Source: Colwellia sp. | GTDB lineage: Bacteria; Pseudomonadota; Gammaproteobacteria; Enterobacterales; Alteromonadaceae | Direction: 5' to 3' | Assembly (NCBI RefSeq): GCF_013215345.1 | Contig: NZ_JABSOV010000031.1 | Coordinates: 1 to 39,890 of the forward strand | DNA length: 39,890 bases | Shown: one piece after another, positions 1-39,890 of the stretch | Numbering within the stretch: position 1 is the stretch's first letter | Layout: the number at the start of each line of letters is the position of its first letter | Notes under the pieces: model-generated | Told to the model about the DNA's origin: nothing | Database searches by the model: none | What the model saw: only the letters and a program-made list of their open reading frames with translations | Position numbers and translations under genes: made by a program

Positions 1-1
1 C

Positions 2-2020
2 GGACAAAATGAAGCAGTAAAATATGTTAGCGGCCCATGCCTAGTATTGGCAGGCGCTGGCTCAGGTAAAACCGGGGTTATTTGTCAAAAAATCGCCTAC
101 CTCATTCAAAAATGTGACTACAAAGCACGTAATATTGCCGCGGTAACCTTTACCAATAAAGCGGCACGTGAAATGAAAGAACGTATCCAAAAAATGTTGG
201 GCAAAGACTTAACCCGTGGTTTAACGGTTTCTACTTTCCACTCACTTGGTCTTGATATTGTTCGTCGGGAAATAAAAATCCTCGGTTATAAACCTGGCTT
301 TACCTTATTTGATGATCAAGACAGCTTAGCCTTACTGAAAGAATTAACCATAGATGAACTCGATGGTGATAAAGATTTACTGAGTAAGCTACAGAGTAAG
401 ATTTCAAATTGGAAAAATGATTTGTTCTTGCCTGATGATGCGATAAAATCTGCTAATGATGCTGACAGCGTTGAGTGCGCTGAATTTTATCAGCGTTATC
501 ATAAACATATGAAAGCTTATAATGCTTTAGATTTTGATGATTTGATCCTTATTCCAACACTGTTACTGAAAAACTACCCAGAAGTGTTAGCACGTTGGCA
601 AAACAAGATACGTTATTTATTGGTCGATGAATACCAAGATACCAACGCCAGTCAATATGAATTAGTCAAACAGCTTGCCGGTGAACGAGCACGTTTAACT
701 GTTGTAGGTGATGACGATCAGTCCATTTATTCTTGGCGTGGTGCCAAACCGGAAAATTTAGTACAACTGGGTAAGGATTATCCAAACTTAAAGTTGATCA
801 AATTAGAGCAAAATTACCGCTCCAGTGGCCGTATATTAAAGTGTGCCAACGTACTCATTGCCAATAACCCACATATCTACGATAAAGCCTTGTTTAGTGA
901 TCTTGCCTACGGCGTTGAACTAAGAGTTATTCAAGCAAAAAATGAAGAAAATGAAATTGAACGGGTTATTGGTGAGTTAATTGGTCATCGCTTTATGAAT
1001 CGCAGCCAATATAAAGATTACGCGGTACTTTATCGTGGTAACCACCAATCACGTTTACTTGAAAAAGCGCTGATGCAAAACCGTATCCCTTATAAAATAA
1101 GTGGCGGTACTTCATTTTTCTCTCGGGCAGAAATCAAAGACATTATGGCTTACCTACGAGTATTGGTTAACCCTGATGATGATAATGCTTTTTTACGTAT
1201 TGTTAATGTGCCTAAGCGTGAGTTAGGCCCTGCTACGTTAGAAAAAGTCGGCACTTACGCAAATATGCGTCAAATTAGTATGTTTGCTGCCAGTTTTGAG
1301 CTCGGTTTAGAGCAAACCTTAACTGGTCGTAGCTTATTGAAGATGCAAGCCTTTACTCGATGGGTAGTTAATATTAGCGATCAAGCTGAGCGAGGTGATA
1401 CTGCCGCAGTATTACGCTCGATGATTCGTGAAATCAATTACGAAGACTTCCTTTATGATACCTCCCCCAGTGCAAAAGCTGCCGAGATGCGCATGAAGAA
1501 TGTTACCGAACTTTTTAGTTGGGTTACCCAAATGCTCGAAGGTAGTGATGACCAAGAACCTATGACCTTGCCAGAAATTGTCACTCGTTTAACTTTGCGC
1601 GATATGATGGAGCGAAATGAAGAGGAAGAGAGTAACGACCAAGTGCAATTAATGACCCTGCATGCTTCTAAAGGCCTTGAGTTCCCTTATGTATTTCTTA
1701 TTGGTATGGAAGAAGGGCTATTACCTCATCAAGCCAGTATTGATGAAGGCAGTGTTGAAGAAGAACGTCGCCTTGCTTATGTTGGTATTACTCGCGCTAA
1801 GCGTGAGTTAATATTTACTTACGCACGAGAGCGCAGACAGTTTGGTGAGCTCTCTCGCACTGAAGCGAGTCGATTTTTACATGAGCTGCCACAAGATGAT
1901 TTAAATTGGGAGCTTGGTGCGTCGAAGAAAAAGACTGTAGAGCACGTCGAACAATCCAATAAACAAGGTATGGCCGGTTTACGTGCCCAGCTGGCTAAAG
2001 CCAAAGAAGCAAAAAAATAA
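2..2020 (+). CDS. rep: ATP-dependent DNA helicase Rep (5' end cut by window edge)
   Basis: Superfamily 1A 3'-5' DNA helicase that helps replication forks pass bound proteins. The frame is open from base 2, and its first residues ([24 protein letters not shown] region) match the start of E. coli Rep, so only about five codons appear to be missing; the TTG at 47 lies inside Walker A and is not the start. Visible motifs: Walker [22 protein letters not shown] (Ia), [10 protein letters not shown] (II), [15 protein letters not shown] (III), LEQNYRSS (IV), [12 protein letters not shown] (V) and [10 protein letters not shown] (VI). The tail [10 protein letters not shown] also fits Rep rather than UvrD or PcrA. 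The stop lies just after an A7 run, and degenerate copies of the last ~125 bases follow downstream. Confidence 0.96.
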
Positions 2021-2262
2021 GCCCGCAGATGATTTAAATTGACGGTTTTTAGCTAGTAAGAAAGGTGCGGCGAAGCAGAAAACCATAGAGCACGTTGAGC
2101 AATCCAATAAACAGGGCATGGCAAGTTTACGTGCTCAGCTGGCTAAAGCCAAAGAAGCTAAAAATAAGCCAACCGATGATTTAAATTGGCGGCTTTTAGC
2201 TATAAAAAAGGTGCGCAAAGCATAAAACCATAGAGCATATTGCACAATCGAATAAACAAAGC
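1895..2262 (+). repeat. Three tandem, decaying copies of the rep 3' end
   Basis: A unit beginning GATGATTTAAATTG starts at 1895 (inside rep), 2028 and 2175, so the periods are 133 and 147 bases. All copies share the segment encoding roughly [12 protein letters not shown], and copies 1 and 2 also share [12 protein letters not shown]. Copy 3 stops near 2262, at the end of the convergent receiver gene. Copies 2 and 3 are in frame with each other but +1 relative to rep. Copy 2 carries TGG to TGA at 2040-2042. They are not translated as part of the present rep reading frame, so they look like remnants of an older, longer repetitive C-terminal tail or of later duplications. Confidence 0.9.
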
Positions 2263-2266
2263 AGGA

Positions 2267-2689
2267 TTAGCTAGCTACTGTGACCCTTCGCATATCGGTA
2301 AGTATTTTTTTTAACTCTTGGTAGGAAATAGGCTTTCTCAGTAAAGCTTTGACATTAGCTAAAGCTAAGGTTTTCCTTAGTAAAGGCTCATCATTTTCTG
2401 CACTGGTCATTAAGCAACACACTTGCTCTGGTTTTTCCTGCAAAAATCTATAGAGTAATTTATAACCGCTAAAGCTATCCATATATAAGTCGCACAACAC
2501 CAAAGAATAAGCGTTTTCTTTTAGTAACGCTAAGGCTTCTATTGGTGAAGTACAGCCAGTGACTTGATAACCCCATTCACCTAAAATTGTTGAAATTGCC
2601 TTAAGGAATATACGCTGGTCATCTATTAATAAGATACTGCGGTCATTAGAACTGGCTTGAGCTTGATGACTATCCATAGTTACTCTCAA
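2267..2689 (-). CDS. Stand-alone CheY-like response regulator receiver protein
   Basis: A single receiver domain of 140 residues with no output domain. The acidic pair is D23-D24 (LLIDDQR), the predicted phosphoacceptor is D67 (LVLCDLYMD), the switch threonine is T95 (CLMTSAE) and the conserved lysine is K119 (LLRKPIS). All catalytic receiver residues are present, so it should be phosphorylated by a histidine kinase, but none lies beside it. ATG codons at residues 1 and 5 are both possible starts. It follows ubiB on the same strand after 69 bases and is convergent with rep; its stop codon sits at the edge of the third rep repeat. Partner kinase and output are unknown. Confidence 0.88.
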   Translation of the reverse strand: MRVTMDSHQAQASSNDRSILLIDDQRIFLKAISTILGEWGYQVTGCTSPIEALALLKENAYSLVLCDLYMDSFSGYKLLYRFLQEKPEQVCCLMTSAENDEPLLRKTLALANVKALLRKPISYQELKKILTDMRRVTVAS

Positions 2690-2758
2690 AATTTAAATGA
2701 GTAACAACTAAAGATAGATCATCAGTTTAAAAAGACAAACTTTGCTAGAAAAGGTTTC

Positions 2759-4324
2759 TTAGCTGAGCAGTATGGCTGAGGCGATAAGAATACCGGCAAC
2801 AATCACGCTATAAGCCAACTTTTGATTTTGTTTACTTTGTTGCGCCAACATAGCTTGCATCAATAGAGTTTGTTGATGCTGGTTTTCACGACTAGTTTTC
2901 AAATAGTCATACACTAAATCGGGCATTTCAGGCAGCTTTTCATTCCAAAACGGTAAGTTAGCCTTAATTTTTCCAAAGACAGCTTTAAAGCCCATCTGCT
3001 CTTTCACCCAGTTTTCTAAAAATGGTTTTGCCGTTTGCCATAAATCTAACTGCGGATAGAGCTGACGACCTAAACCTTCGATATACAATAAGGTTTTTTG
3101 CAGCAAGACCAGTTGCGGCTGTACTTCCATATTAAAACGGCGGGCGGTATTAAATAAATTAACCAGCACTTGGCCAAACGATATTTCCGATAACGGCTTA
3201 TTGAAAATAGGCTCACAAACTGTACGGATAGCAAACTCAAACTCATCAACACTAGTACTTGCTGGCACCCAACCAGAATCAACGTGCAATTGCGCTACTT
3301 TTCGATAATCACGATTAAAAAAGGCAACAAAGTTTTCTGCTAAATAACGTTTATCTTCTCGATTTAAGGTACCAACGATACCGCAATCTATAGCAATCCA
3401 AGTGGGGTCATCAGGGTTAGTGGCATTAACAAAAACATTACCTGGATGCATATCGGCATGAAAGAAACTATCGCGAAATACCTGGGTGAAAAAAACTTCA
3501 ACACCACGTTCAGCCAGTAACTTCATATTGACACCCTGCTCGTTTAGGGTATCTATTTCGCCAACGCCAATGCCATAAATACGTTCCATCACCAAGACAT
3601 TTTCAAAGCTATACTCACTATGAATTTCCGGCACATAAAGCGCTTTATCGTATTCGCTACCTTGTTCAAAATTACGTTTTAATTGAATAGCATTAGCCGC
3701 TTCACGGTTAAGGTCTAATTCGTCTAAAATGGTTTTACGATATTCTTCCACCACTTCTTTAGGGCGCAAACGTTTACCATCGGGTAACCAACGCGCGACG
3801 ATGCCAGCAAACAATGACATCACTTTAATATCCGCTAATATGGTTTTACTAATATTGGGGCGCAATACCTTGATAACGATATTTTGCTCTTGTTCGCCTG
3901 AAACTAAGGTGGCGGTATGAACTTGCGCAATAGAGGCTGATGCCAGCGGGGTTAGCTCAAAGTCTTTAAAGTGCTGCTCAAAAACCTCAATGCCCATGGC
4001 ATCAATAATAAGTTGCTTTGCTTGTTCGCCATCAAATGGGGTTACCTGGTCTTGCAATAAGGCTAGTTCATCGGCTAATTCTGGCGGTAATAAATCACGC
4101 CTTGTTGATAGCATTTGACCGAACTTAATAAAAACTGGCCCTAGCGTTTCTATCGCTAAGCGAAATCTTTGTTCTGGCGTTTTATCTTTATGCTGGTTTC
4201 TCAACCAAAACAAACTGTTTCGACCGACTTTGACATACCAAGGCAACAGACCTGCGGGTACCATTTCATCTAGACCAAAGTTCAAGAAGGTTTTAACGAT
4301 TTGATATAGACGTTGGCTACTCAC
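2759..4324 (-). CDS. ubiB: UbiB, ABC1/ADCK-family atypical kinase/ATPase for ubiquinone synthesis
   Basis: Membrane-associated protein-kinase-like ATPase needed for coenzyme Q biosynthesis. Family hallmarks are visible: KFGQ (67-70, the KxGQ motif), the alanine-rich nucleotide loop [10 protein letters not shown] (about 127-136), the lysine in VIKVLRP (about 152), HADMHPGN (289-296) and the metal-binding aspartate in AIDCGIVG (D313). The C-terminus has the expected hydrophobic membrane segment (residues about 500-520). At 521 residues it is slightly shorter than E. coli UbiB (546). It is the last gene of ubiE-ubiJ-ubiB, 66 bases after ubiJ, which is the usual order in gammaproteobacteria. The receiver gene downstream may be co-transcribed. 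Confidence 0.96.
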
Positions 4325-4390
4325 GGTGATTATTAGTTCCTATACGTTATTAGTAATATTCAATTGGCAATGTTCGTCAACTAAGCTGAA

Positions 4391-5092
4391 TTATTTAGCA
4401 GCCAACTTAGCAAAGAGTTTATCGATACGCGCAGATATTGTGGTAACTTCGCGGGCAATTGCTGTGGTTTGCCCATTAAAAGCACTTACTTGACTTCGGG
4501 TTACTACTAAGCGTTTCTCATGAACTAGATATTCACTAATATCAGCTTCTATTTGCTTGCCTGTTGCTGATATTGATTTGGTAATTTTATTACCAAACTG
4601 TAATAACTTATGAGTGGGCACATCACCAAGGTGCTTAGCGAGCTCAGATTGCCAGTCTATGGCAAGTGATTGAGCAATGTTAGCAAATTGTTGTGCTATT
4701 TTGATATCACCATTAACATCCAATTCATCTTGTTTGATTAATTGCGTCAGCGACTGATTAGCTTTTAATTTTTTCAGCGTCTTTATACTGGTTTTTATAG
4801 TACAGTCACTGGTATCAACTTGAGATCTGACCATAACCATAGCTGGGCTAGAGCCAGTATCGACACTAAAAGATAATTTAAATGAAAGTTCTGCTAAGGC
4901 AAGGGTTAGCGTTTTTTGGTTTAAAGCGGCAAAAGAAATAGCTTTATTATTGTTTAAAGCCAAGGCTTTATTAATAATCAATTCAAGTGTTGCTGTGGCA
5001 ACTTGTGCCAATAATAGGCCTTCAGCAAATGCAGTGCTAGAACTCACTTGGGAGTTTAATGGCGTTAATTCCTTGTTGTTCGAAGCTTGCAT
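4391..5092 (-). CDS. ubiJ: UbiJ, SCP2-domain ubiquinone biosynthesis accessory factor
   Basis: Predicted soluble lipid-binding factor of the aerobic ubiquinone biosynthesis complex. The sequence is poorly conserved, but position and architecture fit: an N-terminal SCP2-like region (about residues 20-120) followed by helical sequence ending in a short coiled-coil-like tail (TTISARIDKLFAKLAAK). Length is 233 residues against about 200 in E. coli. It starts 2 bases after the ubiE stop, so the two genes are almost certainly translationally linked, and ubiB follows. The call rests mainly on operon context plus the SCP2-like pattern. Confidence 0.85.
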   Translation of the reverse strand: MQASNNKELTPLNSQVSSSTAFAEGLLLAQVATATLELIINKALALNNNKAISFAALNQKTLTLALAELSFKLSFSVDTGSSPAMVMVRSQVDTSDCTIKTSIKTLKKLKANQSLTQLIKQDELDVNGDIKIAQQFANIAQSLAIDWQSELAKHLGDVPTHKLLQFGNKITKSISATGKQIEADISEYLVHEKRLVVTRSQVSAFNGQTTAIAREVTTISARIDKLFAKLAAK

Positions 5093-5094
5093 GG

Positions 5095-5922
5095 TTAAAA
5101 CTTATAACCTTTATGTAAGGCAACTACACCACCGGTTAAGTTTTTAAAACTGGTTTGTTCAAAGCCGGCGTTATCCATCATGCTTTTCAAGGTTTCTTGA
5201 TCCGGATGCATACGAATTGACTCCGCTAAGTATTTGTAGCTTTCACCATCCTTTGCCACCAACTCACCCATTTTAGGTAGGATATTAAATGAGTAAAAAT
5301 CATAGGCTTTATTCAATAATTCATGTTCTGGCTTTGAAAATTCTAAAACAAGTAAACGGCCGCCCGGTTTTAATACCGAATAAATCGAGCGTAAAGCTTT
5401 ATCTTTATCGGTTACATTTCGTAAACCGAAGGCGATAGTGACAATATCAAAAGTATTTTCTTCAAAAGGTAAGTATTCAGCATTTGCTTGTACATAGTCA
5501 ATATTTTGCACTAAGCCTTTATCACGTAACTTATCACGGCCAACATTTAACATTGAGCTATTAATATCAGCTAACACGACTTTACCTTCACGGCCCACTA
5601 GCTTAGAAAATTTAGCGGTTAAATCACCTGTACCGCCAGCTAGATCTAAAACCTTATTACCTGGGCGAACACCACTGGCGTCAATAGTAAAACGTTTCCA
5701 CAAACGGTGAATACCAAATGACATTAAATCATTCATCACATCATATTGCTTTGCTACCGAGTGAAAAACCCCTGCCACCATAGAAATTTTATCGTCTTTT
5801 TCTATGGTTTTATAACCAAAATGCGTGGTGCCTTTACTTTCGGCTGAAGTGTCGGCATCTGTAGGTGTTTTCTGGTTTGTCGGTAAGTCACTGGCTTGAG
5901 GATTTTTATCTGAGGATGACAT
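5095..5922 (-). CDS. ubiE: UbiE, demethylmenaquinone/ubiquinone C-methyltransferase
   Basis: SAM-dependent C-methyltransferase acting on 2-octaprenyl-6-methoxy-benzoquinol and, where present, demethylmenaquinol. Visible: [24 protein letters not shown] (about 53-76), the SAM-binding motif LDLAGGTGD (92-100), an acidic residue after strand 2 (VLADIN), [24 protein letters not shown], and the C-terminal [12 protein letters not shown]. It is 275 residues; the first ~28 are a Ser/Asp/Thr-rich extension compared with the 251-residue E. coli protein. First gene of the ubiE-ubiJ-ubiB operon; its promoter should lie in 5923-6190, back-to-back with the predicted small RNA. Confidence 0.97.
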
Positions 5923-6192
5923 GGTAAATTCACTTAAAGCAATATTAAAACTATAATTGTCGATAGTTTACTGTATGCATGCTAAATCACCAAATACCCA
6001 ACAGCTTTTTTATTGATCTAACTAGGGGCTGTTGATCTTTCGCGGTTAAATTTTGTTCGCTTCTTTCAAAGAGAGTAAAGCGTTTTATTCGCGGCGAGAC
6101 TTGTGTAGCCATTTACTTGTCATCAAATGGCACCAAATGGCACTAATAAATGTAATAAAACAACAATAATGAAATAAAGTTACACAATCGAC

Positions 6193-6221
6193 TTGCAAAA
6201 ATAGAGTTTCTACTCTATACT
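6193..6221 (+). promoter_or_regulatory. Sigma70-like promoter of sRNA A with embedded inverted repeat
   Basis: TTGCAA (6193-6198), a 17-base spacer, then TATACT (6216-6221): five of six consensus matches at the -10 and optimal spacing. An inverted repeat ATAGAG-N6-CTCTAT occupies 6201-6218, so its right arm overlaps the -10. The same dyad sits in the same register in the sRNA B promoter. It is probably an operator, which is an inference. Confidence 0.7.
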
Positions 6222-6227
6222 TCTTGT

Positions 6228-6320
6228 CGTTCCCTTATACGGACGCTTGTTGTAATAATTGAATATTCTAGCTTTCCTCATAGCTAACTCACCGATAGCC
6301 TTTGCTATCGGTTTTTTTTT
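6228..6320 (+). ncRNA. Predicted small RNA A (about 93 nt)
   Basis: The transcript predicted from the promoter at 6193-6221 would start near 6228. It folds into a 5' hairpin (CGTTC 6228-6232 with GGACG 6241-6245), then an unpaired A/U-rich stretch containing TTGTAATAATT (6250-6260), then a hairpin TAGCT/AGCTA (6269-6273, 6282-6286) with loop TTCCTCAT, and an intrinsic terminator at 6292-6320. No plus-strand gene lies on either side, so an orphan transcript is the simplest reading. It is related to the element at 30465-30574. I do not recognise the family. It ends 35 bases from the 3' end of the convergent GGDEF gene. Confidence 0.68.
6292..6320 (+). terminator. Intrinsic terminator of sRNA A
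   Basis: Perfect 8-bp stem CCGATAGC (6292-6299) with GCTATCGG (6304-6311), a four-base loop and nine T residues (6312-6320). On the minus strand no T-run follows the stem, so it works only in the plus direction, where no protein gene precedes it. Confidence 0.9.
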
Positions 6321-6355
6321 CCTAAAATAAAGTAAATTAGCTTGAGAAAGCATAG

Positions 6356-7963
6356 TTATATGCTGAAGGTTTGCGCTGAATTAGCAGTTAAATTAGCAAG
6401 CGCGTTATTCCTGCCTCTTTCTTTAGCCTTATATAATGCTTCATCCGCGGCAGCAATAAGACTACTGGGATCACTGCCCTTTTGCGGCACTATTGAACAA
6501 TAACCAATACTAATAGTTATCACCGCCTCAACCTGGGAAAACTCATGTTTAATGTTTAACGCTTCAATCGACTTTAGACAACGATCAGCAATCAATTTAA
6601 CGTCATGAGTATCAAGTAAAACAAATGCAAACTCTTCACCGCCATACCTAGCAACCATATCAACAGCGCGATTGACTTGCTGCTTAAGACAAGCCCCAAC
6701 CTTTCTCAAACACTCATCACCCGCTAAGTGACCATAGTTATCATTGTAGGCTTTGAAAAAATCAATATCGATTAACAAAAAGGACACCGATGATTCTTGT
6801 CTGATAGCTCGCAACCATTCCCTATCTAAAAATTCATCCATAAAACGCCTATTGGCAATACCGGTCAAACCATCAATCCTAGAGAGCTTTTTTAAGCGCT
6901 TATTGGCTTCGTTCAGTTCATTAGTTTTTTCGATGACAATGCGTTGCACCAAATTAGCTCGCTTGGTAATACTGCGAATATAAGCCGTAATAAATAGGGT
7001 AAAGATGATACCGGCGCCAACAACAAATAAAGGTAAGACACTTCGTCTTACCGAAATATAACTTTGTGTAGGTGAACCAATTAAGCTCCACTTACGTCCT
7101 AATATTTCAGGCAGTGCTTTCTTATAGATAATATTTTTATCAACGGTAAAGCCTGTTGATGAACTATGGCTATGGAGTAAATCAATATTATTCGGCTGGG
7201 TATCATCAATAACATCGATTTCTAAACCTAGCAATTCGTCATTTAATGTTGAACTAGCAAAAATATCGGCAATACGATACACCCCCAGAATAAAGCCCTG
7301 TAGGTTTTGTTTGCGCTTAGCTAAGGTGCTTGGCTGGCCTTTATATAGCGGCAAAAAGGCTAAAAAAGCTTTACTGCTATTATTTTCTTGCACCAGGGTG
7401 ATACTGGCAGTCGCTCGTGCCTTAGCGCTATCACGGGACTTTTCTAAAGTCTCTCGTCTGGTTGCATTTGATGCCAAATCAAAACCAAAAGCAGCTTCGT
7501 TACCTACTAAAGGCTCGACATAATAAACGGGAAAATACTCAGGCCTTTGTTGCGCTACCGCCATATGGCCTTGTGCTTTACGCTCAGTGAATTCAAAATC
7601 TGCAAAGTCCTTTCTTAACTCTGTCTCAAAAGCTTGTCTTTGCGCATGGAGAACCCGTGGTATCCATTCCAATGCTTGGATATCATTATGACGACTTAAG
7701 GTTTTTCTTGCTTGAGTGGTAAAGGTATGAAAATCAGGAATGTTTTCTTGGCTAAACAGTGTCGCTATTGTATATAAAGCTTCAATATTGATTTCTATTT
7801 CTCGGGATAACGAGGCAGCGCGTTCATCAATATCTTTTTGGAACTCACTAATAATGGCTTTTTCTTCGACATCATAAAGGAACCAACCACTTAGCGTAGA
7901 GAGTAACATGCCGGCAATCATGACAAAAATTTGCATTGCTGCATTGTTAGTTTTTAAAGCCAT
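6356..7963 (-). CDS. CHASE-domain membrane diguanylate cyclase (GGDEF)
   Basis: Makes cyclic di-GMP from two GTP. One membrane segment near the N-terminus (about 9-31), a periplasmic CHASE-type sensor region (about 75-290), a second membrane segment (about 309-331), a short coiled coil (340-360), then a GGDEF domain (about 362-525). The active-site loop is GGEEF (441-445), a functional variant, and the inhibitory I-site RAVD (432-435) is at the correct five-residue distance, so the enzyme is probably active and product-inhibited. Residues DGLTGIANRR, DIDFFKAYND and YGHLAGDECL fit the family. Ligand unknown. It is a single gene on the minus strand, divergent from the ABC exporter operon. Confidence 0.94.
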   Translation of the reverse strand: MALKTNNAAMQIFVMIAGMLLSTLSGWFLYDVEEKAIISEFQKDIDERAASLSREIEINIEALYTIATLFSQENIPDFHTFTTQARKTLSRHNDIQALEWIPRVLHAQRQAFETELRKDFADFEFTERKAQGHMAVAQQRPEYFPVYYVEPLVGNEAAFGFDLASNATRRETLEKSRDSAKARATASITLVQENNSSKAFLAFLPLYKGQPSTLAKRKQNLQGFILGVYRIADIFASSTLNDELLGLEIDVIDDTQPNNIDLLHSHSSSTGFTVDKNIIYKKALPEILGRKWSLIGSPTQSYISVRRSVLPLFVVGAGIIFTLFITAYIRSITKRANLVQRIVIEKTNELNEANKRLKKLSRIDGLTGIANRRFMDEFLDREWLRAIRQESSVSFLLIDIDFFKAYNDNYGHLAGDECLRKVGACLKQQVNRAVDMVARYGGEEFAFVLLDTHDVKLIADRCLKSIEALNIKHEFSQVEAVITISIGYCSIVPQKGSDPSSLIAAADEALYKAKERGRNNALANLTANSAQTFSI

Positions 7964-8399
7964 TTGAAATCCTTAGTCAACTTCGTCCCTAACACTACTT
8001 ATACCAAGACTCAGCAACCATTATATTGGCAGCCTCTAAAGGACATCTGCTATTTATGCTAATAGTAAGTAGAAGGAATATTCATGAGGGATATTAATAA
8101 TATAATGTGATTCGCACAAGAGGTATCTACCAAAATCAGTACAATATAAAAGCATAAGTTAGAGCGATTAAGTCCCACTTCTGAAGGTTCCGGTGATTTA
8201 ATCCAAGGGTAAAAACAAAATAAATTTTATAGCGTTTTACATTTACATTATCCTAACTGAGAAAATATAAACTCGATAGAGAATTAGCTAGCTTGTTACA
8301 AAACTGTTAACACTTATTGTTTACTCTAACCTAATAGCATTATATGGTTCACTGTAATGCTATTAGCTTGTTTCAATCCACAATACAAAAGGAATTGTT
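7964..8399. other. 436-base divergent intergenic region
   Basis: Lies between the GGDEF gene (minus) and the ABC exporter operon (plus), so it should contain both promoters. A possible plus-strand promoter is TTGTTA (8293-8298), 16 bases, TATTGT (8315-8320). A perfect 12-bp inverted repeat follows at 8331-8366. I see no ORF and no riboswitch that I recognise in 7964-8290. Confidence 0.6.
8331..8366. repeat. Perfect 12-bp inverted repeat in leader of the ABC operon
   Basis: CTAATAGCATTA (8331-8342) and TAATGCTATTAG (8355-8366) are exact reverse complements separated by 12 bases. It lies just downstream of a plausible promoter and 33 bases before the TTG start of the exporter ATPase. No T-run follows, so it is not an intrinsic terminator. 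It could be an operator or an mRNA 5' hairpin. Confidence 0.8.
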
Positions 8400-9068
8400 T
8401 TGTCCTTAGTTATCCAATCGCTCAACCATCAAATCATCGATGGAGATAATCATCGTCATTTATTAATCGATTTAAACTTATCCGTTGCCCCAGGTGAATG
8501 TGTGGCATTAATGGGCGACAGTGGTAGTGGTAAAACGACCTTACTCAATTTAATAGCAGGTCTTGAGCCAATTCAGCACGGTAAGATTGCAGTAGCAGGC
8601 ATCTCATTAACACAAGCCAGTGATAAACAACTTAGTCAGTTACGCAAACAGCATATAGGTATTATTTTCCAACAATTTAACTTGCTAACTAGCTTGTCGG
8701 TGCAAGATAACATTGAATTCAGCGCCAAACTGGCGGGTCGCTATGATGCTCAGCATGGTCTAGCGTTAGCAGAGCAACTTGGTATAAGCGGTTTATTAAA
8801 AAAGTATCCGGCAACCTTGTCTGGGGGTGAAATGCAGCGAGTAGCCATTGCCCGCGCGCTAAACAGTAAACCTAAATTGCTGCTTGCCGATGAGCCAACG
8901 GGCAATTTAGATGAAAAGAACAGTAGTCAGGTAGTAGCGCAGTTAGTCAAACTGGCCAAATCTAACAACACGGCACTACTCATGGTAACTCATAGCGCTG
9001 ATGTCGCCGCAAGTATGGATAAGATCTATCGCTTACAAGAATCCTCCATTAGCCTAGTTAGCGGTTAA
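8400..9068 (+). CDS. ABC transporter ATP-binding protein, LolD/MacB class (AttE-like)
   Basis: ATPase subunit of a FtsX-type ABC exporter. Walker [10 protein letters not shown] (39-47), Q-loop IIFQQFNLL (about 88-96), signature LSGGE (140-144), Walker B LLADEPTG (161-168) and the H-loop VTHS are all intact. Length 222 residues is typical. The start is TTG at 8400, supported by AGGA six bases upstream and by the alignment of the first strand; there is no nearby in-frame ATG. The permease begins 4 bases after the stop. With the permease and the CrtC/AttH-like lipoprotein it forms an AttEFGH-type operon. Confidence 0.92.
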
Positions 9069-9072
9069 GCGG

Positions 9073-11571
9073 ATGCAAAAAGATCAGATCACAGCAAGAA
9101 ATAGCGAATTTTTCTTAGTATTAAAAGCGCACCTTGCTGAATACATAAACAAGCCGTTATTAAACCTTGGCTTTATTTTAAGTTTAGCCATAGCCACCAG
9201 TACGTTACTCTGTATTCTGGTATTGAATCATGCCAGTGAGCAGCAGTACCAAGAAGCCAATAGCCGGTTAAAATCTCCCGTGAGTTTTTATATTGTTGCC
9301 AATGAAGGCGACAATATTTCTATCGATGACTTTAGCGAGTTAACAGCACAAGGCTTTCATCAATTTTCGCCAACACATCTTTTTCGTAAACCCCTTGCTT
9401 CAGGTAAGCAAATAACCTTTAGAGCCATGGATATGTTGCCACTGGTATTGACTATGCCAGACAGTTTTACCACAAATAGCATTAACCTAAGTAGTGACTA
9501 CGCAGAATTCCTTGGCTTAATGAATACTTTAACTGAACCCTTAACTAATCCTTTAGCTAAAGCCGTAACTGATGATTTATCCCCTGGCATAACAAAAGCA
9601 ATAAAGGATGATACCCAAGTTACCCTTGCTGATGGGCAGTCATTAGAGGTTAACGTCAACCAAATAAATGACTGGGGTAAGGTTGCCTTAATTGACTTAC
9701 CACTTGCTTGGCAGGTTTTCCCTGATATTAAAGGCTTTAGTCATTTAATGGTTGGTGCTATTAGCGATGCTGAAAAAGCCAGGTTGGCAGCAGCCTTACC
9801 TGAGCATTTATCCATACAAGAGGCTTGGTCACTGGAAGAGCGGGAAGGTTTTGCCGATGCTTTGCATTTAAATTTATCAGCACTGGCCATTTTAGGCTTT
9901 ATCGTCAGTTTATTTATCGCTTTTCAAGCCGCTAATCAAGCATGGCAAAAGCGCGGCGAGTTAGCGGCAAAGTTACGCTTACTCGGCGTAGAATTAACCA
10001 GTATACAAAAAGTCATGCTATGTGAAGCTTTTGCTTTAACCTTACTCGCCAGCATAATAGGTATTGCCATCGCTTTTGCTTTGGTCTCAATATTATTGCC
10101 TATATTAGGGATTACCTTAGACCAGCTTTATCAGCTTAGACAAACCGGACATTTTCAATGGCATTGGTTATATAGCTTGTGGGCATTCGTCATTTCTGGT
10201 GTCGCCGTTTTTTTGGCATTGTTAAAACAGTTTAGGGTTATTAGCTCAGCAAAAATAGCGTTAACTGCCCGTATTGTGCCCCAGCCATTTAACTACAGAG
10301 CAAGTGCTGCAATAGGCATAACCTTACTGACTATTTTCCTGCTGTGGCCGGATGTTTATGCACAAAACTCCTGGCATCAGTTAATGATAAAATATGGCTT
10401 ATTATTAATCGCGAGTGTCGCTTTATTACCTAATTTACTGAGCTACTTACTTAAAGGTATGAGTTATTTTACCCGTTCATTTCGGCTCAAGTTTGTTGTT
10501 AAAGACGCTCGACAGCAGGTGGGAAGACGTTATTTACCTTTAGCTGCATTTTACCTAGCACTCACCGCCAGCATTTCCGCTGCGCTTATGGTCAACAGTT
10601 TTGAGAAATCGTTCACCGCCTATTTAGATCAGCTACTGAGCTCAGACATGTTTATCAGTTATAACCCCAAACAAAAAAACAGAGTTGAAAGCTGGTTAAA
10701 TCAGCAAGACAATATTGATGAATATGTTGTCTTTAAACAGACTACCGCCAAATACGGTAATGATACCTTGGTAGTGCATGCACTTATGTCTGCAAAACAA
10801 CAAAATAGTTTATTGTTTAAAGAAAAGTCGTCCAAGCAAAAGTCCACAGGACAATTCCTTTGTTATATCAACGAACAACTCTCTTTGAAAAAAGGCTTAG
10901 TTCTAAATCAACAGATCACAATCAAACAAGGCTCGCAAACACTTACTTGTACCATAACAGCTATTTTTTATGACTATGGCAATCAAGGTTACTCGGTCAA
11001 AATACCGTTAAAGGCTAAGCAAATGCCTCTTTCAGGCTGGCGTGAACATGGCTTTGGTGTCTACTTTCATGACAGTAACAAGCTAACTATACCAGCGTTA
11101 GCCGAGCAACTGGGCCTTGATGACCAACAGATATTTGTACCTGAGCAAATCAAAAAAATGGCACTAGCAATCTTTAAGCAAACTTTTGTGCTTACTCAAG
11201 CAATAGCTTTTGTGTTATTAGTTATCGCCTGCTTTGGTCTATTTTTATCAGCCAATAATTTAGAGTTGGCGCGCAAACCAGATTTACACACCTTAAGTAG
11301 CTTAGGTTATAGCCGTATGGAACTCTTTAGTCATATGTTAATGCAGTGGTTATTGTTAGCTTTTGGTGTGCTTTTACTGAGTTGGCCGATAGCTGGCTTT
11401 TTAGCTAAAGCTTTGGTAGCAAAAGTGTTACCGGTATCATTTGGCTGGTCAATGCCGCTAGTATTAGATATCGCGCCATTTGCCATCACTAGCTTTACCG
11501 GGCTAATCATATTAATACCTGCATTAGCTATTCCTTTATATAAGATCAATGTGAGGGCTAGTTTGTCATGA
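9073..11571 (+). CDS. Large FtsX-family ABC permease (AttFG-like)
   Basis: Membrane subunit of the exporter, 832 residues. It has an N-terminal membrane segment (about 33-52), an extracytoplasmic domain (about 55-260), a first FtsX core with membrane segments between about 262 and 460, a second segment near 490-510, a second extracytoplasmic domain (about 515-700), and a final FtsX core of three or four segments (about 705-830). This duplicated layout resembles YbbP-type permeases and looks like AttF and AttG combined in one chain. The short residue pattern of the C-terminal core (LFSHMLMQWLLLA) is typical of FtsX. Its stop overlaps the next start by ATGA at 11568-11571. Confidence 0.88.
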   Translation: MQKDQITARNSEFFLVLKAHLAEYINKPLLNLGFILSLAIATSTLLCILVLNHASEQQYQEANSRLKSPVSFYIVANEGDNISIDDFSELTAQGFHQFSPTHLFRKPLASGKQITFRAMDMLPLVLTMPDSFTTNSINLSSDYAEFLGLMNTLTEPLTNPLAKAVTDDLSPGITKAIKDDTQVTLADGQSLEVNVNQINDWGKVALIDLPLAWQVFPDIKGFSHLMVGAISDAEKARLAAALPEHLSIQEAWSLEEREGFADALHLNLSALAILGFIVSLFIAFQAANQAWQKRGELAAKLRLLGVELTSIQKVMLCEAFALTLLASIIGIAIAFALVSILLPILGITLDQLYQLRQTGHFQWHWLYSLWAFVISGVAVFLALLKQFRVISSAKIALTARIVPQPFNYRASAAIGITLLTIFLLWPDVYAQNSWHQLMIKYGLLLIASVALLPNLLSYLLKGMSYFTRSFRLKFVVKDARQQVGRRYLPLAAFYLALTASISAALMVNSFEKSFTAYLDQLLSSDMFISYNPKQKNRVESWLNQQDNIDEYVVFKQTTAKYGNDTLVVHALMSAKQQNSLLFKEKSSKQKSTGQFLCYINEQLSLKKGLVLNQQITIKQGSQTLTCTITAIFYDYGNQGYSVKIPLKAKQMPLSGWREHGFGVYFHDSNKLTIPALAEQLGLDDQQIFVPEQIKKMALAIFKQTFVLTQAIAFVLLVIACFGLFLSANNLELARKPDLHTLSSLGYSRMELFSHMLMQWLLLAFGVLLLSWPIAGFLAKALVAKVLPVSFGWSMPLVLDIAPFAITSFTGLIILIPALAIPLYKINVRASLS

Positions 11572-12746
11572 ATAATTTTTTCTTAAGGTATTGCTCAATA
11601 CATTATTTAAAACATCGCCTAAAACATTGCGTAACACCGCTATTGATCTTACTTGCCTGTGGCCTACTTGTGACTGGCTGTACTGAAGATACGGATAAAA
11701 AACGCCAGCCGCTAAAATTTCTTGCCGATGCTGACGGAGAATATGCTAGTCCATCAATAGATAATCAGATAGTTTTTCCACAAGCCCACGCTCCACAGAA
11801 AGCTTATCGCCAAGAGTGGTGGTATCTAACCGCTACTTTAACCACTGAAGATGGCCAGTCATTGGCAAGCCAATGGACCCTCTTTCGCCGTACAGTTGGC
11901 GATAAACATTGGTACTTTGCTCATGCCGCTTTAGCTGATACAAAAAGCCATAACACAGCTTATAGAAATGGCCGCGAAGAGTTCGGCAACGTCAACATAA
12001 GCACTGAGCCCTTTAAAGCCACAATTGATGACTGGCAATGGCAATCGACCTCGACTTTACTACCAGCACGCCTAGTTTATGGCTCAGCTGTTGGTTCAAT
12101 AACGAGTGAAGCTGATAGCTTAATAAATGAAAAGGCTGTTGTGACTGCAACAGAAAACCATTGGCAGGTAGAATTAAACCTCTCCACTAAACAAGATTAT
12201 TTTCTGCAGGGCGAAAATGGCTTTAGCCTTAAGCACCCTAGTTTAAATATCGCCAGCCATTATTATTCTCAGCCTTTTATTGAAGTGACAGGCAAGGTCT
12301 ATTGGCAGGGTAAGTGGCAAAAAGTGACTGGCCAAGCCTGGTTCGATCGCGAATGGGCTTCACAAATGTTAGGGCAAGACCAACAAGGTTGGGATTGGTT
12401 TTCTCTGCGCCTTAATGAGAATATTGCCCTGATGGTTTTTCGTGTCCGCTCAGACAGCGAAGATTTTTTTTATGCCAGCATAATGGCACGCAATGGTGAA
12501 ATTCGCAGTATTGCCTCCCATGAGATCTCCCTTATCAGTCATAACTATAACGCCGCCAGTGATTCACCCTACCCGCAATCATTTTCATTAGTGATTGCTA
12601 GAGAAGGTATCGATATCAAGGTACAAGTAGTTAATGAGCAGCAAATAATGCGCTTTGGTATTGAATACTTTGAAGGTATGGTGACTTTTAGTGGTAGTCA
12701 TCAAGGGCGCGGTTTTGTCGAAATGACCGGTTATAGTGATAAGTAA
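11568..12746 (+). CDS. Lipocalin-like CrtC/AttH-family lipoprotein
   Basis: 392 residues. The N-terminus has a positively charged start and hydrophobic core ending in a lipobox, VTG-C38, so it is predicted to be a lipoprotein. The mature part shows the CrtC/AttH hallmark QEWWYLTATL (about 82-91), WTLFRRTVGDKHWYFAHAAL, and a second-half WFDREWASQML and WDWFSLRLN, consistent with two lipocalin-like barrels (hydroxyneurosporene synthase/AttH superfamily). Members are found with AttEFG-type exporters, and here it is translationally coupled to one. A carotenoid hydratase role is unlikely because no carotenoid genes are near. The substrate is not known from sequence; it may bind a lipid-like cargo. 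Confidence 0.85.
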   Translation: MNNFFLRYCSIHYLKHRLKHCVTPLLILLACGLLVTGCTEDTDKKRQPLKFLADADGEYASPSIDNQIVFPQAHAPQKAYRQEWWYLTATLTTEDGQSLASQWTLFRRTVGDKHWYFAHAALADTKSHNTAYRNGREEFGNVNISTEPFKATIDDWQWQSTSTLLPARLVYGSAVGSITSEADSLINEKAVVTATENHWQVELNLSTKQDYFLQGENGFSLKHPSLNIASHYYSQPFIEVTGKVYWQGKWQKVTGQAWFDREWASQMLGQDQQGWDWFSLRLNENIALMVFRVRSDSEDFFYASIMARNGEIRSIASHEISLISHNYNAASDSPYPQSFSLVIAREGIDIKVQVVNEQQIMRFGIEYFEGMVTFSGSHQGRGFVEMTGYSDK

Positions 12747-12829
12747 CCCGCAGTTAAAGGCTGCTGTTGTTTGTGTATAGATAACACGATAAAATAATTA
12801 ACAATTATTCCAAACAGCCATTCCTGCCC

Positions 12830-13222
12830 ATGACTATATCAACTGAACAACTCAACACTATCGAAAAATATGATGATGAAAAGCGTTTAAGCTATTTATT
12901 ACAGCAAGTTGTTAGTAATAAAAGAATTTGGATTTTAGCGGATGAACATGGCTGCATGATGCTCAATACTGACGATGAAGATTGTGTACCGGTATGGCCT
13001 AATGAAGAATTTGCTCAGCGTTGGGCAACCGGTGAGTGGCAAGCATGTAAGCCCCAGGAAATATCCTTGGCTAAATGGTACAGTCGTTGGAGCATGGGTT
13101 TAACCGATGATGAACTAGCTTTAGTGGTTTTCCCTAATCAAGATAACCAAGGCTTAGTACTATTTCCGGAAGAATTTGAACAAGCATTATTCAAAGAAAC
13201 CAAAAAGCAAAATCGAAAGTAG
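12830..13222 (+). CDS. DUF2750-domain protein
   Basis: 130-residue soluble protein with the DUF2750 pattern: a short helix, then RIWILADEHGCMMLNTDDEDCVPVWPNEEFAQRW, and the C-terminal LVVFPNQDNQGLVLFPEEFEQAL. No signal peptide, metal site or catalytic triad is visible, and the function of the family is not known to me. The GNAT gene starts one base after its stop, so the two are probably co-transcribed. Start ATG at 12830 follows an intergenic gap of 83 bases after the lipoprotein gene. Confidence 0.85.
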   Translation: MTISTEQLNTIEKYDDEKRLSYLLQQVVSNKRIWILADEHGCMMLNTDDEDCVPVWPNEEFAQRWATGEWQACKPQEISLAKWYSRWSMGLTDDELALVVFPNQDNQGLVLFPEEFEQALFKETKKQNRK

Positions 13223-13223
13223 C

Positions 13224-13682
13224 ATGGATATACGCATAGGTGCACTAACTCATCCCGCAGTCATAGCCTTGTTAGAAGAACATCATCAAGATATGTTGCA
13301 CCATTCGCCGCCTGAAAGTGTGCATGCCTTGGATTTATCGGCATTGTCCCATGCAGACATCACCTTTTGGGCTGTGTGGAAAAATAATGAATTAGCCGGC
13401 TGCGGCGCTTTAAAAGAGCTCGATAACAGCCAAGGCGAAATTAAATCCATGCGCACTACTAAAAAGTTTTTACGCCAAGGCGTTGCTAAGTTGCTACTGG
13501 AGCATATGATCGACCAAGCAAGTACTCGTGGTTACCAAACGCTCAATTTAGAAACCGGTACGATGGAGGCGTTTCTTCCCGCTCAAAAACTCTATCGACA
13601 ACTTGGTTTTGAAGTTTGTCCGCCCTTTGCTGATTACCAAGAAGATCCTTACAGCACTTTTATGGCTAAAAATATTAGCTAG
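13224..13682 (+). CDS. GNAT-family N-acetyltransferase
   Basis: 152 residues from the ATG at 13224. A longer frame opens at 13176 but would lie inside the DUF2750 gene, so I prefer the start one base after that stop. GNAT features: ELAGCGALKEL (strand 4), IKSMRTTKKFLRQGVAKLLLEHMIDQA with the acetyl-CoA loop RQGVAK (Q/RxxGxA type), LNLETGTMEAFLPAQKLYRQLGFEVC. The pattern resembles small-molecule or amino-acid acetyltransferases of the PhnO/YsnE kind. The substrate cannot be told. Followed by a strong bidirectional terminator. Confidence 0.9.
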   Translation: MDIRIGALTHPAVIALLEEHHQDMLHHSPPESVHALDLSALSHADITFWAVWKNNELAGCGALKELDNSQGEIKSMRTTKKFLRQGVAKLLLEHMIDQASTRGYQTLNLETGTMEAFLPAQKLYRQLGFEVCPPFADYQEDPYSTFMAKNIS

Positions 13683-13732
13683 GCATATTAACTAAGCGAG
13701 TATTTACGCTGACAAAACCTAATATGAACAAT

Positions 13733-13772
13733 AAAAAGGCCACTTAGTAACTAGTTACTAAGTGGCCTTTTT
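13733..13772. terminator. Perfect 40-base palindromic bidirectional terminator
   Basis: The left half AAAAAGGCCACTTAGTAACT is the exact reverse complement of the right half, giving a GC-bounded stem with T5 on both strands. It sits between the convergent GNAT gene (plus) and fghA (minus) and can terminate both. Confidence 0.93.
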
Positions 13773-13818
13773 GTGTCTGCGATCTCTGGTAGAAAAGCTT
13801 TAATTTTAAGCTATTGTG

Positions 13819-14661
13819 CTAGGTTGTGAGCAAGTGCTCATAGTGAAAGCGTAAATGCTGTTCGATAAAACTGCTGATAAAGTAATAGCTATGGTCATAA
13901 CCTTCATGACGATTAAGCTCAAGCGGGTAGCCATTGCTCTTTGCCGCCAACACCAAAGTATCTGGCTTTAATTGTTCTTCAAGAAAGTTATCCGCTTCTC
14001 CTTGATCCACTCTCGTCGGCACAAAAAGCTTAACCTGTTTCATTAATTCACTTGCATCATGTTCACGCCAGCTATCTTTATCATTCCCTAAGTAAGCACT
14101 AAAGGCCTTTTGTCCCCAAGGACAATTAATGGGATTACTGATAGGGCTAAAAGCAGATACCGAACTATAACGCTCAGGGTTTTTCATCGCGATAGTTAAA
14201 GCGCCATGTCCGCCCATAGAATGACCAGCGATAGCACGTTTATTACTTACCGGAAAAGTTGCTTCAATCAGTGCTGGTAACTCATCAACAATATAATCAT
14301 ACATTTGATAATGACGATTCCACGGCGCTTGGCTAGCATTGAGATAAAACCCTGCCCCTTGCCCTAAATCATAGCCGTCATCATCGGCAACCCCTTCTCC
14401 TCGAGGGCTAGTATCAGGAGCAACAATAGCGATACCTAACTCAGCGGCGATTCTTTGTATGCCAGATTTTTGCATGACATTTTCATCGGTGCAGGTTAGT
14501 CCTGATAGCCAATAAAGCACAGGCACTTTATGGCTACTGGATGCTTGTGGAGGTAAAAAAATAGCAAAACGCATACTGCAATTTAAGGTTTTGGCTTGAT
14601 GGCTATATTGTTTATGCCATCCGCCAAACATCTTATTGCTAGTTAAACACTCTATGCTCAT
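13819..14661 (-). CDS. fghA: S-formylglutathione hydrolase
   Basis: Esterase-D-type alpha/beta hydrolase that splits S-formylglutathione to formate and glutathione, the second step of glutathione-dependent formaldehyde detoxification. 280 residues. Catalytic triad by family alignment: S148 in GHSMGG, D224 in DQGEADNF and H257 in GYDHSYYFI. Other signatures: [18 protein letters not shown] and [11 protein letters not shown]. Lies 72 bases downstream of the alcohol dehydrogenase gene on the same strand, forming the usual frmA-fghA pair. Confidence 0.96.
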
Positions 14662-14733
14662 AGTAAATCCTTAGTTTTAGCGAGCGCCTTGTACGACAAA
14701 GCGCTCGCTATTAAATACCAACTTGCCAAAGTG

Positions 14734-15933
<1,200 letters not shown>

Positions 15934-16118
15934 TTAGTATGGCTATCAAGTGTAGTCTATTGCGAAAAAGCTAAAGCTAACAACAAGCTTATCTGCTAAT
16001 AAAGTTTAACAAACACTAAATAACTCTAGCCAAGTAAAGTATGAGGGTATTATATTTGTTTCTATTAAAATGATAATATCCTATTTTAACAAATCACTTT
16101 TACATATAGGTAACAATC

Positions 16119-16985
16119 ATGAATTGGCAAGGTATCAGTGAATTCGTTTATGTCGCAGAAGCGGAAAGCTTTACCTTAGCGGCGAAGAAATTGGCCATAT
16201 CAACCGCACAAGTCAGCCGCCAGATCACCGCCTTAGAAAATCGCCTGAAAGTTAAATTGTTATATCGCACCACTCGCAAAGTATCACTGACTCAAGAAGG
16301 CACATTATTTTATCAACATTGTCGAGCCGTTCTCGACGGACTAGAGCAAGCTGAAACAGCAATAACCAACTTACAATCCACTCCGCAAGGCAAGATAAAA
16401 GTCACTGCATCTGTGACTTATGGCGAACAACAAGTACTACCGCTAATAAATGATTTTATTTTGCAACATCCCGATATTCAAGTGATAGCGCAGTTAAGTA
16501 ACCAAAAAATTGATTTAGTTGATGAAGGTTACGACCTCGCTATTCGACTAGGCAAACTTAATGACTCGACCTTAATGGCCAAGAAGCTAGCCAAGCGGAC
16601 TAATTATGTCTGTGCGGCACCTGCTTATATCAGTAAACACGGTACTGCTCATGCCTTATCTGAATTGAAGCAACATAATTGTCTATTAGGCACCTTGGAT
16701 TACTGGCGCTTTCGAGAGAATAACAAGGAGAAAAATATTCGCGTCAGTGGCAGTCTCCGCTTTAACTCGGGTTATGGCTTAGTTGATGCAGCATTAAAAG
16801 GCATTGGTATGGTGCAATTACCCGATTACTATGTGAAAGAGCATATAGAACAAGGCCGATTAATCACCTTACTTGACCATTATCGCGAGCCTGATGAAGG
16901 TATTTGGGCTGTTTATCCTCATAATAGACAACTGTCAGCCAAAATTAGATTGCTAGTTGATTACCTTGCTAAGCACCTAGCCTAA
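16119..16985 (+). CDS. LysR-type transcriptional regulator, probable frmA-fghA regulator
   Basis: 288 residues. N-terminal winged helix-turn-helix (about 1-60: FVYVAEAESFTLAAKKLAISTAQVSRQITALENRLKVKLLYRTTRKVSLT), then a periplasmic-binding-protein-like effector domain (about 90-288). It is of the AaeR/DmlR-like subgroup. It is divergently placed against frmA with a 218-base gap, the classical arrangement for a LysR regulator of the neighbouring operon. The effector is probably a formaldehyde or glutathione adduct, which is inference from context only. Start ATG 16119 follows AGGTAA. Confidence 0.92.
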   Translation: MNWQGISEFVYVAEAESFTLAAKKLAISTAQVSRQITALENRLKVKLLYRTTRKVSLTQEGTLFYQHCRAVLDGLEQAETAITNLQSTPQGKIKVTASVTYGEQQVLPLINDFILQHPDIQVIAQLSNQKIDLVDEGYDLAIRLGKLNDSTLMAKKLAKRTNYVCAAPAYISKHGTAHALSELKQHNCLLGTLDYWRFRENNKEKNIRVSGSLRFNSGYGLVDAALKGIGMVQLPDYYVKEHIEQGRLITLLDHYREPDEGIWAVYPHNRQLSAKIRLLVDYLAKHLA

Positions 16986-17091
16986 CGGTCAAATCTAAAT
17001 GCTAGCCTTCAGCTATACTAGGAAGGTAAATGGCGTCCAAGGGTAGGAGTAAGGTATCAAACTATATGCACTCTCGTTCACAAGAATTATA

Positions 17092-17439
17092 TTGCTTAGC
17101 GATAGTATTGCCGAGGTGATAGTTAACGAGGGTGTAGAAATGAATCTTGCTATGGTCAGTCAGTTTCATGAGTTTTTACTTGCCCACCTGCAAAGTCCAT
17201 TTTCATTACTTATTAACAAGGTGAACGCTTATTCCTATGATTTTGATGCCCAAATAACTATTGGTAACTTAACCGAGATTCACGCCATGGCTGTGGTCGC
17301 CTACAATCAAGCAACACAAATAAGTACCACCTATATGTTAGAGGCAATCCCTAGACCGGTAGCATGGAATTTACGAATTTATACAGATCGTGAAGTGGCA
17401 TTGAACTGGTTACAATTAGAGCAAGCTCAATTTAGTTAA
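17092..17439 (+). CDS. Small STAS/SpoIIAA-like protein, start uncertain
   Basis: About 115 residues. The fold pattern (FSLLINKVNAYSYDFDAQITIG, AVVAYNQATQISTTYMLE, NLRIYTDREVALNWLQ) resembles small SpoIIAA/STAS-like proteins with a C-terminal DREVALNWL helix. The frame is open back to 17053, but there is no ATG in frame before residue 17; TTG at 17092 or an ATT near 17086 are the only upstream starts, and no clear ribosome site is seen. It may be a weakly translated gene or a slightly damaged one. It follows the LysR gene on the same strand by 106 bases. Function unknown. Confidence 0.55.
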   Translation: MLSDSIAEVIVNEGVEMNLAMVSQFHEFLLAHLQSPFSLLINKVNAYSYDFDAQITIGNLTEIHAMAVVAYNQATQISTTYMLEAIPRPVAWNLRIYTDREVALNWLQLEQAQFS

Positions 17440-17687
17440 CTTTTCCCCTGCCACTAGTAAAAACTTCCTTATAGCAAGTACGGCGACTACTGCCCGCAAA
17501 TGTAGCATAAGTGCAATAGTGGTTTCATGGCATCTAATCAGCTAGCTTTCTTATCGACTAAGTATCTATTCATAGTGACTAGCCATAAATGTTATCAATA
17601 ATAAACGATTTGTACTTGAACTTAACAAAAAGTTAGTTAAAATAACATTTGAACGACATTCGAATAACATTACACATTAGGTTTACT

Positions 17688-18410
17688 ATGGCTCCAGCTC
17701 CAAGGTTTAGCGCAGAAGAACAAGAAAAGTTAATCATATGTGCGGCAATTAAGGCTATCGAAGATAGTAGTTTGTTAGACTTTTCTATGTCTGCTATTGC
17801 CAAATTAGCAGGTCTATCTATGGGCTCTGTCTATAAATTCGTGCAATGTAAAGAAGATGTACTCATTGCCTTAGCTACTCGTATGTATCAAGAGCGACAA
17901 TCAGTTTTCAAAAAAGTACTGGCACTGCCCTTAACAACACCTGAGCGCATTATTGCCGCCAGCTTATTAGATTTTTCCAAAGTACAAATGTATAACTTTG
18001 ATAATCAGCTCGAAAGCATTGTTAACACTGAAGCTATGATGAAACGCTGCTCACAGCGCTGGCTCACGCAAATGATTGCCTGCGGTGAACGGTGCCAAAC
18101 TATGTTTCAACAGTTTATGCAAGCCGCGGCTGATTCCGGTGAATTAACCTCGGGTAACCGAGATATTGAAGAAATAAACTTAGGCACCTGGTCGTTATCC
18201 GTAGGTTATTTCCAAACGGTACGTTTACATCATTGCCGGCTCAGTAATCAAAAGGAAAATTCCTCAGATGAGATGCTCGCACTCGCACCTGATGATCTGC
18301 ATATTCGCACCATGCAACGCTTAGTCAATAGTTATGATTGGCAGCAAAAAATAGCCGATGATGACATAAAAAAAGTGTGTCAAACACTAACCAATGCCGG
18401 ACTTAGGTAA
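17688..18410 (+). CDS. TetR/AcrR-family regulator of the RND pump
   Basis: 240 residues from the ATG at 17688; a TTG at 17649 would add 13 residues that do not look conserved. The N-terminal helix-turn-helix is clear (FSMSAIAKLAGLSMGSVYKFVQCKEDVLIAL, about 34-64), followed by an all-helical ligand domain with cysteine-rich helices. It stands 116 bases upstream of the membrane-fusion-protein and RND genes, the usual layout for a local repressor. Inducer unknown. The gap in front of the pump genes is where an operator would be expected. Confidence 0.9.
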   Translation: MAPAPRFSAEEQEKLIICAAIKAIEDSSLLDFSMSAIAKLAGLSMGSVYKFVQCKEDVLIALATRMYQERQSVFKKVLALPLTTPERIIAASLLDFSKVQMYNFDNQLESIVNTEAMMKRCSQRWLTQMIACGERCQTMFQQFMQAAADSGELTSGNRDIEEINLGTWSLSVGYFQTVRLHHCRLSNQKENSSDEMLALAPDDLHIRTMQRLVNSYDWQQKIADDDIKKVCQTLTNAGLR

Positions 18411-18526
18411 GTTAAAACCCAATACCAGCACAGATTAACTATCATTAAACAACATCACCAAATATACGGTAAAAGTGCTTAAATTATTAGTTATGCGCTT
18501 TAAATAAAAGGGATAAAGGAACAATC

Positions 18527-19648
18527 ATGAATATAACTAAATGGCTTGTGGTTATTATATTATTAGCCGGAACAGTTTTTGGCTTCTATAGCTATAAATC
18601 ATCGCTACAAGAAGCGGCCAAGGCACAATCTGCCAGCATGCCTGAGCCAGCAGCAACAGTTACTGCGATAGAAGTCAGTAATATTAACTACCAAAAATAT
18701 ATTCAGGTCAGTGGTGAAGTACAAGCATTTAAATTTTTAACGCTCATTAACGAACTTGCCGGTGAAATTATCCATTTAAATGCTAGCTCTGGCAGTGTCG
18801 TTCATAAAGGTCAGGTATTGCTCGAGTTAGATCATAGGGACGAAGATGCCCGTTTAATGGCCGCTAAAGCGACATTAATGTTGGAGCAACAAACCTTAGC
18901 ACGTAATATTAAACTCCACAAAAATCGTACTATTAGTGAAGAGCAAGTAGACCAAGCTCGTGCCGCCGTACAAATAGCCCAAGCTGATATAAGTGTAATC
19001 AAAACCGCAATAGACAAAAAAACCTTAACCGCACCTTTTACCGCCAAAGTTGGTATTCATAGCTTAGAAATTGGTCAGTATTTAGATAAAAATAGTCAGG
19101 TACTTGAGCTTGTTGGTGTTAATGATTTTACTTGGATTGACTTTAATCTACCGCAGATCTACCAAGAGCTAAGTTTAGGTTCGACGGTAAAAATTAGTCC
19201 AATGAATCAAGCTGCTGAATTTGATGCCCGCATAATTGCTATTGACCCGCAGTTATCACGTATTTCACGTCATTTAAAATATCGCGCACAAATATCATCA
19301 GCAACCTTAGCATTAAAACCTAATACTTTGGTCTCTGTGATAGTGCCCATTGCTAAACAAGCCACACTCGCATCAGTACCTGATTTAGCAATAAAACGCG
19401 ACGCCTTAGGTGACTATGTCTTTGTTTTAGAACCTGCTGGTGAAGGAAGTTATCGCGCTAAACAAGTTCCTGTTGAACTCGGCGAGCGACAAGGTGAACA
19501 AGTAATGATCCTTAGTGGCGTTGCAGCGGGTCAGCTTGTTGCCAACAAAGGTGCGTTTAAATTATACCCAGGCATGAAAGTATACCTTGCCAGCGAAGCT
19601 GCTGAAGTCGCAGTTAAAGCACCTTCTACTGATGCCAGTACACAATAA
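18527..19648 (+). CDS. RND efflux periplasmic adaptor (membrane fusion protein)
   Basis: 373 residues. An N-terminal membrane anchor (about 5-23), then a barrel-sandwich/lipoyl domain (NELAGEIIHLNASSGSVVHKGQVLLELDHRDEDARL, about 80-105), a short helical hairpin (about 105-160), the second lipoyl half (LTAPFTAKVGIHSLEIGQYLDKNSQVLELV) and a beta-barrel domain. It bridges the inner-membrane pump to an outer-membrane channel. The RND gene begins 9 bases after its stop. No tolC-like gene is present, so an outer-membrane channel encoded elsewhere must be used. Start ATG 18527 has AAAGGA upstream. Confidence 0.94.
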   Translation: MNITKWLVVIILLAGTVFGFYSYKSSLQEAAKAQSASMPEPAATVTAIEVSNINYQKYIQVSGEVQAFKFLTLINELAGEIIHLNASSGSVVHKGQVLLELDHRDEDARLMAAKATLMLEQQTLARNIKLHKNRTISEEQVDQARAAVQIAQADISVIKTAIDKKTLTAPFTAKVGIHSLEIGQYLDKNSQVLELVGVNDFTWIDFNLPQIYQELSLGSTVKISPMNQAAEFDARIIAIDPQLSRISRHLKYRAQISSATLALKPNTLVSVIVPIAKQATLASVPDLAIKRDALGDYVFVLEPAGEGSYRAKQVPVELGERQGEQVMILSGVAAGQLVANKGAFKLYPGMKVYLASEAAEVAVKAPSTDASTQ

Positions 19649-19657
19649 TAAGGGATT

Positions 19658-22600
19658 ATGATGCAAGAAAGTAAACCATCAATTATGGACATTTTTGTCA
19701 AACGACCTGTGGTCGCCATTGTTTTGTCTATTATTATTTGTATTGCCGGCCTATGGTCAGCAAGCAAAATTCCAGTACTGCAATTCCCAAAAATTGAAAG
19801 TGCCTCATTAGTTATTGAAACCTATTATATCGGCGCTGCCGCTGATGTAGTGCAAGGTTTTATTACTGAGCCAATTGAGCGCGTTGCCGCGACTGTGCCT
19901 GGGGTTGAATATGTCGACTCGACCAGTACCTCTGGCAGTTCTAAAGTTACCGCTTGGCTAAAGCTCAATGAAAATTCGACCTTAGCGCTGGCGGAATTAA
20001 CCGCGCGTTTAAGCCAAATTCGTTTTGAATTACCTGCAGGTGCGCAAGATCCTATGGTATCAGTGAGTCGTGCTGATAGGCCTTTTGCGGTGTTTTATTT
20101 AAATGTCCAGGCCAATGGTAATGACTTATCGCGCATTACTGATTATTTAACTCGCCAAGTTAACCCAGTTTTAAATGCTATTGAAGGTGTGCAAAGAGTC
20201 GGTATTGAAGGTGCTCGAACACCCGCAATGCGTGTGTGGTTAAATCCCGAGGCACTGCAAATATTTAACTTAAGCGCCAGTGATGTTTATCAAGCCTTAG
20301 CGACCAACAACACCATAGCCACGTTAGGTTATGTGGAAAATAGTCGACAAAAAATTGATATCGTTGCCAATACCCAACTGAGCAGTGTTGAAGACTTTCA
20401 ACAATTGGTGATCAGTAAACTAGATGGCGCTAATATCTATTTAAAAGATGTCGCAAAAATTGAGCTCGCCGCTGAAGATACTAGTGTTACCGCTAGACTA
20501 AACGACAAAGATGCCGTTTATATTTCTATTTGGCCATTGCCTGGCGCTAATGAAATAGCCATTGGTGATAGGTTATATAAAAAAGTTGCTGAGCTAAACA
20601 AAACTCTACCTTATGGTATTTCAATTGATTATGCTTATGACGGCACCTTGTATATGCGTGATGCGTTAACTGAAATTTTTACCACCTTAGCTGAAACCGT
20701 CATTTTAGTTGGCTTGGTAGTGGTACTATTAATGGGCTCTTTTAGAAGCGCCATAGTGCCATTAATCACCATACCTATTTCTATTTTAGGTGCTATTGCC
20801 GCCATGTCTATGATGGGATTTTCGTTAAATCTATTAACCGTATTAGCTATCGTACTCTCGGTGGGCTTGGTGGTCGATGATGCCATTGTGGTGGTAGAAA
20901 ACGTTGCCCGACTTATGCGTCAAGGCATGTCAAGATTTGATGCCGCCTTGATTAGTTCACGCCAGCTATTGGTGCCTATTATCTCGATGACGTTAACACT
21001 GGCAGCGGTGTATGCACCTATCGGATTTTTATCAGGCCTAACTGGCGTATTGTTCAAAGAGTTCGCCTTTACCTTAGCCATTGCCGTTATTATTTCAGGT
21101 ATAGTTGCTATTACTTTATCACCTATTATGAGCGCTTATGTTTCACCTAAAGGTGGTGAGGAAGGCTGGTTCACCGGTAAAGTAAATCATATCTTTGAAA
21201 AACTGCAGTCGAGCTACGCCAAGTTATTAACGCAGATATTTAAGTGGCAAGGACAAGTTTTTCTTATTGCTTTTGTGGTCTCGCTACTCAGTGTGCCTTT
21301 TTATCTGCACTCGAAAAAAGAATTAGCTCCGGTAGAAGATCAAGCCATGGTTATGTTTGTCATTCAATCACCACCTGATGCTTCGTTAGAATATAACGTC
21401 GCGCAAATGAATCCTGTGGTGGCAAGCTTGCAAGAAATTGAAGGTGGGAAGAAAATTTGGCAGATCATTTTTGGCGGTGGTGGTTTTGGTGGTTTAGAGT
21501 TGGTTAATGCCGATGATCGCGACTATAGCGCCCAGTCATTAGTTCCACAAATTTACGGGAAATTAGCGCAAATACCGGGGCTAAATATGTTTCCTATTCT
21601 ACCGTCTTCTTTACCGAGTTCAGGTCAGTTTGAAATTGAAATGATTGTTAAAGCTTCTGCACCCTATAGTGAAATGAAGCAATATGCCGATCGACTTGTT
21701 GGTGCAGCCTTTGCCAGTGGTCAATTTCTTTATGCAGATACCGATTTAAAAATAGATCTTCCGCAAATAGAGCTACAACTAAACCGAGAGAAAATTGCTG
21801 ATTTAGGTATGACTGTCGGGGAAATTAGTGAACAACTAGGTATTTTATTGTCCAGCAACTTTGTTAATCGTTTTGATGCTAATGGTAAAGCATATCGTGT
21901 TATACCCATAGTTAATGACGAGGTGCGCAGTAAAACCGAAGCTATTTTATCGTTGAATATTAAATTACCTACCGGTGAGCTATTACCTGTATCAGCAGTG
22001 GCTGAATTAAAATGGAAAACTGTGCCTAGAGCCCTCGGTACCTTTGCTCAACAAGCTTCCTTTAGAATTTTTGGCGTCACGGCCCCGGGTTCAAACAAAG
22101 AAGCGGCTTTATCTGCCATTGAAAATGCGGCAAAAGAAATGTTGCCTTTAGGTTATTCCATTGACTATGCGGGCGAATCTCGTCAGTTACGCCAAGAAGG
22201 CAATACCTTAATTATGGTACTGGCGGTATCACTATTGATTGTCTTTTTAGTACTAGCGATACAATTTAATAGCTTTAGAGACCCTTTAGTTGTGCTGCTA
22301 GGTTGTGTGCCGTTAGCACTATCCGGTGCCTTGTTAATCCCTTACATGGAATTAACCACCATTAATATTTATTCGCAAATAGGCTTAATTACCTTGATTG
22401 GCTTAATTGCTAAAAACGGTATTTTAATTGTTGAATTTGCTAACCATGCCCAAGAGCTTGGCGCTAATAAACTTACTGCGGTAACTGAAGCAGCAACGAC
22501 ACGTTTGCGTCCTATTTTAATGACCACTGCAGCAACAATCTTGGGGCACTTTCCCTTGGTATTGGTTACTGGTGCAGGCGCAGAAGCGCGTAACAGTATT

Positions 22601-22750
22601 GGTATTGTTTTAGTGGCAGGTATGTTTATTGGTACCATATTTACCTTGTTTATTTTACCTAGCTTTTATTTATTGCTGGCTGAAAAAAGACATAAATTGG
22701 ACGAGCACGAATTTGATGTATCACAAGCAGCACTCGATAAAGTCTGTTAA
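19658..22750 (+). CDS. RND-family efflux transporter, AcrB/HAE1-type
   Basis: 1030-residue proton-driven pump of the inner membrane. It shows the N-terminal start SIMDIFVKRPVVAIVLSIIICIAG, two large periplasmic loops, twelve predicted membrane segments in the two-fold repeat of the family, and the paired aspartates of TM4 in SVGLVVDDAIVVVENV needed for proton relay. FGGGGFGG and the second-half motif GLIAKNGILIVEFANHAQELG are typical. ATG codons at 19658 and 19661 are alternatives. It forms a TetR-MFP-RND cassette with the genes before it. Substrates cannot be told from the sequence. Confidence 0.95.
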   Translation: MMQESKPSIMDIFVKRPVVAIVLSIIICIAGLWSASKIPVLQFPKIESASLVIETYYIGAAADVVQGFITEPIERVAATVPGVEYVDSTSTSGSSKVTAWLKLNENSTLALAELTARLSQIRFELPAGAQDPMVSVSRADRPFAVFYLNVQANGNDLSRITDYLTRQVNPVLNAIEGVQRVGIEGARTPAMRVWLNPEALQIFNLSASDVYQALATNNTIATLGYVENSRQKIDIVANTQLSSVEDFQQLVISKLDGANIYLKDVAKIELAAEDTSVTARLNDKDAVYISIWPLPGANEIAIGDRLYKKVAELNKTLPYGISIDYAYDGTLYMRDALTEIFTTLAETVILVGLVVVLLMGSFRSAIVPLITIPISILGAIAAMSMMGFSLNLLTVLAIVLSVGLVVDDAIVVVENVARLMRQGMSRFDAALISSRQLLVPIISMTLTLAAVYAPIGFLSGLTGVLFKEFAFTLAIAVIISGIVAITLSPIMSAYVSPKGGEEGWFTGKVNHIFEKLQSSYAKLLTQIFKWQGQVFLIAFVVSLLSVPFYLHSKKELAPVEDQAMVMFVIQSPPDASLEYNVAQMNPVVASLQEIEGGKKIWQIIFGGGGFGGLELVNADDRDYSAQSLVPQIYGKLAQIPGLNMFPILPSSLPSSGQFEIEMIVKASAPYSEMKQYADRLVGAAFASGQFLYADTDLKIDLPQIELQLNREKIADLGMTVGEISEQLGILLSSNFVNRFDANGKAYRVIPIVNDEVRSKTEAILSLNIKLPTGELLPVSAVAELKWKTVPRALGTFAQQASFRIFGVTAPGSNKEAALSAIENAAKEMLPLGYSIDYAGESRQLRQEGNTLIMVLAVSLLIVFLVLAIQFNSFRDPLVVLLGCVPLALSGALLIPYMELTTINIYSQIGLITLIGLIAKNGILIVEFANHAQELGANKLTAVTEAATTRLRPILMTTAATILGHFPLVLVTGAGAEARNSIGIVLVAGMFIGTIFTLFILPSFYLLLAEKRHKLDEHEFDVSQAALDKVC

Positions 22751-22797
22751 ATATACATTACGTCTATCAGACCTTAAAACCTCGATTTAGCTGATGT

Positions 22798-22831
22798 AAA
22801 GCCACGGTGTGCATAGCACTTGTGGCTTTTT
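22798..22831 (+). terminator. Intrinsic terminator after the RND gene
   Basis: AAAGCCAC and GTGGCTTTT arms flank a loop with a secondary GTGC/GCAC pairing, followed by a T-rich tract, about 50 bases after the RND stop codon. Confidence 0.8.
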
Positions 22832-22935
22832 TATTGCCTCATTAATAGTTTTTCTAGCTATTTAGTCATTGCCGTAAATATCTATCGATTGTCAGCGTAT
22901 GGTCGGCGACTTTTCAGTCAATTCTGAAGGTTATA

Positions 22936-24036
22936 CTAGTTGCTAGCCTTTTCGACTAATAGCCGCTCAATATACAACTTCGCTTCGACACTATAGAGTA
23001 ATGCTGTTACCGTCTTACTTACCTCTTCTTGGCTTTTATTATGGTGTTCTAACATCATCATCAGCTCACTAATAATGTTGGCTTCATAAACATAACAAGC
23101 CATAGGGTGCTTACTAAAAGCGGCCGACAACATAGCTGAATTAGTTATCTTCACTTGCACATTAAGCGCTTCTAATATTGACTGAGGAAAGCTCCAATGT
23201 TTAGCGATGTGGTAGGTTAACTTTTTTGACTTCTGCTGCATTAATTCTTTAAAAGCATAAGAGTTAGGTTGGCAGTCTGGGTGTACATAGGCAAAGGCGT
23301 CCATCAATAATTGATAAATAACCATATCACCCAAATTACAAATTAAGCCGATAAGATAGCCTTGTGCTGCCTCATTTTTATCAGGAGATGCCTTTATTAA
23401 TTCTTTGGTAATAACACCACAGGCAAGGCTATGTTGCCAAATTTTGCTGCCATATTGCTTAAAGTATATTTGTGATTGTGGGGTTAACTTACTAATAAAG
23501 CCATTGATTACCCCTTCAATAAGGCCATTACTACCAAGCAACATAAAAGCGGATTTGAGATCGGTTATTACTTTATTGCTGTGATTATAAAATGAGGAGC
23601 TGGCCAATTCTATGACTTTTGCGGCTATTGAGGGTTCTTGCTGAATTAAATCAAGCAAAAGCTCAGTATCAAAATCATCGTCACGCAAATGAGCCATCAC
23701 CTTGTGCAGAGAAGCAGGTAAAGCCGGCATGACATTAAGCATGCCATTCGGGTTTTTCAGCAAAACGGCAACCTTATCGGCAACATAACGTGATAGTTCA
23801 TCATGCTGCACAGCTGCTGGTGATTGGCCAAATAAAAAATCATAGTAGCTTTGCTGGTGTGCCTCTTCAGCACTAACCAAGCTCAGCGGTTTAACTTGGT
23901 TAGCACTGTGTAACTTATCGATTGCTTGTTGCTGCAGTTCTTCAGCAGATACCTTATCTTCTTCAAAATAAAAATAATTGGGTTGCTGTTCAGCGTCACT
24001 ACTGGGGAATAATAGCTTTACCACCTCTTTAAACAT
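22936..24036 (-). CDS. HDOD-domain signalling protein
   Basis: 366 residues. The central region (about 105-300) fits an HDOD domain: LPALPASLHKVMAHLRDDDFDTELLLDLIQQEPSIAAKVIELASSSFYN, KVITDLKSAFMLLGSNGL, and IWQHSLACGVITKEL with YLIGLICNLGDMVIYQLL. HDOD proteins are HD-superfamily relatives without the catalytic metal residues and are involved in bacterial signalling networks, often around c-di-GMP or chemotaxis. Here the HD doublet is not kept, so no phosphohydrolase activity is expected. The N-terminal ~100 residues are Gln/acid-rich with no clear domain. Monocistronic, convergent with the RND operon. Confidence 0.87.
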   Translation of the reverse strand: MFKEVVKLLFPSSDAEQQPNYFYFEEDKVSAEELQQQAIDKLHSANQVKPLSLVSAEEAHQQSYYDFLFGQSPAAVQHDELSRYVADKVAVLLKNPNGMLNVMPALPASLHKVMAHLRDDDFDTELLLDLIQQEPSIAAKVIELASSSFYNHSNKVITDLKSAFMLLGSNGLIEGVINGFISKLTPQSQIYFKQYGSKIWQHSLACGVITKELIKASPDKNEAAQGYLIGLICNLGDMVIYQLLMDAFAYVHPDCQPNSYAFKELMQQKSKKLTYHIAKHWSFPQSILEALNVQVKITNSAMLSAAFSKHPMACYVYEANIISELMMMLEHHNKSQEEVSKTVTALLYSVEAKLYIERLLVEKASN

Positions 24037-24375
24037 ATGATATTTGTGTCCTATTAAGTTCGCAGCGCGCTTTTAATCGCTAGGTTCCACTATAGTTTGC
24101 CAATACAATCTCCAAAGTCACTATCCCACAACTGTTTTATCTATATCCATGGTATAAATTAAGAATAGCCCAAAGCTCTAAAAAGCATTGGCGCAATGAA
24201 TAAAGCACATCAAGGTATCATTTGTGCAAAAGCACATAGGTAAAAAACAGCTAAACAAAAGCTCAAGCAATGGCTTGAGATTTTATCGACTTCTTATTGA
24301 AAAAATAGTGCATCCTTAGGCCATTTATTTTAATGTACTGTATGCAACAAAAACACACTTAACGGCTATTTCATT
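24037..24375. other. 339-base divergent intergenic region
   Basis: Separates the HDOD gene (minus) from the MBL-fold gene (plus), so it should contain both promoters. The only structure I see is a short hairpin CTCAAGC/GCTTGAG (24262-24268, 24273-24279) followed by ATTTTAT. No ORF or known RNA is recognised. Confidence 0.6.
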
Positions 24376-25134
24376 ATGAAACTACATCACCTTGACGGTC
24401 ATATTCAAACAATTTTGCTGGCAGAATATCCAGATAAGCTGTTACTGCTTGATGGTTGCTGTCGTTCGGATATCCCTGTGTTAAAGCACTTTATCACTCA
24501 GAAATTACAGCGCCCTTTTAATGATTTAACTTTGATTGTAGTAACTCATATGCATCCTGATCATGCTGGTGCCGCTAATACCTTACGGAAAATAACTGGC
24601 TGTAAAATTGCCACGGCCAATGTTGCTGGCCAGTGGTATTCAGGTCTAGAGGGACGGCTTATGCACCTTACCGACATATTGTTAGCTAAATGGGTCGCCA
24701 AACGCATGAAAAAACCCAGCAAAAAAACTTGGTATTCAAGCCAATTAATAGCTGACTATAAACTCAATGATGGTGAGCCGTTACCGGGCTTTTCAGACTG
24801 GGTTTCCTTAGCCACTCAAGGTCATACTGATAGAGATTTATCTTTACATCACCTAGCCAGCAATAAGGTTTATGTTGCTGATTTAATGGTTAAAGTAAAA
24901 AATAAATTTATTCCTCCCTTCCCTATTTTTTACCCTAATCGTTATCGAGCTTCACTGCACAAAATAATCGCGTTAAAGGCCGATAGTATTATCCTTGCTC
25001 ATGGTGGAGAAGTAAGGCTATCAGAGCATGATTACCAACATATATTGGCGTTAGCGCCTAAAATACCCAGAACTCATTGGCGCTCCGTTAAAGCAAAGCT
25101 AAAGAATTCCTTCAAGTTGATGCCATCTAAGTAG
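24376..25134 (+). CDS. MBL-fold metallo-hydrolase
   Basis: 252 residues with the metallo-beta-lactamase fold. The metal motif HMHPDH (58-63, HxHxDH) is intact, with further ligands likely in TQGHTDRD, VYVADLM and IILAHGGE. The N-terminus (IQTILLAEYPDKLLLLDGCCRSD) is the usual first sandwich. The C-terminal ~20 residues are basic. It resembles the broad group of glyoxalase-II-like hydrolases; substrate unknown. No signal peptide. A stand-alone gene with 230 bases before the next ORF. Confidence 0.9.
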   Translation: MKLHHLDGHIQTILLAEYPDKLLLLDGCCRSDIPVLKHFITQKLQRPFNDLTLIVVTHMHPDHAGAANTLRKITGCKIATANVAGQWYSGLEGRLMHLTDILLAKWVAKRMKKPSKKTWYSSQLIADYKLNDGEPLPGFSDWVSLATQGHTDRDLSLHHLASNKVYVADLMVKVKNKFIPPFPIFYPNRYRASLHKIIALKADSIILAHGGEVRLSEHDYQHILALAPKIPRTHWRSVKAKLKNSFKLMPSK

Positions 25135-25364
25135 CAGCCAAGCAATGACTAGTCGCCACTAGCGGTGTTTGGGTGATAATCAAGTACCGCTATTCACTCT
25201 CTCTACTGTTAGAAGCAGAATACTATGTACTTCGGACTAGCCAATTTTGATGGCTAAAATTGCACTACTGATTACTATATTGATTTACCTCAAAAACTCA
25301 CTAATGCAATTAATTATCAATTAGATTAAAATCATGCCTTTAAATTTCTCTAAAGGATAAAGCT

Positions 25365-25748
25365 GTGACACCATTAATTTTAACAGGGGCTATTTTTTTC
25401 ACCCTCGCCCTGATCTTTTATTCTATCGGCATCTGGAATGACTATTACCATAAAAAATTAAAGCTGTGGCATTTAACCATGTTTGGCCTTGGTGTTATTA
25501 CCGATACTATTGGTACACTTTGCATGTACTTGCATGTCGGTCACCTTATCTTTACCGCTCATTCTATTTCAGGTTTCCTTGGCCTTTTCTTGATGATTTT
25601 CCACTTTTGTTGGGCATTCATAGCAATCCGGAATAATGATATTGAGCTACAAAAGACTTTCCATCGCTTTAGCATCCTTGTTTGGGCTTTCTGGATGATT
25701 TCTTATATTTCTGGCTTATACCTTGGCATAAGCGGATTAACTAATTAA
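25365..25748 (+). CDS. Small four-helix membrane protein (TIGR03987/HsmA-like)
   Basis: 127 residues, almost wholly hydrophobic with four predicted membrane segments (about 4-22, 38-55, 65-90, 103-122). Histidines in and near the segments (LHVGHLIFTAHSISG, MIFHFCWAF) could bind haem or metal. The pattern resembles small HsmA/TIGR03987-type proteins, which I recall without certainty. The start is GTG at 25365, supported by AAAGGA seven bases upstream. No operon partner. Confidence 0.7.
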   Translation: MTPLILTGAIFFTLALIFYSIGIWNDYYHKKLKLWHLTMFGLGVITDTIGTLCMYLHVGHLIFTAHSISGFLGLFLMIFHFCWAFIAIRNNDIELQKTFHRFSILVWAFWMISYISGLYLGISGLTN

Positions 25749-26014
25749 TACCAATTCCATTAAATTATTGCCCACTTGTACGGGGTAAAATATTACCGTC
25801 AAATTTAGGATTATCAAAGGCGGCTTTTTAAGTATTATATTTTCAAGCCTGTCAGCAATATTCAAAGGAAGTTTTCAAAAGTAACAGTGAGTTCGGTAGA
25901 TAAGTATTCAGCTAACTATCTTGCCGGCCTCATAGTTATAGTTTTAGAAATAAACCGCAAGAATCAAAATTCTCTCTTATACTCAAGCGATTAATCTATA
26001 AAAATTACATAACC

Positions 26015-27691
26015 ATGATTAATTTATTTTATATTAAGGAAGAGTACCGATTACCACCGTCTATAGTTATTGCTGTAGTTGTTATATGTGTAGTGCCTTT
26101 TATTTTACAATTACTTGGTGGCGATTTTGGCAATGCCCTGCCAGTAACAACGACAAGTAGGGCATCAGCAACATTACCGATAACAGCCGATGAAATGTTT
26201 TATCGCTTATCCGGCGGTTTTACCCATGCGCTACTTGAGTGGACTGCATTCAGCGCTGCGATCTTCGTGGTATTATTGGCTTTTTGTCATTATTCCATCA
26301 CCCATGATATTACCACCCCAGTTATTGGCGTGGCCTTGTTTTGCGCGGGGTGTATGGATGCTTTTCACACCTTAGCAGCTACTCGGCTAATAAGTGCTGT
26401 CGCAGAAAATACTGATTTAATCCCCTTTACTTGGGCATTATCGCGAGTTTTTAATGCTGTAATCATGATTGCTGGCGTAGGGGTTTTTTTATCGGGGCGA
26501 AAAATAAATCCAGAAAATGGTATGAAATTCATTATTCTTATCAGCTTGGTTTTTGCACTGATTGGTTACTTGCTGATTTACTTTGCCGCAACAAGTCATG
26601 ACCTACCTCAAACTCAGTTCCCCGATGCAATTATTCGCCGTCCCTATGACATTATTCCATTGTTATTGTTTCTATTTGCCGGCTTAGTTATTTACCCACT
26701 GTTTGCCAAACGTTACCCCAGCATTTTTGCCTCCGCGCTATTATTGAGCGCATTACCCGAAGTCGCGGTGGAATTACATATGGCCTTTGGTTCACAACGA
26801 TTATTTGATAGTGATTTTAATATTGCTCACTTTTTAAAGATTATTGCCTATGTCATCCCCTTGGTTGGACTGGTATTAGACTATGTACAAACCTATAAAA
26901 ATCAAATAAAACACCATGAGCAATTACAACTGGCCCATGAAACTTTAAACATTAAAGCAATAGAGTTGAATCGCACCAATGACCAATTAACTCAATCCAA
27001 TGCCGAGTTAGAAAAGTTTGCCTACATTGCCTCCCATGATTTACAAGAGCCGCTCCGTAAGATTCAAGCCTTTGGTGACAGGTTACACAAGCGAGTGGAA
27101 ATTATTTCAGATGAAAAAGCCATTGATTATATTGATCGAATGCAAAAATCTGCCACCAGGATGCGTAGTTTAATTGATGACTTATTGAAGTTTTCTCGGG
27201 TAGGTAGTGAAGATTATGTGCTTAAAGACATCGCTCTTACTGACGTATTAACGAGTGTGCTTGATGATTTACACATTAGTATTGATGAGAAATCTGCTCA
27301 GATTAACATAGCAGAGTTACCTCGAATCATGGGTGAGAGCAGTAAACTCTATCAGGTGTTTTTAAACTTATTATCCAACGCACTGAAATTCGCCAAGGCC
27401 GAACAAGCACCTATTATTACCATTAGCAGCCAGCGAGTATTAATCGAGAATATAGCCTATTGGCAAATTAAAATACAAGATAATGGCATTGGCTTTGAGC
27501 AAGAATACGCAGATAAAATATTTGAAGTATTTCAACGTTTGCACGGCCGTAGCCAATACCAAGGCACAGGCATAGGTTTAGCGATATGTAAAAAAATTGT
27601 CGAAAAACATAATGGCATGATACATGTTGAGTCTGAATTAGATAAAGGCGCATGTTTTATCTTATTATTGGAAGTAAAAGACCAAGAGTAA
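26015..27691 (+). CDS. Membrane sensor histidine kinase with MASE3-like N-terminus
   Basis: 558 residues. The N-terminal half has about eight membrane segments (first ~16-35; the set ends near 290) and contains the MASE3-like CAGCMDAFHTLAA. A coiled coil (295-335) leads to a HisKA dimerisation domain with phosphoacceptor H341 in ASHDLQEPLRKI, then a HATPase domain: N-box N451 (NLLSNALKFA), DNGIGF (489-494) and GTGIGL. The kinase core is of the phytochrome-like (Cph1/Rcp1) subgroup, matching the Rcp1-like receiver encoded next. The signal is probably sensed within the membrane. First gene of a three-gene signalling operon. Confidence 0.93.
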   Translation: MINLFYIKEEYRLPPSIVIAVVVICVVPFILQLLGGDFGNALPVTTTSRASATLPITADEMFYRLSGGFTHALLEWTAFSAAIFVVLLAFCHYSITHDITTPVIGVALFCAGCMDAFHTLAATRLISAVAENTDLIPFTWALSRVFNAVIMIAGVGVFLSGRKINPENGMKFIILISLVFALIGYLLIYFAATSHDLPQTQFPDAIIRRPYDIIPLLLFLFAGLVIYPLFAKRYPSIFASALLLSALPEVAVELHMAFGSQRLFDSDFNIAHFLKIIAYVIPLVGLVLDYVQTYKNQIKHHEQLQLAHETLNIKAIELNRTNDQLTQSNAELEKFAYIASHDLQEPLRKIQAFGDRLHKRVEIISDEKAIDYIDRMQKSATRMRSLIDDLLKFSRVGSEDYVLKDIALTDVLTSVLDDLHISIDEKSAQINIAELPRIMGESSKLYQVFLNLLSNALKFAKAEQAPIITISSQRVLIENIAYWQIKIQDNGIGFEQEYADKIFEVFQRLHGRSQYQGTGIGLAICKKIVEKHNGMIHVESELDKGACFILLLEVKDQE

Positions 27692-27713
27692 TAGTCACAA
27701 TTGAGGAAATAAT

Positions 27714-28163
27714 ATGAGTGAGAGTTTAACCCCAATAACAATACATATGTGTGATGATGATCCCGATGATCAATTATTAGTGAGTGATGCCTTAGAGGAA
27801 GCCCGCTTAGGTAACCCAATAGACTTCACTAACAATGGTAAAGAGCTATTACAGTATTTAAACAGAGAAGGGGCTTTTGCCCATTTAATTGATCAACCCC
27901 TGCCGGGGTTAATCCTGCTTGATTTAAATATGCCAGTCATGGATGGCAGGGAAGTATTAAACAAGATCAAACAAAACGAAAAATTCCGATCCATTCCGAT
28001 AATAGTGCTGACCACCTCGAAAGCCGAAGCCGATATTGCCCGAACTTATGAGATGGGGGTCAATTCTTTTATTATAAAACCCGTTTCTTTTGATAGTTTA
28101 GTCGAAATGGTACGTTCAGTTTCTGATTATTGGTTTCACCTAGTTTCCTTACCCAAAAAATAG
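27714..28163 (+). CDS. Rcp1-like single-domain response regulator
   Basis: 149 residues, receiver only. Acidic triad D14-D16 (MCDDDPDD), phosphoacceptor D70 (LILLDLNMPVMDGRE), T100/T101 (VLTTSKA) and K122 (FIIKPVS). The loop between the first helix and D70 is long and proline-rich, as in Rcp1-type partners of phytochrome-like kinases. It begins 22 bases after the kinase gene and is followed 22 bases later by the receiver-GGDEF-EAL gene, so it probably relays phosphate from the kinase or competes with the third protein for it. Confidence 0.93.
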   Translation: MSESLTPITIHMCDDDPDDQLLVSDALEEARLGNPIDFTNNGKELLQYLNREGAFAHLIDQPLPGLILLDLNMPVMDGREVLNKIKQNEKFRSIPIIVLTTSKAEADIARTYEMGVNSFIIKPVSFDSLVEMVRSVSDYWFHLVSLPKK

Positions 28164-28185
28164 CTGGTATAAATTGTGATGGACC

Positions 28186-29853
28186 ATGAATAATTATTCT
28201 AGATTGAAAATTCTGATCGTTGAAGACGATGAAGATGACTACATCTTATTAAGAGAACTGCTCATTGAGGCGATTGGCGAGGTGGATTCTATTACTTGGG
28301 CTGAGGATTTTAAATCTGCTCAAGTTAAAATTGCTAATGAGAATTTTGATTTTTATTTCCTAGACAATCGTTTAGGGGCTGAATTGGGCTTGGAATTAAT
28401 CGCCGAAATAAAGCAACATTATGAAACTGCCCCGCCTATTATTATGCTCTCTGGTATAGATGATTATCAAACGGATCTCGATGCCATGGAAAAAGGCGCC
28501 GATGATTACTTGGTAAAAAGTGAATTAACCCCGCATTTACTCGAACGGACATTTCGATACTCATTAAAGAGTAAAGGCTTTGAAGCTAAACTGGCAAAAT
28601 TGGCTCATTATGATGGTTTGACTGGCTTGTATAATCGCAGTCTATTTAATGAACTGCTCATTAAAGCGACCCAACAAAGTAAACGTTCAGGCAACCAATT
28701 TGCTTTGGTAACCCTAGATTTAGACAATTTTAAATTTATCAACGATAACTACGGCCATCCTGCGGGGGACCAGCTATTAACCAAGATTGCTCGGCGATTA
28801 AAGCATGTTACCCGCAGCTCTGATATCGTGGCAAGGTTAGGTGGCGATGAGTTTTCATTGTTGCTAAAGGATGTAAAAAATGACTCTGATTTTGTCAAGT
28901 TAGTTGAAAACATCATGGAAACTTTTCAAAAGCCTATACAAGTGTGCAGTAAATATGTGGCCGTAACACCCAGTATTGGCATAGCCATTTACCCAACCGA
29001 TACGCACATAGCCAGTGAGCTTATCGACTTTAGTGATAGAGCCATGTATCAAGCGAAAGCGAATGGCCGTAATAGCTATAGCTTTTATAACCAAGAGCTA
29101 CATCAAAAAGCGATTATTAAACATCTATTGGAATTAGAGCTTTATAGTGCCATCGAAAACAACGAATTACTCTTATATTTTCAACCCATAGTTTCGTTAA
29201 ATAATAATGAAATTGTTTCGTATGAGGCTTTACTGAGGTGGCCTGATGGTGAAAAAGGCTTTCGTAACACTGAGGAGTTTATTGAAGTAGCCGAAGAGAG
29301 TAATTTAATCCTAAAAATAGGTGATTGGGTCTTTCAACACGCTTGTTTAAAGTTAGAGAGCTGGCATGCTCAAGGAATCACTGATCGACATATTTCTATC
29401 AATGCCTCAGCCAATCAATTTAATTCAGATGATTTTATTGAACTGGTGCAGAAATATGTGCAAGAAGTACCTGACTTGGCGAATAAATTGACCATTGAAC
29501 TAACCGAGCGTAAACCATTAGATATTATCGAGAAGACAGTAAATAGGTTACAGATATTAGCTAACTTGGGTTTTAAATTTTCAGTTGATGACTTTGGCAT
29601 AGGGCATTCATCTATTTCATATTTGCGCGCATTCCCGATGAATTCAATCAAAATAGATAAGTCTATTGTACAAAACATAGTAAATTCAAAGAAAGATATG
29701 GCGCTTTGCACAGCAATCATTTCATTGGGTGAGGCATTGAGCTTAAGCGTTATTGCTGAAGGAGTAGAGACTAAAGAAATAGCCAACATACTTAAGTCCT
29801 TAGCTTGTCCCTTTGCTCAAGGCTACTTATATTCCAAGCCTATGCCATTATAA
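28186..29853 (+). CDS. Receiver-GGDEF-EAL bifunctional c-di-GMP protein
   Basis: 555 residues. Receiver domain (1-125: acidic EDDEDD 13-18, phosphoacceptor D60, K111), a GGDEF domain (about 140-300) with intact GGDEF 219-223 and I-site RSSD 210-213, and an EAL domain (about 310-555). EALLRW (347-352), NASANQF, ELTER, DDFGIGHSS, KIDKS and AEGVE keep the catalytic phosphodiesterase residues, so both activities are possible. The EAL loop reads DDFGIGHSS instead of the common DDFGTGYSS. It is the effector of the kinase-receiver operon: the likely output is a change in c-di-GMP. Confidence 0.95.
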   Translation: MNNYSRLKILIVEDDEDDYILLRELLIEAIGEVDSITWAEDFKSAQVKIANENFDFYFLDNRLGAELGLELIAEIKQHYETAPPIIMLSGIDDYQTDLDAMEKGADDYLVKSELTPHLLERTFRYSLKSKGFEAKLAKLAHYDGLTGLYNRSLFNELLIKATQQSKRSGNQFALVTLDLDNFKFINDNYGHPAGDQLLTKIARRLKHVTRSSDIVARLGGDEFSLLLKDVKNDSDFVKLVENIMETFQKPIQVCSKYVAVTPSIGIAIYPTDTHIASELIDFSDRAMYQAKANGRNSYSFYNQELHQKAIIKHLLELELYSAIENNELLLYFQPIVSLNNNEIVSYEALLRWPDGEKGFRNTEEFIEVAEESNLILKIGDWVFQHACLKLESWHAQGITDRHISINASANQFNSDDFIELVQKYVQEVPDLANKLTIELTERKPLDIIEKTVNRLQILANLGFKFSVDDFGIGHSSISYLRAFPMNSIKIDKSIVQNIVNSKKDMALCTAIISLGEALSLSVIAEGVETKEIANILKSLACPFAQGYLYSKPMPL

Positions 29854-29960
29854 CAGAGTAAAACTTCCCCCTTTAAAGCCAGTGTTTCCCTTTTATTAAA
29901 GGTCATATCATTTACATGGCTATATTTTCGCTAACAGCTAATGTCAAAGTTTCGATAAAA

Positions 29961-29988
29961 TTGAATTAAAATTGAAAACTGCTATACC
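29961..29988 (+). promoter_or_regulatory. Possible promoter of the 93-residue gene
   Basis: TTGAAT (29961-29966), 16 bases, TATACC (29983-29988), giving a short leader before the ATG at 30028. It suggests the small gene is transcribed separately from the signalling operon. Confidence 0.4.
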
Positions 29989-30027
29989 TTAAATACATGT
30001 TGTAGTGTTACAAGGACGCAATAATCT

Positions 30028-30309
30028 ATGTCTTCTGTTATTAAGAACACCAAGCATTTAACAAGTGAGAATGAAGTGGTTTTAGACGAACGCAGGCACG
30101 AATGTCCTAGTGAACATGCATTATGGTCGAAACTTAGTGTTGCCCAGCAAGCTTCTGTAAGTTCAATGCATAATTATGGTTATCAGCTTAGTTTTATTCG
30201 CAACGAAGCTGAAGAAATGCTGGTAGTCATGCTACTTAATGAAGCGGTTATTGTTATTGATGATGAAGGCACTATTGATACTCAAGTTAGTATGGATATC
30301 CGAAAGTAG
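30028..30309 (+). CDS. Small conserved-looking protein of unknown function
   Basis: 93 residues, soluble, acidic-rich at both ends, no signal peptide. The middle reads LWSKLSVAQQASVSSMHNYGYQLSFIRNEAEEMLVVMLLNEAVIVIDDEGTID: a short helix followed by three or four beta strands. I do not recognise a domain, though I have an impression of similar small proteins in related marine bacteria. It lies 174 bases after the receiver-GGDEF-EAL gene and has its own plausible promoter. Codon use is like its neighbours, so it looks like a real gene. Confidence 0.7.
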   Translation: MSSVIKNTKHLTSENEVVLDERRHECPSEHALWSKLSVAQQASVSSMHNYGYQLSFIRNEAEEMLVVMLLNEAVIVIDDEGTIDTQVSMDIRK

Positions 30310-30385
30310 TATTGTTTGGTAAAAAACAATCATTGCTGCGTGGGCATAATTATCACAGCACTATAATGGTACAAACAAAGTAATA

Positions 30386-30399
30386 GTGATCCAAATCAA
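30386..30399. promoter_or_regulatory. Possible FNR-type binding site upstream of sRNA B
   Basis: GTGATCCAAATCAA matches TTGAT-N4-ATCAA at nine of ten defined positions. Its centre lies about 72 bases before the predicted start of sRNA B, a spacing used by FNR-class activators. The evidence is motif match and position only. Confidence 0.4.
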
Positions 30400-30428
30400 T
30401 GAAATAGAGCTAATACTTTATAAATAGC

Positions 30429-30458
30429 TTTACTTATATAGAGTTCTTGCTCTATAGT
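30429..30458 (+). promoter_or_regulatory. Promoter of sRNA B with the same embedded dyad as sRNA A
   Basis: TATAGT (30453-30458) is a good -10; the -35 is weak (TTTACT, 30429-30434, 18-base spacer), which suits an activated promoter. An inverted repeat TATAGAG-N6-CTCTATA at 30437-30456 overlaps the -10 by the same offset as in the sRNA A promoter. Confidence 0.62.
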
Positions 30459-30464
30459 ACACTT

Positions 30465-30574
30465 GTTCTTAAGCGAACACTTATTGTAATAATTTTTTGT
30501 AGCTTCCCCATAAGCTGATATGCCGGTGTAGTTCTTAACTATCTAATAGTAAAGAAAATGACATCGGCTTTTTT
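30465..30574 (+). ncRNA. Predicted small RNA B (about 110 nt), related to sRNA A
   Basis: Starts near 30465. It has a 5' hairpin (GTTC 30465-30468 with GAAC 30475-30478), the conserved TTGTAATAATT (30484-30494, preceded by CTTA against CTTG in sRNA A), a hairpin AGCTT/AAGCT (30501-30505, 30512-30516) with loop CCCCAT, and a long terminator (30522-30574). Order, spacing and key segments match sRNA A, but the terminator stem is much longer and different in sequence. I do not recognise the family. It might instead be an unusual 3' region of the upstream small gene, but its own promoter argues against that. Confidence 0.65.
30522..30574 (+). terminator. Long-stem intrinsic terminator of sRNA B
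   Basis: GCCGGTGT (30522-30529) pairs with ACATCGGC (30561-30568) with one G-U pair; inside, TTCTTAACTAT pairs with ATAGTAAAGAA with one mismatch around the loop CTA. A T6 run follows (30569-30574). Confidence 0.83.
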
Positions 30575-30695
30575 ATGCCTGAAATTTAGTGAGTATTGCT
30601 GCTTATTCTTGATAAGAACTGCTAGGTATAACGCTTAAATGGGTAACACTCTCAGCCACTGAACTTGTAAACTGACTTAATGGTGTAACTTTCTA

Positions 30696-30747
30696 TTACA
30701 TCTTTTGCTGTAATTTAGCGCTAAATTAGCATTACTTTTACGGTAAT
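30696..30747. repeat. Three adjacent inverted repeats ahead of the ABC exporter
   Basis: TTACA-N8-TGTAA (30696-30713), the perfect 18-base palindrome TAATTTAGCGCTAAATTA (30711-30728), and ATTAC-N7-GTAAT (30731-30747). They lie 114-165 bases before the exporter ATG. No T-run follows any of them, so they are more likely operator sites than terminators. Confidence 0.65.
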
Positions 30748-30860
30748 CCCCCCATATTAAGTTATTGCTGCCTAGTTCACTGCTCACTAAAAGCGTAGAC
30801 TATTGGCAATATATTCATCCACTAGCAGCTTAACTTAGCTAGTAAAGACTAAGGGACCTT

Positions 30861-32666
30861 ATGTCTGAACACTCCTCAGCCAACACACTTACCGACACAG
30901 TTGCAACTGAAAAAAATCAAGAAAAGAAAGTTGCCATTCTCTTTGAGCTCATTCAATTTATCCGCCCCTATAAAGGTCATGTGTTAGCCGCATTTATCGC
31001 CCTTATTTTTACTGCTGCGGTAATGTTGTCTGTTGGTCAAGGCGTTAGGATGTTAATTGATGAGGGCTTTGCTCAACAGTCCATTGAGCAATTACAGCAA
31101 GCTGTGCTATTTATCTTGGCAATTACCGTATTCATTGCAGGCGGTACCTTTGCCCGCTTTTATTTAGTTTCCTGGTTAGGTGAGCGAGTCAGCGCGGATA
31201 TTCGTTTGGCGGTGTTTAATCATGTCATTACCTTGCACCCCAGCTATTTTGAGACCAATGGCAGCGGCGATATTATGTCGCGTATCACCACTGATACCAC
31301 GCTATTACAAAGTATCATCGGCTCTTCATTTTCTATGGCTATTCGCAGTGCCTTAATGCTGATTGGCGCCTTGGTAATGTTGTTTGCCACCAATATTAAA
31401 CTAACCATTATTGTTTTAATTTCAGTGCCATTTATTTTGGTGCCCATCTTATTTTATGGCCGTAAAGTGAGAAAATTATCACGTAAAAGCCAAGATTCAA
31501 TGGCCAATGTTGGTAGTTATGCGGGCGAAGCTATTGAACATATTAAAACCGTGCAAAGTTATACCCACGAGCAGCAAGAAAGGCACGCTTTTGCTGAAGA
31601 AGTTGAGAAGTCATTCGATATTGGCCGTAGTCGCATACAGCAACGCGCCACGTTAATCGCTGGCGTAATTATTATTGTTTTTGGCGCTATTACCGGCATG
31701 TTATGGGTCGGTGGCAGTGACGTGATCCAAGGTAAGATGAGTGGCGGCGATTTAGGCGCTTTTGTATTTTATGCCATTTTAGTGGCTTCTTCTTTAGCAA
31801 CCATCTCAGAAGTATTAGGTGAATTACAGCGCGCTGCTGGTGCGACCGAAAGGCTCATTGAGATTTTACAAGTTAAAAGCCATATTTTGCCGCCAAAAGA
31901 AAATGCGGTATCGGCAAATAATCTTAACGCAGAAATCACTTTTGAAGAAGTGAGCTTTAACTACCCTTCAAGGCCAGATCAAGCAGCAACGCAACGGCTC
32001 AACTTAGTCGCGGAGCAAGGTAAAGTATTGGCGTTAGTTGGCCCATCCGGCGCAGGAAAAACTACGCTATTTGAACTGCTGCAGCGCTTTTATGATCCAC
32101 AAGTGGGCCGTATAACCTTAGGCGGTACCGATATACGCCAGCTTGACCCGGAAGACCTTCGCCAACAAATGGCCTTAGTGCCACAACAGCCAGCACTATT
32201 TAGCAGTGATGTTTTTCATAATATACGCTACGGCAAGCCTGATGCTAGTGATGAAGAAGTCATCTCTGCCGCTAAAAAAGCCCACGCTCATGAATTTATC
32301 AGTCAATTACCGCAAGGCTATAAGAGTTATCTAGGAGAGCGTGGTGTGCGTCTTTCTGGCGGCCAACGCCAACGTATTGCTATTGCTCGGGCAATATTAA
32401 AAGACCCACATATTTTATTGCTAGATGAAGCAACCAGTGCTCTTGATAGTGAAAGTGAACATCATGTGCAACAAGCACTTGAAGAATTGATGCGTGGTCG
32501 CACCACCATTATTATTGCTCATCGCTTTTCAACAATACAACATGCTGACCATATTGCGGTATTAGATCAAGGCCAGTTAGTTGATATCGGTGACCATCAA
32601 TCATTATTGCAAAGCTGTGGCTTATATCAGCGCTTAGTGGAGCTACAGTTTAAACAAGTAAGCTAA
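30861..32666 (+). CDS. MsbA-related ABC exporter, fused membrane and ATPase domains
   Basis: 601-residue half-transporter that works as a homodimer. The transmembrane domain (about 40-320) has six predicted segments, followed by the ATPase domain (about 355-600). Walker A GPSGAGKTT (about 394-402), LSGGQRQRIAIARA signature, Walker B ILLLDEATSALD and the H-loop IIAHR are complete. It resembles the MsbA-related group of lipid or multidrug exporters rather than MsbA itself, since no lpxK or other lipid A gene is near. Monocistronic, preceded by the dyad cluster and followed by a bidirectional terminator. Confidence 0.93.
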   Translation: MSEHSSANTLTDTVATEKNQEKKVAILFELIQFIRPYKGHVLAAFIALIFTAAVMLSVGQGVRMLIDEGFAQQSIEQLQQAVLFILAITVFIAGGTFARFYLVSWLGERVSADIRLAVFNHVITLHPSYFETNGSGDIMSRITTDTTLLQSIIGSSFSMAIRSALMLIGALVMLFATNIKLTIIVLISVPFILVPILFYGRKVRKLSRKSQDSMANVGSYAGEAIEHIKTVQSYTHEQQERHAFAEEVEKSFDIGRSRIQQRATLIAGVIIIVFGAITGMLWVGGSDVIQGKMSGGDLGAFVFYAILVASSLATISEVLGELQRAAGATERLIEILQVKSHILPPKENAVSANNLNAEITFEEVSFNYPSRPDQAATQRLNLVAEQGKVLALVGPSGAGKTTLFELLQRFYDPQVGRITLGGTDIRQLDPEDLRQQMALVPQQPALFSSDVFHNIRYGKPDASDEEVISAAKKAHAHEFISQLPQGYKSYLGERGVRLSGGQRQRIAIARAILKDPHILLLDEATSALDSESEHHVQQALEELMRGRTTIIIAHRFSTIQHADHIAVLDQGQLVDIGDHQSLLQSCGLYQRLVELQFKQVS

Positions 32667-32706
32667 GCTGAAATCACATTTCAGGACGAGATAGAGATAC
32701 AGGTAC

Positions 32707-32742
32707 AAAAAAAGGAGAACCACTAAAGCGTTCTCCTTTTTT
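32707..32742. terminator. Bidirectional terminator between the ABC exporter and engB
   Basis: GGAGAAC and GTTCTCC arms around a 9-base loop, with A7 before and T6 after, so it can act on both strands between the two convergent genes. Confidence 0.92.
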
Positions 32743-32764
32743 CATTTTAGATTAGTCGATTTAA

Positions 32765-33451
32765 TTAATTCTGAAAATCATCGGGTAAGATATTTTCATC
32801 TTCATCGCCGGAATCAGTTGCTTCAGGCAAGTCATAATCTTCCGCTTCTTGTTCAAGCCAATCACAAATAATGGCATCGGCTTGTTCTTTGCCGGTATAT
32901 TTTAGTGATGAAAAAGCTTGTACTCGAATATCAGCATTTAATGGTGCTAAGGCTTTCTTAACGCTAAGCACTTCAGCGCTACGTTTACCTTGTGATAACT
33001 TGTCACATTTAGTCAACAAAACTAACATAGCTAATTCGCTATCTGCTGCCCATTGAATTAAATCCATGTCTAAGTCTTTAAGTGGATGACGAATATCCAT
33101 TAAAATGACGATGCCTTTTAAGCACTGACGTTTTTCTAAATATTCACCCAGTGCTTTTTGCCATTTTTTCTTCATTTCTAATGGCACTTTGGCAAAGCCA
33201 TAACCTGGCAAATCGATTAGGCGGCGATCCTCTGCTACTTCAAACACGTTGATAAGCTGAGTTCGACCGGGAGTTTTACTTATGCGCGCCAATCCTCTTT
33301 GATTGGTTAGCGTATTTAAGGCACTAGATTTACCTGCATTAGAGCGGCCCGCAAAGGCGACTTCAATACCAGAATCAGCTGGTAAACGACGAATATCTGG
33401 GGCGCTAAGGGTAAAGGCGGCTTTAGTTAAATGTATCTTTGTAGAAGACAA
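32765..33451 (-). CDS. engB: EngB/YihA ribosome-biogenesis GTPase
   Basis: GTPase needed for large ribosomal subunit assembly and normal division. G1 is [10 protein letters not shown]2 region KTPGRTQ, G3 DLPGYG and G4 TKCD, all intact. The frame runs back to an ATG at 33628, which would give a 287-residue protein with an odd Lys/Cys-rich leader reaching towards the cytochrome gene. Alignment of [28 protein letters not shown] with E. coli EngB suggests TTG at 33451 (228 residues, starting [13 protein letters not shown]) as the real start, though no strong ribosome site is seen. The tail is acidic. Divergent from the c-type cytochrome, a common neighbourhood in gammaproteobacteria. Confidence 0.93.
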
Positions 33452-33696
33452 GGGCTTAACTCGTTTAAAATTTTCGTCATTATAGCGTTTTTCTTCAACA
33501 AATATTATTAAAAAAATGCACAAAACAGCGAAATCACAGTTTTTTTTGTCTGATTTTTTCTTCTCCACTATTACACGGGGCCAATATTCGTGTAAAATGC
33601 CGACACATCCATCATACTTTTTTATCATTTTTTAATTAGATAGCTATTATAATATTCAAAAAGCTAAGTGATTAATGACAAGCAGAGAGCAACTCA

Positions 33697-34653
33697 ATGA
33701 AAAAAATTATCTTTTCGCTACTTGTAGCCTTAAGTTCCGTAAGTGCTGTACAAGCCGCAGATGCTAACGCAGGTAAAGAAAAATCAGTCACTTGTAGCGC
33801 CTGTCACGGTCCTACAGGTGTTAGTGCAAGTCCTATGTTCCCTAATCTTGCCGGTCAAAATGATGCTTATATCATTAAGCAATTAAAAGATTTTAAATCA
33901 GGCGCACGTACCGATGCCATGATGGCGCCTATGGCGGCTAACTTATCTGAAGCAGATATGGCTGATTTAGCGGCTCATTTTTCTGGTTTACCTAGTGCCA
34001 ACGAGCAAGCGGCAGCATCAGCAAGTACTGGCTCTAGTACAGATGCAGCGCCAGTAAGTGCTCCAGCTGCCGGTAATGTTGAAATTGTCGCTTCTACCCC
34101 AGCATCAGCAATTTATGCAGGTAATGTAGCAGCCGGTAAAGATAAAGCACTAGCCTGTGCCGCTTGTCACGGCGCTGACGGTAACAGCTTAGTACCTATG
34201 TACCCTAGCCTTGCGGGTCAAAGTGCTAACTATATTGCTAAACAACTAGCTGATTTCAAATCAGGCGATCGTAACGACCCAGTAATGGCGGGTATGGTTG
34301 CAGCGTTATCGAAAGAAGACATGAACGACTTAGCCGCTTTCTTTGCTGTACAAAGCAAAAATGCAGGTACTGGCGAGTCAAATGAAGTTGGACATAAATT
34401 ATACATTGGCGGCGATGCAGATAAAGGTGTTACCGCTTGTATTGCTTGTCATGGTGTTGCAGGTAAAGGCATGAAACAAGCCGGCTTTCCAAGTATTACT
34501 GGTCAAAGTAAAGATTACTTGAAAAAGCAACTTGCTAGCTTCCGTGACGGCAGTCGTGGTAATGATAACAATGGTATTATGCGTAACATAGCCATTAAAT
34601 TATCCGATGCTGATATTGAAGCGGTTGCACAATATATCACGTCATTAAAATAA
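33697..34653 (+). CDS. Three-haem cytochrome c, c4-like
   Basis: 318 residues. Signal peptide with cleavage after AVQA (residue 20), so the protein is periplasmic. Three CxxCH haem-binding sites: CSACH (33-37), CAACH (154-158) and CIACH (248-252). Each starts a c553/c4-type domain with a downstream methionine ligand candidate; domains 1 and 2 are alike (NLAGQ/SLAGQ, DFKSGAR/DFKSGDR, MAPMAA/MAGMVA). Domains 2 and 3 look like a normal diheme cytochrome c4 of ~200 residues; domain 1 plus an Ala/Ser-rich linker (about 100-140) is extra. Likely an electron carrier to terminal oxidases. Divergent from engB as c4 genes usually are. Confidence 0.92.
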   Translation: MKKIIFSLLVALSSVSAVQAADANAGKEKSVTCSACHGPTGVSASPMFPNLAGQNDAYIIKQLKDFKSGARTDAMMAPMAANLSEADMADLAAHFSGLPSANEQAAASASTGSSTDAAPVSAPAAGNVEIVASTPASAIYAGNVAAGKDKALACAACHGADGNSLVPMYPSLAGQSANYIAKQLADFKSGDRNDPVMAGMVAALSKEDMNDLAAFFAVQSKNAGTGESNEVGHKLYIGGDADKGVTACIACHGVAGKGMKQAGFPSITGQSKDYLKKQLASFRDGSRGNDNNGIMRNIAIKLSDADIEAVAQYITSLK

Positions 34654-34686
34654 GAATGACTTGCTTGCTTCATTAGCAAATTTATA

Positions 34687-34717
34687 AAAAAGCAGCGATT
34701 ATCGCTGCTTTTTTTTT
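34687..34717 (+). terminator. Intrinsic terminator after the cytochrome gene
   Basis: GCAGCGA (34692-34698) pairs with TCGCTGC (34702-34708) with a three-base loop, followed by nine T residues; A-run before the stem. Confidence 0.92.
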
Positions 34718-34820
34718 ATGATCTTTTTGTATAATTCGAAATTAAGTAGACAGCTAGCAACTAAATTGAAAATTAGTCATTTAATGGAAAAATCCCAATT
34801 AATGGATAAATCGCAGCTAA

Positions 34821-35468
34821 ATGAACAGCAAAATTAACCCTACATTCTTTGTCGCTTGTCAGCAGTGTGATGCACTTTATGACAAGCCACAGTTAAAACA
34901 GGGACAACTAGCCAAATGCAACCGCTGTGGCAGCACCTTAATTGAACGCAAGGTTGACTCCATTGAGCGTAGCTTTAACTGGTCGCTTGCCGGTTTAATG
35001 CTAATGTTACCAGCCATTTTATTACCTATCATGGGTGTTACCTTGGCTGGGCAATTCCATCAAGCGTCATTATTTGATTGTATCCTGGTTCTGATTGACC
35101 GTGGCTTTTTCATGATCGCCAGCTTGGTATTTCTCTTTGCTATTGCCGTGCCCATTGTCCGTTTAGCCGGCGCACTTTATATTTCCTACAGCTTTAAATT
35201 TCACAAACTGAAACCTTCACTGCTAAACTTTTTTCGCGCTTATCATTACCTTGATAACTGGGCTATGCTCAATGTTTTTATGCTTGGCATTGTTGTATCT
35301 ATGTATAAGTTGATTGATGATACTGAACTATCAATCAACCTTGGCTTATTTGCTTTTGTCTTCTGGCTAATTTGCTCTACCATGTCAGCTGCGGCACTCG
35401 ACCAAGATTATATCTGGGATAAGTTAGAGCGGGCTTTCCCGAGGAATTGTGCTAATGAACACAGCTAA
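34821..35468 (+). CDS. PqiA/LetA-domain protein, first half
   Basis: 215 residues. N-terminal zinc ribbon with C13, C16, C33 and C36, then four predicted membrane segments (about 52-75, 92-115, 150-165, 172-190) of the PqiA domain. E. coli LetA (YebS) carries two such halves in one ~430-residue chain; here each half is a separate gene, overlapping by 14 bases. Works with the MCE protein downstream to move lipids between inner and outer membranes. The start ATG 34821 is the first in frame. Confidence 0.9.
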   Translation: MNSKINPTFFVACQQCDALYDKPQLKQGQLAKCNRCGSTLIERKVDSIERSFNWSLAGLMLMLPAILLPIMGVTLAGQFHQASLFDCILVLIDRGFFMIASLVFLFAIAVPIVRLAGALYISYSFKFHKLKPSLLNFFRAYHYLDNWAMLNVFMLGIVVSMYKLIDDTELSINLGLFAFVFWLICSTMSAAALDQDYIWDKLERAFPRNCANEHS

Positions 35469-36147
35469 AAGTAAGGGCTTAGCTTTATGCCCTAAATGCC
35501 ATAAGCTTAATAGTTTACAGGCCGAACCGCAGCAGTGTAGCCGCTGTCACGGCATGTTTTATCAACGTAAACATAACTCTTTACAATACACCTTGGCTTG
35601 GAATGTTGCTGCCTTAATCGCATTTATTCCAGCGAACCTTTATCCAATAATGATTGTCTATCAATTGGGTATTCCTAGTGATGCCACAATTTTGTCGGGT
35701 ATCGGCGAATTTATTGATCATGGTTTATACCCGATAGCGATTATTATTTTTACCGCCAGTATCATAGTGCCTTTAATAAAAATTATTGGCTTATTTGTGT
35801 TAGTTTATAAAGCACACACAGGCATCCGTTTAAAGCCCAACAAACATAGCAAAATTTACCATATACTTGAGTTTTTAGGCCCTTGGTCAATGCTTGATGT
35901 TTTCGTTGTGGCTTTAATGGTAACCGTAGTAGAGCTTGGTTTTGTTACCTCAGTGGCTGCAGGTCCTGCGATAAATTACTTTACCATTACGGTAATTTTC
36001 ACCATGTTTGCTGCAAATAGTTTTGACCCACGCTTACTGTGGGATAAGAAAGCAGATAAGAAAACAATAGAGCAAGCACTATTACCGTCAGACAAGCTGC
36101 TAGAAAATTTACTAGGCACTTTACCAGAAGAAAAGGGACAGAAATGA
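35455..36147 (+). CDS. PqiA/LetA-domain protein, second half
   Basis: 230 residues from ATG 35455, which has GAGGA nine bases upstream; a GTG six bases earlier is less well placed. Zinc ribbon C12, C15, C28 and C31, then four membrane segments, with FIPANLYPIMIVYQLG and FLGPWSMLDVFVVALMV typical of the family. It overlaps the first half by 14 bases in another frame and the LetB-like gene by ATGA, so the three proteins are translationally coupled. It corresponds to the C-terminal half of LetA. Confidence 0.9.
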   Translation: MNTAKSKGLALCPKCHKLNSLQAEPQQCSRCHGMFYQRKHNSLQYTLAWNVAALIAFIPANLYPIMIVYQLGIPSDATILSGIGEFIDHGLYPIAIIIFTASIIVPLIKIIGLFVLVYKAHTGIRLKPNKHSKIYHILEFLGPWSMLDVFVVALMVTVVELGFVTSVAAGPAINYFTITVIFTMFAANSFDPRLLWDKKADKKTIEQALLPSDKLLENLLGTLPEEKGQK

Positions 36148-39100
36148 CCAATAACAAAGATACTGCTGCCTCTGAGCATAATCAAAAAATTGACAAATAT
36201 ATTGCTGAAATTGTCCCACGTCAGGGCATATCTATTATTTGGTTTGTGCCTTTTATCGCCTTGATTTTTGGTTTATGGCTAACGGTAAAAGTTGTTTCTG
36301 AACAAGGTACCTTGATCACCATAGAGTTTGATAATGGCTCTGGCATAGTGCCTAATAAAACAGAAGTACGTTTTAAAGGCTTAATAACAGGCTTAGTCAA
36401 AAAAGTTGTACCTTCGGCAGACTTGCAGCGCGTTATTGCCGAAGTAGAAATATCTAAAAACTTTGCTAATTATTTGACTAAAAACACCCGTTTTTGGTTA
36501 GTCAGTGCTGATATTTCCTTACAGGGTATCTCTGGCTTAGAAACGCTAATTTCGGGTAGTTATATTACTATCCTGCCAGATACCAGGAATGAGGCCGATA
36601 GTCAGGATCACTTTATTGCCTTAACAGAAGCGCCAACGTTAGATATGTCGACCCCGGGCTTACACCTGACCTTGCATACCGATGTATTAGGCTCTATTAG
36701 TGAAAACTCTCCTATTAGCTTCAAACAAATCCCCATTGGCTATGTCACAGGTTATCACTATATTGAAAGTAGTAAGAAAATTGCCATTAACATTTTTATC
36801 GAACCAGAATTTGCCCACTTGGTAAAAGAGAACTCTTTATTTTATAACACCAGTGGCATACAAGTTACTGCCTCACTTTCTGGTGGGGTTAAAATCAATA
36901 CCGATTCATTAGCTTCGATAATGGCGGGCGGCATTGCCGTAGATACCTTAAGTTACCAAAAAGATTTAGCACCCGCACACAATGGCCAAGAATTCCCCTT
37001 ACATGCTGATTTTCAATCAGCTGAAATGGGTCATGAAGTAGAGTTAACCTTGGATTGGAATTCTGGCATTGATCACAATGCAGCAATTTTATACCAAGGC
37101 CTTACTATTGGTGTTATTGAGTCATTTAGTAAAATCGACCCTGTGAGTCGAAAAATTACCGCCACCGCAAAAGTTAACCCACGTGTTGTACCCTACCTAA
37201 CGGAACAGTCTCAGTTTTATATTGTTGCACCGCAAATTAGTCTTGCCGGTTTATCGAACGCTAAAACCTTATTAACTGGTAGTTACATCAGTATCAGGCC
37301 ATCTCTAGCTGGAAAACCTCGCAACAAATTTAAAGTGTTTAGTAATAAACCGCCTTATAAATATAGCGAACCAGGTTTACACTTAATGTTAACCAGTAAT
37401 GACCGTAGCTCATTACAAGTGGGTAGCAGTGTTTATTACAAGCAGCAAATAGTCGGTAATATACAAGCCATCGAAACCACTGCACCTGAGCGCCATTTAA
37501 TTCATATTCATGTGCAACCCGAATTTAGTCATTATGTGAATCATAGCAGTCGATTTTACAATAATTCCGGCGTGAAGATATCGGCAAGTTTACTGGGGAT
37601 CGATATTCAAGCCCAATCACTACAGAGTATTTTAACCGGCGGCATTGCTTTTTCTAATCAAAGAAATAGCCATGGCAATAATCAAGATACGCAAAAGAAA
37701 TTGGTTAAAAACGGTGATAGTTTTTCACTGTATGCCAATAACAAACTGGCCGAGCAAAATGTGAGCTTTACCCTGAATATTGCTGCCAGTGAACAAGTAA
37801 GCACCAACACCCGTGTTTTATATCGTGGTATTGAAATTGGTGCCATTCATCAAGTTCATAGCCAAGGGGAATACCAGCAATTACAGTTAGGTTTATTAGC
37901 TAAATATCAGTATATCTTAAAGGCTAATACTCAATTTTACTTAGTTAAGCCCAGTTTAAGCCTGTCCGGTGCTAGCGATACTGATGCTTTTTTTGGTGGT
38001 ACTTACATCACCTTTAACTTGGGTCAAGGTGATGTACAAACGCAATTTAACTTATTTAACAAACCGCCAGTAAAATCGGCTAGCGCGCCAGGTTTACAAC
38101 TTACCTTACTCACTGAACACGCCAGCGTAGCAACACCGGGTAGTGCGGTTAGTTACCGCGGTATAACCATTGGTCAAGTGGATAATGTCAGCCTAGATAA
38201 GGCAGATGATAATATTAAAGTCAGCATCACTATTGATGAAGAACACCGAGATTTATTACAAAGTACCAGCCGCTTCTATAATGCGGGCGGTATTAGTATT
38301 TCTGGTGGTATCAGCGACTTCGTAGTAAAAACAGAATCACTTGATGCCATTTTACGTGGTGGTATCAGCTTTTACACTCCAGACACGGCACTAACGAGTT
38401 CGTTAACAACGAAAGCGCCAGTTGAAGAACTGGCAACGTTTACCTTATTTAAACATGAAGAACATGCCAAAGATGCCGGCCAGGCAATCAGTATCCAATT
38501 TAATGATATTTCCGGCTTAAAAGTAAATACCAAGGTGGTCTATCAAGAGCAAGCCGTAGGCGTGGTTGAGCGTTTAATTTTTAGCAAAAATAAAGTTGGC
38601 GTTACCACACTGGTGTTACTCAATGATTTAGGTAGTCAATACGCTAGACAAGGTACTAAATTTTGGAAAATTGAACCACAAATAGGCTTAGTCGGTTCAA
38701 AAAATGTTGCCGCTTTACTCGATGGTGCTTTTATTGGTCTATTACCTTCGCATTCAGCAGAGACTAAGCAGCAATATGAGTTTCAAGCCCTTGAGCTAGC
38801 ACCTACGGTTGAGCAATTAGCTTATGGCTTAAATGTTAAGTTAACTGCCCCACGACTTGGTTCGGTACGTGTCGGTAACCCTATTTTGTATCGTCAAATT
38901 AAGGTCGGTAAAGTCATTGGTATTGATTTATCACCGACAGCTGATCAAGTGAATATTTTTATCAATATTGCCAAACGTTACGCGCCACTCGTAAACGGCC
39001 AAAGTCAGTTTTGGAATACCAGTGGTATCAAGATTGAAGCCGGAATTTTCTCTGGGGTAAATATTGATTCAGAGTCAATAGAAACTCTGATTGCTGGTGG

Positions 39101-39260
39101 CATTGCCTTTGCAACACCAGAGCCTGAAGATAAGCTTGATAAAGACGTAACCTCCCTACCAGCAAGTTTCGTCCTACATCAAGATGTCGATAAAGACTGG
39201 TTAGAATGGCAACCTAAAATTGCCATTGACCAAAAAAACGCAGCAGCTGACTCAAAGTAG
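36144..39260 (+). CDS. LetB/PqiB-like protein with eight MCE domains
   Basis: 1038 residues, a membrane anchor (about 30-50) followed by eight MCE domains that I place at roughly 57-145, 172-268, 300-386, 410-504, 540-625, 649-745, 780-868 and 894-992. Odd domains end like SGSYITILP and even domains like AGGIAVDT or TGGIAFSN, so the protein is four copies of a two-domain unit. E. coli LetB has seven MCE domains in ~880 residues and PqiB three. Such proteins stack into a hexameric tube spanning the periplasm for lipid transfer. Last gene of the letA1-letA2-letB-like operon. Confidence 0.93.
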   Translation: MTNNKDTAASEHNQKIDKYIAEIVPRQGISIIWFVPFIALIFGLWLTVKVVSEQGTLITIEFDNGSGIVPNKTEVRFKGLITGLVKKVVPSADLQRVIAEVEISKNFANYLTKNTRFWLVSADISLQGISGLETLISGSYITILPDTRNEADSQDHFIALTEAPTLDMSTPGLHLTLHTDVLGSISENSPISFKQIPIGYVTGYHYIESSKKIAINIFIEPEFAHLVKENSLFYNTSGIQVTASLSGGVKINTDSLASIMAGGIAVDTLSYQKDLAPAHNGQEFPLHADFQSAEMGHEVELTLDWNSGIDHNAAILYQGLTIGVIESFSKIDPVSRKITATAKVNPRVVPYLTEQSQFYIVAPQISLAGLSNAKTLLTGSYISIRPSLAGKPRNKFKVFSNKPPYKYSEPGLHLMLTSNDRSSLQVGSSVYYKQQIVGNIQAIETTAPERHLIHIHVQPEFSHYVNHSSRFYNNSGVKISASLLGIDIQAQSLQSILTGGIAFSNQRNSHGNNQDTQKKLVKNGDSFSLYANNKLAEQNVSFTLNIAASEQVSTNTRVLYRGIEIGAIHQVHSQGEYQQLQLGLLAKYQYILKANTQFYLVKPSLSLSGASDTDAFFGGTYITFNLGQGDVQTQFNLFNKPPVKSASAPGLQLTLLTEHASVATPGSAVSYRGITIGQVDNVSLDKADDNIKVSITIDEEHRDLLQSTSRFYNAGGISISGGISDFVVKTESLDAILRGGISFYTPDTALTSSLTTKAPVEELATFTLFKHEEHAKDAGQAISIQFNDISGLKVNTKVVYQEQAVGVVERLIFSKNKVGVTTLVLLNDLGSQYARQGTKFWKIEPQIGLVGSKNVAALLDGAFIGLLPSHSAETKQQYEFQALELAPTVEQLAYGLNVKLTAPRLGSVRVGNPILYRQIKVGKVIGIDLSPTADQVNIFINIAKRYAPLVNGQSQFWNTSGIKIEAGIFSGVNIDSESIETLIAGGIAFATPEPEDKLDKDVTSLPASFVLHQDVDKDWLEWQPKIAIDQKNAAADSK

Positions 39261-39372
39261 AGTAAAGACATTAATTAATTGCTTACATTTTAATTAGCTG
39301 CAACAGTTTAATTTGGCGACTTTCTCATTTATGTTAGCTAACTCCTGTTAAGTTAAGCGAACGCAATAATAA

Positions 39373-39890
39373 ATGAGTAATCGCCTCAAAGCATTATTAG
39401 CTAATTGGTTTACCGAAAAAGACTCCTGCCAATGGGTGCTTGCCAGCATCATTGAAACCCAACGTTCCTCTTACCGTAAAGCGGGCGCTATGATGCTCAT
39501 TAGTAGCCAAGGCAAAAGTTATGGTCTATTAAGTGGTGGCTGCCTAGAAGCAGATTTAATGCGGCAAGCGCAAAAGTGCTGGCATAAAAATACTAATATT
39601 ACTGTCTGTTATGATATGCAAGATGATAGTGATGTTGCCTGGCAACTGGGCATAGGTTGCGGCGGTTTAGTGAAGGTATTACTACAACCGATTAACCGTG
39701 ATAATAACTACCTCGACTTAGTCACTTTAAAAAGCCAACTCGATAACCGTAACCCTTGTTTTTATCATATTGATAGCTTCGATAACGAAACCAGCCTTCG
39801 CAGCAGCTCTTCGACTATCGAGCAAAGCGCCGTTCAAAAACCCTGTCAAACTAACAATCAAGTTTTATCAAAGCCAGTCAGATCTCTTGA
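39373..39890 (+). CDS. XdhC/CoxI-family protein (3' end cut by window edge)
   Basis: Frame open from ATG 39373 to the window end, 172 codons. The N-terminal part has the XdhC_CoxI features: WVLASIIETQRSSYRKAGAMMLIS, LLSGGCLEADLM and IGCGGLVKVLL. Such proteins help to insert the molybdenum cofactor into xanthine dehydrogenase or related enzymes, or to mature related proteins. The C-terminal NAD-fold domain, if present, lies outside. Gap of 112 bases from the LetB-like gene. Partner molybdoenzyme genes are not visible here. Confidence 0.85.
   Translation, partial: MSNRLKALLANWFTEKDSCQWVLASIIETQRSSYRKAGAMMLISSQGKSYGLLSGGCLEADLMRQAQKCWHKNTNITVCYDMQDDSDVAWQLGIGCGGLVKVLLQPINRDNNYLDLVTLKSQLDNRNPCFYHIDSFDNETSLRSSSSTIEQSAVQKPCQTNNQVLSKPVRSL

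Follow-up and report, generated by a model that had tools for sequence, protein, structure and literature searches.

The window, a stretch of 39,890 nt from a Colwellia sp. contig, holds two intergenic elements on the plus strand, A and B. Both consist of a promoter, a short 5' hairpin, a conserved linker, a hairpin with a C-rich loop and a terminator, in that order. A sequence-only reading had proposed them as a twin small-RNA family, and all of these parts were present at both loci where it had placed them. The position at the spf locus, the probable HexR box, the palindrome in both promoters and the largely conserved one-base loop difference, all described below, go beyond that reading. The features considered here are the following.

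6151..6165, plus strand: second HexR-like box, TGTAATAAAACAACA, 13/15
6170..6184, plus strand: HexR-like box, TGAAATAAAGTTACA, 13/15 to TGTAATWWWATTACA
6193..6221, plus strand: A promoter (-35 TTGCAA, spacer 17, -10 TATACT), kept in relatives
6202..6217, plus strand: proximal palindrome TAGAGTTTCTACTCTA, operator-like, in the A spacer and touching the -10
6228..6320, plus strand: sRNA A, predicted start; fold, conservation, covariance model and covariation
6228..6245, plus strand: A 5' hairpin
6246..6260, plus strand: A conserved linker, CTTGTTGTAATAATT
6269..6286, plus strand: A C-rich-loop hairpin, loop around CCTC
6291..6312, plus strand: A terminator, followed by a T-run
30386..30399, plus strand: FNR-like box GTGATCCAAATCAA upstream of B
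30405..30420, plus strand: distal palindrome TAGAGCTAATACTTTA upstream of B
30429..30458, plus strand: B promoter (-35 TTTACT, spacer 18, -10 TATAGT), kept in relatives
30439..30454, plus strand: proximal palindrome TAGAGTTCTTGCTCTA, touching the B -10
about 30460..30574, plus strand: sRNA B, predicted start; fold, conservation, covariance model and covariation
30464..30479, plus strand: B 5' hairpin
30480..30494, plus strand: B conserved linker, CTTATTGTAATAATT
30500..30517, plus strand: B C-rich-loop hairpin, loop CCCC
30522..30568, plus strand: B terminator, a long hairpin followed by a T-run
32765..33628, minus strand: engB/yihA (TIGR03598 above cut-off), marks the right side of the spf locus; distance to B 2.2 kb
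33697..34653, plus strand: cytochrome c type gene (NCBIfam matches below cut-off), which follows engB at the spf loci of relatives

Both genes flanking A lie on the opposite strand, as had been stated, and an ABC-transporter gene on the same strand as B lies ~290 bp past the B terminator. A 93-aa open frame upstream of B (30028-30309, plus strand) had no Pfam match at E 1e-5. On reading the sequence, we rejected a coding role for the conserved stretch; in A it reads TTG-TTG-TAA, which leaves no surviving frame that begins there.

The two linkers are identical at 14/15 bases, in agreement with the original claim, and the 15-mer with R at the variable base matched the 4.24-Mb assembly exactly at A and B only. 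At one mismatch there were at least eight places among the matches listed, and at up to two mismatches the count (59+49) was barely above that of a reversed-pattern control (50+46). The loops of A and B also differ by a single base (CCUC versus CCCC). Both elements folded more stably than expected (z = -3.84 for A and -3.65 for B), with 0/200 dinucleotide shuffles of each equally stable.

The promoters had been called strong. Their hexamers are present and conserved, but by themselves they occur at chance level (two found versus 2.2 expected for A, one versus 2.3 for B); the weight of the promoter evidence is their conservation, not the hexamer matches. Hairpins with T-runs likewise stand at the end of both elements as described, but a mechanical terminator scan recovered that of A and missed that of B, a long hairpin.

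Conservation and covariation of A and B

We built a covariance model (R1) from 15 A rows. Of 60 rows, five with wrongly trimmed ends were left out and 50 distinct ones remained; 30 of these served in one analysis and 15 in the model. Across the taxonomic family, R1 matched 53/147 genomes, spread over 19/52 genera; 42 of the matched genomes gave exactly two matches. One of the matches, in G082, is probably false; it lies away from polA in a genome that has the Spot 42 signature after polA. Within the genus, window's own genome included, an A-type copy was found in 35/37 genomes (G021 was left out of the 36 matched, its match being a B copy) and a B-type copy in 34/37. In 24 genomes from other families of the order, there were only short weak matches, in one genome with the A query and in four with the B query. 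A pattern scan of 84,980 species matched 91 stretches. The 80 listed came mostly from Colwellia, Cognaticolwellia, Litorilituus, Thalassotalea and Thalassomonas, or from records labelled Colwelliaceae or Alteromonadaceae; the exceptions were the clearly unrelated Vallitalea, Paludibacteraceae and Methanodesulfokora and one unclassified gammaproteobacterium. One genome (G195) carries three tandem copies of a B-like RNA (L249:6723-7334).

Conservation of the 15-nt segment in relatives had been set beforehand as a test of the proposal, and the segment is conserved. Cross-matches between A and B in many genomes bear out the proposed homology, and we rejected chance similarity on the rarity of the 15-mer and the conservation of both copies. 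By these sequence comparisons, A and B are paralogous sRNA genes.

Covariation was assessed in 93 model-aligned copies (89 distinct), in an alignment fitted to the structure, which favours pairing. Standard pairs filled 97.3% of cells, and 10/19 pairs showed changes on both sides. The covariation score was reached by 0/500 shuffles, and structures slid along the alignment paired in only 19.5-46.6%. The 5' hairpin (pair 1 UA, CG, UG; pair 2 GC, AU) and the terminator covary, in keeping with the expectation of compensatory change in the stems; the central stem, AGCU...AGCU, is nearly invariant and therefore too constant for covariation to judge. The sequence of this stem, much of its loop and UUGUAA are among the most constant parts of the element.

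Comparison with known RNA families

The claim that the twins match no known family held against Rfam. With matches taken up to E 5, none in the window attained the gathering score of its family, and seven related loci gave two tRNAs only. The scores that did appear fell below gathering: Hrs13 (RF02631) at 21.6/52 bits, MicX (RF01808) at 20/75 and the Betaproteobacteria toxic sRNA (RF02278) at 20/50. Of these low-scoring families Hrs13 fits A best, by way of the terminator and a few bases at the 5' end. We therefore rejected known Rfam families, all below gathering score, as the identity of A or B.

The Spot 42 model (RF00021, gathering score 80 bits) matched nowhere in the window at E values up to 5, nor at the twins in the 37 same-genus genomes. 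The 5' end of Spot 42, GUAGGGUA, was present in 30/30 Spot 42 loci inspected and two further ones, and in 0/93 twin rows. Judged by sequence and model, A and B are not Spot 42; judged by predicted structure, they are not sX13. In the literature searched, no paper joined Colwelliaceae with sRNAs and, going by titles and the starts of abstracts, none of those naming Colwellia, small RNA and Hfq dealt with Colwellia sRNAs; we found no description of the twin family.

The spf locus in relatives

The gene for Spot 42, spf, is flanked by polA and engB, and past engB comes a cytochrome c gene; the twins are placed likewise in some relatives. In the window, B is separated from engB by the ABC-transporter gene; in the assembly that contains the window, polA and the twins are on different contigs, and in G032 they are also far apart. 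Elsewhere, the gap between polA and engB itself holds one or two copies (G172, G111 and G145), or a copy lies 0.1-1.2 kb past polA (G159, G087 and G105). G028 has the two copies in tandem, 626 bp apart, in the order ubiE-A-B-engB, and G061 has a decayed copy after polA plus two other copies. These positions suggest that the pair arose in tandem in the spf slot and, if the direction of change is as we infer, was split up afterwards by rearrangement. Flanking genes vary among genomes and the element is retained.

RF00021 matched in 34/147 family genomes, only one of them above the Rfam gathering score. On inspection of all 34, 32 lay downstream of polA and had GTAGGGTA at the 5' end; engB followed in 30 of these 32 loci. 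The only RF00021 matches in twin-carrying genomes were in G036 and G187, and neither is spf: both are weak, the former sits between pyrH and tsf, and the latter has no polA, engB or GTAGGGTA nearby. We rejected both as Spot 42. Among the genomes examined none carried both the twins and Spot 42, and this mutual exclusion was strengthened by the last three RF00021 matches, of which two were true spf and one was not.

The stretch after polA was also sampled in 30 chosen genomes (1,500 bases each, 233 in one). A twin was called on two or more of three features (anchor, loop and palindrome), and three bare anchor matches were excluded. The Spot 42 5' end followed polA in nine genomes and a twin in nine; 12 showed neither RNA by pattern, and no genome had both.

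Other forms were also observed after polA. Several sister genera (L276 and L279-L293) have a short Spot 42, ~81-87 nt in most, in which the 5' half is kept and leads directly into the terminator. At seven loci (L304, L305, L307, L309, L313, L317 and L331), RF02837 (anti-hemB) or RF00519 (suhB/mmgR) matched below gathering score within ~350 nt after polA, and at four of these loci the 5' end of Spot 42 is present there as well. More than one type of RNA may occupy the slot, or the two families may resemble Spot 42 by chance. G078 (L316) and G096 (L333) have a hairpin ATAGC(C/T)TCTCCCCA(A/G)ATT(T)GCTAT after polA, in G096 together with TAGAGTAAAGACTTTA at a promoter-like place, and both are possible intermediates. 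In G032 the polA locus has a match to RF02675 (Ysr141) at its edge (L311:1-170), at 59 bits versus a gathering score of 196.

Promoter regions of A, B and Spot 42

We named the boxes upstream of A by their likeness to TGTAATWWWATTACA, which we take to be the HexR motif consensus. Many other Colwellia carry TGAAATAAAATTACA at the HexR-like box, and this sequence is identical to one upstream of gltB in the window's own genome. At one mismatch or fewer, HexR-type motifs are not over-represented in that genome (six sites per strand versus nine for a reversed control), and three of the six lie in the zwf-hexR gap, in the gapA-gnd gap and upstream of gltB. The regulator gene beside zwf is HexR by NCBIfam. 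In Shewanella, HexR is described as regulating central sugar metabolism globally and responds to KDPG, a sugar-breakdown intermediate (PMC3223726).

The upstream region and the RNA body were compared separately with Spot 42, using 24 Spot 42 rows and 55 twin rows; these rows are related, so that the z-values given here are overstated. Over 85 bases, the upstream region of A resembled that of Spot 42 (mean best score 36.4 versus 22.0 for shuffles), with 27/29 bases identical in the best pair, whereas the region upstream of B did not (21.4 versus 21.0). The element that A and Spot 42 share here, TGTAATTTAATTACA, fits the HexR consensus assumed above. Among the RNA bodies, A scored 22.5 versus 19.9 for shuffles (z 5.1) and B 20.4 versus 20.0 (z 1.1); the best matches to Spot 42 were 13/14 bases for A and 13/13 for B, the latter in the 3' part of one copy. 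Since neither body is convincingly similar to Spot 42, the case for descent from spf is one of locus and promoter. By this comparison A keeps the spf upstream region, and its box is a probable HexR box.

In E. coli, Spot 42 is controlled by carbon status via CRP-cAMP; upstream of A there is a HexR-type box instead. Spot 42 of sister genera has a HexR-type box and a -35 upstream, like A, which suggests HexR, rather than CRP, as its controller there. In the literature searched, the papers that join HexR and Spot 42 concern Neisseria.

Promoter elements were then counted in 117 distinct CCYC-loop copies from 130 loci scanned, with a well-formed stem required and other loops excluded; 51 had the loop CCUC and 66 CCCC. 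The HexR box was present in 45/51 CCUC-loop copies versus 6/66 CCCC-loop copies (at most one in any shuffle); the six include the A-position copies of G023 and G190, which have the loop CCCC. The proximal palindrome, TAGAG-N6-CTYTA, was found in 43/51 CCUC-loop and 64/66 CCCC-loop copies, that is, at 9/10 or better in 107 of the 117. The distal palindrome, counted over a wide range with a slightly loose pattern, was found in 2/51 CCUC-loop versus 49/66 CCCC-loop copies, with ~0.25 expected from mononucleotide shuffles. Where both palindromes were present in CCCC-loop copies, their spacing was 22 bp in 24/31 outside Colwellia and 34 bp in 13/16 within it. Of the four strict palindrome sites in the window's own genome, two are those of the twins, a third is intragenic and the fourth is in a gap on the downstream side of a gene.

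The box at 30386-30399 matches at 9/10 TTGATN4ATCAA, presumably an FNR-type box. At 9/10 it occurred in 20/29 Colwellia CCCC-loop copies, in 1/37 CCCC-loop copies elsewhere and in 0/51 CCUC-loop copies. Its presence upstream of B, almost only in Colwellia, suggests oxygen control of B. Taken together, the counts indicate that the one-base loop difference and the promoter inputs largely travel together across genera.

Proposed mechanism and related systems

Spot 42 consists of a 5' hairpin, an unpaired linker, a hairpin and a terminator, and the twins have the same order. Spot 42 pairs with metabolic mRNAs in an Hfq-dependent manner; of this the twins show only the AU-rich linker and a U-tail. 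They further differ from Spot 42 in having no family score, no GUAGGGUA, two diverged copies, a C-rich loop and promoter palindromes.

Three described systems offer likenesses. In Aliivibrio salmonicida, VSsrna24 is a second sRNA beside spf, 262 nt downstream and under separate control, being glucose-repressed; at ~60 nt, it is described as accompanying rather than replacing Spot 42 (PMC3295665), and we liken it to the twins by that description. sX13 of Xanthomonas lies beside polA, and its C-rich loops are reported to repress mRNAs with G-rich motifs near start codons, some at the ribosome-binding site (PMC3771888). It is likewise compared by description: sX13 has three stem-loops, each with a C-rich loop (4C/5C), and is Hfq-independent (PMC3771888), whereas the twins have one C-rich loop. 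Adjacency to polA is shared by the twins in some relatives but not in the window's own genome. The Neisseria NgncR_162/163 are described as adjacent sibling sRNAs in which a loop and an unpaired stretch block the ribosome-binding sites of metabolic targets (PMC9973317). These siblings are 78% identical to each other (PMC9973317), and we liken them to the twins by description, not by sequence or locus.

By analogy, the twins may work like a C-rich-loop regulatory RNA in the position of Spot 42, duplicated and taking its place. HexR would control A, a palindrome-binding protein would control both A and B, and in Colwellia an FNR-type regulator would add oxygen control to B. The C-rich loops, UUUCCUCAU in A and UUCCCCAU in B, would pair with G-rich ribosome-binding sites (GAGG for the A loop, GGGG for the B loop) and block translation, after the modes described for sX13 and the Neisseria siblings, and the AU-rich UUGUAAUAAUU linker and the U-tail are putative Hfq sites. 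With two loops, the target sets would overlap but be distinct; one ancestral carbon-response RNA, we propose, would thus have become two with separate inputs. Expression of the twins, their use of Hfq, their control by HexR and FNR and the pairing of their loops with ribosome-binding sites are all predictions of this model.

We searched the window's own genome for 12-nt complements of the loops at one mismatch or fewer and obtained 26 matches, none at a convincing ribosome-binding site. Two of them are A and B; of the remaining 24, 21 lay inside open frames of at least 100 codons. Three matches overlap or precede a possible internal start. The lack of a convincing 12-nt target means that targets probably pair over shorter stretches, or that the pairing idea is wrong.

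Alternative explanations

Our preferred reading, which we consider reasonably probable, is that A and B are paralogous trans-acting sRNAs at the spf locus that replaced Spot 42 in the Colwelliaceae lineage. By comparison, the twins are conserved, structured, terminator-ended and at or near the polA-engB locus. The closest competitor makes them true descendants of Spot 42 whose bodies diverged beyond recognition and which still act on the same mRNAs through the Spot 42 regions. It draws on the locus and upstream region shared with spf, on the variation of Spot 42 itself in sister genera (forms of ~83 nt) and on the A body scoring above shuffles, in related, non-independent rows. Set against these are the failure of RF00021 at the twins in 37/37 same-genus genomes, the absence of GUAGGGUA from every twin row and the B body at chance, and we regard such descent as rather unlikely. 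Leader or attenuator RNAs of neighbouring genes would be suggested by the same-strand ABC-transporter gene past B, but A has both its neighbours on the opposite strand, neighbours differ among genomes while the element is kept, and A and B each end in a terminator of their own; this we consider very improbable.

Nearly as improbable, in our estimate, is that the twins serve mainly as sponges that titrate a protein (CsrA or Hfq) and not through mRNA pairing. The AU-rich linker is indeed a long conserved unpaired stretch, but the repeated GGA motifs of CsrB-type RNAs are absent, and the one-base loop difference between the paralogues, for which a sponge has no need, holds across genera, with exceptions. 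As for control, the promoter palindrome could be a chance or regulator-free feature of the DNA and expression constitutive: the genome has two strict sites outside the twins, and no regulator was identified. The frequency of the proximal palindrome (107/117 copies) and of the distal one in CCCC-loop copies (49/66, mostly at fixed spacing, ~0.25 expected) makes this improbable too, if less so than a sponge.

Implications

Replacement of Spot 42 by the paralogous twins can be extended to a more general idea, which we hold tentatively and at somewhat less than even confidence. The polA-engB slot would be a standing socket for an sRNA of the carbon response, in which the promoter and regulator site are kept and the sRNA body is exchanged. 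In Colwelliaceae, Spot 42 would have given way to a C-rich-loop RNA that was duplicated, yielding two regulons set apart by a seed base (CCUC/CCCC) and by inputs: HexR for A, and the paired palindrome, with FNR in Colwellia, for B.

Whether polA loci elsewhere likewise encode sRNAs of similar action was left open by the sX13 authors (PMC3771888). The twin family would answer this for many marine species, including cultured ones, in which the locus and promoter are kept, Spot 42 was not found and a duplicated C-rich-loop RNA stands instead. With this system one can ask how a global regulatory RNA comes to be replaced, and how a change of one base in the seed keeps the regulons of two paralogues apart.
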